A stretch of DNA of 64,000 nucleotides from Pseudodesulfovibrio tunisiensis (GTDB taxonomy: Bacteria > Desulfobacterota > Desulfovibrionia > Desulfovibrionales > Desulfovibrionaceae), in contig NZ_CP094380.1 of NCBI RefSeq assembly GCF_022809775.1, forward strand, positions 2,455,501-2,519,500, given 5' to 3'. Below, piece after piece: positions 1 to 64,000 of this stretch. Below the pieces are notes generated by a model that did not search any database, was not told the DNA's origin, and worked only from the letters and a program-made list of their open reading frames with translations. The position numbers and the translations under genes are program-made. Numbering within the stretch: the stretch's first letter is position 1; every line of letters begins with the position of its first letter.

Positions 1-766
1 TGGTGGCGTTGTCCATGGCGGCCATGCGCGCAGCATGCTCGGAAGCGGAAGTGTCGAGCAGGCCGCGATACACCTGAACCTTGATGAACCGAGGCAGAAG
101 CTCGGCCAGCAGGCCTTCGACGGAAGGTTCGTATATGTAGTCGCCGGAAGCGCCTTCGGATTCCTCGCCCGCTTCAGCCTCGTGCGAGGTGATGGGCAGG
201 ACATCGAGCGTGACCGGGATCTGTTTTGCCATGCCGTGGAACTCGCCGTAAATGACGCTGACCTCATCAAGCTCGCCAGCCAGATAGGCGGCGATCACTT
301 CGTTGCCCACGCTCGCGGCGAGGGAAAAATCGAAGTGGGTCATGGCGTCGCGCTCCTGACGAACGACTTCATAGTCGGTCTTGCGGAACGCATCTGCGAC
401 CTTCTTGCCGATGCAGTAGACCTTGACGGTCTTGCCCTCGGCGGTCTTTTCGGCAGCCAGTTTCATGGCCATGGTGATGATGTTCGAATTGAACGCGCCG
501 CAAAGGCCGCGATCCGAAGTCGTGACCACAATGCCCGTGGTCTTGACCTCTTCGCGCCTTTCCAGCAGCGGGTGCACCGATTCGTCAGCACCGGCCGCCA
601 AATCCCCAAGCATCTCGTAGAACTTGTCAGCATACGGACGGAACCGCTCGATGCGGCTCTGCGCGTTTCTGAGCTTCGCCGAGGCCACCATATTCATGGC
701 CTTGGTGATCTGCTTGGTTTTTTTGACGCCAGTGATCTGATTCTGGACGTCTCGTAACGAAGCCAT
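1..766 (-). CDS. atpG: ATP synthase F1 gamma subunit (3' end cut by window edge)
   Basis: Gamma forms the central rotor shaft of F1Fo ATP synthase, coupling proton flow through Fo to catalysis in the alpha3beta3 head at the cytoplasmic membrane face. The N-terminus MASLRDVQNQITGVKK and the following ITKAMNMVASAKL helix are the family signature. The conserved SDRGLCGAFN motif lies near residue 90. The ATG at 766 is 16 bp downstream of the atpA stop, so the gene is in the atp operon. About 255 codons are present and the C-terminal helix is missing because the frame runs off the left edge. atpD and atpC would be expected next, outside the window. Confidence 0.96.
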   Translation of the reverse strand, partial: MASLRDVQNQITGVKKTKQITKAMNMVASAKLRNAQSRIERFRPYADKFYEMLGDLAAGADESVHPLLERREEVKTTGIVVTTSDRGLCGAFNSNIITMAMKLAAEKTAEGKTVKVYCIGKKVADAFRKTDYEVVRQERDAMTHFDFSLAASVGNEVIAAYLAGELDEVSVIYGEFHGMAKQIPVTLDVLPITSHEAEAGEESEGASGDYIYEPSVEGLLAELLPRFIKVQVYRGLLDTSASEHAARMAAMDNAT

Positions 767-782
767 CAATTACCCCTTTGAC

Positions 783-2291
783 TTAGGCGGAAAAGCCCTT
801 CTTGAACTCCTCAATGGCAGCCTTGAGCTTGCCTTCCACGACATCGTCGATCTTTTCCTTCTCGGCGATTTCGCTCAGCACGTCAGCCTTGGCGCTGCGC
901 ATGAACTCGAGGAACTCGGCTTCGAACTTCTGCACGGACTCCACTTCCACGTCATCCAGAAGGCCGCGGGTTCCGGCGTACAGGATGGAAACCTGCTCCT
1001 GAACGGAGAGGGGCTGGTACTGGGGCTGCTTGAGCAGCTCGACCATGCGGGCGCCACGATTCAGCTTCTGCTGGGTGCCCTTGTCCAGATCGGAACCGAA
1101 CTGCGCAAAGGCGGCCAGCTCGCGGTACTGGGCGAGGTCGAGACGAAGAGTACCGGCAACCTGCTTCATGGCCTTGATCTGCGCGGAGCCGCCGACTCGG
1201 GAAACCGAGAGACCGACGTTGATGGCCGGACGGACACCAGCGTTGAACAGGTTGGGCTCCAGGTAGATCTGACCATCGGTAATGGAGATGACGTTGGTCG
1301 GGATGTACGCGGACACGTCGCCTGCCTGAGTCTCGATGACGGGCAGGGCGGTCAGGGAACCGGCGCCCAGGCTGTCGTTCACCTTGCAGGCACGTTCCAG
1401 CAGTCTGGAGTGCAGGTAGAAGACGTCGCCGGGGAAAGCTTCACGTCCCGGGGGACGGCGGAGCAGCAGGGACATCTGGCGGTAGGCCGTGGCCTGCTTG
1501 GAAAGATCGTCGTAAACGATCAGCGCGTGCTTGCCGTTGTCACGGTAGAATTCCGCCATGGTGGCACCGGTGTACGCAGCAATGAACTGCAGCGGCGCGG
1601 GGTCGGAAGCGGTAGCGGAAACAATGGTGGTGTATTCCATGGCGCCGTACTTGCGAAGCACGTCGGCAACCAGGGCGACGGACGCCTTCTTCTGGCCGAT
1701 GGCCACGTAGAAGCAGTGCACGTCGGTGTTCTTCTGAGCCAGGATGGCGTCGATGCCGACAGCGGTCTTGCCGACCTGACGGTCACCGATGACGAGTTCG
1801 CGCTGGCCGCGGCCGACCGGAGTCATGGCGTCAATGGCCTTGAGACCGGTGTAGCAGGGCTCGTGAACCGACTTGCGGGCGATGATGCCGGGAGCCTTGA
1901 GCTCAACCGGGCGGATTTCGTTGGACTCGATGGGTCCGAGACCGTCAATGGGTTCGCCCAGGGGGTTCACGACGCGGCCCATGACACCGTCGCCGACCGG
2001 CACGGAGTAGATCATGCCGGTACGCTTGACCGGGTCGCCTTCCTTGATGCCGGTGTCATCGCCGAGCAGGGCGACACCAACGTTGTCCTCTTCCAGGTTC
2101 AGCACCATGCCCTTGAGACCGCCGGGGAATTCCAGCAGCTCCATGGCCATGGCGTTTTCGCAGCCGTGAACGCGGGCAATACCGTCACCGACATAGAGCA
2201 CGGTGCCGGTTTCGCTCATCTCGACGCGAGATTCATAATTCTGAATCTGGTCCTGAATGATTTTGCTGATTTCTTCCGCTTTAATCTGCAT
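783..2291 (-). CDS. atpA: ATP synthase F1 alpha subunit
   Basis: Non-catalytic nucleotide-binding subunit of the alpha3beta3 head. The 502-residue product has the normal family length. The Walker A motif GDRQVGKT is at about residues 169-176, and SVSRVGG near residue 370 carries the arginine-finger region that reaches into the neighbouring beta catalytic site. I chose the ATG at 2291 ([10 protein letters not shown]), which has an AGGGGTGAG ribosome-binding sequence at good distance. A GTG four codons upstream is open but badly placed. It starts 4 bp after the atpH stop, so translation is probably coupled. Confidence 0.97.
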
Positions 2292-2295
2292 GGCC

Positions 2296-2847
2296 CTACT
2301 CACCCCTTTTAATATTTTCCTTCAAATTCTGCAGTTGAGCCCTCAGGCTGGCGTCCAGAACCTTGTCCCCGATCTTGAGAACAACGCCGCCGAGGATGTC
2401 CTTGTCCACGGCAAAGGCCAGTTCCAGTTTCTTGCCTGCCTTCTCTTCCAGACGCCCCTTGAGCTCGGTCTTGCGCTCCTCGCTCAGCTCCTTGACGGTC
2501 ACGAGCTCGCCCGTGACGATGCCCTGTGCGACATCAAGCATATCCTTGTAGTCGGAGGCGATGGCGGGAATCTGCTCCAGACGGCCCTTTTCGGCCAGCA
2601 GGTCGCAGAAGTTCCGGACCATCTGATCCATCGACATCTTTTCGATAATGCGAGTCAACACGGATTTCTTCTCTTCCGTGTTGAAGGTGGGGTCGCGGAA
2701 AAAGCCCAAAGCCTCGGGAGACTGTTCTAGGGCCCCGGCCAGTTCCATGAGCTGGTCGCCGTACGCCTTGAGGTCAGCCTCGCCCTTGGCGGTGCCTATG
2801 GCGAACAGGGCTTTGGCGTAGCGGCGCGATACTACGTTACCGGTCAA
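2296..2847 (-). CDS. atpH: ATP synthase F1 delta subunit
   Basis: Delta links the peripheral b/b' stalk to the top of the F1 head. The 183-residue product has the family's N-terminal RRYAKALF motif and the C-terminal block with [17 protein letters not shown]. It starts at a TTG whose last bases overlap the atpF stop (four-base overlap), preceded by AAAGGTGG. The overlap and the non-ATG start suggest translational coupling to atpF. Identification is secure from motif, length and position between atpF and atpA. Confidence 0.94.
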
Positions 2848-3419
2848 TTGAGCACCACCTTTGTTAAATAGTCATCCACGAGCTTGTCGTGGTCCTTGTC
2901 GCTCAACTTCTCCTGCACGATTCTTTCCGCGGCCTCGATCACCATGTCGGCCATTTCCGCACGGATGGCGTCAATGGCGGCAGTGGCCTCGTTGGCAGCA
3001 GTGCGCTTGGCCTGTTCGGCCAGAGCTGCGGCGTCCTTTTCCGCCTTGGCGATGATGGCCTCTTTCATGGCCTCACCCTGTGCCTTGGCTTCACTCAGAA
3101 TCGCCTGCTTCTCCTGTTCCATGTTGGCGATGCCGGATTCCACTTCCTTGAGCTTCTTCTCGGCTTCGGCCTGACGGTTCTGGAGATCGTCCAGGTCCTG
3201 TTTGATCTGGTCGCGACGACCGACAAAGAACTCCTTGATCTTCGAACCCGCAAACTTCCAGAGAATACCCAGGAAGATGAGCAGGTTGATCATACGCAAT
3301 GCGTAATCCTTCACCTTGGCGGCGGTGAAGAGTTCTCCGTGCCCGTCACTGGCGGCGGCCATGGTGGCGAAAAGAGCCACTGTGGCGAGGGCCGCTAAAA
3401 TCACATACACCCGTTTCAA
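2844..3419 (-). CDS. atpF: ATP synthase Fo b subunit
   Basis: Peripheral-stalk subunit: one N-terminal membrane anchor followed by a long charged helix (about residues 60-160, rich in Lys, Glu, Ala) that dimerises with b'. The 191-residue product also has a hydrophobic leader (about residues 4-23) before a second hydrophobic stretch at about residues 42-60. This looks like a cleavable signal or an extra anchor, an extension I recall in other deltaproteobacterial b subunits. The start is TTG, supported by AAGGAGGG eight bases upstream. It lies 24 bp downstream of b'. Confidence 0.93.
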   Translation of the reverse strand: MKRVYVILAALATVALFATMAAASDGHGELFTAAKVKDYALRMINLLIFLGILWKFAGSKIKEFFVGRRDQIKQDLDDLQNRQAEAEKKLKEVESGIANMEQEKQAILSEAKAQGEAMKEAIIAKAEKDAAALAEQAKRTAANEATAAIDAIRAEMADMVIEAAERIVQEKLSDKDHDKLVDDYLTKVVLN

Positions 3420-3443
3420 GATGAAACCCTCCTTACACCTCGA

Positions 3444-3866
3444 CTACGCCTGACCCAGGACCTTGTCCGTGGCTTGAGCAGCGTATTTTTCCACGTCCTT
3501 GGACAGCAGGTCCTTGGCGGCCTTGACCTGGGACTCGATCTCGGCCCGGGCGGCCTTGATGGTGTCGGCAGCCTCGGCACCAGCAACGGACATCATCTTC
3601 TGCTCTTCAGCGGAAGCCTGGTCCTTGATCTGGTTGCGGATCTCGGTCCCCTGCTTGCGAGCCTCGGCGATCTGCGCCTCGTAATCCTCAAGCTTGGTCC
3701 CGGCTTTGGCGTTGAAGTCCTCGATCTTGTCCATCTGATCGGCCATCAGCCCTTTCCGCTTCTTGATTATCTCGCGAATGGGTTTGATGAGCAGAACATT
3801 CAGCACGAAGACCGTGATGAGGAAGTTCGCCCCTTGGATGAAAATGGTTTTGTCAGGTATAACCAT
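3444..3866 (-). CDS. atpF': ATP synthase Fo b' subunit
   Basis: Second, diverged peripheral-stalk subunit of 140 residues. It has one membrane helix (about residues 10-30) followed by a charged amphipathic helix with the KPIREIIKKRK junction typical of b-type subunits. Separate b and b' genes are known from cyanobacteria, alphaproteobacteria and Desulfovibrio-like organisms, and imply a heterodimeric stalk. It is the first gene of the atp transcript, about 48 bp downstream of the predicted promoter's -10 box. Genes for a and c are absent, so Fo is split from this cluster. Confidence 0.9.
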   Translation of the reverse strand: MVIPDKTIFIQGANFLITVFVLNVLLIKPIREIIKKRKGLMADQMDKIEDFNAKAGTKLEDYEAQIAEARKQGTEIRNQIKDQASAEEQKMMSVAGAEAADTIKAARAEIESQVKAAKDLLSKDVEKYAAQATDKVLGQA

Positions 3867-3913
3867 ACCTAGTGCCCCCCGAGAGGTTGTGAATTTTAGC
3901 GCAAAGTCACTGG

Positions 3914-3942
3914 CGTTTACCCAATTTCGGGGATTGTGTCAA
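3914..3942 (-). promoter_or_regulatory. Predicted sigma70 promoter of the atp operon
   Basis: Read on the minus strand, TTGACA (3937-3942) and TAAACG (3914-3919) are separated by 17 bp, placing initiation about 40 bp upstream of b'. The -35 box lies in one arm of an inverted repeat (GTGTCAAA.CC / GG.TTTTGACAC, 3936-3964) that could also end the upstream bactofilin transcript. Inference from sequence only. Confidence 0.5.
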
Positions 3943-3990
3943 AGCCTTTTTGGGTTTTGACACGGTCTCGAGCAACGCTGAAGACCTTGC

Positions 3991-4365
3991 TTACAGACTC
4001 GTGGAATCCTCTTCGGAAACCTTGGCTGGAGCGGATTCCGGGCTGCCCATGCTGAGCTGCCCTTCAAGGATCGCTCCCTCCTCCACTACCAGGATCGGTG
4101 TCCTGATATCCCCCTGCAAATTGGCCGTTTTGTGGAGCACGACCCGCTCCTTTGCCTCCACCTCGCCGCGCAGGCTCCCGGAGAGGACCAGCTGGCCGAC
4201 CCTGACCTGTCCCTCGACAACAGCTTCCTGGCCGACGACAAGCGTTCCGTCCGAGACAACTTCGCCCTGGAAATTGCCATCAATGCGCACTGCGCCCTGA
4301 AAGTGCAATTTTCCCTGGTAGTTGGTTCCCGCACCCAAAAACGCGTTGATTTCGTCTCTCGCCAT
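3991..4365 (-). CDS. Bactofilin (polymer-forming cytoskeletal protein)
   Basis: Bactofilins self-assemble into filaments through a right-handed beta-helix and act in cell shape and envelope organisation. The 124-residue product is a series of short hydrophobic beta repeats (GKLHFQGAVRIDGNFQGEV, then repeating x-V-x-GxVxG patterns) with a disordered Ser/Glu/Pro-rich tail, the family layout. I chose the ATG at 4365 (MARDEINAF) because GGAGGA lies about ten bases upstream. An upstream in-frame ATG at 4410 has no such site. It ends the mreB-to-rodA gene run, which fits a morphogenetic role. Confidence 0.85.
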   Translation of the reverse strand: MARDEINAFLGAGTNYQGKLHFQGAVRIDGNFQGEVVSDGTLVVGQEAVVEGQVRVGQLVLSGSLRGEVEAKERVVLHKTANLQGDIRTPILVVEEGAILEGQLSMGSPESAPAKVSEEDSTSL

Positions 4366-4413
4366 AAAAGATGTTCCTCCGATCGAGTTCAGGCCGAGGG
4401 GGTCCTGCACTGT

Positions 4414-5520
4414 CTACTTGAAGAGGAATCTTCGCATGGACACGTTCAGGACCAGCCCGACAAGGCAAAAATTAACCAGGGTCGCGCTCCCTCCGTAACT
4501 GATGAACGGCAGGGGTATGCCGACCACAGGCATAAGCCCGAGAACCATACCCATGTTTATGAGGATTTGCCAGAAAAAATAAAAGAACACTCCAGCGGCA
4601 AGATAGCTGCCGAAAAGCCCTCTGGCATCGCGCGCGATCACGACCATTTGGTAAAGAAAAAAGCAGAATAGCGCGAGCAGGATCATGGTTCCGACAAAGC
4701 CCCATTCCTCGCCGAAAACCGCCACGGCAAAGTCGGTGTGCTTCTCCGGCAGAAACCGGAGCTGGGACTGGGTTCCCTCCAGAAATCCCTTTCCCCAGAA
4801 CCGGCCGGAACCGATGGCGATCTCCGACTGGATGATGTGGTAGCCCGAGCCGAGGGGGTCCTTGGTCGGGTCCAGAAAGGTCAGGATGCGCTGCTTCTGG
4901 TAGTCGTGCAGGAAGAACCAGCCGAGCGGAAGCAGGCAGGGGATGGTAACCAGCGCGGTCTTGAAAACCCGGGAAGTCACGCCCCGGAACAGGATCATGC
5001 CGCCGAGCAGCATGAGAATGGACAGGCCGGACCCCAGATCAGGCTGCCTGATGACCAGCCCGGCAGGGATGAGCCCAACGCCCAGAACATACCCGAGCCG
5101 GAGAAAGTCCAATTTTTCACGTTCTCGGGAAAGTATGCGCGCACCAACGACCAGCACGGAAATCTTGGCCAGTTCGCTGGGCTGGAAATTCATGAATCCG
5201 AGGTCGAGCCAGCGGCGTGCTCCGTAGATGGTCTTGCCCGCAAAGAAAATGGACACGAGCAGGGCCACGGTAATCCAGAACAGGGGCCACGCAATGGTCT
5301 TGAGATGGCGGTAGTCGATGACCATGAAGGTCACCATGCCGAGCATGCCGAGCAGCCCCCAGAGAAGCTGCTTGCGATAGTACGGGGCCACGCTCATGCC
5401 GTCCTCGAGCCGAAACCCGCTGGCGGAGTAGAGGTTGAGCACCCCGCACAGGAAAAGCACCACGGCCAGACCGAGCAGAGCCCAGTTGATATGCAGCAGA
5501 AGCCGCCTGTCAAATGCCAT
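4414..5520 (-). CDS. rodA: Rod-shape peptidoglycan glycosyltransferase RodA
   Basis: SEDS-family integral membrane glycan polymerase that extends lateral-wall peptidoglycan with its cognate PBP2. The 368-residue product has about ten membrane segments. It carries the SEDS landmarks NFQPSELAKI (about residues 115-125), a periplasmic loop with FLPEKHTDFAVAV and the C-terminal GIPLPFISYGGSA motif. The ATG at 5520 (MAFDRR) overlaps the end of mrdA by 11 bp. Longer in-frame extensions would lie inside mrdA and are rejected. Confidence 0.96.
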   Translation of the reverse strand: MAFDRRLLLHINWALLGLAVVLFLCGVLNLYSASGFRLEDGMSVAPYYRKQLLWGLLGMLGMVTFMVIDYRHLKTIAWPLFWITVALLVSIFFAGKTIYGARRWLDLGFMNFQPSELAKISVLVVGARILSREREKLDFLRLGYVLGVGLIPAGLVIRQPDLGSGLSILMLLGGMILFRGVTSRVFKTALVTIPCLLPLGWFFLHDYQKQRILTFLDPTKDPLGSGYHIIQSEIAIGSGRFWGKGFLEGTQSQLRFLPEKHTDFAVAVFGEEWGFVGTMILLALFCFFLYQMVVIARDARGLFGSYLAAGVFFYFFWQILINMGMVLGLMPVVGIPLPFISYGGSATLVNFCLVGLVLNVSMRRFLFK

Positions 5521-7387
5521 TGGAATCCCCCTTGGGAAGGGTGCCGTCCGCCTTTTGCGCGGCAAGAGCGCGGTCGATGAGGTGCTGGGGCTTTTTGCGC
5601 ACCTTGCCCGTGAAAAGATAATCGATGGCGGCCTTGACCACGGGCCCGGCTCCGGACCCGCCATGCAGGCCGTGCTCCACCATGGCCACAATGGCAAACC
5701 GCCTGCCATCCTTTTCCGCAGTTGCCGCCATCCAGGCGTGGTCGCGGTACTTGTACGGAATATCCTCGTCCTTCATGGCCTTGAGTTCGTCCGTGAGCCG
5801 CACCACCTGTGCCGTACCGGTCTTGCCGCCCACGATCACGCCCCTGGTACGCAGTCTGCGGGCTGTTCCGCGCGCATTGCGCACGGTTTCGATCAAGGTC
5901 TTCCTGAGCAGGCCGACCTGCTCCCCGTCCAGAGGCAGCCGGGCCTGCACCACCGGACTCTCGTCCTTGACCAGCACGGGCTTCATGAGCTTGCCTCCGT
6001 TGATCATGGCCGCGTAGAACCGGGCCATCTGCAACGGCGTGACCAGCGTATACCCCTGACCGATGGCCATGTTGTAGTTGTCGCCCCCCTGCCACGGCTC
6101 GCCGAACCGGCGGCGCTTCCACTGGCGCGTGGGCATGATCCCGGCCTTTTCATGGGGCAGGTTGATGCCCGTGGGCCTGCCGAATCCGGCAGCGGCCCCG
6201 AACTCGCTCATGCGGTCCACGCCCAGCTTCTTGCCGAGCTTGTAGAAATACACGTCGCAGGACTCCACCAGCGCGCGCTCCAGATCAACGCGACCGTGCC
6301 CCCATTTCTTCCAGCAGCGGAAGACATGGCGGCCCAGCGTGGTCGATCCCGAGCAGTACACGGTCTCCCGGGGGTCCATGGCCCCATACTGCAAACCGGC
6401 TCCGGCCACCACGTGCTTGAACGTGGACCCGGGCGGGTATGCGGACTGGATGGGCCGGTTCTGCATGGGATGCATGGGATCGTCCCGCAGCTTTCGCCAC
6501 TGCTCCGGAGTCAGACCGGAGCTGAAATCATTGGAATCGTAGGACGGCGAACTTGCCAGAGCCCAGAGCTGCCCGGTATCCGCATCCATGACCACCACGG
6601 CTCCGGCCTCGTACCTGAGCCAGTCCATGACCAGCTTCTGCAGACCGAGATCAATGGCCAGGGAAACTTCATGCCCGGCGCGGGGGTGCTTGAGAATCCG
6701 ATCCTCCAGCCGCCTGCCGTTCACGTCCACCTCGAACTGGCGCAGTCCCTTGATGCCGCGAAGCTGGTCCTCAAGCATGAGTTCCAGCCCGAGCTTGCCC
6801 ACATAGTCGCCCAGAGCAAGTTCCTGATCCCTGGCCATTTCCTCTTCATTGGCTTCGGCCACGTAACCGAGAATATGGGCCAGCAGCTTGCCGTACATGT
6901 ACTTGCGGCGGGGCCGGACCTGCACTTCCAGCCCGGGCCAGCGCAGCTTGTTGATCTCGATCAGGGCAAGCTGTTCAAAGGTGAGGTCCGGAATCAGGAT
7001 GAGCGGTTCGAACGGCTTCACGCGCCTGCGCCGCTTGCGGTACAGGTCGCGCAATTCCTCGAAATCCGCCCCGGTCCAAGTGGAAACCTGTTGCAGGGTG
7101 GCGTCGATGTCCTTGCAGTCCTCGCGGACCAGCCCCAGGGCATAGGCGGGTTCGTTCACGGCCAGCAGGTCGCCGGACCGGTCGCGGATCACGCCGCGGG
7201 GCGCGAAAATGAATTCCTTGCGGAGCTGGTTGTCCCGGGCCTTGCGCGCATACTCGTCCCCCTTGTGGATCTGGAGATACCAGAGCCGCATGGCAAACAG
7301 ACAGAACAGCACGAGTATCAGGGTCTGGAGAAGAACCAGCCCGGATTTCGGCGGATGCTTGTCATCGGTGTCATAAAGGTGCGACAT
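5510..7387 (-). CDS. mrdA: Penicillin-binding protein 2 (elongation transpeptidase)
   Basis: Class B PBP crosslinking peptidoglycan in the Rod complex. The 625-residue product has one N-terminal membrane anchor (about residues 16-36), a dimerisation/pedestal domain, and a transpeptidase domain with the catalytic STFK at 321-324, SCD at 376-378 in place of SxN, and KTGTA at 522-526. All active-site motifs are intact. It overlaps both neighbours (mreD by 17 bp, rodA by 11 bp), indicating coupled translation. Confidence 0.96.
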   Translation of the reverse strand: MSHLYDTDDKHPPKSGLVLLQTLILVLFCLFAMRLWYLQIHKGDEYARKARDNQLRKEFIFAPRGVIRDRSGDLLAVNEPAYALGLVREDCKDIDATLQQVSTWTGADFEELRDLYRKRRRRVKPFEPLILIPDLTFEQLALIEINKLRWPGLEVQVRPRRKYMYGKLLAHILGYVAEANEEEMARDQELALGDYVGKLGLELMLEDQLRGIKGLRQFEVDVNGRRLEDRILKHPRAGHEVSLAIDLGLQKLVMDWLRYEAGAVVVMDADTGQLWALASSPSYDSNDFSSGLTPEQWRKLRDDPMHPMQNRPIQSAYPPGSTFKHVVAGAGLQYGAMDPRETVYCSGSTTLGRHVFRCWKKWGHGRVDLERALVESCDVYFYKLGKKLGVDRMSEFGAAAGFGRPTGINLPHEKAGIMPTRQWKRRRFGEPWQGGDNYNMAIGQGYTLVTPLQMARFYAAMINGGKLMKPVLVKDESPVVQARLPLDGEQVGLLRKTLIETVRNARGTARRLRTRGVIVGGKTGTAQVVRLTDELKAMKDEDIPYKYRDHAWMAATAEKDGRRFAIVAMVEHGLHGGSGAGPVVKAAIDYLFTGKVRKKPQHLIDRALAAQKADGTLPKGDSNGI

Positions 7388-7859
7388 CCTGCCTCAACCC
7401 CCGGGGAAACAGCTTGTCCGCAAAGACCCATGCAATGGGAAAAACCACGGCCTGAAGCACGCCTTCCAGCACGGCCTCGCGCATGGGAAACGCAATGCCG
7501 CCCAGCATGCAGACAAACCATGTCAGGGCCGGATGCAGCACCCCCAGCCCCAGACCTATCACGCACATGAAAAGAATGCTGCGGGCCTCGAACAGCCAGC
7601 GTCCGGCAATGAAGAACGCGGCCAGCATGGAATACCATGCCACGCCGTAGCCGAACGGCAGGTTGCCCATGCCCTCGAGCACGAGAATCCAGACGAACCC
7701 GAGCCAGAAAGTACGGAAGCCTCCCTGTTCCTGCATGCTCAGGACAATACCGGGCGCAAACACGTCGATGCCGGGAACGGTCTTGTGCACCCATACCCCG
7801 GCAATCGTGTACCCCGCCCACCACAGGACGGCCTGAAGACTATTCCCCCTGCGCCGCAT
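7371..7859 (-). CDS. mreD: Rod shape-determining protein MreD
   Basis: Small membrane protein of the elongasome, bridging MreC with the RodA/PBP2 enzymes. The 162-residue product is almost wholly hydrophobic, with about five membrane segments. Sequence identity within this family is low, so the call leans on hydropathy, length and the diagnostic mreC-mreD-mrdA order. The ATG at 7859 (MRRRGNS) gives a positively charged start, and it overlaps mreC by 20 bp and mrdA by 17 bp. Confidence 0.88.
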   Translation of the reverse strand: MRRRGNSLQAVLWWAGYTIAGVWVHKTVPGIDVFAPGIVLSMQEQGGFRTFWLGFVWILVLEGMGNLPFGYGVAWYSMLAAFFIAGRWLFEARSILFMCVIGLGLGVLHPALTWFVCMLGGIAFPMREAVLEGVLQAVVFPIAWVFADKLFPRGLRQDVAPL

Positions 7860-8688
7860 CGTGATCCTCCCTGACAGAACGCGAAAGGAGCAGCACCTCC
7901 TCCAGTCCGGCCACGTCCACAAGGGGCTCGGCCTGCACGGAGAGGAAAAGGGATATGTCGGACCGCTGCACCTTGGCGACGCGCGCCACGGGCAGTCCCT
8001 TGGGAAACACCCCGGACAGACCCGAGGACACCAGCAGCTCGCCCGGTTCGATCTCGGCGTTCAGGTTGACGTAGCGAACGAGCAGAGGCTTGCCATAGCC
8101 CTGCCCCACGGCAATGCCGGGCGAACGGTTTGTCTCGCCCACCACGGCCACGGAGCTGTTCGGGTCCGTGATCAGCAGCATCTGGGAATTGTCGGCACCG
8201 GTTCGCAGAATGCGTCCGGCAAGGCCGTCCAGCGAGGCCACGGGCATGTCGTTCTCCACGCCGGAAAACGCTCCCTTGTCCACGCTGACCGTGGCGAGTA
8301 CGCCTGCCGGGCCCATGCGATGGGCCACAACGCGCGCGCCGCTCGCCTCCCAGCCTTCGGGAGGCCGAAAGCCGAGCAGCCGTTCCAGCCGTTCCGCGGA
8401 GCGCGCCTGAGATCCCAGCAGCATGTTGCTCTGCTGGAGCTCGGCGAGGCGCTCGCGCAATTCGTCGTTTTCCTGCTTGAGGCCGACCAGATAGACGTAG
8501 CGCTCCCAGAACCCGACCACCTTGCTCGCGACCCATTGCCCGGGCCGGATGATCCAGCCCGAGACATCGAGTCCGGTATAGCTCGAAACAGCGTCCAGGT
8601 GCCCTGTACGCAGGTTCCACGTGTACAGACTCAGGTACACGAAGAGACCCGCCACGATCACGGCGGCGATCTTCCTGGGCTTTTTCAC
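7840..8688 (-). CDS. mreC: Rod shape-determining protein MreC
   Basis: Periplasmic scaffold that activates PBP2/RodA. The 282-residue product has one N-terminal membrane helix (about residues 7-25), a coiled-coil segment with ENDELRERLAELQ (about residues 73-90), and the beta-rich MreC core with LITDPNSSVAVV near residues 173-184 and VSSGLSGVFPKGLPVA near 220-235, typical family motifs. Translation begins at GTG (8686-8688). It lies 15 bp from mreB. Confidence 0.94.
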   Translation of the reverse strand: MKKPRKIAAVIVAGLFVYLSLYTWNLRTGHLDAVSSYTGLDVSGWIIRPGQWVASKVVGFWERYVYLVGLKQENDELRERLAELQQSNMLLGSQARSAERLERLLGFRPPEGWEASGARVVAHRMGPAGVLATVSVDKGAFSGVENDMPVASLDGLAGRILRTGADNSQMLLITDPNSSVAVVGETNRSPGIAVGQGYGKPLLVRYVNLNAEIEPGELLVSSGLSGVFPKGLPVARVAKVQRSDISLFLSVQAEPLVDVAGLEEVLLLSRSVREDHDAAQGE

Positions 8689-8703
8689 GCTTTTCCGTTC
8701 CGG

Positions 8704-9747
<1,044 letters not shown>

Positions 9748-9914
9748 TTATCCCCCGATTCCCTTCGGATTTATGTGCGAAACACCCCGCTTTCCAACTT
9801 CGGCGGGATGCGATAGCTTACTGAGGCAATTTGTGCTTCGTACCAAATGTGCCTACGTCTATCAATAGTCGGGGCGCGGGTCGAAGAAGATTTCTCAACT
9901 TTTTCTAAACGCAC

Positions 9915-10895
9915 ATGAACCGCTATTTCGCCCTTTCCGCCCACCTCCGGCAGCAGTTCGGGGAGCGCGTGCAGAAGATTCCGCTGGACGCGGGATTTTC
10001 CTGTCCCAACCGGGACGGGACCATCTCGCGGCACGGATGCGTGTTCTGCAATCCGCGCGGCTCGGGCTCGGGCATGCTGGAACAGGGCATGTCCCTGACC
10101 GACCAGTGGACGCACTGGTCCGCACGCATCGGCAAACGCTACAAGGCGCGCCGCTTCATCGCCTATCTCCAATCCTATTCCAACACCTATGGCCCGGTGG
10201 ACAAGCTCGCCCGCGTGCTGGACGAACTCAAGGGTCTGCCCGGCATCGCGGCCCTGAGCATCGGCACCCGGCCCGACTGTCTGGATGCGGAAAAGCTCGC
10301 GCTGCTCGCGGACCTGCGCGACTCCCTTCATGTTCGGGAAGTCTTTCTGGAGCTCGGTCTGCAATCCGCGTCCGACGCCACACTGGCCTGCATCAACCGG
10401 GGACACACGGCGCAGGATTTCGCCAATGCGGCTCGGGCCGCGGCAGACCGCGGGCTCTCCGTGGTCGCACATCTCATGGCGGGCCTGCCCTCACCCAACG
10501 GCCATGAAAGCGCGAACGAATTTCTCGCATCCGTGGATTTCATCAACGCCCTGCCCGTGCGCGGCGTGAAGTTCCACAACCTGTATGTATGCCGAGGCAC
10601 GCCGCTGGCCCGGATGTGGCGCGAAGGCGAATACACGCCCCTGACGCAGGCCGAATATCTGGACATGCTGGGCCGCGCCCTGATGCGACTCCGGCCCGAA
10701 ACCGTGATACACCGACTCAACGGCAACCCGGCCCCGGGCGAACATCTTGCCCCGGACTGGGCCGGGAACATGCGCGCCCTGCACAATGCGGTGCGCGATC
10801 ATCTGGAACGCAGCGACATCTGGCAGGGCAAGCGCAACGGCGCGGAATCCGGACCATCCCCGCATTTTTCCCCGGACTTCGCCGCCAGCGAGTAA
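9915..10895 (+). CDS. TIGR01212-type radical SAM protein (YhcC/YtqA-like)
   Basis: Radical SAM enzyme of unproven reaction. The 326-residue product has a cysteine cluster CX11CX2C (C30, C42, C45) for the [4Fe-4S]/SAM centre. It is followed by YLQSYSNTY (about residues 84-92), GTRPDCL and the FLELGLQSA block, all features I recall from the YhcC/TIGR01212 family. E. coli YhcC is linked to anaerobic growth, but its substrate is not settled. It is transcribed away from mreB and is 25 bp upstream of the methyltransferase-like gene, so the two may form an operon. Confidence 0.85.
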   Translation: MNRYFALSAHLRQQFGERVQKIPLDAGFSCPNRDGTISRHGCVFCNPRGSGSGMLEQGMSLTDQWTHWSARIGKRYKARRFIAYLQSYSNTYGPVDKLARVLDELKGLPGIAALSIGTRPDCLDAEKLALLADLRDSLHVREVFLELGLQSASDATLACINRGHTAQDFANAARAAADRGLSVVAHLMAGLPSPNGHESANEFLASVDFINALPVRGVKFHNLYVCRGTPLARMWREGEYTPLTQAEYLDMLGRALMRLRPETVIHRLNGNPAPGEHLAPDWAGNMRALHNAVRDHLERSDIWQGKRNGAESGPSPHFSPDFAASE

Positions 10896-10920
10896 CCACC
10901 CCACAGGCAAAGGGAACACC

Positions 10921-11418
10921 ATGACGACCGAAACCATCATTTCCGGCCCTCTGGCCCTGATCCTCCATTGGAATGGCCCGCTTCTGGACCGGCTGAACAT
11001 AACCTGGTCCGAAGGCCTCGCCTCCACGCCCTCGCCTTCCGGGCATGCCCGCGCCCTGCAAATCGCATTGGACGACTACGTGGCAGGCAGGACCGTGATC
11101 TGGCCCGACCTGCCGTTCGACATGGACAGGCTCACGCCCTTTCACCGAACCGTGCTCCACGCCCTGCGCCAGATTCCCTCGGGCACCACCCTTACCTACG
11201 GCCAGCTCGCGGCCCGCTCCGGCAACCCCAAGGCCGCCCGCGCCATTGGCCGGGCCATGGCCACCAACCCCTGGCCGCTGGTCTACCCCTGCCACCGCGT
11301 GATCGGCAGCAACGGACAACTGACCGGCTTCTCCGGTTCCGGCGGCCTGGACCTCAAGGCCTTCCTGCTCAGACACGAAGGCGCGCTACCCGATGAAAAT
11401 CAGGACCGCGGCGCATGA
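10921..11418 (+). CDS. Methylated-DNA--[protein]-cysteine S-methyltransferase family protein
   Basis: Alkyl-transferase-like DNA repair protein. The 165-residue product ends in the conserved DNA-binding and active-site domain: a TLTYGQLAARSGNPKAARAIG helix-turn-helix (about residues 98-118), then PCHRVIGSNGQLTGF with the acceptor cysteine. The PCHR motif is intact, so suicidal O6-alkylguanine repair is plausible. The N-terminal domain is short and poorly conserved. I chose the ATG at 10921. An upstream in-frame extension would overlap the radical SAM gene. The stop is followed 12 bp later by a multi-hairpin repeat. Confidence 0.88.
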   Translation: MTTETIISGPLALILHWNGPLLDRLNITWSEGLASTPSPSGHARALQIALDDYVAGRTVIWPDLPFDMDRLTPFHRTVLHALRQIPSGTTLTYGQLAARSGNPKAARAIGRAMATNPWPLVYPCHRVIGSNGQLTGFSGSGGLDLKAFLLRHEGALPDENQDRGA

Positions 11419-11430
11419 ATGCGTTTTTAC

Positions 11431-11799
11431 TGCCTTCGGCGACCAGAGAACCCTTTGAAAAGGGGTTCTCTGGACTCTCCTAAACTTTTTGGTTCTACGC
11501 CGCCAGTGAAGGATGAGGGAACTTGTCCGGCTCGTTTGGCGGCGTAGGGAAATGCGGAAAAGCAAAAGATTTCGCTATCGAAAAAAAAGAACTCGGGGGA
11601 AATGGGTAAAGAAAGAAAAGCAAGTTTCTCTTTTGAAGCCAGCCAGCCCGTCTTGAGAATTGAAAAAGGCCCGGTGAATGTCTCGACAGAGCATTCATCG
11701 GGCCTTTTTCAATTCTCAAGACAGAATGGGGATCCAAGGGGCCTTGCTCCTTGGCGGGTCCGGGCAGAGCCCGGCCCCCCGGGAGGGTCGCCGAAGGCA
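11431..11799 (+). repeat. Multi-hairpin intergenic element, copy 1
   Basis: About 369 bp bounded by perfect 14-bp inverted repeats (TGCCTTCGGCGACC at 11431-11444, its complement at 11786-11799). Inside are a hairpin made by AGAGAACC/GGTTCTCT, an arm pair CTACGCCGCC/GGCGGCGTAG, and a 73-bp near-perfect palindrome (11650-11722). Four further copies are at 15431, 37029, 55569 (inverted) and 59811. It fills most of the 461-bp gap before the glycosyltransferase. No coding frame in it is credible. Confidence 0.9.
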
Positions 11800-11879
11800 T
11801 TCCCCTCCTTGTGCCCATACCCGGCAATGGTGTACATCCGGATATCGGACGGCGCATGAGTCGTCCTGTGGAGGTATTC

Positions 11880-12995
11880 TTGCGCATCGCGTTCTGCACA
11901 CCATTCAAGCCCTTGAATCACCCCCGGATTTCCGGGGATGTGACCATTGCCCGCGACCTGTGCCGCGCTCTTGAGGAGCACGGGCACGAGATCATCGTGC
12001 TGCCGCATTATCCGTCCAAATGGATATACTGGCATCCGGGCAGATGGGCTCGCGCCGGACTGACGCTGCGGGACATGATCGACGTGGCCGAGGACGCGCA
12101 TTGCTGGCTGAGCTACGGCAGCTATTACAAGGTACCGGACGTGTTCGGGCCGCTGGGAAGCTCCAGTCTGGACATTCCGTACTTCCTGTTTCAGGCATCC
12201 CATGCGCCTTCGCGCGGCAGAAAGCTCAGGACATGGCCCGGATACCGGCTGAACAGGCGGGCCATGCTCGCTGCCGATCATGTGTTCTGCAACCGCATGA
12301 ACGACATGGACGGATGTTCGCGCCTGCTGCCGCCCACGAAATACAGTTATGTGCGGCCCGGACTGGCGAACGGCATGTTCCGACGCGACCTTGAGGCCCG
12401 GGAGCGGCTGCGCACGACGTGGAAGGCCGGGGATGAACCCGTGGTGCTGACCGCGGCCATGCTGCGCTCCGGAGTCAAGGTCGAGGGCGTGCGCTGGGTG
12501 ATCCGCGCCTGTGCCGGGCTGATGGCCAAAGGGTTGCGACTGCGACTGGTCATTGCCGGGGACGGTCCGCGCCGGGGCGAAATCGAAGCATTGGCCCGCA
12601 CCGAGCTGCCGGGCCGGGTGATCTTCACGGGCATGGTGGACCGCGAGGCCATGCCCGGTCTGTACAGTGCGGCGGACGTCTTTGCATTCCCCGGGCTGGA
12701 GGAAAGCGTGGGCATGGTCTATCTGGAGGCACAGGCATGCGGCCTGCCCGTGGTGGCCACGGACGACGAGGGCGCGCCTCAGGTGGTGTGCCACGGCACG
12801 TCCGGCATCATCACCTCGACCACGCGCCCGGAATTCACGGCAGGACTGGAACGGCTGCTCACGGATACGGAATTGCGCGAAAAACTGGCGAGCCGCGCAC
12901 CGGACCATGTGCAACGGGAACACGACATGACGACCAATTGTCGAGACATGGCCGCACTCATGGCGGAAATCTGCGGCCGTACCGGAGAATCCTGA
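11880..12995 (+). CDS. GT4-family glycosyltransferase
   Basis: Cytoplasmic or membrane-associated retaining glycosyltransferase of GT-B fold; donor and acceptor are unknown. The C-terminal half has the donor-site pattern VIAGDGP followed by VIFTGMVDREAMPGLYSAADVFAFPG, then the EX7E motif in EESVGMVYLE and the CGLPVVATDDEGAPQ loop. I chose a TTG start at 11880 (reading MRIAFCTPFKPLNHPR) because GGAGG sits five bases upstream and the residues match a GT4 first strand. The in-frame ATG at 11856 lacks such a site. It overlaps the next gene by one base (TGATG). Confidence 0.85.
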   Translation: MRIAFCTPFKPLNHPRISGDVTIARDLCRALEEHGHEIIVLPHYPSKWIYWHPGRWARAGLTLRDMIDVAEDAHCWLSYGSYYKVPDVFGPLGSSSLDIPYFLFQASHAPSRGRKLRTWPGYRLNRRAMLAADHVFCNRMNDMDGCSRLLPPTKYSYVRPGLANGMFRRDLEARERLRTTWKAGDEPVVLTAAMLRSGVKVEGVRWVIRACAGLMAKGLRLRLVIAGDGPRRGEIEALARTELPGRVIFTGMVDREAMPGLYSAADVFAFPGLEESVGMVYLEAQACGLPVVATDDEGAPQVVCHGTSGIITSTTRPEFTAGLERLLTDTELREKLASRAPDHVQREHDMTTNCRDMAALMAEICGRTGES

Positions 12996-13588
12996 TGACG
13001 ACTTTTCTGCTCATGCGTCACGGCCTGACCACGTGGAATCGGGAGAAACGATTGCAAGGCACTTTCGATGTTCCCCTGTGCGAGGAAGGACGGGACATGG
13101 CCCGACTCTGGGGCAAACGCCTGCGTGAACGGCCACTTGATCGCATCCTGTGCAGCAATCTGGAACGCGCCCGGGAAACCGCGCGACTGGCCAACATGTT
13201 CCTCGGTCTGGAAGTGCAGGAGGATGCACGACTGGCCGAACAGGACTGGGGGGACTGGACCGGAGCGAGCAAGGCGGGCATGGCAGCCATGCGCGACAGC
13301 GTGCGCGAACAGGAAGCCCGGGGATTCGGATTCACCCCGCCCAATGGCGAAAGCCGCGCCCGGGTGCTGGAACGGGCCGTCGCCGCACTCTCGGAGGTGG
13401 CAGGGACCCACCCGGACGAAACCGTGCTCGTGGTCACGCACAACGGCGTGATCAAATGTCTGGCGCATCATCTTTCCGGCTCGCCATACATGCCCGGTTC
13501 GCGAAACATCCTGAAAAGCTATCGTCTGCACAGGCTGGAGCATGACGGCAAGGCCCTGCATCTGGCGCAGTTGAACATGGAACTGTGA
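12995..13588 (+). CDS. Histidine phosphatase family protein
   Basis: Phosphoglycerate-mutase-like phosphatase of 197 residues. The catalytic RHG motif is MRHGLTTWN (His8 as phosphohistidine acceptor), and the second histidine is in VVTHNGVIKC near residue 150. SNLERARETARL matches the conserved arginine region. The substrate cannot be told from sequence; cobalamin-, sugar- or mannosyl-3-phosphoglycerate-type phosphatases share this fold. It is coupled by TGATG junctions to glycosyltransferases on both sides, which favours a sugar-phosphate substrate. Confidence 0.85.
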   Translation: MTTFLLMRHGLTTWNREKRLQGTFDVPLCEEGRDMARLWGKRLRERPLDRILCSNLERARETARLANMFLGLEVQEDARLAEQDWGDWTGASKAGMAAMRDSVREQEARGFGFTPPNGESRARVLERAVAALSEVAGTHPDETVLVVTHNGVIKCLAHHLSGSPYMPGSRNILKSYRLHRLEHDGKALHLAQLNMEL

Positions 13589-14757
13589 TGAAGACCGTCA
13601 TCTACTGCCAGCACGTGCTCGGAGTCGGCCATTTCTTTCGCACGCTGGAAATTGCGCGGGCACTGGCCCCGGACGAGGTGGTCCTTGTCACGGGCGGTGC
13701 GGACGTGCGTTTCACCTGCCCCGCAAACATGCGCCACGAACGACTGCCCGGCCTGATGATGGACGAAACCTTTTCCCGATTCATTCCGCTGGAACCGGGC
13801 ATGAACGTGGACGACACGCTGAATCGCCGCAAGCAAATGCTTGCCGACATCATGCGCCGGGAGCGGCCCGACGTGTTTCTGGTGGAACTGTTTCCGTTTG
13901 GCCGCAGGAAATTCGGCTTCGAGCTGCTGCCCATGCTGGAGACGATCCGGAAAGGCGAATCCGGCCCGTGCCGCGTTGCATGCAGCCTGCGGGACATTCT
14001 GGTGGAAAAAACCGATCAGGCCAAGTTCGAACGCCGGGTGCTGTCCGTGCTCAATCCGCTGTTCGACACGCTGCTGGTGCATGCGGACCCGGCCCTTGTC
14101 CGGCTGGAGGAAACCTTTCCCGCAACCCCGGACATCATGATTCCGACACACTACACCGGATACGTCACGCCCCGGCCCGAATCCGGTTCCGGCTCAAGCC
14201 TGCGTCGGGAACTGGCAGTCGGGAACATGCCTCTGATCGTTGTCAGTGCTGGCGGGTCCAACGTGGGCCGAGACCTTCTGCTGGCTGCGGTAACGGCTTC
14301 CCGGTCACTTGCCGGACGCCGACCTCATCGGCTGGTCGTGTTTCCCGGCCCCCATGCCCAAACCGAGGAACTGGAAGCTCTGAAAGCCTCGGCCCGGGAT
14401 GCGGACTGGATCGACATTCGCGAATTTTCCACGCGGTTTCCCGCATGGCTGGACGCGGCGGACCTGTCCGTGAGTCTGGCCGGATACAATACCGTAATGA
14501 ACCTGCTGGCTGCGAACACGCATGGTCTGGTGCTGCCGTTTGCCCGGAATCGGGAACAGCGCATGCGGGCCGAACGTCTGGCCGAACACGGCGCGCTCAC
14601 CATGCTGGAACCCGACGAACTTGATCCGGACAGGCTGGCCCGGCGCATGGAACAGGCGCTGGACCGTCCGACGGTGCACCATGGCGTGAATCTGGACGGA
14701 GCCGCACACAGTGCGGCCCTGCTGCGTTCGCTTGCCTTGAAAAACGACTTTGTGTAG
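13588..14757 (+). CDS. Predicted glycosyltransferase (COG4671/MurG-like)
   Basis: GT-B fold protein of 389 residues resembling the 'predicted glycosyltransferase' group related to MurG and UDP-GlcNAc epimerases. It opens with YCQHVLGVGHFFRTLEIARAL, a nucleotide-sugar enzyme first loop. It has a second-domain entry LIVVSAGGSNVGRDLL (about residues 212-227) and a donor-site-like SLAGYNTVMNLLAANTHGLVLPF (about 293-315). The ATG at 13588 overlaps the phosphatase stop as TGATG. The three coupled genes probably build or trim one glycan, but the product is not identifiable here. Confidence 0.72.
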   Translation: MKTVIYCQHVLGVGHFFRTLEIARALAPDEVVLVTGGADVRFTCPANMRHERLPGLMMDETFSRFIPLEPGMNVDDTLNRRKQMLADIMRRERPDVFLVELFPFGRRKFGFELLPMLETIRKGESGPCRVACSLRDILVEKTDQAKFERRVLSVLNPLFDTLLVHADPALVRLEETFPATPDIMIPTHYTGYVTPRPESGSGSSLRRELAVGNMPLIVVSAGGSNVGRDLLLAAVTASRSLAGRRPHRLVVFPGPHAQTEELEALKASARDADWIDIREFSTRFPAWLDAADLSVSLAGYNTVMNLLAANTHGLVLPFARNREQRMRAERLAEHGALTMLEPDELDPDRLARRMEQALDRPTVHHGVNLDGAAHSAALLRSLALKNDFV

Positions 14758-14792
14758 GGCTGGCCTGTAACAAATTGCCGGAAGGAGAGCCC

Positions 14793-15419
14793 ATGACCTT
14801 TGCCACCTGGTCGACCTTTGTCGCGGCCTGCATTGTGTTCAGCCTTGCCCCGGGAGCCGGGTCGGTCTCGACCATGAGCTGTTCCCTGTCGCACGGGTTT
14901 CGTCGGACCCTCTTCAACACCTTGGGATTGCAGATTTCCCTGTCCATCCACATCATGCTCGTCGCTGCCGGACTCGGCGCGCTCGTGGCCTCCTCGGCAT
15001 GGGCGTTTGCTGCGCTCAAGTACGTTGGCGCGGCCTATCTCGCATGGATCGGCATCCAGAAATGGCGCGAAGCCTCGGCCATTGATCTCGCACACGACCA
15101 GTGCACCCGGATTTCCGGGCTCGCGCTCGTGCGAAACGGCATGCTCGTCAACATCAGCAATCCCAAATCCATCATCTTTCTTGCCGCGTTTCTGCCCCAG
15201 TTCGTGAACCCGGCACTGCCCCAGATTCCCCAGTATGCGCTCCTCGGCGCCACCACCCTGATCATCGACGCGCTCGTCATGGTCGGCTTCTCCCTGCTCG
15301 CCCGGTCCGCTCGCGCATGGTTTGCCACGCCCGGACGCGTGCGCACACAGAACCGCGTGTTCGGCACCCTCTTCGTCGGTGCCGGACTCGCTCTCGCCTC
15401 GGCGCAACGCTCGGCGTAG
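14793..15419 (+). CDS. LysE/RhtB-family amino acid exporter
   Basis: Inner-membrane exporter of 208 residues with about six hydrophobic segments. The N-terminal LAPGAGSVSTMSCSLSHGFRRTL and the middle NGMLVNISNPKSIIFLAAFLPQFV are characteristic LysE-superfamily motifs. The substrate (Lys, homoserine, Thr, Leu or other) cannot be assigned. The ATG at 14793 has GGAAGGAG five bases upstream. It ends 11 bp before copy 2 of the intergenic element and converges on fliQ. Confidence 0.9.
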   Translation: MTFATWSTFVAACIVFSLAPGAGSVSTMSCSLSHGFRRTLFNTLGLQISLSIHIMLVAAGLGALVASSAWAFAALKYVGAAYLAWIGIQKWREASAIDLAHDQCTRISGLALVRNGMLVNISNPKSIIFLAAFLPQFVNPALPQIPQYALLGATTLIIDALVMVGFSLLARSARAWFATPGRVRTQNRVFGTLFVGAGLALASAQRSA

Positions 15420-15430
15420 GAAGAAAAGAA

Positions 15431-15792
15431 TGCCTTCGGCGACCAGAGAACCCTTTGAAAAGGGGTTCTCTGGACTCTCCTAAACTTTCTGGTTCTACGC
15501 CGCCTGTGGAGGATGAGGGAACTTGTCCGGCTCGTCTGGCGGCGTAGGGAGATGCGGAAAAGCAGGAGCTTCCGCTATCGAGAAATCAGAACTCAGGGGA
15601 AACAGGCAAAGGGAAAAGAAGTTTTTTTGAAGCCAGCCAGCCCGTCTTGAGAATTTGAAGAGGCCGGATGCATGTCCCGACAGGGCATGTATCCGGCCTC
15701 TTCAAATTCTCAAGACAGAATGGGGATCCAAGGGGCCTTGCTCCTTGGCGGGTCCGGGCAGAGCCCCGCCCCCGGGGAGGGCCGCCAGAGGC
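15431..15792 (+). repeat. Multi-hairpin intergenic element, copy 2
   Basis: Second copy, in the convergent gap between the LysE gene and fliQ. The left terminal repeat is perfect. The right end is degenerate (GGGCCGCCAGAGGC) and abuts the fliQ stop codon. The central palindrome (15644-15716) differs from copy 1 at many positions, yet both arms changed together, for example TTGAAGAGGCCGGAT opposite ATCCGGCCTCTTCAA. Confidence 0.88.
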
Positions 15793-16062
15793 CTACTTGA
15801 TATAATTGGGCAAATTGAGAAAGAGATCTCTGGTATAATTGACCATCTTGTCCATAATCCACGGGAAGGCGATGAGCAGTGCGATAAAGATGGCCACGAT
15901 CTTGGGAACCATGGTGAGGGTCATTTCCTGAATCTGGGTCGCAGCCTGAAGCACGCTGACGAAGATGCCGACGGCCATGCCGATGCCGAGCATGGGCAGG
16001 GATATGGTGAGGGTCATTTCAATGGCCTGTCTGGCGAAGCCGACCACGAATTCCGGCGTCAT
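15793..16062 (-). CDS. fliQ: Flagellar export apparatus protein FliQ
   Basis: Small component of the type III export gate in the flagellar basal body. The 89-residue product has two membrane hairpins and the family motif VGFARQAIEMTLTISLPMLGIGMAVGI, followed by QAATQIQEMTLTMVPKI. Normal length, intact. It is the last gene of the minus-strand flagellar run. fliR and flhB, which often follow, are not in this window. Confidence 0.95.
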   Translation of the reverse strand: MTPEFVVGFARQAIEMTLTISLPMLGIGMAVGIFVSVLQAATQIQEMTLTMVPKIVAIFIALLIAFPWIMDKMVNYTRDLFLNLPNYIK

Positions 16063-16097
16063 GGCGCACTACTCCTGCGGTTTGCGACGCTGCGGCG

Positions 16098-16862
16098 TCA
16101 TTGAAAGGTGTTCACAAGGGAACCGATGAGCAGGTTCCAGCCATCGACGAGAATGAAGAGCAGAATCTTGAACGGCAGGGACACCATGACCGGCGGCAGC
16201 ATCATCATGCCCATGGAGAGCAGGATCGAGGCCACGACCATGTCCAGAATCAAAAAGGGAATGTAGATCAGGAATCCGATGGTGAAGCCGGTCTTGAGTT
16301 CGGAGATGGTGTACGCGGCCACGAGCAGGAGCGTGGGCACCTCGGCGCGGCTTTTGGGTCTGTCTTCCTGCGTGATGGAATAGAAAATGGACAGGTCCTT
16401 TTCCCGGGTATGCTTGAACATGAATTCCCGGGCCGGTTCCTGAGCGCGGTCCAGTGCTTCCTGAAACCCGATTTCCTCGTTCAGGTACGGTTGCAGCGCC
16501 GTGTCATTGATGGCCTTGCCCACGGGGTACATGATGGCAAAGGTCATGAATATGGCGAGGCTGGCAAGCACCTGATTGGGCGGCATCTGCTGGGTTCCCA
16601 TGGCCTGACGCAGAAAGTGGAAGACCACGATGATGCGCGTGAACGAAGTCATGGTCAGCATTATGGCCGGAGCCAGACTCAGGATCGTGAACAGGAAGAG
16701 CAGCTCCAGCAGCACGGAAACGCTTTCCGGCTCGGCCTGTCCCGCGGCGAGCTGCATGCTGAGCTTGGGGATGATGGGCTCCTGTGCCCAGGCAAGGCAC
16801 GGCAGCAGGGCCAGTGCGGCCCCGGCCAGAAGCAGCAGGCTATTTCGAGTCTTTGCCGTCAT
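16098..16862 (-). CDS. fliP: Flagellar export gate protein FliP
   Basis: Core of the FliPQR export gate. The 254-residue product has a cleavable signal peptide (hydrophobic about residues 8-24, cleavage after AWA), then membrane segments with MLTMTSFTRIIVVFHFLRQAMGTQQMPPNQVL, the central FliP signature. The C-terminal half has ELKTGFTIGFLIYIPFLILDMVVASILLSMGMMMLPP. Intact. It overlaps fliO by 23 bp. Confidence 0.97.
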   Translation of the reverse strand: MTAKTRNSLLLLAGAALALLPCLAWAQEPIIPKLSMQLAAGQAEPESVSVLLELLFLFTILSLAPAIMLTMTSFTRIIVVFHFLRQAMGTQQMPPNQVLASLAIFMTFAIMYPVGKAINDTALQPYLNEEIGFQEALDRAQEPAREFMFKHTREKDLSIFYSITQEDRPKSRAEVPTLLLVAAYTISELKTGFTIGFLIYIPFLILDMVVASILLSMGMMMLPPVMVSLPFKILLFILVDGWNLLIGSLVNTFQ

Positions 16863-17238
16863 CGTCCCTGTTCCTCTTGAGCACGGATGCGAAATTCGGC
16901 CCGGATTCGGGCGGCTCGTCTCCTGCCTCGGTCTCGGCCAGCAGAGAGATGTTCTGTTCGGTCACGCCGAGCACGAGTTCCCTGTCGCGGTAGCGGACCA
17001 CGGCCACGCTCTGCCGATTCCCCAGCATGAGTCTGCCGAGCAGATGCGGGCCCGCGCCATTGCGGGCCGATCCCAGCCCCTTGGGGCCGTAGCGCCTGAG
17101 CATGTAGTAGACCGCAAACAGCAGGGCCAAAAGCAGGCACAGATAGCCGGCCATGGTCAGGATGGTCGATCCCGTGTCCACGGCAGGCAGCTCCATTGCC
17201 TTGGCAGCGTGTTCCGCCGCAAATCCCACGTCAGCCAA
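16840..17238 (-). CDS. fliO: Flagellar biosynthesis protein FliO
   Basis: Short bitopic membrane protein that assists FliP assembly. The 132-residue product has one membrane helix (about residues 28-48), then a basic and small cytoplasmic domain with LGRLMLGNRQSVAVVRYRDRELVLGVT, the pattern seen across FliO proteins. Its start is unsure. A TTG at 17238 overlaps fliN by 8 bp, and an ATG 14 codons later (MELPAVDTG) is also possible. The assignment is reinforced by the fliN-fliO-fliP order. Confidence 0.85.
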   Translation of the reverse strand: MADVGFAAEHAAKAMELPAVDTGSTILTMAGYLCLLLALLFAVYYMLRRYGPKGLGSARNGAGPHLLGRLMLGNRQSVAVVRYRDRELVLGVTEQNISLLAETEAGDEPPESGPNFASVLKRNRDDDGKDSK

Positions 17239-17755
17239 GCTGCTTCACCCGTTCGATCGGGCTGATGATGTCGGTCAGCCGGATGCCGAACTTCTCGTTG
17301 ATAACCACGGCCTCACCGCGTGCCACGAGCTTGCCGTTCACGTAGATTTCCAGCGGTTCGCCAGCGAGCTTGTTCAGCTCCACCACAGACCCCTGCCCGA
17401 GTTGCAGCAGCTCGTTGATGAGCAGCCGGGTGCGGCCCAGTTCGGCCGAGACCTCAAGGGGAATGTCCAGAATGAAATCCAGATCGCGCTTGCCGGACGA
17501 GACATTGGCCTGCTGTTTGGCCTCGGCAGTCATGTCCCGGAACTCCGCGTCCTTGGTCTGGGTGGCCAGAAAAGCCTGTTCCTTTTCGTTTCGGACCTCG
17601 TCCTGCTCCTGATCCGCAAGGGCGGCAGCCCATTCGTCGGCCAAAGCCTCGTCGTCCGGCGGGCCGTCCCCGGCAGCGGCCGGGTCGGGAACGTCGCCGC
17701 CGTCCATCAGTGCGTCAGCCCATTCCTGCGCCAGTTTATCCTGATCGTCGCTCAT
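17231..17755 (-). CDS. fliN: Flagellar motor switch protein FliN
   Basis: C-ring component that binds CheY-P and helps switch rotation direction. The 174-residue product has an acidic, Ala/Asp-rich N-terminal half (about residues 1-90) and a C-terminal SpoA domain with LDFILDIPLEVSAELGRTRLLINELLQLGQGSVVELNKLAGEP, the FliN hallmark. I chose the ATG at 17755 (MSDDQDK) with AAGGTG upstream. A GTG three codons earlier is possible. Confidence 0.94.
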   Translation of the reverse strand: MSDDQDKLAQEWADALMDGGDVPDPAAAGDGPPDDEALADEWAAALADQEQDEVRNEKEQAFLATQTKDAEFRDMTAEAKQQANVSSGKRDLDFILDIPLEVSAELGRTRLLINELLQLGQGSVVELNKLAGEPLEIYVNGKLVARGEAVVINEKFGIRLTDIISPIERVKQLG

Positions 17756-17842
17756 TGTCGCCACACCTTGTCAGAGGTTGTTCACACGCATGACCGTCTG
17801 AAACCGGACGGTCCGAAGAAAGGATTGCAAAATGCGTGCAAC

Positions 17843-18328
17843 TTACTGGATGACCATTTCCGTGATGTAGACCCGCAGCACGTTGCCGTTGCCGATGATC
17901 TGGTTCAGCCGATCCACGATTTCCTGTTTGAGCTCGATCTTGGCCTGCATGGTGGAAAGTTCGTCGTAGGTCTTGCTGGAAAGCAGGAGCAGCAGGGAAT
18001 CCTTGATCTTGGCCATGCTCTTGTCCATGGCGGCCTGCGCTTCGGCGTCCTTGATCTCCACTTCCAGCCCGAGCTTGAGATAGCGTCGCCCCAGAGGATC
18101 GGCCAGATTCACCAGAAACACGGGCAGGGGCACGAGCTGGCCTTCAAGCTGCTCCGCCGGAACCTGAGCTTCGTCCTCCTGCGCTGCGTTTTCCTCGGAC
18201 GGAGCCGCAAAGAATTGCGTATACGCGAAATAGCCGCCTCCGGCCAAGGCCAGAAGCACCACCGCGATGATGATCCATTTGAGCATTCCGCCTTTCTTTT
18301 TCTCTTCCTGGAGTTCTGCGTCAGCCAC
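17843..18328 (-). CDS. fliL: Flagellar basal body-associated protein FliL
   Basis: Single-pass membrane protein that supports the stator at the basal body. A charged N-terminus is followed by a membrane helix (about residues 17-37) and a periplasmic domain containing YLKLGLEVEIKDAEAQ and the terminal NGNVLRVYITEMVIQ motif. I chose GTG at 18328 because AAGGTGG ends five bases before it. Another GTG three codons upstream would put that site inside the gene. It sits between motB-type genes and fliN. Confidence 0.9.
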   Translation of the reverse strand: MADAELQEEKKKGGMLKWIIIAVVLLALAGGGYFAYTQFFAAPSEENAAQEDEAQVPAEQLEGQLVPLPVFLVNLADPLGRRYLKLGLEVEIKDAEAQAAMDKSMAKIKDSLLLLLSSKTYDELSTMQAKIELKQEIVDRLNQIIGNGNVLRVYITEMVIQ

Positions 18329-18410
18329 GGGAACCACCTTGTTGTTTCAATTCGTTGTCCTGATCATTCATAGCGTGAAACGGTCCGGTTTTCCAGAGCG
18401 TTTCGCGAAG

Positions 18411-19130
18411 CTAAATGTATCCGCCCACGGGCCGGGCCGTCTTGAGCAGAATTTCCACCCGCCGGTTCATGGCCGTGTCCAGCGGGTTGCCGTATCGGTC
18501 GATCACGGGAAAGGCCGCGCCGTATGCGGACAGGGAGAACCGCCTGTCCGGGATGCCTGCCTGTACGAGGTAGGCGAGCACTGCCAGCGCCCTGTCTCCG
18601 GACAGGGCATAGGGTGCGTCCTCGGTCGAATCGGTGTAGCCCGCAATGTTGACCGGGGCCGGATTCAGGGAAAGCAGAGGCACGAGCTGGTCGATGAGCG
18701 CCCTGCCCGCAATGGACAGTTCGCCCGAGCCCGGATCGAAAAGCAGGTTGTCCGTGAACACCAGTGCCACACCGTCGGGCTTGGCCAGAATGTCGAGATT
18801 CCGGTCCAGTTCCTGCCGATCGATGTCCGGCGGCAGGATTTCGTCCGGGAACAGCAGGTCCTTGATGCGGTCCTTCTTGTCCAGCACTTCCCATGGCTTG
18901 TCCATGAGTTCCGCGACCAGCCGCTCCTTTGCCGAGGCACGCCCCGAGCCGCGCTTGTCCAGCAGCCCGAGGTCGCCCGTGGTCAGGGTCACGGTGGTGA
19001 TCAGGGAATTGTCCATTGAGGACATGGAGAGCAGAAGCACGAAAAACGTGAGCAGCAGCGTGGTCAGGTCCGAGAACGTGACCAGCCAGAGCGCCAGCGG
19101 CGGGCATGTCTTCTTTTTCTTCTTGGCCAT
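18411..19130 (-). CDS. MotB/OmpA-type stator protein (second paralogue)
   Basis: MotB-like protein of 239 residues: a short basic cytoplasmic start (MAKKKKK), a single membrane helix with LVTFSDLTTLLLTFFVLLLSM whose Asp corresponds to the proton-carrying residue of MotB, then a periplasmic OmpA-like peptidoglycan-binding domain (NIAGYTDSTEDAPYALSGDRALAVLAYL, about residues 162-190; MNRRVEILL near 222). It begins 2 bp after the upstream motB gene. Two tandem MotB-type genes suggest a heteromeric or alternative stator. Confidence 0.88.
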   Translation of the reverse strand: MAKKKKKTCPPLALWLVTFSDLTTLLLTFFVLLLSMSSMDNSLITTVTLTTGDLGLLDKRGSGRASAKERLVAELMDKPWEVLDKKDRIKDLLFPDEILPPDIDRQELDRNLDILAKPDGVALVFTDNLLFDPGSGELSIAGRALIDQLVPLLSLNPAPVNIAGYTDSTEDAPYALSGDRALAVLAYLVQAGIPDRRFSLSAYGAAFPVIDRYGNPLDTAMNRRVEILLKTARPVGGYI

Positions 19131-19132
19131 GC

Positions 19133-19951
19133 CTAGCCTCCGGGCCGGTTCAGGTCGAAGATGAACCCGTCCACGTCAAAGGTGCCGTCGTCCGCGGGCA
19201 CGCGATCCGGGGCGAGTTCGCGCACCTCCTGCCCCATGCGCAGGCTGCGCTTGTCCAGCACGATGTCCACCCGCCGGTTCAGGCGACGGTTTTCCGCGTT
19301 GGTCTGGGGCGCCTTGGGCAGGTATTTGCCGAATCCCTCCAGCCGAAGCATGTCCGCGGGCATGCCCGCATCCAGCATGTGACGATATACGGCCAGAGCA
19401 CGATTCAGGGAAAGTTTCCACGAAAGATCGGGCACGCGTTCGTCGTCGCCCGGTTCGTAGTTGAGTCCCAGTTCATCGCGCAGTTCCGAGGTATGCCCGG
19501 CAATGAGCAGGGGGTACTGGGCGCGAAGCAGCACCGGGGCAATGCGGTCCAGAAGCGCAACGCCGTCCGGGGTCAGTGTGGCGGAAGCAGGCGCGAACAG
19601 CACGTCCGCGTTCACGGACAGCACCTGCACGAACCTGTTGGACTCGAAGCGCAGGTCGTCCTCGGCATTTTCCCACATCAGGGGCTTGAGCGGCTCGAGG
19701 TCTCCGGAATCAATGGGACCGGGCTCCACGGTGCGGCGGGTATCCTTGCGCGAAAAAACCTCGTAGCTCTTGTCGTGCCAGCCGAAGGTGCCGATGATGG
19801 AGCCGAGCACGATGAGTTTTCGCCGTTCGTCCACCTTGGCCATGCTGACCAGAAGCACGAAAAAGGTCAGCATGAGGGTCATGCAGTCCGTGAAGGTGAT
19901 CAGCCACGGGGGCATCTCCTCACAGAGGACCTTTTTCTTCTTCTTGGCCAT
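19133..19951 (-). CDS. motB: Flagellar motor stator protein MotB
   Basis: Peptidoglycan-anchored stator subunit of 272 residues. The layout is a basic N-terminus, one membrane helix with WLITFTDCMTLMLTFFVLLVSM carrying the conserved Asp, a linker, and an OmpA-like domain (LIAGHTSELRDELG, LSLNRALAVYRHML, NRRLNRRVDIVL). It directly follows motA, the usual order, so I give it the motB name and treat the downstream paralogue as the extra copy. Its partner motA is broken in this sequence. Confidence 0.9.
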   Translation of the reverse strand: MAKKKKKVLCEEMPPWLITFTDCMTLMLTFFVLLVSMAKVDERRKLIVLGSIIGTFGWHDKSYEVFSRKDTRRTVEPGPIDSGDLEPLKPLMWENAEDDLRFESNRFVQVLSVNADVLFAPASATLTPDGVALLDRIAPVLLRAQYPLLIAGHTSELRDELGLNYEPGDDERVPDLSWKLSLNRALAVYRHMLDAGMPADMLRLEGFGKYLPKAPQTNAENRRLNRRVDIVLDKRSLRMGQEVRELAPDRVPADDGTFDVDGFIFDLNRPGG

Positions 19952-20019
19952 GTGCCTTTCCCTTGCCGTCCCGAGTCGTCAGGCTGTCGGAAAGCCGCGA
20001 TTCGTTGCGCCGTCGCGGG

Positions 20020-20782
20020 CTAGTCCGAAGCCAGCCTGTCCTTGGGCGGGAGGTAGCTGTTGAGTTTTTCCTCGATGATGCGCGGGTTTTCGCCCTTGGA
20101 AATGGCGAGAATGCCTTCCATGATCATTTCCCGGAGCAAGGACTTCTTCCTTGCTCCGGGCCTTGAGCTTGCCGGCCATGGGGTTGAACACGAGGTTGGC
20201 GAGAATCGCGCCGTACAGGGTGGTGAGCAGGGCCACGGCCATGGCCGGGCCGATGGTGCTGGGGTCGGACATGGTCTGGAGCATCTGCACCAGACCGATG
20301 ACCGTGCCGATCATGCCCATGGCCGGGCAGAGCACGCCGAGCTGGGCCACCACGTCCGCACCGCTGGCGTGCCGCTCCTCCAGATAGGAAATCTCGGTCT
20401 CCATGATCTCCTGAATGGTCTACGGCTCCAGACCGTCCACCGTGAGCTGGAGGCCCTTGCGCATGTAGTCGTCATCGATTTCCTTGATCAGGGGTTCCAG
20501 AGACAGGATGCCTTCGCGGCGGGCGCGGTTGGCGTAGTCCTTGAACCGCTCGATGATGTCGGCCGGGTTGTCCAGACTGGAAAAGAACGTGTTCTTGATG
20601 ACCCCGATCACGCCGATGACGTAGCCCATGGGAAAGTTGACCAGAGCCGCGCCAATGGTGCCGCCGATGACGATGAGAAAGGATGGGATGGAAACAAAGA
20701 CGATCAGGCTGGAGCCTGTCAGGATGGCGGCCACGACCAAGCCGAAAGAGAGCACGATGCCTATGACGGTCCCGAGATCCAT
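20020..20782 (-). pseudogene. motA: motA, interrupted by an in-frame TAG and a +1 frameshift
   Basis: Proton-channel subunit of the flagellar stator. The N-terminal part (MDLGTVIGIVLSFGLVVAAI...) is a clear MotA and reads to a TAG at 20420-20422, where a sense codon (probably CAG) is expected. The same frame then resumes with TIQEIMETEISYLEERHASGADV and the PAMGMIGTVIGLVQML motif. Near 20151 an extra base shifts the frame. In the +1 frame the expected end continues to SYLPPKDRLASD and stops at 20020. The extra base completes a 13-bp-arm perfect palindrome (20130-20160). It is either a true pseudogene or a sequence error; two independent lesions make one stray error less likely. Confidence 0.85.
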
Positions 20783-20805
20783 ACCCGTTCCTTATCCGAT
20801 TCAGG

Positions 20806-21510
20806 TTATCTTTTACAGGGCCTTGGCCCGAAAATCTTCGTGCCTATGCGCACCAGCGTGGCGCCCTCTTCCACTGCCGGGACGAAATCCCCGGTCATGC
20901 CCATGGACAGGTGCGGCAGGGAAATGCCAAGCCGGGGTTCCAGTGCGTCGCGCAGTTCCCGGAGCCGGGCGAAATAGGGCCGCGCCGCCTCGGGTTCGTC
21001 GAAGAACGGAGGCAGGGTCATCAGACCCCGAAGCCGCAGCCCGTTCATCTCCATGACCGCGTCGGCCAGTTCGTTCAGCCCCTGCTGCTCCACCCCGGAC
21101 TTCTGCTCTTCCCCGGCCAGACTGGCCTGAAGCAGGATGTCCTGCACGATGCCCAGAGTTTCCGCCTTCCTGTTCAACGCCTTGGCCAGCTTGATCGAGT
21201 CCACGCTGTGCACGAGGCTGAATCTGCCAGCCACGAATCTGGCCTTGTTGGACTGAAGCCCGCCAATGAAATGCCAACGGATGTCCAGCCCGGCCAGCGT
21301 CTCGATCTTGTCCGTGGCCTCCTGCACGTAGTTTTCCCCGAAGTCCGCATGTCCGGCCTCGGCCAGCGTGCGAATGCTTTCCGCAGGATGCAGCTTGGAC
21401 ACCGCCACCAGAGTAACGTCTTCGGGCGCGCGCCCGGCCACCCTTGCCGCCTCGTCAATCTCCCGACGAACCAGAGCCAGCCTGTCCGTCAGCGTCATTG
21501 TGTCATTCAT
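20806..21510 (-). CDS. yggS: PLP homeostasis protein (YggS/PROSC family)
   Basis: Binds pyridoxal 5'-phosphate and buffers vitamin B6 and amino/keto acid pools in the cytoplasm; no catalytic activity is established. The product has the PLP-lysine motif VTLVAVSKLHP, then FGENYVQEATDK, the WHFIGGLQSNKAR block and the C-terminal LSMGMTGDFVPAVEEGATLVRIGTKIFG signature. I chose ATG 21510 (MNDTMTLTDRL), though an ATG four codons later is also possible. It is 23 bp upstream of motA and likely heads the motility transcript. Confidence 0.92.
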   Translation of the reverse strand: MNDTMTLTDRLALVRREIDEAARVAGRAPEDVTLVAVSKLHPAESIRTLAEAGHADFGENYVQEATDKIETLAGLDIRWHFIGGLQSNKARFVAGRFSLVHSVDSIKLAKALNRKAETLGIVQDILLQASLAGEEQKSGVEQQGLNELADAVMEMNGLRLRGLMTLPPFFDEPEAARPYFARLRELRDALEPRLGISLPHLSMGMTGDFVPAVEEGATLVRIGTKIFGPRPCKR

Positions 21511-21723
21511 ATTCGTATCATATCCGGGCCTTGTGCCTATCCGCTTATCGGCCCGTTCCATATTTAGTTTACCGAACAACTGAAAAAAACCGTGTTTTTC
21601 AAACCGCCTGCCTCAGTATTTACACGTTTTTTTCCCATGTAACCAGCCGGAATCCCGTCACATGTGGGGGAAATCCACAAAAATGCCGTCTTTTCGGACC
21701 GTTATGTCTAGATATTATCTAAA

Positions 21724-24720
<2,997 letters not shown>

Positions 24721-24782
24721 TCTTCCGCAGAACAATCGGCTCGACAATCCCCTTTCGGAAAAAAACGGACCACCACGGCAGC

Positions 24783-25262
24783 AAATCAGGCTGGCCCCCA
24801 AAGAGGGAGATGCAAGGCGCAGGAAAGGGGCAGGATCGACGCGTATTCCCATACGCGAGAGTCTGGCCCTTTCGCAGCAACGCCGCAGACTCCCTGCATC
24901 CAAAACAGGCTGGTTCAAAATGGGGAGAGGCAAGGCGCAGGAAAGGGGCAGGATCGACGCGTATTCCCATGCGCGAGAGTCTGGCCCTTTCGCAGCAACG
25001 CCGCAGATTCCCTGCATCCAAAACAGGCTGGTTCAAAATGGGGAGATGCAAGGCGCAGGAAAGGGGCAGGATCGACGCGTATTCCCATACGCGAGAGTCT
25101 GGCCCTTTCGCAGCAACGCCGCAGATTCCCTGCATCCAAAACAGGCTGGTTCAAAATGGGGAGATGCAAGGCGCAAGAAAGGGGCAGGATCGACGCGTAT
25201 TCCCATACGCGAGAGTCTGGCCTTTTCGCAGCAACGCCGCAGATCCCCGTTTTGAGACAGCC
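24783..25262 (+). repeat. Tandem 118-bp repeat, four units
   Basis: The marker GGGAGA followed by GCAAGGCGCAGG recurs at 24805, 24923, 25041 and 25159, an exact 118-bp period. Each unit holds the hairpin CGCGTAT-TCCC-ATACGCG and a boundary block with CAGGCTGGTTCAAAATGG. Units differ at only a few bases, so the expansion is recent. 118 is not a multiple of three and no frame is conserved, so it is non-coding. It fills the whole gap between the kinase and the convergent lytic transglycosylase. A lone diverged relative lies at 54198-54288. Confidence 0.92.
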
Positions 25263-25264
25263 TG

Positions 25265-26752
25265 TCAGAAGGTGTTTTCCGGAGAAAGCCCCTGTTTTTC
25301 GCGGGCCGCGTCCCGTTCCTCCAGCACCTGATTCATGGTCCGGTAGGCTGCGTAGTAGATGAGCACCTTGGCCACGTAGGTCACGGTTTCCGCGCCGATG
25401 GTCTCATAGGCCGCGTATTCCACGTTGCGAAACCAGAGGTTCGGATCAAGGCCCATTTTCCCGGCCCGGGTCCGGAGTTCGTTCACGCGGGCCGGGCCCG
25501 CGTTGTATGCGGCCAGAGCAAAATCCACTCTGGCCTGCTCCGGGATGGAGGGATCGGAAAAATAGCGGTCCTTGAGAAAACGCAGATACTTGACTCCGGC
25601 GTGGATGTTGCCTTCGGGCGTGGTCACGTCCGGCACGTTCACGTTGGGATCGGCGGCCGTGGACGGCTTGATCTGCATCAGGCCCACTGCGCCCTTGCTG
25701 CTCCTGCGGCCCATGTCGAATCGGGATTCCTGATAGGCCATGGCCGCGATCTTGAGCCAGTCGAACCCGTACATGTCCGCGTACTTGCGGAACAGGGGCG
25801 CGTATTCGGCCAGCAGCTTGCGTTCTCTGACAGCCACGGGATTGACCAGATTGCGGTCCTCGAAATAGCGCTTGAACAGCATGTTGCCCATGAGCGTGCC
25901 CTCACGCACCCGGGCCGCATAGGCGTTCAGGCTTTCCAGCAGTTTGCGGTCCCCGGGCCGCACCGCCCATGCCAGACTGTCCCCGGCGCTGAAGGGCGCG
26001 TCCACGTAGGGACGCGTGTCCGGCAGCGCCCGATGCCACAACTCGGCCCGGTGCGCCTCGCAGGCCGCATAGTCGATGATCCCGGCATCGACCATTTCCA
26101 GCAGGTCTTCCGTGGCCAGCCCCTGATCCGCCTCCCGGATGCGCACGGCCTGCCGATGCCGCTGACGCAATTCCGCGTTGAAGGTCTCCAGATGCGGCTT
26201 GTAGCTGCTCCCGGCCATGACCCACACGGTCTTTCCGGCCAGATCCTCGGGCGTGCCGATGGCCGGGGCGTCCTTGGCGCCCACAGCGATTTCCCGGATT
26301 CCGGTGCGATAGGGTTCGGTGAAGGCCACCTTGCGTTCCCGGTCTCTGGTCACGGTCAGGCCGGCAGCCACCACGTCCCCCCGGCCTTCCAGCAGGGCGG
26401 GAACGAGCCTGTCGAAAGGCACGGCAATGAACACCACGCGCGCGGTCTTGCCAAACCTGGGACCGCTCTTGCCGAGATGCTTCTCATACCCGCGCATGAG
26501 TTCGTATTCCAGCCCGCGCATTCTGCCCCGAACCATGAAGAAATTGGTCTTGTCGTAGCTGACCAGCACACGGACCGGGCGGCGTTCCCTGACCATGTCG
26601 TCCAGATCGCCCTTCCACGGGTCCATGATCCGCGCCAGACTGGGCGGCTCATCCCCGGTATCCGGGGTTTTCGCCACGAAAAGGAGCAGTGCGCCCCCGA
26701 GAATCAGGGCCAGAACACAGGCCGAACCAAGCAGGATATGCGTTTTCTTCAT
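25265..26752 (-). CDS. Membrane-bound lytic transglycosylase F-like protein
   Basis: Peptidoglycan-cleaving enzyme of 495 residues with MltF architecture: an N-terminal anchor (about residues 5-27), a solute-binding-protein-3-like domain (about 60-300), and an SLT transglycosylase domain from about 330, with the catalytic Glu in AAMAYQESRFD, then KGAVGLMQIKPSTA and FALAAYNAGPARV. I chose the ATG at 26752 (MKKTHILL) because it begins the hydrophobic anchor. Extensions upstream look non-coding. The stop lies at the edge of the 118-bp repeat array. Confidence 0.88.
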   Translation of the reverse strand: MKKTHILLGSACVLALILGGALLLFVAKTPDTGDEPPSLARIMDPWKGDLDDMVRERRPVRVLVSYDKTNFFMVRGRMRGLEYELMRGYEKHLGKSGPRFGKTARVVFIAVPFDRLVPALLEGRGDVVAAGLTVTRDRERKVAFTEPYRTGIREIAVGAKDAPAIGTPEDLAGKTVWVMAGSSYKPHLETFNAELRQRHRQAVRIREADQGLATEDLLEMVDAGIIDYAACEAHRAELWHRALPDTRPYVDAPFSAGDSLAWAVRPGDRKLLESLNAYAARVREGTLMGNMLFKRYFEDRNLVNPVAVRERKLLAEYAPLFRKYADMYGFDWLKIAAMAYQESRFDMGRRSSKGAVGLMQIKPSTAADPNVNVPDVTTPEGNIHAGVKYLRFLKDRYFSDPSIPEQARVDFALAAYNAGPARVNELRTRAGKMGLDPNLWFRNVEYAAYETIGAETVTYVAKVLIYYAAYRTMNQVLEERDAAREKQGLSPENTF

Positions 26753-26837
26753 GCGCAGCACCGGGTTGCCGGTTTCAGGATACGTCACAGTACGACGTAT
26801 TCCGAACAAATCCAACCGGAAAACCCGTGGGGAAAGA

Positions 26838-27527
26838 CTAGAGGCCGTTGTCCATGCAGTCGGCAAGCCCCTGTTCGTCCAGCACGGCAATGGCGCGGCC
26901 CTTGACCGTGAGCATGCCCAGATCGGCCATGCGGCGCAGGGTTCGGGACAGGGCCTCGGGCGTGACGCCGATGATCTTGGACAGCTCGCGATGGGTCATG
27001 GGCAGATGGATGCGTGCGTCGCCGGTTCGGGGCAGATGGGAGAGGTAGGCGGCCACGCGCTGGGGAATCTCCCGCAGGGACAGGGATTCGATCAGCTCCA
27101 TGGACTGGCGCAGCCGGGTGGAGAGCACGCGCACGATGTTGAACAGCAGGGCCGGGTCCTGCCCGGCAATGGATTCGAATGCAGACATGGACAGGGACAC
27201 GATGCTCGACGGCTCCAGCACGGCCACGCTCGCAGGCGAATGTTCGGCATGAAACGCCGAACACAGGCAGAAGGGTTCGCCCGGGGAAAAGAAGTACAGG
27301 GTCTGCTCCCTGCCCCGGGCCGAGGTCTTGAACATCTTGGCCCGACCACTGACGAGCAGAAAGAAGCCGCGCACCTTCTGCCTTTCCGAAACAATCACCT
27401 CGCCGGGCTGATGCGCGGTTTCCACGGCATTGGCGCAGAACAGGTCGAGCTGTTCGCCGGACACGCCCTTGAAGAATTCCAGCTCGGCAAGCCGGGCCTT
27501 GAGATTCCTTGTCTTTTTTCCGCTCAT
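26838..27527 (-). CDS. Crp/Fnr-family transcriptional regulator
   Basis: Dimeric DNA-binding regulator of about 229 residues: an N-terminal cyclic-nucleotide-binding-like beta-roll (about residues 15-130), a dimer helix and a C-terminal winged helix-turn-helix (about 165-225). The recognition helix reads TPEALSRTLRRM. Its E-x-x-S-R pattern is that of FNR, which reads TTGAT half-sites. It lacks the N-terminal cysteine cluster of FNR, so the signal is not a classical FNR iron-sulfur switch. The ATG at 27527 is chosen. A perfect FNR-type palindrome lies just upstream, and the gene is divergent from the octahaem cytochrome. Confidence 0.88.
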   Translation of the reverse strand: MSGKKTRNLKARLAELEFFKGVSGEQLDLFCANAVETAHQPGEVIVSERQKVRGFFLLVSGRAKMFKTSARGREQTLYFFSPGEPFCLCSAFHAEHSPASVAVLEPSSIVSLSMSAFESIAGQDPALLFNIVRVLSTRLRQSMELIESLSLREIPQRVAAYLSHLPRTGDARIHLPMTHRELSKIIGVTPEALSRTLRRMADLGMLTVKGRAIAVLDEQGLADCMDNGL

Positions 27528-27528
27528 G

Positions 27529-27542
27529 TTGATCTCGATCAA
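27529..27542. promoter_or_regulatory. FNR-type operator, TTGATCTCGATCAA
   Basis: Perfect 14-bp palindrome matching the FNR/ANR consensus TTGAT-N4-ATCAA. It ends 2 bp before the regulator's start codon, so binding should block that gene's expression. On the plus strand it is centred 41.5 bp upstream of a possible start point near 27577, with CATATA at 27565-27570 as -10. This is the class II activation spacing for the cytochrome genes. The transcription start is inferred, not shown. Confidence 0.6.
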
Positions 27543-27770
27543 TGACCTTTTTCCGCATGTATCTCATATATGAATCATGATTGCCACCATGGCCGGATTT
27601 TGACACGAGGAGCTGAAACATCCGGGAACCCGTTGGAATTTCCCTGATTATCATGTGTCAAACTCATGAAAAAAAGGTATGGGAAAGGTAATCGTGTCTC
27701 TCGTGTCCCGCGCGTTCGAACGAAACCGGATGGGGAGCGGGCATGCAACAGGATGACCAGGAGGTGCTCA

Positions 27771-29492
27771 ATGCACGGATTCATGCGGCAAGGCGCGCTC
27801 TGTCTGCTCGCGGCCGTATTCTGGATCGCCGCGGCCGGACAGGGGTTCGCCGCAGTGGACCACGAATCGGCCCCGGGGCGCGAAATGGCCATTCAGGCCA
27901 CCAAGGCAAAGCCTCTGGTCCGCACCAGAACCGCGGATCACAGCAAGTTCAAGGAACTCCAGTTCGACGCGGAAACCCTGAAGACCATGAAGCCCGAGGA
28001 CGTGACCGCCACCTGCCTGAAGTGTCACAATCAGGCGGGCGACCAGTTCCACAAGACCATTCACTGGACATGGCGCGATCTGGAGGACGATGGCAAGCCG
28101 GGCGAATTCGGCAAGGGCGGCATTTCCGTCAACAACTTCTGAATCAACGTGGCAAGCAACGAGGCTCGTTGCACTTCCTGTCACGCCGGCTATGGATGGA
28201 AGGACAAGCATTTCGACTTTGCCTCCCAGAATCGCATCGACTGTCTGGTCTGTCACGAGCAGACCGGCACCTACAAGAAGTTTCCCGCCGGATCCGGATA
28301 TCCCGCGCCGTGGATCGCGGACCCGGAAAATCCGGACAGGCAGAAGGGCAAGCTCTTCAAGGGCAACGGCAAGACCTACTACGCCCCGGACTGGGCCAAG
28401 GTGTCCCAGAGCGTGGGCCTTCCCTCACGCAGGAACTGCGGCACCTGCCACTTTTTCGGTGGCGGGGGCGACGCAGTCAAGCACGGGGACCTGGACTCCT
28501 CCATCACCAGGCCCGGCAAGCAGCTTGATGTGCACATGGGCTCGCAGGAGACCGGTGGCCAGGAATTCCAGTGCACGCGCTGCCATACCACCAAGGCCCA
28601 CCACATAGCGGGCCGCATCTACGGTCGCCCGGCCGCGGCAGAGCGCAAGAGCCTGCTTCAGGACGATCTGGGCGACAAGATCATGTGCGAATCCTGCCAC
28701 GGCACCGAACCGCACATCCGGGGCATGGATGCCAAGCTCAACGACCACACCGACAAGGTGGCGTGCCAGACATGCCACATCCCGGAATACGCCCGGGCGC
28801 AACCCACCAAGATGTGGTGGGACTGGTCCAAGGCCGGACAGCTCATGGACGGCAAGGCCAAGGTCAAGGGCGAGGACGGCAAGCCGATCTTCGACAAGAA
28901 GAAGGGCGAATTCAAGTGGGCCAGAAACGTGGTTCCGGAATACTACTGGTATGACGGCACCCTGTCCCACATCACGATCAAGGACCGCATCGACCCCACG
29001 CACGAGGTCTGGCTGAACCGGCCGAACGGCTCGCGCGACAATCCCAATGCCCGGATCATGCCCTTCAAGGTGCACCGCGGCCTGACTCCGTACGACAAGG
29101 TCAACAAGGTCATGGTGGTGCCGCACCTCTTCCCGAAGGGCAAGGACGACAAGACCGCGTTCTGGAAGCACTTCGACTGGAACAACTCCATCAGGGCGGG
29201 CATGGAATACGTTGGTCAGCCCTACAGCGGCGAATACGGATTCGTGCAGACCGCGTACGTGTTCCCCACCACCCACATGGTGGCCCCGCGCGAAAATGCG
29301 CTTCAGTGCAGCGCCTGCCACAGCCGCACCGATAGCCGCCTCAAGAATCTGGGCGGGTTCTACATGCCTGCGCGCGACTCGTTCAAGGTCGTGGACGCGG
29401 CAGGCTGGTTCGGCGTGGGCGCGTCCCTTGTGGCCGTCATCATCCACGGGATCATGCGCTTCGTTGCCGGCCTGAAGCGCAAGGAGGAGTAG
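27771..29492 (+). CDS. Octahaem c-type cytochrome, tetrathionate-reductase family, with in-frame TGA (candidate selenoprotein)
   Basis: Periplasmic multihaem reductase-like protein read through a TGA at 28140-28142. ATG 27771 has GGAGG seven bases upstream and begins a signal peptide (to about residue 28, AGQGFAA). Eight CXXCH motifs follow: CLKCH before the TGA, then CTSCH, CLVCH, CGTCH, CTRCH, CESCH, CQTCH and CSACH. A C-terminal membrane helix (SLVAVIIHGIMRFVAG) anchors it. The TGA falls in NNF-x-INVASNEARCTSCHAGYGWKD. In relatives I recall, this position is Cys (NNFCI). The same frame continues without any other lesion, haem spacing is normal, and a hairpin suited to a bacterial SECIS follows. 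The alternatives are a nonsense mutation or a sequence error. It sits 3 bp upstream of a cytochrome b gene. Confidence 0.85.
28149..28184 (+). promoter_or_regulatory. Candidate bacterial SECIS hairpin
   Basis: Immediately downstream of the TGA. The lower stem is GTGGCA (28149-28154) with TGTCAC (28179-28184, one G-U pair). The upper stem is GCAACG (28156-28161) with CGTTGC (28167-28172). The apical loop is AGGCU (28162-28166), starting 20 nt after the TGA. A guanine early in a short loop at this distance is what SelB-dependent elements such as that of E. coli fdhF show. Folding energy was not computed. Confidence 0.6.
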
Positions 29493-29495
29493 GCC

Positions 29496-30152
29496 ATGAC
29501 CGGACACAAGATGAAGAAGATATACCTGTACAGCAAGTTCGAGCGGTTCTGGCACTGGATTCAGGCCATCCTGATCATCCTTCTGCTCGCCACGGGATTC
29601 GAGGTGCACGGCACCATCGACCTGCTCGGGTTCATGAAGGCCGTGGACCTGCACAACACCATCGGCCTGACATGGCTGATCCTGTTCGTGTTCATCGTGT
29701 TCTGGCTGTTCGTGACCCACGAGTACAAGCAGTATGCGCCGACGTCCAAAAAGCTGCTGGAAGTGATCCGGTACTATGCCTCGGGCATATTCAGGGGCGA
29801 GCCGCATCCGGTGCAGAAGCGCAAGGACGCCAAGCACAACCCCATGCAGCGCCTGACCTATCTGGGGCTGACCGCAGTGCTGCTGCCGCTCCAGATGATC
29901 ACGGGCCTGCTCTACTGGGGCTACAACGACTGGACCGATTGGGGCGTGGCCGGGTTCCTGACTCTGGACATGGTGGCCCTGATCCACATGATCGGCGCGT
30001 TCGCCATCCTCATCTTCCTGCTGGTCCACCTGTACATGACCACCACGGGCCATACGGTCACGGCCCATGTGGCGGCCATGTTCTCGGGCTGGGAGGAAGT
30101 TCCGGAAGAGGAAGAAATCGAGGAATGGGAACGCAAGGTCGAACGCCCGTAG
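29496..30152 (+). CDS. Cytochrome b561-type membrane subunit
   Basis: Integral membrane di-haem cytochrome b of 218 residues, probably passing quinol electrons to the octahaem cytochrome. Four main membrane helices have His residues in FERFWHWIQA, VDLHNTIGL, ALIHMIGAFA and LVHLYMTTTGHT, the pattern of thiosulfate-reductase/Ni-Fe-hydrogenase cytochrome b proteins. An acidic C-terminal tail follows. AAGGAGGAG lies just before the ATG and the gene begins 3 bp after the cytochrome c stop, so the two are co-transcribed. A terminator follows. Confidence 0.9.
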   Translation: MTGHKMKKIYLYSKFERFWHWIQAILIILLLATGFEVHGTIDLLGFMKAVDLHNTIGLTWLILFVFIVFWLFVTHEYKQYAPTSKKLLEVIRYYASGIFRGEPHPVQKRKDAKHNPMQRLTYLGLTAVLLPLQMITGLLYWGYNDWTDWGVAGFLTLDMVALIHMIGAFAILIFLLVHLYMTTTGHTVTAHVAAMFSGWEEVPEEEEIEEWERKVERP

Positions 30153-30179
30153 CGTCGAGGCCTCGCAACAACGAAAAAA

Positions 30180-30206
30180 AGGGGAAGCCGTTCGGCTTCC
30201 CCTTTC
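30180..30206 (+). terminator. Rho-independent terminator after the cytochrome genes
   Basis: GGGGAAGCC-GTTC-GGCTTCCCC followed by TTTCATTT, with an A-run on the other side. It may serve both the cytochrome operon and convergent lepB. Confidence 0.8.
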
Positions 30207-30234
30207 ATTTCCTCATCGGTTTCGGCAACCGGCC

Positions 30235-30852
30235 CTAGTGAATCACGTTGCCGATGCGGTCCCAGCGGATGTTGGTCAGGGATTCCCATGACCAGTAGAT
30301 GAACAGGGCCTTGCCCACGATCTTTTCGCGGGCCACCGGTCCCCACCAGCGGGAGTCGTAGGAGCCTTCGCGATTGTCGCCCATCATGAAATAGCGGCCC
30401 TCGGGAACGGTGTACGGCCCGAAGTTGTCGCGAATAGGCGCATTGGTGAACTTGGTGTGCAGCACGTAGGGCTCGTTCAGGGGCTGACCGTTGATGTACA
30501 CGACCTTGTCGCGCACCTCGATGGTCTCGCCGGGCAGGCCGATCACGCGCTTGATGAAATCCTTGGATTCGTCCTCGGGAAACTTGAACACGATGATGTC
30601 GCCGCGCTGCGGGTCTCCGGTCCTGACGATCACCTTGCCGCCCGTGGTGTCCAGCAGGATGTTGCTGGGCAGCCGGATGTCGTAGGAGAACTTGCTGACC
30701 AGCAGGTGGTCGCCGATCTGCAGGGTGTCGAGCATGGACCCGGACGGAATCTTGAAGGCCTGAACCACGAAGGCCCGGATGATCAGAGCCAGGACAAGCG
30801 CGATGGCAATGGCCTCGAACGTGTCGCGCAGGGAACTTTTTTCAGTAGTCAT
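30235..30852 (-). CDS. lepB: Signal peptidase I
   Basis: Membrane-bound protease that removes signal peptides from exported proteins. The 205-residue product has one N-terminal membrane helix (about residues 12-32). The catalytic Ser is in KIPSGSM (Ser39) and the general-base Lys is in FIKRVIGLPGE (Lys101), followed by MMGDNREGSYDSRWWGPV, the box E region. All catalytic residues are present. It lies 66 bp downstream of lepA, the classical lepA-lepB arrangement. Confidence 0.96.
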   Translation of the reverse strand: MTTEKSSLRDTFEAIAIALVLALIIRAFVVQAFKIPSGSMLDTLQIGDHLLVSKFSYDIRLPSNILLDTTGGKVIVRTGDPQRGDIIVFKFPEDESKDFIKRVIGLPGETIEVRDKVVYINGQPLNEPYVLHTKFTNAPIRDNFGPYTVPEGRYFMMGDNREGSYDSRWWGPVAREKIVGKALFIYWSWESLTNIRWDRIGNVIH

Positions 30853-30918
30853 GGGCAGTCTCGTTTTGGGTTGCGTCCCCGGCCCGGCAAGGCGTGGGGG
30901 GCGGGGAATGCAAGGGGG

Positions 30919-32724
30919 CTAGTCGTCCCCGGCCTTGAGCACGGACAGGAAGGCTTCCTGCGGAATCTCCACGTTGCCCATGCGGCGCATGCGCCTCTTG
31001 CCTTCCTTCTGCTTTTCCAGAAGCTTGCGTTTGCGCGAAATGTCGCCGCCGTAGCACTTGGCAGTCACGTCCTTGCGGAAGGGCGCGTTGCGCTCCTTGG
31101 CCACGATCTTGTTGCCGATGGCGGCCTGAATCACGACCTCGAAAAGCTGGCGCGGAATGGACCGCTTGAGCTTGAGGGCCAGACTGCGGCCGATGCGGGC
31201 CGCGTTTTCCCTGTGCACGATGCAGGAGAACGCATCCACGGGATCGCCGTTGATCAGGATGTCCAGCCGGACCATGTCCGCGGCGCGATAGTCGATGATC
31301 TCGTAATCAAGGGACGCGTAGCCCTTGGTGGACGACTTCAGCTTGTCGAAGAAATCGTACATGATCTCGGCAAAGGGAATCTCGTAGGTGATGACCACGC
31401 GATTTTCGGTCAGGTAGCCGATGTTCTTCTGGATGCCGCGCTTTTCCTCGCACAGGGCCAGGACCGCGCCCACGAATTCGTTGGGCACGTGCACTTCCAG
31501 CCGCACGAACGGCTCGAAAATCGTCTCGATACTGGTCGGGTCGGGCAGCTTGCTCGGGTTGTCGATCTCCAGCGACTCGCCCTTGACCGTGTCCACCTTG
31601 TAGACCACGGACGGGGCCGTGGTGATGAGCTTGGCCTGAAACTCGCGCTCCAGCCGCTCCTGAATGATCTCGATGTGCAACAGGCCCAGAAAGCCGCAAC
31701 GGAATCCGAAGCCCAGCGCCTGCGAGACTTCCGGCTCGTAGGTGAAGGCCGCGTCGTTGAGCTGGAGCTTTTCCAGCGCCGCCTTCAGGGTCTCGTATTC
31801 GGCGGGTTCCACGGGATAGATGCCCGCGAACACCATGGGCTTGACCGGCTTGAAGCCCGGATAGGGCTCGGCCACGGGGTTCTCCACCTTGGTGATGGTG
31901 TCGCCCACGGGTGCGTCGCCCAGTTCCTTCATGCTGGCGCACAGGAATCCGACCTCGCCCGGTCCCATGGTCTTGATGTCCACGGCCTCGGGCATGAATG
32001 CGCCGAGCCGGGTGACTTCGAAATCCTTGCCCGTGGAAAAGATGCGAATGCGTTCGCCCTTTCTGAGCTGGCCGTCCAAAATGCGGAACAGCACCACCAC
32101 GCCCTGATACGAATCGTACCACGAATCGAAGATCAGGGCCTTGAACGGCGCGTCCGGATCGCCCTTGGGCGCGGGCAGCTGATTGACCACCGCGTCCAGA
32201 ACCTTGTCCACGTTCATGCCGGTCTTGGCGGAAACCGAGATCGGGTCCGAACAGTCCAGCCCGATGACTTCCTCGATCTCGTGGGCAATGGCCTCGGGGT
32301 CCGCGCTGGGCAGATCGATCTTGTTCAGGACCGGAATGACCTCAAGGTCGTTGTCCAGAGCAAGGTACACGTTGGCCAGAGTCTGGGCCTCCACGCCCTG
32401 TGTCGCATCCACGACCAGAAGCGCGCCCTCGCACGCGGCAAGGGAACGGGAGACCTCGTAGCTGAAGTCCACGTGACCCGGGGTGTCGATCAGGTTCAGG
32501 ACGTACTTTTCCCCGGACGGAGCCGTGTACGGAATGCGCACGGTCTGGGCCTTGATAGTGATGCCCCGTTCGCGCTCCAGCTCCATCTTGTCCAGATACT
32601 GGTCCTTCTTCTCCCGATCCGACACCATGCCGGTGAGTTCGAGAATGCGGTCGGCCAGCGTGGACTTGCCATGGTCGATATGGGCAATAATGCTGAAATT
32701 TCTGATATTGTCCGTCTTGCTCAT
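30919..32724 (-). CDS. lepA: Ribosome back-translocase / elongation factor 4
   Basis: Translational GTPase that acts on stalled or mistranslocated ribosomes. The 601-residue product has normal length. The G motifs are [13 protein letters not shown] (P-loop), [12 protein letters not shown] (G3) and [12 protein letters not shown] (G4), then domains II, III and V, and the LepA-specific C-terminal domain with [26 protein letters not shown]. The ATG at 32724 ([10 protein letters not shown]) is the usual LepA start. Confidence 0.97.
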
Positions 32725-32929
32725 AAGCTCTCTGACTTGAGGGCGAAATACACGTTGATCGCGCACGCACACTGCGTTTCACGCGCGCTTCGGTGGAGTC
32801 TTGTACGGAATTTGTCCGCGCCTGTCTAATATATACGGTGTTCGGCCCTGTGCAAGCCCCGGGTTCATGCCCGTCATCTGCCATGAAAAAGCCGTGCTAC
32901 GCAGTAGCGATTCCGGGCGGCCGGACAGG

Positions 32930-32961
32930 AAAACGCCGTCCCGAAGTTCCCGGGACGGCGC
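32930..32961 (-). terminator. Rho-independent terminator of fabD
   Basis: On the minus strand CGCCGTCCCG-ggaactt-CGGGACGGCG is followed by TTTTCC. It lies 26 bp past the fabD stop. About 200 bp of otherwise featureless sequence separates it from the lepA start. Confidence 0.75.
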
Positions 32962-32986
32962 TGCATTTTCGTGGCGACATGCCGGA

Positions 32987-33913
32987 TTACAGGGCGTCGA
33001 TCTGTTCCAGACTGGCCAGTGCGTTTGCCTCCCAGTCCTCTTCCCGGCCCTTGAGATTGGCTGCGAGCATCTTTCTCAGCACGCCCTTGGGACCGATCTC
33101 GACAAAGCCGCGCATGCCCTGATCGAACATGTTGCCCATGGTCTGAATCCAGAGCACCGAGGAAGTCATCTGCTTCTGCATGATGTCCCTGATCCGCTCG
33201 GGATCGCTCTCGGGCAGGGAGGTGGCGTTGTGAAAAACCGGAAACGCAGGGGCGTTCCATTCCAGCGTGTTCAGGAATGCGGCGAACTCGTCGGCCGCCT
33301 CCTGAATGAGCGGACTGTGGAACGCGCCGGAAACCGCCAGAGGAATGGCCCGGCCCTTCTGTTCCCTGACCAGGACCCCGGCGGCCAGAAGCGGTTCCTC
33401 CTCGCCGCTGATCACGAACTGGGCTGGCGTATTGTAGTTGGCGATGCGCAGTTCTCCGCCCGTGGCCTTGACCACGGTGGACACGATGTCCTCCACGGCT
33501 TCGCGGCCCAGCTTGACCACGGCGGTCATGCCCTGCCCTTCGCGTCCGGCCTCGGCCATGAGTCTGCCGCGCAGGGCCACGGCCCTGATCGTATCCTTCA
33601 CGGACAGCACGCCCGCAGCGGCCAGAGCCGCGAATTCCCCCAAACTGTGCCCGGCGGCCGCGGCCGGATTCAGCTTGCCTCTGGCACAGAGCCACAGGCT
33701 GGTATCGACCACGGTGAGCGCGGGCTGAAGCGCGCGGGTGTCGGCCATGTCCGCGGCCTCGCCGTCCCAGTAGATTTCCCGGAGCGGCAGCCCGGATTCC
33801 TGTTCGGCGAGCTTCCAGAGGTCCATGGCCTCGTCGAGCTTTTCAGCCACGTCGCGGCCCATGCCTTTTTCCTGAGACCCCTGTCCCGGAAAAAGAATGG
33901 CGAGTTTCGTCAT
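32987..33913 (-). CDS. fabD: Malonyl-CoA:ACP transacylase
   Basis: Loads malonyl groups onto acyl carrier protein for fatty acid synthesis. The 308-residue product begins with LAILFPGQGSQEKGMG, has the nucleophile motif GHSLGEFAAL (Ser near residue 92), the substrate-binding Arg in LRGRLM, and the catalytic His in VSGAFHSPLI (about 200). The ATG at 33913 has AAGGAG at good distance. It stands apart from other fab genes and is followed by its own terminator. Confidence 0.96.
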   Translation of the reverse strand: MTKLAILFPGQGSQEKGMGRDVAEKLDEAMDLWKLAEQESGLPLREIYWDGEAADMADTRALQPALTVVDTSLWLCARGKLNPAAAAGHSLGEFAALAAAGVLSVKDTIRAVALRGRLMAEAGREGQGMTAVVKLGREAVEDIVSTVVKATGGELRIANYNTPAQFVISGEEEPLLAAGVLVREQKGRAIPLAVSGAFHSPLIQEAADEFAAFLNTLEWNAPAFPVFHNATSLPESDPERIRDIMQKQMTSSVLWIQTMGNMFDQGMRGFVEIGPKGVLRKMLAANLKGREEDWEANALASLEQIDAL

Positions 33914-34161
33914 GGTAAATCTCCTTGATTTCAGGGCAACTCCCATTGCCCGGCTGCTCCGCGCTCCCGATTTCCCCAGAGGGTGCGCGGGCATTGCCTT
34001 CCTACGAAAATACCCTTCGCCTGTAAAGGCAGAGCAGGAAGGCGGCGCGGGTTCGACAATGCGATTTCATCCGGCCCATTATGAAAAACATGCGCCAAAG
34101 CGTGTCATGATGCGGATTTCGCCCGAAGTCGACGCCGGAACAATCCATGCCCTGACAACCC

Positions 34162-34190
34162 TTTACATATAAAAGGGATATCTCTACCAT
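34162..34190 (+). promoter_or_regulatory. Possible promoter of the autotransporter gene
   Basis: TTTACA (34162-34167) and TACCAT (34185-34190) with a 17-bp spacer, 43 bp ahead of the ATG. The rest of the 319-bp gap (33914-34232) shows nothing I can name. Confidence 0.35.
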
Positions 34191-34232
34191 GTAGAATTCA
34201 TCCGGATTTCAAAAACATTTTCAGGAGCAATA

Positions 34233-37019
34233 ATGTTGAAACGCAAACTCGATACCATGCGAACGTTCGTAGGAACTCTGTCCCTGTGCGGCCTGCTGGC
34301 CCTTCCGGGAATCGCGCTTGCCGAATCGGCATACGTGCTTGGCGAAGGCACCCCCCAGACCATAGGCGGGGAGAGCACCAAAACCGATTTTACAAAAGAC
34401 GATTTTGCAACGCCTGATGGGGCCACCGACTCCTTCAGCATCGTCTCCGGTAGCGTGAATAACGGTTCCGTGAACTTTGATGGAGAGGTTACGGGAACGG
34501 TCGACCCGTCGGAAACCAAGAAAAATCTTTACGGGGTCCGCCTTACCGGAACCGACAAGGCCGGTTCCAAGGTCACCATCGTCAACGGTAGCCTTAAACT
34601 AACCAACGGCAGTGGAAGCACCTGCGGCGTTGTTTCCGAACAGGCTGACACCACGGTGAAGCTCAGCAAGAATACAGCTATTACGGCAGACACCGGAGCC
34701 GAACTTTCCGGTGACAACGCCAAGGTTGATAACAACGGCACAATCACTGCCACAACCGGAGCCGAACTTTCCGGTGACAACAGCGAATTCAATAATTACG
34801 GCACGGTGACGGCCTCGGATGTGGGCGTTCGCATGACCGGCGACGATGCCTATTTCTACAATGGCGAAAACTGCAACATCACAGCTGACGGATCAGCCGA
34901 GACAAGCGTTGGCGTTGTGATCCAAAAGGGTGACGAGAACCAAACGAGTACCAACAACGGTACGATTTCGGGATTCGCGACCGGCATCGAGATGGGAGAC
35001 GGCAAGGTCGAGAATTTGGGTCAGATAACTGACGCCAAGATCGGCATCAAGGCCGATTCCGGTACTGTCTCGAACATAAAAAACAGTGGGTCTTGTGGCA
35101 CCATCAAGGCCGAAACCGGCATCGAGATGGGTAGCGGTACGGTCGAGAATTCCGGTCAGATAACTGCCACCGATGTCGGAATCAAGGTGGCTTCCCAAGG
35201 CTACATCACTAATGAAGGTTCCATTTCGGCTTCTCAGACCGGAATCGAGATGGTGAAAGGCGAAGCCATCAACTCCGGCGCGATAACCGATGCCAAGGTC
35301 GGAATCAAGGTCAACGCCACAACTGGCAGCAACTCTGTCACCAACAAAAGCGCCGGCACCATCTCGGCTTCCGAAACAGGCATCGATGTGGGATCTGGCA
35401 ATGTCATCAACGACGGAACGATCAGCAATGCCAAAACCGGAATCAAGGTTGCCTCTGGCACTGCCCGCAACTACAGCTCGATCTCAGCGGACACCGGAAT
35501 CGAAATAGAAAGCGGCCAAGCTTCCAACTCCGGTGAAATCGCCGCCAAAATCGGAATACTGGCAACGGGCAATGTGGATGTGAAAAACACCGGAACAATC
35601 ACCAGTTCCGAAGCCTGCATCAGGGTTGATGCTGGCAACAAGTCCGTGACAATCACCAACACCGGCCAGCTGCTGACCACGGGCAATGGCTATGAAATGC
35701 GTATTGCCAGCGGCACGGCCACTCTGGCTGAGGGATACACCCTCACCCTTGACGGCACGCCGACCACCCCATCCATTCTTGTTGACAATGGCGCGACCCT
35801 GGATTTGGCAAATACGCCGCTGAAGGTTGAAGGAACGAAATACGAAACCGATTACACAGTGTTCGGGATGGACGGTACCGCAGCCATCAACGGCAAATGG
35901 GGGACAATGTCCACCCCGAATCCGAACTACGTGGTCACCTACACCAAGGGCGACAGCCGCGCCGACGACACGGTGCGTCTCGACTACAAGCCTGAGCAGT
36001 CCTCCTCCAACGTGTCCGCGGAAGTGGCCGAACTGTCGGTCATGAATGCGGTGAACGTGGTGCAGAACCGCATGGCCACGAACGCCATGATGCAGTCGCT
36101 GGCCCAGACCATGCTCGCGGAGAACGAATCCCCGGTCATGGTTGCGGATGCGCGCACCACGGCCACGGACATCGGCGGGGGCGTGCTGCCCGAGGACAAG
36201 GGCAACCATGACGTGTTCGCCATGCCCTACGGCTCCTGGTCCAAGTCCACACGTTCGCCCATGGGCTATGAAGCCACGGTCGGCGGCCTGACCCTTGGCT
36301 GGGAATACCAGAACGACAACACCGTACTCGGCATCCACGGCGGCTACGGCCGCGCAGGCATCGACTTCAACGGCAGCGGCTACACCCGGAACAGCGAGGA
36401 TCAGGACCTGTTCACCCTCGGCGTGCATGCAGGCAAGCTGTGGGGCAAGTGGCTGCTTAGCGGTTCCATCACCCCGTATCTGACCCTGCACGACTACAAG
36501 GGCATGACCGGCGTGAACCTGACCGACCGCGAAAAGGCCGACTACGAGAGCTTCGGCTCGGTCAATCGCATCCTCGGCGGTTACCAGTTCGTATACGACG
36601 ACAACATCTTCATGCCGACCCTCGGCCTGACGCACATCTGGATTCATCGCGATCGCTACACCACCAAGGTCACGGGCGGAACCGGAACCACCTACAATAC
36701 GCTCGACGATCACGAGTTGCAGGCCAACGCGGGTCTGCGCTGGATGCGCAACATCGAATGCGACGGCTTCACGCTCGTCCCGTCCGTGTACGCAGGACTG
36801 CGTCAGACCCTGACCGATGGTTCGACCTCGACCACCCAGTCCGTGCCCGGAGCCACTCCTGTCACGGTCAACTCCAAGAGCGACCTGACCGCCGCCAACC
36901 TCGAAGCGTTCGTCTCCATGATCAAGGGCGACTGGACCTTCCAGCTTGGCTATGCCGGCGAAATGTCCGACCAGAATCAGGATCACGGCGCATGGCTCCG
37001 CGCCAAGTGGGCCTTTTAA
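34233..37019 (+). CDS. Autotransporter (type Va) with repetitive passenger
   Basis: Self-secreting outer-membrane protein of 928 residues. A signal peptide (about residues 8-30, cleaved after ALA) is followed by a Gly/Thr/Asn/Ser-rich passenger (about 35-590) made of degenerate repeats of roughly 20 residues of the type GTIS.A.TGI.V.SG.V.N.G, which should fold as a beta-helix. The C-terminal ~280 residues form the autotransporter barrel, with MPYGSWSKSTRSPMGYEATVGGLTLGWEY, an internal GIHGGYGRAGIDF strand and a terminal aromatic residue (AKWAF). The passenger probably acts as an adhesin or surface layer; its target is unknown. The ATG has AGGAGC upstream. Confidence 0.92.
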   Translation: MLKRKLDTMRTFVGTLSLCGLLALPGIALAESAYVLGEGTPQTIGGESTKTDFTKDDFATPDGATDSFSIVSGSVNNGSVNFDGEVTGTVDPSETKKNLYGVRLTGTDKAGSKVTIVNGSLKLTNGSGSTCGVVSEQADTTVKLSKNTAITADTGAELSGDNAKVDNNGTITATTGAELSGDNSEFNNYGTVTASDVGVRMTGDDAYFYNGENCNITADGSAETSVGVVIQKGDENQTSTNNGTISGFATGIEMGDGKVENLGQITDAKIGIKADSGTVSNIKNSGSCGTIKAETGIEMGSGTVENSGQITATDVGIKVASQGYITNEGSISASQTGIEMVKGEAINSGAITDAKVGIKVNATTGSNSVTNKSAGTISASETGIDVGSGNVINDGTISNAKTGIKVASGTARNYSSISADTGIEIESGQASNSGEIAAKIGILATGNVDVKNTGTITSSEACIRVDAGNKSVTITNTGQLLTTGNGYEMRIASGTATLAEGYTLTLDGTPTTPSILVDNGATLDLANTPLKVEGTKYETDYTVFGMDGTAAINGKWGTMSTPNPNYVVTYTKGDSRADDTVRLDYKPEQSSSNVSAEVAELSVMNAVNVVQNRMATNAMMQSLAQTMLAENESPVMVADARTTATDIGGGVLPEDKGNHDVFAMPYGSWSKSTRSPMGYEATVGGLTLGWEYQNDNTVLGIHGGYGRAGIDFNGSGYTRNSEDQDLFTLGVHAGKLWGKWLLSGSITPYLTLHDYKGMTGVNLTDREKADYESFGSVNRILGGYQFVYDDNIFMPTLGLTHIWIHRDRYTTKVTGGTGTTYNTLDDHELQANAGLRWMRNIECDGFTLVPSVYAGLRQTLTDGSTSTTQSVPGATPVTVNSKSDLTAANLEAFVSMIKGDWTFQLGYAGEMSDQNQDHGAWLRAKWAF

Positions 37020-37028
37020 GAAAAGAAA

Positions 37029-37396
37029 TGCCTTCGGCGACCAGAGAACCCTTTGAAAAGGGGTTCTCTGGACTCTCCGAAACTTTTTGGTTCTACGCCG
37101 CCTGTGAGGGATGAGGGAACTTGTCCGGCTTGTCTGGCGGCGTAGGGAGCTGCGGAAAAGCGAAAGTTTTCGATATCGAAGAAAGAAACTCGGGGGAAAC
37201 AGGCAAAGGAAAAGAAGCAAGTTTCTCTTTTGAAGCCAGCTACCCCGTCTTGAGAATTGGGAAAGGCCCGGTGAATGTCTCGACAGAGCATTCATCGGGC
37301 CTTTTTCAATTCTCAAGACAGAATGGGGATCCAAGGGGCCTTGCTCCTTGGCGGGTCCGGGCAGAGCCCGGCCCCCCGGGAGGGTCGCCGAAGGCA
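37029..37396 (+). repeat. Multi-hairpin intergenic element, copy 3
   Basis: Third copy, starting 9 bp after the autotransporter stop. Both 14-bp terminal repeats are perfect. The central palindrome is 37247-37319, where the left arm has GGGAAAGG opposite CCTTTTTC, pairs that survive only as G-U in RNA. Between its right end and the next gene (37397-37598) I see no further feature. Confidence 0.9.
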
Positions 37397-37598
37397 TTTT
37401 CTCCCTTTCCGGTTCCGAAGCTGGCCCGGGAGGGTCTTGATCGACTGACGACTTGCGGATCATGTTTTTGCATGGAATAAGAGGATGGCAGAACGTCATC
37501 TTCGCACGCCGCATGCGTTCCCTTTGGTCTTTTCCTCCTTTTCCGCGGTGTGCAGCCAAAAAGTTTTGGGGGAATTCCCACCCCGGCAAGGAGTCGTG

Positions 37599-39515
37599 AT
37601 GAAAACCATATCCGCATGCACGCTGGACTGCCCGGACTGCTGTTCGCTGATCATTGATTCGAAAAAGCGTGCGGTTCGCGGCAACCCGGACCATCCGTTC
37701 ACCCGGGGATTCTGTTGTGCCAAGGGGAAACGCACCCTTGAAAGACTGGACTCCGACGAGCGTATTGTTGAACCGTTAATCAAGGAAAACGGCAGGTTAC
37801 GAAGCGCTGATTGGAATGAGGCCCTGAATCTGGTCGCCGGGAGGATTCAGGCTTTGCAGGCAACGCCCGAGGCCATGCTGCATATTCACGGATATGGCTC
37901 CCGGGGTGTTCTGGCAAAGGCGTCCACCCGTTTTTTCGAGGCGCTGGGGGCGTCCACGCATCACGGAGCCCTGTGCGACGACACCGGAATCGAGGCGTGC
38001 CTGCGCGATTTCGGCGCGCTGGACATGAACGACCCGAACCAGATTCTCGAAGCTGGACGCATCGTGAATTGGGGCAGGGACCTGAGCCGAAGCTCCGTGC
38101 ATATGCAGGAACTGGTGGGCAGGGCGCGCAAGGCCGGGACACCTGTGCTTTCCATTTCCCCGGGCGGAGACGGCAACCGCGACCTGTCCGACGAGATCGT
38201 CATGATCCGTCCGGGCACGGACCGTTTTCTGGCTGCGGCCGTGATTCGCAGGCTGCTGGAAATGGGTCGCATCCGCAAGAGCGTGCTGCGCCGCACATAT
38301 GCGCCGGATGCATTTCTGGACCTGATCCGTTCCTGCGATGAAAACGCACTGCTCTCGGCCTGCGAGGTGCGGCATGCTGATCTGGACATGCTGTGCGAAT
38401 GGTATGCGGACGAGACTCCGGTCGCCACGCTCCTTGGCTGGGGAACCCAGCGGCACGTGTTCGGCGGGGAGAACTTCCGGTTCATCAACGCGTTGATCAT
38501 GCTGTCCGGCAACGTGGGCAGGCCGGGCGCAGGCGGGTATTTCAACATTTCCTCCACGCGCAATTTCGGACGCTGGAACGCTCTGCGCGATGGCCGGGAG
38601 GTACGGCCCGAGGATGTACCGGAGCGTCGAAGTTTTCTGCTGCCTGATCTGGTTCGGGAATTGAACCGGGCCGATCCGCCCGTATCCTTCATCTGGGTGG
38701 ATGCCCACAACGTGGTCAACCAGATTCCGGACGCGGTCGGCGCGGCCATGGCCTTTGCCGATCCGTTCGTGGTGGTCGTGGATGGCTTCATGACCGACAC
38801 GGCCCTGTGTGCGGACGTGATTCTGCCCCCGGCTTTTGCCCCGGAGCGGGAGGACGTGCTCGGCTCGTGCCTGCACGACTTCGTGAATCTGTCGGCCAAG
38901 GCAGTGGAACCTCGCGGAGCATGCCGCACGGATTTCGACATGCTGACCGATCTGGGGGCGCGACTGTCTCCGGCCATATCCTTTCCCGCACCGGACGATT
39001 GCCTGCGCACGGCGCTGGCCGATTCCGGGCTTTCACTGGATGAACTGAGGCGGAACGGATTTGTCCGGGGACCGCATGGAGAAATCGCGTTTCCGGATCT
39101 GCAATTCGGTCATGCGGACGGATTGTACCGTTTTCCCGAAAAACTCGATCCGGAACCGGAGCGCGATCCGGAATATCCTCTGCAACTGCTTTCGCTGGTA
39201 CGCGGTTCGGCCCAGCATTCCCAGATGGCGGAGAAGGACCAGCGCGGCATTCCCAAGGTGTGGGTTGCCAGAAGCAATCCGGCGTGGGCCGCCATGGACC
39301 CGGCGCGGGATACGTATCTGGTCACGCCCATGGGATCGATGCAGGTGGCGCTGGAAACCGTGGAAGGGCTGCATCCCCGCGTCGTGATCATGCGCCGGGG
39401 CGGCTGGTTGATGTTCGGCCACAACCCCAATGCCGTGATCGAGCCGCGTCTTACGGACATGGGCGACGGCGCGGCCTATTACAGCCAGTGCTGCCGTCTT
39501 GAAAATCCCGAGTGA
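37599..39515 (+). CDS. Molybdopterin-dependent oxidoreductase (DMSO reductase superfamily)
   Basis: Single-subunit molybdopterin enzyme of 638 residues. The N-terminal [4Fe-4S] motif is CTLDCPDC (C7, C11, C14) with a fourth ligand at about C39/C40. It is followed by the cofactor-binding GYGSRGVLAKASTRF region, GGENFRFINALIMLSGNVGRPGAGGYF (about residues 290-316) and a C-terminal dinucleotide-binding domain with SQMAEKDQRG. There is no Tat signal, so it is probably cytoplasmic. No electron-transfer subunits are adjacent, and the substrate is unknown. The ATG at 37599 has AAGGAG five bases upstream. Confidence 0.85.
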   Translation: MKTISACTLDCPDCCSLIIDSKKRAVRGNPDHPFTRGFCCAKGKRTLERLDSDERIVEPLIKENGRLRSADWNEALNLVAGRIQALQATPEAMLHIHGYGSRGVLAKASTRFFEALGASTHHGALCDDTGIEACLRDFGALDMNDPNQILEAGRIVNWGRDLSRSSVHMQELVGRARKAGTPVLSISPGGDGNRDLSDEIVMIRPGTDRFLAAAVIRRLLEMGRIRKSVLRRTYAPDAFLDLIRSCDENALLSACEVRHADLDMLCEWYADETPVATLLGWGTQRHVFGGENFRFINALIMLSGNVGRPGAGGYFNISSTRNFGRWNALRDGREVRPEDVPERRSFLLPDLVRELNRADPPVSFIWVDAHNVVNQIPDAVGAAMAFADPFVVVVDGFMTDTALCADVILPPAFAPEREDVLGSCLHDFVNLSAKAVEPRGACRTDFDMLTDLGARLSPAISFPAPDDCLRTALADSGLSLDELRRNGFVRGPHGEIAFPDLQFGHADGLYRFPEKLDPEPERDPEYPLQLLSLVRGSAQHSQMAEKDQRGIPKVWVARSNPAWAAMDPARDTYLVTPMGSMQVALETVEGLHPRVVIMRRGGWLMFGHNPNAVIEPRLTDMGDGAAYYSQCCRLENPE

Positions 39516-39579
39516 CCGATCTGCGGTTTCGGGCGTATACAAAACTGGCAAGAACCTATCAAAGGGAAGGAGTGACCCT

Positions 39580-39738
39580 ATGAAGCTGTGGAAGAAAATC
39601 GTTGTCGTGGCCTGCATTCTCGCATTCATGCTGCCTGCGTTCGGGTGCAGCGAGGAAGGCCCTGCCGAAAAGGCGGGCAAGAAGATCGATCAGACCGTGG
39701 ACGATGCCAAGGACGCTGCCAGGAAGGCGTTCGAATAG
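39580..39738 (+). CDS. Small predicted lipoprotein
   Basis: A 52-residue protein with a basic start, a hydrophobic stretch (about residues 6-20) and a lipobox-like LPAFGC, so Cys22 would be the lipidated first residue. The mature part is only 31 residues, charged and helical (AEKAGKKIDQTVDDAKDAARKAF). In size and composition it resembles entericidin-like or other tiny envelope lipoproteins, but I do not claim a family. AAGGAG lies seven bases before the ATG and a strong hairpin follows. Confidence 0.75.
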   Translation: MKLWKKIVVVACILAFMLPAFGCSEEGPAEKAGKKIDQTVDDAKDAARKAFE

Positions 39739-39753
39739 CCGATTGTCCCGAAT

Positions 39754-39800
39754 GTGCGCCGATGCCCGGCAGGACGGGATCGGGCATCGGCGCACCTGTT
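39754..39800 (+). terminator. Hairpin after the lipoprotein gene
   Basis: Perfect 15-bp arms GTGCGCCGATGCCCG (39754-39768) and its complement (39781-39795), followed by a short pyrimidine run. Probably a terminator. Confidence 0.65.
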
Positions 39801-39896
39801 TCCCCTCCCTTTCTCAAGGGCGATTCCGCATTTTTCCCGGTGCTTGCATCGTGACATTCTTGCCTGTGCCGCGTCGGCAGTGTACAGGAAATGCCC

Positions 39897-41045
39897 ATGA
39901 CCACCCGATGTGACGTACTTGTTGCCGGTTGCGGTCCGGCCGGTTGCGCCGCGGCAACCGCGCTGGCCAGAGCCGGACGATCCGTGGTGATGCTGGACCG
40001 TGCGCAACTGCCCCGCCCCAAGCTCTGCGGCGGGCTGCTGACATGGAAATCCATGCAGTTGCTCGAAGCCACGTTCGGCCTGACCGCCGAACAGCTCATC
40101 CGCAGAAACGTGATCAACCATGTTTCGGAACGCTACTCCATTCATGCCGGGCACAAGGTGCTCAGTGCCGGGCCACTGCCGTTTCCCTTTCATTTCGTGA
40201 ACCGCCGCGATTTCGACCACACGCTGCTCCAATGCGCGATTCATGCCGGGGCCAAGGTCCTGCCCGGGGAGCGGGTCGTGGAATGCGATGCGCACAGCGG
40301 GGTTGTCCGAACCGCGCAGGGCCGTACGTTTCAGGCCGGCCACATCGTGGGAGCGGACGGGGTGAACAGCGTGGTGCGCAAAAGTCTGCAACTGCCACGC
40401 AAGCAAAGGAACCATTGGCACAGGTTCATGGCCGCCGCCATCGAGATTTCCCTGCCCCTGCAGGCGTTTCCCAGACCCGTGGCTCATCCTGAATTGCATG
40501 TTGGATTTCTTGATGCCGGGTACGGCTGGGTCTTTCCCAACAGGGACAGAGTGGTTGTGGGCATTTGCGGGCTGAATTGGAAGAAATGCAATTTTGCCGG
40601 GCTGTTCAGAAAATATCTTGATTTTCTCAAGATAGAGGGGGTGCAGGACCTGGCCCTGCATGGACATCCTCTGCCCTACGGCAATTTCCTGTATCAGCCT
40701 GCGCGGGCAAAGGTGCTGCTGGCCGGAGACGCGGCCGGGCTGGTGGAACCCATGCTGGGCGAGGGCATCTTCTTTGCCATGTGTTCGGGCTGGTATGCAG
40801 GCAGGGCCATTGCCCGGGCTGCGGATTCCGGGGCCGGGGCCGCCTATGTGCGCCGCTTCCACCATTCGCTGCTGCCCGAGCTGGAATATGCCGGGCGTCT
40901 GCGCTGGCTGCTGTTCAAGACCATGAAGCGCATGGGACCGGGCTCTCTCGGACTGTTCGTGAACACGTCCACGACCAGACTGGCCGAAATGGTGCACGGC
41001 ATTCGGTCGTACGCATGGTTGCGGCGCAAGAAATGGGATTTCTGA
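39897..41045 (+). CDS. Geranylgeranyl reductase-like FAD-dependent oxidoreductase
   Basis: Flavoprotein of 382 residues. The N-terminal Rossmann motif is VLVAGCGPAGCAAATALARAG with the FAD-ribose acidic residue in VVMLDRA. Then come LPRPKLCGGLL, typical of the geranylgeranyl reductase group, the GADGVNSVVRKSL second FAD contact and the GDAAGLVEPMLGEGIFFAM motif near residue 280. Relatives reduce isoprenoid double bonds in lipids or quinones; the substrate here is unknown. I chose ATG 39897, seven bases after AGGA. It converges on fetB. Confidence 0.85.
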   Translation: MTTRCDVLVAGCGPAGCAAATALARAGRSVVMLDRAQLPRPKLCGGLLTWKSMQLLEATFGLTAEQLIRRNVINHVSERYSIHAGHKVLSAGPLPFPFHFVNRRDFDHTLLQCAIHAGAKVLPGERVVECDAHSGVVRTAQGRTFQAGHIVGADGVNSVVRKSLQLPRKQRNHWHRFMAAAIEISLPLQAFPRPVAHPELHVGFLDAGYGWVFPNRDRVVVGICGLNWKKCNFAGLFRKYLDFLKIEGVQDLALHGHPLPYGNFLYQPARAKVLLAGDAAGLVEPMLGEGIFFAMCSGWYAGRAIARAADSGAGAAYVRRFHHSLLPELEYAGRLRWLLFKTMKRMGPGSLGLFVNTSTTRLAEMVHGIRSYAWLRRKKWDF

Positions 41046-41052
41046 TCGTTTT

Positions 41053-41832
41053 CTAGCGGATGACCGGGGCCTGCCCCGGGGTGAAGCAGCGTTTCCGGAC
41101 CAGAGCTGTGGTGATGAGCACGCCGAGACAGGTGGAGGCCACGAGCATGAGCATGACCACGATCTGGTAGCGGATGGCAATGAGCGGGTCCGTGCCCGAG
41201 AGAATCTGACCGGTCATCATGCCGGGCAGGAACACCAGCCCCACGCCCATCAGGGAATTCACGGACGGAATCATGCCCGCCCTGATTGCGGAACGCAGGA
41301 TGTCCCGGCTTGCCTCGCGCACGTCCGCGCCCAGCACGAGGCGCATTTCCACTTCGCCGCGTCGGGCCTTGAGGTCGGACAGAAGCCGTTCCAGTGAAAT
41401 GGCAATGGCGGTCATGGAATTGCCCACGATCATGCCTGCCAGCGGAATGAAGTACTGCGGGTTCCACCACGGTTTCGCGCCCACGATCACGCCCACCACG
41501 AGATAGGAGACAAGGGAATAGGTCAGGAACATGGATACGAACACGGGCAGGGCGAACGGCACGCGTTTTTCCGTGACCCTGCCCCGAATGATCTGCGCGG
41601 CTGCCGCCACCATGACCAGAAACACGCCCAGAGTCAGGCTGCTCATGCGCAGGGCGAACACGAATTTCAGCACGTATCCCATGATGAACAGCTGGGCATA
41701 GCAGCGCACCGTGCCGATCAGCAGATCCCTGCCCAGCCCCAGCCCGTGGGCAATGGAAGCGCCAGCCGCCACCAGCACGAAAACCAGACACAATCCCAGT
41801 TGCAGCGGCCCGATCTCGATGATTCCGGTCAT
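41053..41832 (-). CDS. fetB: ABC transporter permease, FetB-like (UPF0014)
   Basis: Integral membrane subunit of 259 residues with about seven hydrophobic segments. The central GMIVGNSMTAIAISLERL and SVNSLMGVGLVFLPGMMTGQILSGTDP motifs are diagnostic of the UPF0014/FetB family. E. coli FetAB exports iron and protects against peroxide stress, and the same role is likely here. It overlaps fetA by 4 bp, so the two are co-translated. Confidence 0.9.
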   Translation of the reverse strand: MTGIIEIGPLQLGLCLVFVLVAAGASIAHGLGLGRDLLIGTVRCYAQLFIMGYVLKFVFALRMSSLTLGVFLVMVAAAAQIIRGRVTEKRVPFALPVFVSMFLTYSLVSYLVVGVIVGAKPWWNPQYFIPLAGMIVGNSMTAIAISLERLLSDLKARRGEVEMRLVLGADVREASRDILRSAIRAGMIPSVNSLMGVGLVFLPGMMTGQILSGTDPLIAIRYQIVVMLMLVASTCLGVLITTALVRKRCFTPGQAPVIR

Positions 41833-42476
41833 GCGGTCACCCTGCCGTTTTCCAGATGCAGCACCATGGAGGTTCCGGGCGGGGCTGCCTCGGAATGGGA
41901 GATCATGACAATGGTCTTGCCGCGTTCATGAAGCTGTTGCGCCATGTCCAGCACCACGTCGGCACTGCGCGCGTCCAGAGCGGACGTGGGTTCGTCCATG
42001 AGCAGGATTTCGGGATGCAGGAGCAGGCTGCGGATCAGGCACACGCGCTGGGCCTGTCCCACGGACAGCTCCCGTGCGTTGCGGTCCGGCGGCATGTCCA
42101 GAAGGAATCCGGCCAGTTGCTCGGCCAGTTCCGCATCGGTGGGCGGTACAAGCCCGGCATTGGCCCGAAAGGAGAAGGGGAGCAGCAGATTGTCGCGCAC
42201 CGAGCCGTCCACCAGAGTCGGAGTCTGCTGCACATAGGCGACCCTGCGCCGCAGATCGGCAGGGGCCATGTCCCGCACGTCCGTGCCGTGGAAGCGCACA
42301 ATGCCGGAGAGCGGTTCCTCCAGACGGCAGAACAGCCGCAGCAGGGTGGACTTTCCGGCCCCGGACGGACCGCGCACCAGTGCGTACGCGCCTTCCGGGA
42401 TGTCCAGCTCGGCCTTCCGCAACACCTCCGGGCCGCCCGGATACGCAAAGGTCACGCTGGACAGGGAAAGGATCAT
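41829..42476 (-). CDS. fetA: ABC transporter ATPase, FetA-like
   Basis: ATP-binding subunit of 215 residues: Walker A GPSGAGKST (about residues 38-46), Q-loop VAYVQQTPTL, signature ELSVGQAQR (LSVGQ in place of LSGGQ), Walker B ILLMDEPTSAL and the switch His in ISHSE. All catalytic elements are present. The ATG at 42476 overlaps the upstream TPR gene by 4 bp. It pairs with the FetB permease. Confidence 0.9.
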   Translation of the reverse strand: MILSLSSVTFAYPGGPEVLRKAELDIPEGAYALVRGPSGAGKSTLLRLFCRLEEPLSGIVRFHGTDVRDMAPADLRRRVAYVQQTPTLVDGSVRDNLLLPFSFRANAGLVPPTDAELAEQLAGFLLDMPPDRNARELSVGQAQRVCLIRSLLLHPEILLMDEPTSALDARSADVVLDMAQQLHERGKTIVMISHSEAAPPGTSMVLHLENGRVTA

Positions 42477-43291
42477 TGCTCCTCGGCCTGCTTGTCGAGA
42501 TAGGCCAGAAACTGCTGGGCCTCCTCGAAATTCGGATTCATTTCCAGAGCCTTGGCCAGATGTTCGCGGCACAGGGCCATTTCACCCTTTTCATAATAGG
42601 CCCGGGCCACGTTGTAGTGCAGGTTCTCGTCGTTTTCCACCAGCTCCAGTGCGCGGGCATAGTAGTCCACGGCCTGATCAAGGAGTCTGGACTTGCGCAG
42701 GTTTATGCCGAATTCGTTGAACAGATGCTTGTGGTCCGGGGCAAATGCCGCGTCCAGAGAGACCACGCGCTGGAAGATGTCGTTGGCCTTGGTGGTGTCG
42801 CCCCGCTCCATGTAGGTCAGGCCGAGCCCGAAGTTGGCGCGCACGTTTTCCTCGTCCACGTTCAGGGCGGACTCGTATTCGAACTGGGCGCTGTACAGCG
42901 CGCCCTGCTCGCGCTGTTCCTCGGCGCGTTTCAGGGTCGCATCCAGCTCCTTGAGCTTGGGAAAGACCTCCTTCTGGTAGAACTCCAGCTCCGGGCTGAA
43001 CTTTTCCAGAAAATCGCCGAGCGGCACCTCGTCCTTGGGACCGGACGGGATGTTGTTCTTGTTCAGGGGCTGGACCAGAATCGTGCGGCCCTTTTCCGGG
43101 TCGGTCGGACCTTCCTCGGCAAACCAGTAGGTCTTGAGGATGGTCTTGCGGACCGTGGTTCCGGTCCCGATCTTGTCCACGGACTGGGTGGAAAACACGC
43201 CGGAAATCCTGTCCCGCTTCACGTCCGCGGGGATTTCCGCGGCCGGTATGGCCTCGTCCGGGGCAACCTTGTTCTTCTCTGTATCAGACAC
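42473..43291 (-). CDS. Tetratricopeptide repeat protein
   Basis: Cytoplasmic protein of about 272 residues with a charged, low-complexity N-terminal third and at least three TPR-type helical pairs (about residues 125-265: ALYSAQFEYESALNVD, ANFGLGLTYMERGDTTKA, LHYNVARAYYEKGEMALCREHLAKALEMNP). It probably scaffolds protein contacts; the function is unknown. I prefer the GTG at 43291 (MSDTEKNK) because GAGGA is five bases upstream. An ATG at 43315 is the alternative. It overlaps fetA by 4 bp. Confidence 0.8.
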   Translation of the reverse strand: MSDTEKNKVAPDEAIPAAEIPADVKRDRISGVFSTQSVDKIGTGTTVRKTILKTYWFAEEGPTDPEKGRTILVQPLNKNNIPSGPKDEVPLGDFLEKFSPELEFYQKEVFPKLKELDATLKRAEEQREQGALYSAQFEYESALNVDEENVRANFGLGLTYMERGDTTKANDIFQRVVSLDAAFAPDHKHLFNEFGINLRKSRLLDQAVDYYARALELVENDENLHYNVARAYYEKGEMALCREHLAKALEMNPNFEEAQQFLAYLDKQAEEQ

Positions 43292-43589
43292 CGCTGTCCT
43301 CGCGTTGATTTTCATGTTCCGGGCCGGTTCAAAATTACACTGCGCCAGTACGGAACGCAACCGCGTCCCGTGGAAATCCCGGGCCATGCATATCATCGAC
43401 TTTTGTCCGGCTTTGCGGTAACTGGGTCGATTCCCGGCGGAACGAGCCTTGCGCAGACTGCCGACGCTGGCCGTTCGGGCGTTGCCGCCTTTTTGCCGGC
43501 CCGTCCTGCTGCTCGCCGCCGTTTACATACAATTTCCGAATTACTTACTCGAAACCGCCTTTGCGCGGGTCGGAAAGGAGACTGAGGAC

Positions 43590-44150
43590 ATGGAGAGGAA
43601 GATCGGTAAACGCATCCGGAATTACCGTGAAAAACAGGAACTGAGCATCAGGGATCTCTCTGGCAGAACCGGACTGAAGGAAGAATTTCTCACAGCGGTC
43701 GAGGAAAACGAAAACTATCCGTCCCTTGGGCCGCTGCTCAAGATAGCCCGCGCACTGGGTGTGCGTCTGGGCACTTTTCTGGACGATCAAGTGAGCCGCG
43801 ATCCCCTGATCGTGCGGCTGGATGAACGAGATCAAGAAATGACCATGCATGCCGGCGGAACGGCCGGCTTCAAATATCACTCTCTGGGGCGCGGCAAGAC
43901 CGACCGCCACATGGAACCGTTTTTCATTGAAGTACTGCCTGAGACCCGAGACGACACCACGCTGAGCTCCCATGAGGGCGAGGAGTTCATTCTGGTCCAG
44001 TCCGGCAGGGTGGCCGTGATCTACGGCAAGGAAGAGTCCGTGCTCGAAGCGGGCGATTCGGTCTACTACAACTCCGTGGTGCCGCACAACGTGCGCTGCG
44101 TGGGCGATGAAAAGGCCGAAATCTACGCTGTCCTGTATTTTCCGGAATAG
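43590..44150 (+). CDS. XRE-family regulator with C-terminal cupin (first copy)
   Basis: Transcriptional regulator of 186 residues: an N-terminal helix-turn-helix (about residues 4-60, LSIRDLSGRTGLKEEFLTAVEE) and a C-terminal cupin_2 beta-barrel (about 100-180, HEGEEFILVQSGRVAVIYGKEESVLEAGDSVYYNSVVPHNV) that would bind a small ligand. It lies 10 bp upstream of an acyl-CoA ligase gene, so it likely senses an acyl compound and controls that gene. The ATG at 43590 has AAAGGAG upstream. A paralogue starts at 46016. Confidence 0.88.
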   Translation: MERKIGKRIRNYREKQELSIRDLSGRTGLKEEFLTAVEENENYPSLGPLLKIARALGVRLGTFLDDQVSRDPLIVRLDERDQEMTMHAGGTAGFKYHSLGRGKTDRHMEPFFIEVLPETRDDTTLSSHEGEEFILVQSGRVAVIYGKEESVLEAGDSVYYNSVVPHNVRCVGDEKAEIYAVLYFPE

Positions 44151-44160
44151 GGGGGACGGC

Positions 44161-45808
44161 ATGACTCGACCCGAAGTACGCGACATCACTCTCGGCCAGC
44201 TGCTGGACGAGACCGTGGAAAAGCACGGTGACAACGAGGCCGTGGTCTTTGTGGACCGCGACTACCGCCTGACCTATCGCGAGTTCGCCAATCAGGTGGA
44301 CGACATGGCCAAGGGGCTCATGGCGCTGGGCGTGAAAAAGGGCGAAAAGGTGGCTGTCTGGGCCAACAACGTGCCCTACTGGATCACGCTCCAGTTCGCC
44401 ACGGCCAAGATCGGCGCCATCCTGCTCACCGTGAACACCCATTACCGGACTCACGAGCTGGAATTTCTGCTCCGGAATTCCGAGGCCGAAAACCTGTTCA
44501 TCATCGGCAGGTACCGGGATCACGACTACCTGAGCACCACCTACGAGCTGATTCCGGAACTGCGTCAGCAGGAACGCGGACATCTGCACACGGAAAGGTT
44601 TCCGCACCTCAAGCGCGTGTTCTATCTCGGCCCGGACAAGCACCGGGGCATGTATTCCGTGCCCGAACTCATGGCGCTTTCCGCCATGGTCACGGACGAG
44701 GAATATCAGGCGCGGCAGGACGAGCTGGACCCGAACGACGTGGTGAACATGCAGTACACGTCCGCGGACCACGGGCTTTCCCAAGGGCGTGCAGCTCACG
44801 CATCGGGGCATCGGCAACAACGGCTACTGGATCGGAAAGAACCAGAACTTCGGTCCCACGGACCGGCTCTGCCTGACCGTGCCCCTGTTCCACTGCTTCG
44901 GCTGCGTGCTCGGCGTGCTGGCCTGCGTGAACCACGGGGTGACCATGGTGGTGCTGGAGGATTTCGACCCGCTGCAGGTCATGATCTCCATCGAGCAGGA
45001 AAAGTGCACGGCGGTGTACGGCGTGCCCACCATGTTCATCGCGGTCCTGCAACACAAGGTCTTCGAAAAGTTCGATTTCTCATCCCTGCGCACCGGCATC
45101 ATGGCCGGATCGCCCTGTCCCGTGGAAGTCATGAAGAAGGTCATGGACCGCATGAACATGCGCGAAATCACCATCTGCTACGGCCTGACCGAGTCCAGCC
45201 CGGTCATGACCCAGACCGTGATCGGCGATTCCCTGAAGCACATGACCGAATCCGTGGGCGCGGCCATGCCTGCCGTGGAAGTGCGCGTGGCAGACCCGGA
45301 AACCGGCGAGGAATGCCCGCACGGCGTGCAGGGCGAGGTCTGCTGCCGGGGCTACAACGTGATGAAGGGGTACTACAACAACCCCAAGGCCACGGCAGAA
45401 GCCATCGACCGGGACGGCTGGCTCCATTCCGGCGATCTGGGCGTGATGGACGATGACGGCTATCTCTCGATCACGGGCCGGCTCAAGGACATGATCATCC
45501 GCGGCGGCGAGAACATCTATCCCCGGGAGATCGAGGAATTCCTGTACACCATGGAAGGCGTGAGCGACATCCAGGTGGCGGGCGTGCCGTCCGGCAGGCT
45601 CGGCGAGGAAGTGGGCGCGTTCATCATCCTCAAGGAGGACGCGGACCTGCATCCCGAGGACATCAAGGACTACTGCCGCGGCAGGATCGCGCGCTACAAG
45701 ATTCCCAAGTACGTTGCCTTCGTGGAGGAATTCCCCATGACGGCAAGCGGAAAAATCCAGAAATACAAATTGCGCGAACTGGGTGGCGAACTCTTCCCGG
45801 ACGCGTAG
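44161..45808 (+). pseudogene. Acyl-CoA synthetase, frameshifted in the AMP-binding motif
   Basis: AMP-forming ligase of the ANL superfamily that would activate a carboxylic acid to its CoA thioester, about 549 residues if repaired. The first frame runs from MTRPEVRDITLGQLLDETVEKHG to NMQYTS. The second resumes at about [18 protein letters not shown] and continues through [40 protein letters not shown] and the C-terminal Lys in [12 protein letters not shown]. The break is in the SGTTG phosphate-binding motif: TCC-GCGG-ACC-ACG at 44761-44773 instead of an expected TCC-GGC-ACC-ACG. The lesion creates a perfect palindrome (44760-44769). It is either a true pseudogene or a sequence error. Confidence 0.88.
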
Positions 45809-45831
45809 TTTTCACCACGAATATTCGCGAA

Positions 45832-45880
45832 CAAGCCGGGGGAACGGGCGAATTGGGTCCGTTTCCCCGGCTTTTTCGGA
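45832..45880 (+). terminator. Terminator after the first acyl-CoA ligase
   Basis: AAGCCGGGG-GAACGG ... CCGTTTCCCCGGCTT followed by TTTCGG; stem of about 14 bp with a T-run. Confidence 0.75.
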
Positions 45881-46015
45881 TTCAGGTCCGAAAAAAACCG
45901 TACTCGCGGGATTTGCATCCCGTACGGATCGCGATTACCAGAGGTTGAAGCGGAGCTGCGGCTTCGAATCCTTTCACAACTTCCCAATCGGGCGAAAGCC
46001 CGCAAGGAGCAGGCA

Positions 46016-46564
46016 ATGGAGCAGTACAAGGACATTGCTCCGAGGCTGGCGGGGATTCGGGATGACATCGGGTGGACGGTCGAGGAAATGGCCGATCTGC
46101 TCGGGCGCACCCCGGAAGAGGTCACCCGGTTCGAGTCCGGCACCGAGGAAATACCCGTGGGGTATCTTCTGGACGTGTCCCGGCTCTGCCGCGTGGACCT
46201 GACCACGCTCATCTCGGGCAAGGAACCCCATCTCAAATCCTATGCGCTGGTGCGCAAGGGCGAAGGGTTCTCCGTGGACCGACGCAAGGACTACGACTAC
46301 AAGAGTCTGGGCTACAAGTTCGTGGGCCGGGAAATGGAGCCGTTCCTGATCCGCGTTCCGGCCAAGGAACGCGACACCATGACCGACACCAGCCACCGGG
46401 GACAGGAGTTCATCTACATCCTCGAAGGCCGTCTCGAAATGCGCATGGGCGAAGAATATCTTGAGCTGGAGCCCGGCGATTCCATCTACTTCAACTCGGA
46501 GACGCCCCACGCCCTGCGTGGCATGGGCGGCAACGAAGCCGTGTTTCTCGACGTGATTCTTTAG
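46016..46564 (+). CDS. XRE-family regulator with C-terminal cupin (second copy)
   Basis: Paralogue of the 43590 gene: 182 residues, an N-terminal helix-turn-helix (about residues 8-62, WTVEEMADLLGRTPEEVTRFESG) and a C-terminal cupin (about 100-180, HRGQEFIYILEGRLEMRMGEEYLELEPGDSIYFNSETPHAL). It lies 92 bp upstream of the second acyl-CoA ligase. Similar size, domain order and neighbour suggest both modules arose from one ancestral regulator-ligase pair, although the two ligases are not close to each other. Confidence 0.88.
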   Translation: MEQYKDIAPRLAGIRDDIGWTVEEMADLLGRTPEEVTRFESGTEEIPVGYLLDVSRLCRVDLTTLISGKEPHLKSYALVRKGEGFSVDRRKDYDYKSLGYKFVGREMEPFLIRVPAKERDTMTDTSHRGQEFIYILEGRLEMRMGEEYLELEPGDSIYFNSETPHALRGMGGNEAVFLDVIL

Positions 46565-46656
46565 GGCTGACCTGAAACAAAGGTCCGCCCGTTCCAAACC
46601 CCCTGTTTGGCGAAGAGATCAAGGTTAACCCTGAAGAATCACGGAGATACAGCAAC

Positions 46657-48294
46657 ATGCAAATCAAGAAACATTTCAACGACTACAAGGAATTTCGCGA
46701 GCAGTACGTTCTGGACTGCCCGGAAAACTTCAATTTCGCCTTTGACGTTCTGGACCACAAGGACCCGGCCGAGCTGGCCCTGATCCACGTGGACGACAAG
46801 GGCAACCGCCGGGAATTCGATTTCGGATTTTTTCAGCAGACCTCGCGCAAGCTGGCCAATGCGCTCAAGGCCAAAGGCGTGAAAAAGGGCGACCGGGTCA
46901 TGTTCATCCTGTTCCGCAGGGTGGAGTACTGGACCGTGATGCTCGCCCTGCACCGCATCGGCGCGATCCCCATTCCGTCCCCGTCCCTGCTCACGTCCAA
47001 GGACATCCGCCAGCGCGTGAACTACGCCAACGTCAGCCTGTTCATCTGCGAGGACTCCGTGGCCGAACGCGTGGACAAGGTGCGCGCGGACTGCCCCAAT
47101 CTGCGCCTGTGCGTGCAGATGGGCGATTCCGAGCCGCACGAGGGCTGGGAGGACTACGAGACCCTGCTTCAGGGCGGCGATCCCGAATATCCGCGCCCGG
47201 ACGACGCGCCCGGCGGCGACGACCCCATGGTCATCTTCTTTTCCTCGGGCACCACGGGGCTGGCCAAGATGGTGCTGCACGACTACGGCTACGCGTTCTC
47301 CCACTACACCACGGGCGTGATGTGGCACGATCTGAAGCCCGGCGACATCCACCTGACCGTGTCGGACACGGGCTGGGGCAAGTCGGTCTGGGGCAAGTTC
47401 TACGGCCAGTGGATGGCCGGAGCCGTGATTTTCGTCTGGGATTTCCGGGGCAAGTTCCACCCGGAACAGCTGCTTCAGGTCATGGCCGACAACAGGCTGA
47501 CCACGTTCTGCGCTCCGCCGACCATCTACCGGTTCCTTGTGCGCGAGGATCTGTCCAAATACGACCTGTCCTCCCTGCGCCACTGCACCACGGCCGGCGA
47601 GCTGCTCAACCATTCCGTGTTCGATGCATGGAAGGAGGCGCTGGGCCTGTCCATCTACGAGGGCTACGGCCAGACCGAAACCACGTTGCAGGTGGCGACC
47701 TTCAAGTTCATGAAGCCCAAGCCCGGGTCCATTGGCAAGCCCGTGCCCGGCTGGGACATCGCCCTGCTGGATCGGGAAGGCAACAAGGTGCCTCTCGGCG
47801 AGGAAGGCGAAATCTGCATCCGCATCGACAAGCCCGTGCTGGGCCTGTTCGACGGCTACATGGACGAGCCGGAAAAGACCGCGTCCGTCAAGTTCGACGG
47901 CTGGTATCACACCGGCGACAAGGCATGGGCCGACGAGGACGGCTACCTCTGGTTCATGGGCCGCACCGACGACGTGATCAAGAGCTCGGGCTACCGCATC
48001 GGCCCCTTCGAGGTCGAATCCGCGATCATCACCCACGAGGCCGTGGTGGAGGCCGCCGTGACCGGCGTGCCCGACCCGGTGCGCGGCATGGCGGTCAAGG
48101 CCACCATTGTCCTTGCCCCGGGCTACGAGCCGTCCGAGGAACTGACCAAATCCATTCAGGCGCAGGTCCGCAGCGTGACCGCGCCCTACAAGTACCCTCG
48201 CATCGTGGAGTATGTGGACGAGCTGCCCAAGACCATCTCCGGCAAGATCAAGCGTGCGGAAATCCGCGCCAACGACATGAAGAAATACAAGTAG
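46657..48294 (+). CDS. Acyl-CoA synthetase (AMP-forming)
   Basis: Intact ANL-superfamily ligase of 545 residues, closer in pattern to medium-chain or acetyl-CoA-synthetase-like enzymes than to the ligase at 44161. Motifs are MVIFFSSGTTGLAKM (phosphate-binding, about residue 190), SIYEGYGQTETT (about 335), DGWYHTGDKAWADEDGYLWFMGRTDDVIKSSGYRIGPFEVE (about 410-450) and the C-terminal catalytic Lys in TISGKIKRAE. The carboxylate substrate is unknown. A terminator follows. Confidence 0.92.
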   Translation: MQIKKHFNDYKEFREQYVLDCPENFNFAFDVLDHKDPAELALIHVDDKGNRREFDFGFFQQTSRKLANALKAKGVKKGDRVMFILFRRVEYWTVMLALHRIGAIPIPSPSLLTSKDIRQRVNYANVSLFICEDSVAERVDKVRADCPNLRLCVQMGDSEPHEGWEDYETLLQGGDPEYPRPDDAPGGDDPMVIFFSSGTTGLAKMVLHDYGYAFSHYTTGVMWHDLKPGDIHLTVSDTGWGKSVWGKFYGQWMAGAVIFVWDFRGKFHPEQLLQVMADNRLTTFCAPPTIYRFLVREDLSKYDLSSLRHCTTAGELLNHSVFDAWKEALGLSIYEGYGQTETTLQVATFKFMKPKPGSIGKPVPGWDIALLDREGNKVPLGEEGEICIRIDKPVLGLFDGYMDEPEKTASVKFDGWYHTGDKAWADEDGYLWFMGRTDDVIKSSGYRIGPFEVESAIITHEAVVEAAVTGVPDPVRGMAVKATIVLAPGYEPSEELTKSIQAQVRSVTAPYKYPRIVEYVDELPKTISGKIKRAEIRANDMKKYK

Positions 48295-48314
48295 TCGTTC
48301 GGCGGCGATCATTG

Positions 48315-48358
48315 AAGACAAAAAACGGCCCTTCCGCATGGAAGGGCCGTTTTTTTGT
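48315..48358 (+). terminator. Terminator after the second acyl-CoA ligase
   Basis: ACAAAAAACGGCCCTTCC-gcat-GGAAGGGCCGTTTTTTTGT: a 12-bp GC-rich stem plus paired A and T runs, able to work in both directions. The repeat array begins just after it. Confidence 0.9.
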
Positions 48359-48978
48359 CTGGGGCTGTGCCAGCTTGGCGGGCTGTGCCGGGCGAAACAA
48401 TTCGCCGTCAACTGCGCACCAGCTTGTTCAGGGAAGGTTTCGCCCTTCCCTTGCAGGATGGCACGGCGAATACGGCGCGGCTACGCGCCCTGAAGAGATA
48501 GGGGTGCACCAGCTTGGCGGGCTGTGCCGGGCGAAGCAATTCGCCGTCAACTGCGCGCCAGCTTTTTGAGGGAAGATTTCGCCCTTCCCGGGCGAATTAC
48601 TTTTATTCCAAGGCGGATAAAAGTAATCAAAAGCCGCCTTTTGGGACCGCCACAGCCGTGCGCGTTTCCTACTTGATCAAGGCTGTTCTGCCGTGCGTCC
48701 GCCGCAGGAACGGATGCCTTAATCAAAGGGAAACGGTGAAAGGTTGGTTGGGCCGGGGGAGCTTGGTAGGGGTGAGGCGATCTCTCACGCCCGGAACAGT
48801 ATTCCCTACTTAGACCGGATTTCGGCTCGCGAGGGCTTGGAACCAGTTGAAGCGACCGAAGCCGGGGCGATGCGGTTTCCGCAGGAAACGTCGCAATCGC
48901 CCGGCGGGAGGCCGCTACTGGTTCCTGCCCGAGGGAGGCGGGAGCACAGTGCGTAGAGGCTTTTTTTCGTTTATTTTT

Positions 48979-49687
48979 GGGGCTGTACCAGATAACTAGC
49001 CCATATGCTTCTTAACCCACTGTCTCAACTGTTTAAGTTGGCTTCGCGGATTGCTGTTGTTAAAACGCCACTCGCATTCCTTCAAAAAGAGATGGAAATG
49101 CTTGGTCGGAATGCCGTTGAATTTTCTCATGTGACGCTTGGCCTGGTTCCAAAAGTTCTCAATCCCATTGATGTGATTCTGGCTGTCGGCGAACAGCTTG
49201 GAATGGTTGATCCTGAAGTGCTTGAACTCGGACACATCAAGGACATTGTAGCCGTACCAGCAATCTGAGTAAACGACGCTGTCGGGCTGAATCTTCTCTT
49301 GGATAATCGGCATCAACGTTTTGCCCTTGGCGTCGGGAATCACCTGTGTGTATACCTTCCCGCCTCTTTTAAGAATTCCGAACACCGGCACTTTCCCTGC
49401 GGCCCCACGACCACGTTTGCCCTTTCGTCTGCCGCCGAAATAGCTTTCATCAACTTCAAATTCGCCGAAAGCCATTCCTTCGCTGGACTCTTCTTCGGCT
49501 ATAATTTCACGAAGCCGGTGAAAATAGTACGCAGCCGTTTTGAAGTTCACACCGACCAGATCAGCGGCACATCGTGCTGTTGTCCCAGCTACAAAATGCT
49601 CAATCAAACGGAGCTGCTTCTTGCGATCTAAACGGCTCTTTCGCATTGCCATACCGATACCCCAACGGAGTTATCTGGTACAGCCCC
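48979..49687. mobile_element. Complete IS1595-family insertion sequence
   Basis: A 709-bp element with perfect 19-bp terminal inverted repeats (GGGGCTGTACCAGATAACT at 48979-48997, its complement at 49669-49687). It is flanked by an exact 8-bp target duplication TTATTTTT (48971-48978 and 49688-49695). Eight-base duplications and GGGGCTG ends fit the IS1595 family (IS1016-like group). It is inserted in the T-rich junction of the tandem array and interrupts no gene. Perfect ends imply recent movement. Confidence 0.95.
48996..49652 (-). CDS. IS1595-family transposase
   Basis: DDE transposase of 218 residues. It has an N-terminal zinc-ribbon/HTH-like region (about residues 10-50, here reading CAADLVGVNFKTAAYYFHRLREI), then the catalytic core with the first Asp in EFEVDESYFGGRRKGKRGRG (about 66), the second in VVYSDCWYGYN (about 130) and the final acidic residue in HINGIENFWNQAKRHMRKFNGI, the typical ISXO2/IS1016 end. 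The frame is intact, so the element may be active. The stop codon overlaps the terminal repeat. Confidence 0.95.
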   Translation of the reverse strand: MAMRKSRLDRKKQLRLIEHFVAGTTARCAADLVGVNFKTAAYYFHRLREIIAEEESSEGMAFGEFEVDESYFGGRRKGKRGRGAAGKVPVFGILKRGGKVYTQVIPDAKGKTLMPIIQEKIQPDSVVYSDCWYGYNVLDVSEFKHFRINHSKLFADSQNHINGIENFWNQAKRHMRKFNGIPTKHFHLFLKECEWRFNNSNPRSQLKQLRQWVKKHMG

Positions 49688-51826
49688 TTATTTTTTTGCC
49701 TCAACAAAAAAATGAACTCGCCCGGGAAGGGCGAAATCCTCACCTGCCAAGATGGCACGGCAAAGGCGGCGCGGCTACGCGCCTTGAAGATATGGGGTGC
49801 ACCAGCTTGGCGGGCTGTGCCGGGCGAAGCAATTCGCCGTCAACTGCGCGCCAGCTTTTTGAGGGAAGGTTTCGCCCTTCCCGGGCGAATTACTTTTATT
49901 CCAAGGCGGATAAAAGTAATCAAAAGCCGCCTTTTGGGACCGCCTCGGCCGTGCGCGTTTCCTACTTGATCAAGGGTGGTCTGCCGTGCGTCCGCCGCAG
50001 GAACGGATGCCTTGATCAAAGGGAAACGGTGGAAAGATGGTTGGGCCGGGGGAACTTGTCACGCCTTGCGCGATGTCCCTTACCGTGACCGAATTTCGGC
50101 TCACGAGGGTTGGAACCAGTTGAAGCGACCGAAGCCGGGGCGATGCGGTTTCCGCAGGAAACGTCGCAATCGCCCGGCGAGAGGTCGCTACTGGTTCCTG
50201 CCCGAGGGAGGCGGGAGCACAGTGCGTAGAGGCTTTTTTTCGTTTATTTTTTTGCCTCAACAAAAAAATGAACTCGCCCGGGAAGGGCGAAATCCTCACC
50301 TGCCAAGATGGCAGGGCAAATACGGCGCGGCTACGCGCCTTGAAGATATGGGGTGCACCAGCTTGGCGGGCTGTGCCGGGCGAAGCAATTCGCCGTCAAC
50401 TGCGCGCCAGCTTTTTGAGGGAAGGTTTCGCCCTTCCCGGGCGAATTACTTTTATTCCAAGGCGGATAAAAGTAATCAAAAGCCGCCTTTTGGGACCGCC
50501 ACAGCCGTGCGCGTTTCCTACTTGATCAAGGCTGTTCTGCCGTGCGTCCGCCACAAAAATGGATGCCTCGATCAAAGGGAAACGGTGAAAGGTTGGTTGG
50601 GCCGAGGGAGCTTGGTAGGGGTGAGGCGACCTCTCACATCTGGTACACTGTCCCTTGCCCAGATCGAATTTCGGCTCGCGAGGGCTTGGAACCAGTCGAA
50701 GCGACCGAAGCCGGGGCGATGCGGTTTCCGAAGGAAACGTCGCAATCGCCCGGCGAAAGGGCGCTACTGGTTCCTGCCCGAGAGAGGCGGGAGCACAGTG
50801 CGTAGAGGCTTTTTTTTCGTTTATTTTTTTGCCTCAACAAAAAAATGAACTCGCCCCGGGAAGGGCGAAATCCTCACCCGCCAAGATGGCACGGCAAAGG
50901 CGGCGCGGCTACGCGCCTTGAAGAGATGGGGGTGCACCAACTTGGCGGGCTGTGCCGGGCGAAGCAATTCGCCGTCAACTGCGCGCCAGCTTTTTGAGGG
51001 AAGGTTTCGCCCTTCCCGGGCGAATTACTTTTATTCCAAGGCGGATAAAAGTAATCAAAAGCCGCCTTTTGGGACCGCCCCAGCCGTGCGCGTTTCCTAC
51101 TTGATCAAGGCTGGTCTGCCGTGCGTTTGCCGCAGGAACGGATGCCTTGATCAAAGGGAAACGGTGGAAGGTTGGTTGGGCCGAGGGAGCTTGGTAGGGG
51201 TGAGGCGACCTCTCACGCCCGGAACAATATTCCTTACTTAGACCGAATTTCGGCTCACGAGGGTTGGAACCAGTTGAAGCGACCGAAGCCGGGGCGATGC
51301 GGTTTCCGCAGGAAACGTCGCAATCGCCCGGCGAGAGGTCGCTACTGGTTCCTGCCCGAGGGAGGCGGGAGCACAGTGCGTAGAGGCTTTTTTTTCGTTT
51401 ATTTTTTTGCCTCAACAAAAAAATGAACTCGCCCGGGAAGGGCGAAATCCTCACCTGCCAAGATGGCACGGCAAAGGCGGCGCGGCTACGCGCCTTGAAG
51501 AGATGGGGGTGCACCAGCTCGGTCCCCCGTGCCGGGCGAAGCAATTCGCCGTATGCGCTTTACCATCTTGTTTGGTGGGGATTTCGCCCTTCCCGGGCGA
51601 ATTACTTTTATTCCAAGGCGGATAAAAGTAATCAAAAGCCGCCTTTTGGGACCGCCCCGGCCGTGCGCGTTTCCTACTTGATCAAGGCTGTTCTGCCGTG
51701 CGTCCGCCACAAAAATGGATGCCTCGATCAAAGGGAAACGGTGAAAGGTTGGTTGGGCCGAGGGAGCTCATCACACCATGTCAAACATTCCTTACCCAAA
51801 CCGGATTTCGGCTTGCGAGGGCTCAA

Positions 51827-51863
51827 AAAAAATCGCCCCGGTATGGGGATATACCGGGGCGAT
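51827..51863 (-). terminator. Terminator of the NSS transporter operon
   Basis: ATCGCCCCGGTAT-atcccc-ATACCGGGGCGAT (13-bp perfect stem) followed on the minus strand by TTTTTTTT. It lies 30 bp past the small-subunit stop and forms the boundary with the repeat array. Confidence 0.92.
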
Positions 51864-51892
51864 CTGTTGCACAGCGTTATGTTGTCGCGAAT

Positions 51893-51997
51893 CTAGTCTT
51901 CAGGCGAGCCTTTCAGGGCCCTGCGGATGCAGAGGCTGGCTCCGCCCCAGGTCAGGGTCAGGCCGAAGGCCATCATCAGGATGGATTCAATGCTCAT
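51893..51997 (-). CDS. MetS-like NSS transporter small subunit
   Basis: A 34-residue protein: one membrane helix (ESILMMAFGLTLTWGGASLCI, about residues 3-23) and a short basic and acidic tail (RRALKGSPED). Such tiny proteins accompany MetP-type sodium:neurotransmitter-symporter-family transporters and are needed for activity in the Corynebacterium methionine/alanine system. The ATG at 51997 has AAGGAAG upstream and lies 2 bp from the transporter stop. Confidence 0.85.
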   Translation of the reverse strand: MSIESILMMAFGLTLTWGGASLCIRRALKGSPED

Positions 51998-51999
51998 GA

Positions 52000-53505
52000 C
52001 TACTTCCTTTTGGTGAATTCGTCGTTGACCAGAGCGTACGTGTGCACGCCCTTTTCGAACTGCAGCCCCACGCCCAGAATGACCATGCCGAACAGCACGA
52101 GCCATCCGCATACGCCAAGGGCCAGCGTGGAATAATCACCGTAGTTGTTGCTCAGGTCGCCGATCAGGTTGGACAGGGTGATGTACCCCAGCACGATGGG
52201 AGTCACGATGCGCAGCGCCACCTTCCAGATGTCGCCCACATTGAATTCCGACGTGGCATTGATGTGCTTGCGCAGCACTTCGAGGTTGCAGAACCAGCCA
52301 ACCAGAATGATTTCGATCAGGCAGCAGCCGATGATGCCGAAGTTGTTGACGAAGTGGTCAACGATATCCAGCAGGAACAGGCCGCCGTTCATGGTGTACA
52401 TGACGGAGGCGAGGAAACCCAGACCGCAGACCAGCGCGGCAGCCGCAGTACGGCTCCAGCCGAACTTGCCGATGATGGCGGACACGACCGCTTCCACGAT
52501 GGAGATCATGGAGGACAGGCCGGCCAGCACCAGACACAGGAAGAACAGCGGGCCCAGCACATAGGGCATGGGCAGCAGGTTGATGGCCGCAGGCAGGGTG
52601 ATGAAGGCCAGACCAACGCCGGAGCTCACGACCTGATCGATGGCAACGCCCTGCTGGGCAGCCATGTAGCCGAGAACGCCGAAGATCATCAGCCCCGCGA
52701 GCATGGAAAAGCCGCAGTTGATGAACACGGTCATGCAGGCGTTGTTGTTGATGTCCGACTTCTTGGGCAGATAGCTGGAATAGGACAGCATGATGGCGAA
52801 GCCGATGGACAGGGTGTAGAAAATCTGTCCGTAGGCATCGGCCCAGACCTTGTAGTTGGTCAGGGCGGAGAAATCCGGCTTGTACAGCCAGTTGAAGCCG
52901 TCCGTGGCACCGGGCAGAAATGCGATGCGGGCGATGAACACCAGCACCAGCAGGAACAGCACGGGCATGAATATCTTGTTCAGCTTCTCGATGCCCTTGC
53001 GCACGCCGCGGAAAATGGCCAGAGCCACCACGGCCCAGGCTGCGGTGTTGGCAAAGAAGATCGGCCACACGATCGAGCCGAGCTTGATCGGGCTGCCGCC
53101 GAGCTGAAGATATTCTCCGAAAAAGAACGACTTGGTGTCCGGTCCCCATGCCTGGGTAAAGGACATCACGAAATAGGAAATGGACCAGCCGACAACCGTC
53201 ACGTAATACGTGGCGATGGCAAAAGCCACCAGGACCTGCGTCCAACCAAGCCATTCCCAGCGGCGATTGAGCGAAGCGAAAATCTTGGGCGCGGCGCCGC
53301 GATACCGGTGCCCAAGGCCGAATTCCATGATCATGAACGGAATGCCGGCGGTCAGCATGGCGAAAATGTACGGAATGAGAAAGGCTCCCCCACCATTCTC
53401 ATACGCCATGTACGGAAACCGCCAAATGTTGCCCAGACCGATGGCAGAACCGACGGCCGCCAGGATGAACCCGGTCCGGGACCCCCACGTCTCACGTTGA
53501 CTCAT
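52000..53505 (-). CDS. Sodium-dependent NSS-family (SNF) transporter
   Basis: Sodium-coupled amino-acid importer of 501 residues with about 12 membrane helices. The N-terminal WGSRTGFILAAVGSAIGLGNIWRFPYMAYENGGGAFLIPY is the NSS/LeuT signature that forms the Na+ and substrate sites in TM1. The middle LSIGFAIMLSYSSYLP matches TM6. The ATG at 53505 has AAGGAG upstream. With its small subunit it looks like a MetPS-type methionine/alanine-class carrier, but the substrate is inferred only from that pairing. The 378-bp gap upstream holds promoter and operator sequence for it and for the divergent repressor. Confidence 0.93.
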   Translation of the reverse strand: MSQRETWGSRTGFILAAVGSAIGLGNIWRFPYMAYENGGGAFLIPYIFAMLTAGIPFMIMEFGLGHRYRGAAPKIFASLNRRWEWLGWTQVLVAFAIATYYVTVVGWSISYFVMSFTQAWGPDTKSFFFGEYLQLGGSPIKLGSIVWPIFFANTAAWAVVALAIFRGVRKGIEKLNKIFMPVLFLLVLVFIARIAFLPGATDGFNWLYKPDFSALTNYKVWADAYGQIFYTLSIGFAIMLSYSSYLPKKSDINNNACMTVFINCGFSMLAGLMIFGVLGYMAAQQGVAIDQVVSSGVGLAFITLPAAINLLPMPYVLGPLFFLCLVLAGLSSMISIVEAVVSAIIGKFGWSRTAAAALVCGLGFLASVMYTMNGGLFLLDIVDHFVNNFGIIGCCLIEIILVGWFCNLEVLRKHINATSEFNVGDIWKVALRIVTPIVLGYITLSNLIGDLSNNYGDYSTLALGVCGWLVLFGMVILGVGLQFEKGVHTYALVNDEFTKRK

Positions 53506-53832
53506 ATCAACCAACTCCTTGTAATACATCTCGATTCCTTTCGGAACCGTTCCAACGGGTGATAAAACAACCTGCGCGCGACGGGTAGGACACGCACAGG
53601 CAAGGCGTTTGACATAGGAAACTCTGTGGGCAAAGTCCAGTCCCATACTTGCAAAGGCGAAAATTTATTTGTCCGTTTTTGAATTTTTGTTGGTTCCTGC
53701 CGTACTTTTACGCATTTTATTTTGCTGAAAACCCATAAAAAAATGGTTTCATGGTCCGATTCCAGTGGGCGCTCGGCCGGATTCCGCTTCCGGGCTTGCC
53801 CGCCAAGGCCCAAGCCCGTATGATGCATTGTG

Positions 53833-53842
53833 TACCCGGGTA
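53833..53842. promoter_or_regulatory. Possible CsoR/CstR-type operator
   Basis: Perfect palindrome TACCCGGGTA, 41 bp ahead of the repressor ATG. CsoR-family operators typically consist of C/G tracts flanked by TA at both ends. Likely autoregulatory; the gene assignment is stronger than the site. Confidence 0.45.
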
Positions 53843-53883
53843 TGGTATCGACTCGTCGATCGGCCCGCCAAAAGGAGACCGCA

Positions 53884-54174
53884 ATGCAGGACACCACACC
53901 GGAACAGGAAGCGATCACCAAGAACGTGCTGGCGCGCATGCGGCGCATCGAGGGACAGGTGCGCGGCATTCAGCGCATGATCGAGGAAGGCAAGGAGTGC
54001 GAAGACGTGCTCATTCAGGTCCGGGCCGTGCGGTCCGCATTGCAATCCTCGGCCAAGCTCATGCTCAAGCGCTATCTGCTGCGCTGCCACGCGGAATGCG
54101 CGGAAAATCCGGACGGGCAGCGGGAATCCATGGAAAAGGCCGTCAAGGTCGTCACCAACTTCATCGACGGCTGA
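53884..54174 (+). CDS. CsoR/CstR-family metal- or persulfide-sensing repressor
   Basis: All-helical DNA-binding repressor of 96 residues with the family core RRIEGQVRGIQRMIEEGKECEDVLIQVRAVRSAL. Cys39 and Cys68 are 29 residues apart, the spacing of the sensor cysteines in CsoR and CstR. The copper-binding His of CsoR (25 residues after the first Cys) is Tyr64 here. That combination is nearer to persulfide-sensing CstR than to copper-sensing CsoR. An extra HAEC follows (His69, Cys72). The ATG at 53884 has AAAGGAG upstream. No transporter or sulfurtransferase target is adjacent on the plus strand. Confidence 0.88.
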   Translation: MQDTTPEQEAITKNVLARMRRIEGQVRGIQRMIEEGKECEDVLIQVRAVRSALQSSAKLMLKRYLLRCHAECAENPDGQRESMEKAVKVVTNFIDG

Positions 54175-54197
54175 CCAGCGGGGCGGAGACGGCCCGA

Positions 54198-54288
54198 TTG
54201 CTGCGTTGCTGTGCCTGCGGCAACGCCTCGCGTATCAGGGGACGCGTCGGCCCTGCCTCGGGCTTGCGCCTTGCGCCCGAACCACCTT
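54198..54288 (-). repeat. Diverged single copy of the 118-bp repeat family
   Basis: Read on the plus strand, the order CTGCG..GTTGCTG, CTCGCGTAT..ACGCGTCG, CCTGCC, TGCGCCTTGC, GAACCA follows the reverse complement of the 24783-25262 units, with loss of many intervening bases. This points to a dispersed family of which the tandem array is a local expansion. Confidence 0.55.
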
Positions 54289-54339
54289 TCCACACCTCCG
54301 ATGGGCGGCCCGGATTCAGGCCTTTCGGAGAATGGGGGC

Positions 54340-54450
54340 TTTGGTGACCAGACCATTTTTCATGGAAAGCTCCGGGCTCTCCTGTTCGTTTTGCCGCTAT
54401 CCGCCTGAAAGGCGTGAGGGAGTTTGCATGGCGGCGCAGTGGGTTGCCAA
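54340..54450 (+). repeat. Degenerate half of the multi-hairpin element
   Basis: GGTGACCAGA, GGGCTCTCC, GTTTTGCCGCTATCCGCCTG, GTGAGGGAGTTT and TGGCGGCG occur in the same order and spacing as in the left half of the five full copies. The central palindrome and right terminal repeat are missing. The remaining gap to era (54451-54655) shows no clear feature. Confidence 0.5.
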
Positions 54451-54655
54451 AGCGCAAAGTCGGATTTGTCTGGCAGGATTCGGGGCAAGCCGGAAAAAGG
54501 TGAAAAATTTTATTCGACAGATTATCGTTGAGTTCCCGGCCCAAGACCTGTAAGGCGGGGGTGTCCCGGACCGGGACGTCAATCGAAACATCATCCATGG
54601 CAATGAACCGGACACGAACCGAGTGTGGACCGAAGCATTGCGGAGGCAGAAAACT

Positions 54656-55564
54656 ATGCATAAATTCGGCATGGTGGCCCTGATCGGGCCGCCCAATGCG
54701 GGCAAGTCCACTCTCATGAACCAGTATCTGGGCCAGAAGATTGCCATTGTCTCGCCCCGGCCCCAGACCACGCGCAACCGCATCAGCGGCATCCTGACCA
54801 CGGATGACGCTCAGGTCGTGTTTCTGGACACCCCGGGCATTCACCGGCTTCGCGGCCGCATGAACCGGTTCCTGCTGGAATCGGCATGGAACGCCATGGC
54901 CACCGCAGACATGGTCGTGGTCATGCTGGACGGCGCACTCTACGCGTCCAAGCCCCATCTGCTGGAAAAGGAGATCGCACCGCTGGTCAAACCCGTGGAT
55001 CAGGCCGGACGGCCCGTGATCGTGGCCATCAACAAGGCGGATCGACTCAAGGAAAAGGCCCAGCTCCTGCCCGTGCTGGAACGCGCGGCAGAACTCTGGC
55101 CCGGAGCCGAAATCTTCCCCATCTCCGCGCTCAAGGGCAAAGGGACCGACGCGCTTCTGTCCAAGATCATGGAACATGTGCCCGACGGGCCGCCCATGTA
55201 CCCGGAAGACCAGATTTCCACGGTGCCGCTCCGTTTCATGGCCTCGGAGATCATCCGCGAAAAGCTTTTCTATCATCTGCGTCAGGAGCTTCCGTATTCC
55301 ACGGCCGTGGAAATCGAAGCATGGGAAGAGCAGCCCGAAGAGGATCGCACCATCATCAATGCCGTGATCTACACGTCCCAGAAGAATCACAAGGGCATGA
55401 TCATCGGCAAGCAGGGCGAAACCCTCAAGTCCGTCGGCACCCAGGCCAGAAAGGAAATCGCCGAACTGCTCGGCACGCGCGTGCACCTCGAACTCTGGGT
55501 CAAGGTCCGCTCCGGCTGGACCGAAGATCCCGGCTTTCTGCGCGCCCTCGGCCTCGGAGACTAG
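54656..55564 (+). CDS. era: GTPase Era
   Basis: Essential GTPase that binds 16S rRNA and assists 30S assembly. The 302-residue product has G1 [10 protein letters not shown]3 DTPGIH, G4 NKADRLK and G5 SALKGKGTD, then a C-terminal KH RNA-binding domain with [38 protein letters not shown]. The ATG at 54656 has GGAGG nine bases upstream. It is a single-gene unit ending 4 bp before copy 4 of the repeat. Confidence 0.97.
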
Positions 55565-55568
55565 AAGA

Positions 55569-55935
55569 GGCCTTCGGCGACCCTCCCGGGGGGCCGGGCT
55601 CTGCCCGGACCCGCCAAGGAGCAAGGCCCCTTGGATCCCCATTCTGTCTTGAGAATTGAAAAAGGCCGGATACATGCCCTGTCGGGACATGCATCCGGCC
55701 TTTTTCAATTCTCAAGACGGGGTGGCTGGCTTCAAAAGAGAAACTTGCTTTTCTTTCTTTACCCATTTCCCCTGAGTCCTTTTTTTTCGATAGCGCAATC
55801 GTCCGCTTTTCCGCAGCTCCCTACGCCGCCATACGAACCGGACAAGTTCCCTTATCCCTCGCAGGCGGCGTAGAACCAAAAAGCTTTGAAGAGCCCCGAG
55901 AAACTTTCACGAAAGTTTCTCGGGTCGCCGAAGGC
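55569..55935 (-). repeat. Multi-hairpin intergenic element, copy 4 (inverted)
   Basis: Same family in opposite orientation, between convergent era and the peroxiredoxin gene. Terminal repeats are 13/13 with one outer-base change. The central palindrome is 55646-55718. The first hairpin of other copies (AGAGAACC/GGTTCTCT) is replaced by an unrelated but equally perfect one (CCGAGAAACTTTC/GAAAGTTTCTCGG), so structure is kept while sequence changed. Confidence 0.88.
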
Positions 55936-56033
55936 CCATCAAGACATTGCCGCCCCGACCGGGTGAGGTCGGGGCGGCGGTGTGGCGTTGCAACAGGAAG
56001 CTGGAGTGTGACGGCTTGTGTTGCGAGATATGT

Positions 56034-56672
56034 CTATTCGTCGTTCAGGGCCTCATAGACCTTGCCGACCAGTTTTTCGCCTGGGGTGAGGGTCTTTTCG
56101 CCCGGGGTCCATTTGGCCGGGCAGGCCTCGGCCGGGTGGTCGATCAGGTAGGTGTTGGCCTCCATCTTGCGGAACAGTTCGTCCGCATTGCGGCCCACGT
56201 TGTAGAAATTGACCTCCGAGGACACGAGCACGCCTTCGGGGTTGATGATGAACGTGCCGCGCAGGGCCAGCCCGGTTTCGTAGTCCCACACGTCGAAAAA
56301 GCGGGACACTGCGCCGGTCGGGTCCGCGGCCATCCTGAACTTCACATCCCCGAGCATGCGCTCGTCAGCCTTCCAGGCCATGTGCGTGAACTTGGTATCC
56401 GTGGACACGGAAACCACTTCCGCTCCCAGCTTGACCAGATCGGCATGCCGGGAGGCCAGATCCGCCAGTTCCGTGGGGCACACAAAGGTGAAATCCGCAG
56501 GATAGAAGAACAGGATCACCCATTTGCCCTGTTCGCGCAGCTCGCCCAGATCAACCTCGGCAAACGCGCCCTCGGCGGGATCAAAGGCTTCCAGCGTGAA
56601 CTCGGGCACCTTCTGCCCGACCTTGGCGAATTCCAGCATTTCCTCGTGTTCGTGATCATGTCCGCAGCTCAT
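56034..56672 (-). CDS. Typical 2-Cys peroxiredoxin (AhpC/Prx1 type)
   Basis: Thiol peroxidase reducing H2O2 and organic peroxides. The 212-residue product has the peroxidatic Cys65 in DFTFVCPTE, the active-site Arg region LRGTFIINPEG and the resolving Cys184 in EACPAKW. The N-terminus MSCGHDHEHEE is unusually rich in His and Cys and could bind metal. The reductant (AhpF or thioredoxin) is not encoded nearby. A 14-bp palindrome lies 31 bp upstream of the start. Confidence 0.93.
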   Translation of the reverse strand: MSCGHDHEHEEMLEFAKVGQKVPEFTLEAFDPAEGAFAEVDLGELREQGKWVILFFYPADFTFVCPTELADLASRHADLVKLGAEVVSVSTDTKFTHMAWKADERMLGDVKFRMAADPTGAVSRFFDVWDYETGLALRGTFIINPEGVLVSSEVNFYNVGRNADELFRKMEANTYLIDHPAEACPAKWTPGEKTLTPGEKLVGKVYEALNDE

Positions 56673-56702
56673 GTTCGTTCTCCTTATGAAACGTGTTTCG
56701 AT

Positions 56703-56716
56703 TTCCTATCTAGGAA
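56703..56716. promoter_or_regulatory. Palindrome upstream of the peroxiredoxin gene
   Basis: TTCCTA-TC-TAGGAA, perfect arms, in the promoter region of the peroxiredoxin gene. It is a possible site for a peroxide-responsive regulator. It does not match the PerR/Fur consensus well, so the binder is unknown. Confidence 0.3.
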
Positions 56717-56888
56717 TGATTGCCATTTTCAGTATTTCTAAGCACAGGGAAAGCAGTCGTCAAGTTTTTTTTGCATTTCATCGCGCTTTGAAGGCTCGGG
56801 CCTGATAGTGTATGGAGTGGAAGCCGGGACGGCCTGCGCCGCGCCCGCACCCATGGCCATGAAAAAACAAGCTGGAGAGATGAAGCAT

Positions 56889-59801
56889 ATGAAATACGGT
56901 TTCGAGAAAGTCCGCGAAATGGAAATACCGGAGCTGGCCTCCACGGCCGTGCTGTACCGCCACGCCAAAACCGGAGCTCGGGTGCTCTCCGTGGTCAACG
57001 ATGACGAAAACAAGGTGTTCGGCATCAGCTTCCGCACCCCGCCCGAGGATTCCACGGGCGTGGCGCACATTCTGGAGCATTCGGTACTGTGCGGCTCGGA
57101 GAAATACCCGGTTCGGGAGCCGTTCGTGGAGCTGCTCAAGGGGTCGCTCCAGACCTTTCTGAACGCCCTGACCTTTCCGGACAAGACCTGCTATCCCGTG
57201 GCCAGCGCCAATGTCGCGGATTTCTACAATCTGGTGGATGTGTATCTGGACGCGGTGTTTCATCCCCGACTCACGGAAAACACCCTGCGTCAGGAGGGCT
57301 GGCATTACGAGACCGAGGGCGCGGACAAGCCCCTGTCCTACAAGGGCGTGGTGTTCAACGAGATGAAGGGCGCGTATTCCTCGCCCGATTCCCTGCTCTA
57401 CGAATACTCCCAGCACTCCCTGTTCCCGGACACGACCTACGGCCTTGATTCGGGCGGCGATCCGGCCGTGATCCCGGACCTGACCTTCGAGAAGTTCATG
57501 GACTTCCACCGCACCCATTATCATCCGTCCAATGCCTACGCCTTTTTCTACGGGGACGATGATCCGGACAAGCGGCTGGAGATTCTGGACCGCGAATTTT
57601 CCCGGTACGAACGCATTGATGTGACCGGAACCCGCGTGCCGCTTCAGCCCCGTTTTGCCGACGCCGTGGCCGTGAAAAAACCGTATCCCGCGTCCGAACG
57701 CCTTTCCAAGGGCATGTTCACCGTGAACTGGATGCTGGCCGAGACTGCGGACGCAAACCTGAATCTGGCCCTGCACATTCTGGATCACATCCTGATCGGA
57801 CTGCCGTCCTCGCCCCTGCGCAAGGCGCTCATGGATTCCGGGCTGGGCGAAGATCTGGCCGGGGTCGGTCTGGAAGGGGACATCCGCCAGATGTTCTTTT
57901 CCGTGGGGCTCAAGGGCATTCACCCGTCCAACGCCATCAAGGTGGAATCCCTGATCTTCCACACCATCAAGGAATTGGTGGAAAACGGCATTGATCCCAT
58001 GGACGTGGAAGCTGCGGTCAATTCCGTGGAATTCGATCTGCGCGAAAACAACTCCGGTTCCTATCCGCGCGGCCTGTCCCTGATGTTTCAGGCCCTGTCC
58101 ACCTGGCTGTACGACAGCGAGGACGGAACCGAGGGTGATCCCTTCGTGCTGCTGCCCTTCGAGGAGCCGCTGCGCAACATCAAGGCATGGCTGGAACAGG
58201 GCGAAAGAATCTTCGAGGAACTGCTGGCCCGTCTGTTCCTGCACAACCCGCATCGCACCACGGTGCAGCTCGACCCGGACCACAAGCTGGCCAGGACGCT
58301 GGCTGCCGAGGAACGCGCCCGTCTGGATGCGGCGCGCAAGGCCATGTCCGAACAGGATGTGCAGCGCGTCATGGACGAGGCCGCCGAGCTCATGCGGCTT
58401 CAGGCCGAACCCGATGCGCCCGAGGCACTGGCGACCATTCCCCGGCTGGCCGTGGCCGATCTGCCGCGCGAGAATCAGCTCATCCCCACCGAGGAACGCA
58501 CCGCTTCCGGCGCGCCCGTGCTGTTCCACGAACTGCACACCAACGGCATTGCCTATCTCGACCTCGCGTTCGACATGTCCGGCATTCCGGATCGGCTGCT
58601 GCCATACGCCTCGGTCTTCAGCCGCGCCCTGCTGGAAATGGGCACGGAACAGCGCGGCTACGTGGAATTCTCCCAATGGGTGGCGCGCATCACCGGCGGC
58701 ATCTGGGGCCAGATTCACAACACCCCGATTCTGGATTCCGACATTGCAGGCTCCCGGCTCATTCTCCGGGCCAAGGCCACGCACGAACACGCCGCCGAAA
58801 TGGCGGAAATCCTGCGCGAGGTCCTGACCTCGGCCAAGCTGACCGACCGCAACCGCTTCCGCCAGATCGTGTCCGAGGCCGTGGCGCGCGTCGAACAGCG
58901 CATCGTGCCGTCCGGGCATCAGGTCGTGGCCACCCGTTTGCGCGCCCGCTCGCATCGCGCCCATGCCATGGAGGAAATGATCTCCGGCGTGAGCAACCTG
59001 TTCTTCCTGCGTACCCTGCGAGATCGCGTGGAAAACGATTTCCGCCGCGTGGCCAAGGAACTGGAGGAATTCCGGTCCCTGCTTCTGCGCAAGAACGGCC
59101 TGCTGCTCAACGCGACCATGGATGCGGACGGATTCCGCGCCCTTGAACCGGAACTGGCCGCCATTGCGGACTGCCTGCCGGAAAAGGATGCGCCCGCACA
59201 GGAACGCGCGCCCATGGACCTGCCCGCCGTGGAAGGCATGACCATCCCGGCACAGGTCAATTACGTGGGCAAAAGCTGCAACGTGGCCGAACTCGGCTTC
59301 GCCTTCACCGGCACGGCACAGGCCGTGAACAAGCTCCTGCGCACCGGCTACCTCTGGGAACGCGTGCGCGTGCAGGGCGGGGCCTACGGTTCCTTCTGCA
59401 TCGTGGACCGGCTGGGCGGCACCCTGTCCTTCATCTCCTATCGCGATCCGAATCTGGACAGAACCCTGACCGCCTATGACGCGGCAGCCGACCATCTGGC
59501 CAATCTCGAACTCTCCCGCGACGAACTCGAAAAATCCGTGATCGGCGCAATCGGCGAGCTCGATCAGTACATGCTGCCCGACGCCAAGGGCTATACCGCC
59601 CTTGCCCGGCACCTGTCCGGCCAGACCGACGAATACCTCCAGACCCTGCGCGATCAGGCCCTTGCCGTTACCGAACAGGATTTCCGCGACTTTGCCGAGG
59701 CCGTGCGCCTGACCGCTGAAAACGGCGCGGTCTGCGTGCTCGGCCATGAACCCGGCATGGACGCATCCGAACTGGAATTCGTGAAAACTCCGGTATTGTA
59801 G
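56889..59801 (+). CDS. M16C zinc metalloprotease (PreP-like)
   Basis: Peptidasome of the presequence-protease/insulinase type, 970 residues, degrading short peptides inside a closed two-half chamber. The inverted zinc motif HxxEH is HILEH in STGVAHILEHSVLCGSEKYPVREPF (about residues 55-80), with the distal Glu expected in the VFNEMKGAYSSPDSLLYEYSQHSLFPDTTYGLDSGG region (about 155-190). The second half has the non-catalytic M16C repeat. No signal peptide, so cytoplasmic. I chose ATG 56889 because GGAGAG is then about ten bases upstream. An ATG three codons earlier is too close to it. Confidence 0.92.
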   Translation: MKYGFEKVREMEIPELASTAVLYRHAKTGARVLSVVNDDENKVFGISFRTPPEDSTGVAHILEHSVLCGSEKYPVREPFVELLKGSLQTFLNALTFPDKTCYPVASANVADFYNLVDVYLDAVFHPRLTENTLRQEGWHYETEGADKPLSYKGVVFNEMKGAYSSPDSLLYEYSQHSLFPDTTYGLDSGGDPAVIPDLTFEKFMDFHRTHYHPSNAYAFFYGDDDPDKRLEILDREFSRYERIDVTGTRVPLQPRFADAVAVKKPYPASERLSKGMFTVNWMLAETADANLNLALHILDHILIGLPSSPLRKALMDSGLGEDLAGVGLEGDIRQMFFSVGLKGIHPSNAIKVESLIFHTIKELVENGIDPMDVEAAVNSVEFDLRENNSGSYPRGLSLMFQALSTWLYDSEDGTEGDPFVLLPFEEPLRNIKAWLEQGERIFEELLARLFLHNPHRTTVQLDPDHKLARTLAAEERARLDAARKAMSEQDVQRVMDEAAELMRLQAEPDAPEALATIPRLAVADLPRENQLIPTEERTASGAPVLFHELHTNGIAYLDLAFDMSGIPDRLLPYASVFSRALLEMGTEQRGYVEFSQWVARITGGIWGQIHNTPILDSDIAGSRLILRAKATHEHAAEMAEILREVLTSAKLTDRNRFRQIVSEAVARVEQRIVPSGHQVVATRLRARSHRAHAMEEMISGVSNLFFLRTLRDRVENDFRRVAKELEEFRSLLLRKNGLLLNATMDADGFRALEPELAAIADCLPEKDAPAQERAPMDLPAVEGMTIPAQVNYVGKSCNVAELGFAFTGTAQAVNKLLRTGYLWERVRVQGGAYGSFCIVDRLGGTLSFISYRDPNLDRTLTAYDAAADHLANLELSRDELEKSVIGAIGELDQYMLPDAKGYTALARHLSGQTDEYLQTLRDQALAVTEQDFRDFAEAVRLTAENGAVCVLGHEPGMDASELEFVKTPVL

Positions 59802-59810
59802 GAAAAGAAA

Positions 59811-60168
59811 TGCCTTCGGCGACCAGAGAACCCTTTGAAAAGGGGTTCTCTGGACTCTCCGAAACTTTCTGGTTCTACGCCGCCTGCAAGGGATGAGGGA
59901 ACTTGTCCGGCTCGTTTGGCGGCGTAGGGAGCTGCGGAAGAGCGGAAGTTTTCGCTATCGAAGAAAGAAACTCGGGGGAAGCAGGCAAAGGAAGAAAAAT
60001 TTCTTTTGAAGCCACCCCGTCTTGAGAATTGGGAAAGGCCCGGTGAATGTCTCGACAGAGCATTCATCGGGCCTTTTTCAATTCTCAAGACAGAATGGGG
60101 ATCCAAGGGGCCTTGCTCCTTGGCGGGTCCGGGCAGAGCCCGGCCCCCCGGGAGGGTCGCCGAAGGCA
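59811..60168 (+). repeat. Multi-hairpin intergenic element, copy 5
   Basis: Fifth copy, filling the convergent gap between the M16C gene and the BCCT gene. It begins 9 bp after one stop and ends 8 bp before the other. Both 14-bp terminal repeats are perfect, the central palindrome is at 60019-60091. Flanks GAAAAGAAA on the left and TTTTCTCCCT on the right match copy 3. Confidence 0.9.
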
Positions 60169-60176
60169 TTTTCTCC

Positions 60177-61991
60177 CTACGGACGTTTCCTTTTCCGCGC
60201 ACTTTTTGCAGGCGGTGCATCCGGGGCCATGGGGATTTCGATCTTCTGGGTTTTGGGCTGCATCTTGTCGATGATGCGAGCGTGGTAGCTTTCCTCTTTC
60301 AGACCGCGATACAGACTGTAGCACATCACGAGCAGCACGAGGGTGAAGGGTAACCCGGTGGCAATGGATGCGCTTTGCAGGGCGACGAGTCCGCCGCCGA
60401 GGAGCAGAACTGCAGCGCAGAGCCCTTCAACCAGGGCCCAGAAAATACGCTGGGCCACGGGTGAATCGAGCTTGCCGCCGGACGTGAGGTGATCCACGAC
60501 CAGCGAGCCGGAATCCGAGGACGTGATGAAGAAGATGCTGACCAGCAGAATGCCGATGAACGACGTTATCTTGGTAAAGGGGAAGCTCTGCAGCATCACG
60601 AACAGGGCCGTGGACACGTTGGAGGTGACCGCATCCGCAAGGCTGGCGGTTCCGGTGATCTGGAGCCACAGGGCGGAACCGCCGAAGCAGGACATCCAGA
60701 GAAAGGACAGGATGGTGGGGAAGATCATGACCCCGAGCACGAACTCGCGCACGGTACGGCCCTTGGAGATGCGGGCGATGAACATGCCCACGAACGGAGA
60801 CCAGGATATCCACCAGCCCCAGTAGAAGATGGTCCACGGGTTCTGCCAGTGGCTGCCCTCGGCTCCGTAGAAGGTCTCCACCCAGAAGCTGAGCTGGGGC
60901 AGGTTCTGGATGTAGAAGCCGATGTTCTGGGTGAATGCCTTGAGGATGTAGACCGTGGGGCCGACCGCCAGCAGAAAGATCATGAACGCGGCTGCGGTGT
61001 ACATGTTTGCCAGACTCAGGGTCTTGACGCCCTTGTCCAGCCCGGCGGCCACGGACACCACGGCGAGCAGGGTGATGACCACGATGAGAATCACCGCGAC
61101 CTCCACGGTATCGGGCACGCCGAACAGGAAGTTCAGGCCCGAGGAGACCTGCTTCACGCCAAGTCCGAGAGACGTTGCCAGCCCGAACAGGGTGGCGAGC
61201 ACGGACAGGACATCGATGAGATTGCCCCAGAATCCGTAGATTCTGTCGCCGAGCAGAGGGTAGAAGATGGACCGGATGGTCAGGGGCAGCCCCCGGTTGT
61301 AGGCAAAGAAGGCGAGGGACAGACCGACAAGGGCGTATATGCCCCAGGGGTGGATGCCCCAGTGGAAATAGGTGAGTCCGAGGGCGACCTGAGCGGACTG
61401 TGGCGTTTCCGGCGGCACGTCGAACATGGGCGACGGGGTCATGAAGTGGAACACGGGCTCGCCCACGCTCCAGAACATCAGGCCGATGCCCATGCCCGCG
61501 CTGATGAGCATGGCGTACCAGCTGAAGGTGGAGAATTCGGGCAAGGCGTCCGGCCCGCCGATGCGAATCTTGCCGAAATCGCTCATGGCGATGATCAGCA
61601 TGGAAATGATGAAGAAATTGGCAGCCAGAATGTACAGCCAGCCAAAGGTGTCGCCGATGCCGTTCAGAAGGTGCTGGAATATGGCTGCGGACTGTTCGCG
61701 AAACGTGAGGGTCAGCACGATGAAGAGCAGGACCAGCCCGCCGGCGGCAAGGGAGACCTGGGGATGCAGATCGAATCCGAATCCGGACCAGTTGTTTTCC
61801 CCGGGCTTGTGACCATGGGACTGGTCGTAGTAGCTGGACGTGGGCACGATCTGCAGCCCCCGGAACTGCTGCCGATCGCTGATCGCCTTTTCCCGCTCGT
61901 GCTCCCAATGCTCGCTCGCCATGTGTATGGCCTTGCGCTTGTAGGACAGTTCCTTTTTCTTTCTTTTCTTTCGCTGATGCCGTTTCGCCAT
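60177..61991 (-). CDS. BCCT-family betaine/carnitine/choline transporter
   Basis: Secondary transporter of 604 residues with 12 membrane helices, importing quaternary-amine osmolytes with Na+ or H+. Motifs are GMGIGLMFWSVGEPVFHFM (about residues 166-184), GIHPWGIYALVGLSLAF (about 213-230) and the tryptophan-box IFYWGWWISWSPFVGMFIARISKGRTVREF (about 380-410). The basic 60-residue N-terminus and the basic C-terminal tail could sense osmotic strength, as in BetP. AGAGGTAG lies just before the ATG. Confidence 0.94.
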   Translation of the reverse strand: MAKRHQRKKRKKKELSYKRKAIHMASEHWEHEREKAISDRQQFRGLQIVPTSSYYDQSHGHKPGENNWSGFGFDLHPQVSLAAGGLVLLFIVLTLTFREQSAAIFQHLLNGIGDTFGWLYILAANFFIISMLIIAMSDFGKIRIGGPDALPEFSTFSWYAMLISAGMGIGLMFWSVGEPVFHFMTPSPMFDVPPETPQSAQVALGLTYFHWGIHPWGIYALVGLSLAFFAYNRGLPLTIRSIFYPLLGDRIYGFWGNLIDVLSVLATLFGLATSLGLGVKQVSSGLNFLFGVPDTVEVAVILIVVITLLAVVSVAAGLDKGVKTLSLANMYTAAAFMIFLLAVGPTVYILKAFTQNIGFYIQNLPQLSFWVETFYGAEGSHWQNPWTIFYWGWWISWSPFVGMFIARISKGRTVREFVLGVMIFPTILSFLWMSCFGGSALWLQITGTASLADAVTSNVSTALFVMLQSFPFTKITSFIGILLVSIFFITSSDSGSLVVDHLTSGGKLDSPVAQRIFWALVEGLCAAVLLLGGGLVALQSASIATGLPFTLVLLVMCYSLYRGLKEESYHARIIDKMQPKTQKIEIPMAPDAPPAKSARKRKRP

Positions 61992-62276
61992 ACACTACCT
62001 CTGCCGCGACAACGCAGCCCTATCCGCAAAAGGCATTCGCCCTTTGCTTCCGGTTTCAACACATACCGTGAACAGGAAAGTCAATTTTTGAATGGGGAAA
62101 AAGAGACGCAACCGAACACCGCACAACAAGCCAATCCAAGGCGAAAGTGTCGCACAATATCCGCCAACAATCAAAAAGTCGAAACCCAGCAAGCATTCAA
62201 CCTCCTGCCTTTCCTCATTTATTAAATGATCCCGGCAGGAAGAACACAATTATAATCATCAGGATTCCACGAACCG

Positions 62277-62520
62277 CAAAACCGCCGCAAACGGCCTCAT
62301 GCACATGCACGGACAATCTGCGACGGCTTCGACAAAAGGCTTTGGAAAGGCCTCCCCCCTCTGCCTCCTTCTTCAACAAGACAAATTCTCCCCGAATGGG
62401 GAGAAACAGGGGGCAACGGATCGCATGCCCTGAAACACCACACCAATCCACGCAAAACCGCCGCAAACAGCCCATGCACATGCACGGACAGTCTGCGGCG
62501 GTTTCGACAAAAAGCTTTGG
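62277..62520 (+). repeat. Pair of ~69-bp direct repeats
   Basis: CAAAACCGCCGCAAAC.G through CATGCACATGCACGGACA.TCTGCG to CGACAAAA.GCTTTGG occurs at 62277-62345 and again at 62453-62520, with about six differences. Between them is a hairpin TTCTCCCC-gaat-GGGGAGAA. The rest of the 604-bp gap 61992-62595 is AT-richer than its surroundings, with no gene I can support; a hairpin CCCCTTT/AAAGGGG near 62532-62550 may end the downstream minus-strand operon. Confidence 0.75.
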
Positions 62521-62595
62521 GGAATCCTGACCCCCTTTCCCGAAAGGGGTTCAAGCCGCCGGAGGCCTCTTCAACGCCCGGCGACAGGCACCCTG

Positions 62596-63456
62596 CTAGT
62601 CCAGCTTGAGCCCCAGCAGCACGACTTCGGAATAGGCCAGATCAATGTCGGCCGGGGCCACGCGAGAGGACTTGCAGAAGCGCGGGGCCTTGATGCGCTC
62701 GACCTGCGCACCCGGGCCGTCGTTGTCCACGAACCGGCGATCCGCGGCCAGCACGCATTTGCCCTCGGGCAGAAGCGCCTCGGCAATGTCGTGCACCCGA
62801 TCCGAGAACAGCCGGGCATTGGAGCGGTACAGCACGTCGTGATACAGGACATCGTCGCCCTTGAGCGCCCGGGAAAGCAGAAGCAGGCATTGCGTGCAAC
62901 GCGTGGTGACGAGTACCGGAGTTGCAAAGAATCCCTGATGATCCTCGAACACCCGAAGCTCATTGGGATTGGCCTGCCGCCGAATTTCCTCGGGATCGGC
63001 CACCACTTCCAGATTGTCATAGGCATGGCCGTCCTTTTTCCAGAGCAGACGCTCCTCCTCCAGCACGTCCAGACCGAGCTTCCTGTAATGTTCCCTGCGC
63101 TTTGGCGAAAGCGAAACAACGGAATAGGTCACGTCCGGATCGGACGCGGCAAGACGCACGAGCTCGCTGCCCAACCCCTGCCCGCGATATTCGCGCATCA
63201 GGTACCAGGACGTGAAGTTCACGAACCGTTCGCGGTGGCCATTGATCAGACGGGACGAGCAGATGTGTCCGTGAAATCCCACGATGGCCCCGTCGTCCTC
63301 GACGACAAGACCGATGTCCGGGTTGTCCGCACACCAGTCCGGAGCGAACAGGCCGAGCCAGCGTTCCATGGAAAATTCGGGATTCATGCGGGAATGCAGC
63401 AATCGGCAGATGCCGACAACGTCTTCGCGTTCGGCTTTGCGGATGATGGGGTTCAT
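62596..63456 (-). CDS. GNAT-family N-acetyltransferase-like protein
   Basis: Protein of 286 residues whose first ~150 residues follow the GNAT fold: IIRKAEREDVVGICRLLHSRM, strand IGLVVEDDGAIVGFHGHI, and the acetyl-CoA-binding motif YRGQGLGSELVR (about residues 91-102), followed by SPKRREHYRKLGL. The C-terminal half is not recognised. The ATG at 63456 has AGGAGG seven bases upstream and overlaps the next gene upstream by 4 bp. The substrate is unknown; pairing with a deacetylase-like gene suggests polysaccharide or cell-surface modification. Confidence 0.82.
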   Translation of the reverse strand: MNPIIRKAEREDVVGICRLLHSRMNPEFSMERWLGLFAPDWCADNPDIGLVVEDDGAIVGFHGHICSSRLINGHRERFVNFTSWYLMREYRGQGLGSELVRLAASDPDVTYSVVSLSPKRREHYRKLGLDVLEEERLLWKKDGHAYDNLEVVADPEEIRRQANPNELRVFEDHQGFFATPVLVTTRCTQCLLLLSRALKGDDVLYHDVLYRSNARLFSDRVHDIAEALLPEGKCVLAADRRFVDNDGPGAQVERIKAPRFCKSSRVAPADIDLAYSEVVLLGLKLD

Positions 63457-64000
63457 GTCCTTGCCTCCTCGGGCCAGATTTCCGGGGGTACGGCCCAGCG
63501 TGCCGCGGGATGCCGGGCCAGTGCGGTTGCCAGTGTCTCGAAGAAATTCCATGCCGCCCGGTCCATTTCCAGATGATGCGTGAGAATGCCGGACGGCAGC
63601 AGCGGGTCATGTTCGCCGGTGCGCTTGCGCTGAAGATGCTCCACCAGATCGGCCACGCACCGGGTTTCGCCGCTGAATCGCGCCTGCCCGCTCTCCCAGT
63701 CGAGCAGATCGCAGGGCACGCCCACCACGCGTACGCCGGGAGGCGGCGTCGGCCCGGACCTGCGGTAGCCTGCGGAAACGCCTCGAATGCCCAGCCCGGG
63801 CAACTCGGGCCAGAGCGCGGGATCCATCCTGTTCCACGGCGGCACCACCACGGGCACGAATCGTTTGCCGAACAGACCGGACAGGATGTCCCTGCCCTGA
63901 CGCAGATCGGCCAGCACCTGAGGCAGCGGACGGTGCAAGCCCAGCTCCCATGCTCCGTTGCCCTTGGGCGCATGATTCACATGGGCCAGCCCGTGCTGGA
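63453..64000 (-). CDS. Polysaccharide-deacetylase-like protein (5' end cut by window edge)
   Basis: The frame is open to the right edge, with QHGLAHVNHAPKG at its first visible residues. This matches the histidine-containing loop of a group of deacetylase-like proteins (HG-x-x-H-x-NHAPKG). Downstream are FVPVVVPPWNRMDP, like the PPWN motif of the fold, GIRGVSAGYRRSGP, and the terminal LPSGILTHHLEMDRAAWNFFETLATALARHP with a His pair. About 182 codons are visible. It is translationally coupled to the GNAT gene (ATGA overlap). The fold family is likely, the substrate not identifiable. A GTG at 63980 is internal, not the start. Confidence 0.75.
   Translation of the reverse strand, partial: QHGLAHVNHAPKGNGAWELGLHRPLPQVLADLRQGRDILSGLFGKRFVPVVVPPWNRMDPALWPELPGLGIRGVSAGYRRSGPTPPPGVRVVGVPCDLLDWESGQARFSGETRCVADLVEHLQRKRTGEHDPLLPSGILTHHLEMDRAAWNFFETLATALARHPAARWAVPPEIWPEEART

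Follow-up and report, generated by a model that had tools for sequence, protein, structure and literature searches.

A candidate selenocysteine at the conserved active-site cysteine position of an octahaem tetrathionate-reductase-family cytochrome

The octahaem cytochrome gene and its surroundings

The window (the whole stretch of 64,000 nucleotides of Pseudodesulfovibrio tunisiensis DNA that was analysed) contains a gene for a c-type cytochrome of the octahaem tetrathionate reductase (OTR) family, listed with its surroundings in Table 1. The product scores 578.2 bits against the TIGR04315 profile, above the curated cut-off of 375 for membership of the family, and a second family profile, PF11783, was found for the gene as well. 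(PF11390, which was also tried as the OTR family, was rejected; this accession is FdsD and gave no match.) Re-reading of the gene turned up exactly one internal stop, a TGA at the codon for residue 124 of 573, with the frame intact on both sides, as the initial annotation of this DNA had claimed. The CXXCH motifs, at residue 82 ahead of the TGA and at residues 134, 158, 223, 268, 306, 332 and 513 after it, amount to the eight of an octahaem protein and agree with the earlier description of one haem motif before the stop and seven after. The signal peptide and C-terminal anchor that had been described are matched by an N-terminus that resembles a signal peptide by eye and by a hydrophobic helix that follows the last CXXCH at the C-terminus. 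The TGA does lie shortly before the second CXXCH, as had been stated, but the distance to the first Cys of that motif is 10 residues rather than about 11.

The active site can be compared with that of the OTR of Shewanella oneidensis (1SP3, TIGR04315). Lys153 and Cys64 are regarded as the catalytic residues of the Shewanella enzyme, Lys153 as the distal ligand of the catalytic haem. At the window locus these positions are occupied by Lys237, which is invariant in a 56-row alignment, and by the TGA, so that both catalytic residues would have counterparts if the TGA is read as selenocysteine (Sec). Besides having TGA, or Sec, in place of Cys64, the window locus differs from Shewanella OTR in the C-terminal hydrophobic helix, which lies past the matched range, and in the adjacent cytochrome b gene. 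The haem next to the TGA is haem II, which is the catalytic haem in OTR according to the accessible part of PMC4484225. Note that the predicted structure is poor at the active site, with pLDDT below 50 at residues 122-142. (Open frames that run through the tandem array listed in Table 1 are probably spurious.)

Table 1. Positions in the window of the OTR gene, its elements and other features.
Feature	Position	Strand	Remarks
Tandem array	24805-25248		118-bp unit, 3.8 copies, 97% matches; just past a PAS/histidine-kinase gene
Crp/Fnr-type regulator	26838-27542	-	divergent, adjoins the OTR gene
Octahaem tetrathionate-reductase-family c-type cytochrome (TIGR04315)	27771..29492	+	573 residues and 8 CXXCH with the TGA read through
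TGA read as selenocysteine (candidate), residue 124	28140..28142	+	aligned with Cys64 of Shewanella OTR, 1SP3
SECIS-like hairpin, type A	28156..28172	+	7-bp stem, apical GGC at 28163-28165, loop 20 nt past the TGA
Second CXXCH (CTSCH), residues 134-138	28170..28184	+	haem II attachment site
Lys237	28479..28481	+	aligned with Lys153 of 1SP3
Cytochrome b561-type membrane subunit (PF01292)	29496..30152	+	begins 3 nt past the OTR stop codon
Autotransporter beta-domain protein (PF03797)	34233-37019	+	repetitive-looking N-terminal part
Molybdopterin oxidoreductase (PF00384)	37485-39515	+	

The TGA column and the hairpins downstream of it

We read the codon at the TGA column in homologous loci from two sources. 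Among 80 loci from named genomes, 79 reach the column (L064 ends short of it) and carry TGC (45), TGT (30) or TGA (4). A further 96 loci, with TGA in 46, TGC in 32 and TGT in 18, were drawn from matches in scans of 288 and 395 genomes; from both scans every TGA match listed was read, but matches without a stop were read only in part. Removal of three duplicates (L001 and L002 duplicate same-genus genomes, G227 and G231) left 172 distinct loci, the window's own included, of which 124 have Cys and 48 have TGA at the column. Consistent with the conserved Cys that had been expected, then, Cys is found at all 124 loci without TGA as well as in 1SP3, and 47 distinct loci besides the window's own share its TGA in this position. 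A residue that is neither Cys nor conserved was not seen at the column in any of the 172 loci; nor was TAA or TAG, and none of these loci has another in-frame stop ahead of its natural end. (Extra stops within the alignment occur in four Cys rows, all at query residue 570, which is the gene's natural end.) The TGA forms are spread over 12 family codes (f1, f9, f29, f33, f35, f42, f62, f65, f66, f76, f80 and f101) and also occur in two named MAGs, one of the Desulfohalobiaceae (L013) and one of the Thermodesulfobacteriaceae (L019). The locus has, in short, what is looked for in a bacterial selenoprotein gene: a UGA in frame at a position where homologues conserve Cys.

The hairpin that had been noticed after the TGA, with a purine-rich AGGCU loop 20 nt away, is real and lies at the distance claimed. 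We read its stem arms as 28156-28162 and 28166-28172, an alternative reading being a 6-bp stem with the AGGCU loop. RNAfold applied to positions 28140-28185 adds an outer stem, which begins 5 nt past the TGA. As given in the accessible part of PMC13188914, the bSECIS model calls for a loop of 3-9 nt, a stem of 4-16 bp, a G among the first two loop nucleotides, a spacing of 16-37 nt and an MFE of at most -7.5. When these features were scored uniformly with our own script, which used contiguous stems, 48 of 48 TGA loci passed compared to 5 of 124 Cys loci (L006, L027, L038, L061 and L062, the last four of which have different hairpins). The window hairpin falls within these limits, with 7 bp, GGC and 20 nt, and with an MFE of -7.5 for the bare stem-loop, which sits exactly on the limit, and of -9.0 with short flanks. 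A search of Rfam gave no SECIS match.

The hairpins of the 48 TGA loci are of two types, each with 24 members. Type A, that of the window, encodes (S/G)NEARC and has a 7-bp stem with an apical GGC, the loop lying 20 nt past the TGA. In type B the encoded sequence is (S/T)NWCRC, the stem has 7 bp (10 bp in three loci), and the apical AGGU is 24 nt downstream of the TGA. All 24 type-A TGA loci have the same 17 hairpin bases. Identity at synonymous codons is 1.00 in the type-A hairpin compared to 0.48 just downstream and 0.51 for the same codons in 102 Cys loci; for type B the corresponding values are 0.935, 0.43 and 0.45. In two type-B loci the stem reads TGT where the others have TGC, a change that by our reading turns G-C into G-U and keeps the stem. 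Moreover, the residue after Glu/Trp is Ala in all type-A and Cys in all type-B proteins; of the 90 comparable Cys loci, 73 have Pro here, and thus the RNA seems to constrain the protein. Against recodings of the same peptide with random synonymous codons, the median z of the folding energy is -1.29 for type A, -1.25 for type B and 0.0 for the Cys loci, and p<=0.05 was reached by 3 of 24, 6 of 24 and 5 of 102 loci, respectively. Because the folding energy is only mildly low relative to the recodings, we do not rest the case for Sec on it.

Readings of the TGA and a proposed function

The initial annotation had suggested a search of the genome for selA, selB, selC and selD, and all four are there. 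The tRNA-Sec (selC) scores 80.6 bits, over its cut-off, at G000:C1:2451954-2452043, about 3.5 kb ahead of the window, and selA, selB and selD also exceed their cut-offs. (The tRNA-Sec is about 31 kb from the OTR gene, a proximity that is probably coincidence.) One TGA is carried by selD, and one by each of three full-length genes for FdhA, the formate dehydrogenase. As in the OTR gene, a predicted hairpin lies downstream of the UGA in the fdhA genes, its apex being GGC (L131 and L133) or GGG (L132); unlike OTR, FdhA is an unrelated protein and its hairpin has a longer, interrupted stem. Across genomes, selB exceeds its cut-off in 42 of the 44 that have a TGA gene; no selB was found in the other two, G367 (96% complete) and G665 (81% complete). 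Among genomes whose OTR rows were free of stops, in some of which the OTR codon itself was unread, the figure is 33 of 36. Since selB is similarly frequent with and without TGA, its presence is consistent with Sec and does not discriminate. (On contig C75 of G222, a selB match at 1168-2259 and a TGA-containing OTR gene at 5123-6808, L205, lie about 3 kb apart.)

Were the window gene the only one of its kind, its lone in-frame stop would normally point to a pseudogene or a sequencing error, the open frames on both sides being remnants. The same TGA, however, stands in the same column at 48 distinct loci from 12 family groups, and this recurrence across independent genomes makes a sequencing error untenable and in effect refutes a pseudogene. 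All eight haem motifs are retained. Moreover, in comparisons of the window gene with seven same-genus genes (six with TGA and one with Cys), dN/dS was 0.11-0.24 upstream of the TGA in all seven pairs, while downstream of it one pair was saturated and the other six gave 0.15-0.26; the gene is under purifying selection on both sides of the TGA, and values of 0.11-0.26 in the unsaturated pairs are not those of remnants. We regard decay or error as extremely improbable. Low dN/dS on both sides, together with a lack of restart codons at most TGA loci, also fits poorly with a split gene, that is, with a short protein that ends at the TGA and a separate haem cytochrome that restarts, for example, at GTG 28149. 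Gene finders do yield such pieces, since both the window's 447-aa open reading frame and a 447-aa database entry, P0002, begin after the TGA. Nevertheless, in 36 of the 48 TGA loci the first 15 codons downstream of the TGA include no ATG, GTG or TTG in frame, and TGA is the only stop seen on the active-site Cys column, TAA and TAG both being absent. The second piece would also be without a signal peptide, which is required for c-type haem attachment outside the cytoplasm. Two proteins are thus very unlikely, if slightly less so than a pseudogene or an error. Readthrough of the UGA with a residue other than Sec (near-cognate decoding would insert Trp or Cys) would leave the protein whole; given a SECIS-type hairpin at 48 of 48 TGA loci and a complete Sec machinery, we give it next to no weight.

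The Cys/TGA column, the bSECIS hairpin and the sel genes all support the candidate selenocysteine that had been put forward, and the best reading is that the TGA at 28140-28142 encodes Sec at the conserved active-site Cys position, to which, arguing from sequence, we assign a probability of about 0.96. SelB, docked on the hairpin whose loop is 20 nt away, would deliver Sec-tRNA(Sec) to the UGA, as the genes and the hairpin suggest. The product would then be a periplasmic, membrane-tethered octahaem OTR cytochrome with Sec as its Cys64-equivalent active-site residue. At the catalytic haem II the selenol would probably act as nucleophile and leaving group, beside the lysine-ligated iron.

Of the loci with room for it, 18 of the 24 of type A, 18 of the 24 of type B and 84 of the 115 with Cys have a PF01292 gene immediately downstream of the OTR gene on the same strand, and the cytochrome b that this gene encodes is likely the redox partner of the OTR protein. 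Judging from gene order and family, this cytochrome b would probably relay electrons between menaquinone and the haem chain, and we infer that the OTR gene product is a quinone-linked, membrane-tethered reductase. The Crp/Fnr-type gene is found beside the OTR gene at two of the 20 type-A loci with room for it and at none of the 20 type-B or 110 Cys loci, and is therefore not a conserved partner. The putative substrate here, by analogy with Cys relatives that reduce tetrathionate, nitrite and hydroxylamine (accessible parts of PMC6449678 and PMC4484225), may be an S-S compound such as tetrathionate, or else nitrite or hydroxylamine.

Sec and Cys forms within the family

To relate the Sec and Cys forms, we used a 172-row tree built by a quick method (LG+G4) with the Sec and hairpin residues masked, in which long branches, the paralogue group described below among them, were flagged. 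On this tree type B forms one side of a branch with SH-aLRT 98, and at least nine changes between Sec and Cys are needed, of which six are required, for the Cys label, by well-supported branches. Within the phylum, the two forms have probably replaced each other several times. A single type-A clade was rejected with p-AU 1.5e-6 on a mixture-model tree of 47 of the 172 rows, the type-A group for this test having been named after the first tree was known. Individual Cys loci lie among Sec genes: L105 within a well-supported 12-row same-genus group with 11 Sec members, L155 within a well-supported 4-row group with three, and L006, labelled Desulfatitalea, next to the Sec gene L159 (support 88). 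The sole Cys locus with the full 17-base type-A hairpin is L006, whose TGT codon is one base from the Sec codon. It is likely a SECIS fossil left by a recent replacement of Sec with Cys, and because of this leftover hairpin it is the only locus for which that direction is likely. The simplest reading of the tree as a whole would be repeated loss of Sec to Cys together with some gain or transfer, the direction being deduced rather than seen. According to the accessible part of PMC13188914, replacement of Sec by Cys in bacteria is rare and documented primarily for FdhA and SelD; OTR, if the reading holds, would be a further and well-sampled case. Sec and Cys forms within one genus are, moreover, matched enzymes for comparison, and if selenium does sit at the haem active site, they offer a natural Sec/Cys set for probing the OTR active-site thiol.

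A Sec paralogue (L142-L147) is present in six same-genus genomes and gave no match in the window's own genome. It joins a class III cytochrome domain to an OTR domain, is about 40% identical, has TGA followed by an identical type-A hairpin, and carries 13 CXXCH, five ahead of the codon and eight past it; seven Cys relatives of the paralogue (L148-L153 and L158) have the same haem count. L142, the sole paralogue examined for neighbours, starts with a class III cytochrome domain and follows Fer4 and NrfD genes. This arrangement resembles an OTR-family module with an NrfD/HybB-like quinol oxidase and a tail-anchored Fe-S protein that is described in PMC10924467, the window gene being paired with a cytochrome b instead; the accessible passages of that paper make no mention of Sec in the module's cytochrome. 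With moderate confidence, we favour a view in which OTR enzymes have made wide use of selenium next to the catalytic haem, with two SECIS elements, repeated Sec/Cys exchange, a fossil at L006, protein sequence dictated by the hairpin, and Sec also in the 13-CXXCH, NrfD-linked form.

The initial annotation knew of no described Sec form of this enzyme, but one is on record. In the accessible part of PMC13188914 (2026), Table 1 lists TIGR04315 as a selenoprotein family with one Sec, motif not available, represented by WP_331457571.1 and marked as GenBank annotated, so that Sec OTR is already known from this entry; octaheme and tetrathionate each occur once in that text, both in this table row. 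WP_331457571.1 shares its family and a single Sec with the window protein, and the residue is very likely the same. The same table includes ExtKL (NF040886), which like OTR is a multihaem c-type cytochrome with one Sec but belongs to a different family, motif again not available. The word tetrathionate is absent from the main text of the review PMC9312934, and in the literature covered, which took in little of the subscription journals, we found no description of the position, SECIS, spread or evolution of Sec OTR. The present analysis adds the identity of the residue, the two SECIS classes, the 12 family groups, the NrfD-linked Sec paralogue, the repeated Sec/Cys exchange and the one fossil SECIS.

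Because gene finders can cut the enzyme at the TGA, with loss of the signal peptide, the first haem and the active-site residue, it may be under-reported in sulfate reducers. Six other N-terminally short database entries are probably of the same kind as P0002.
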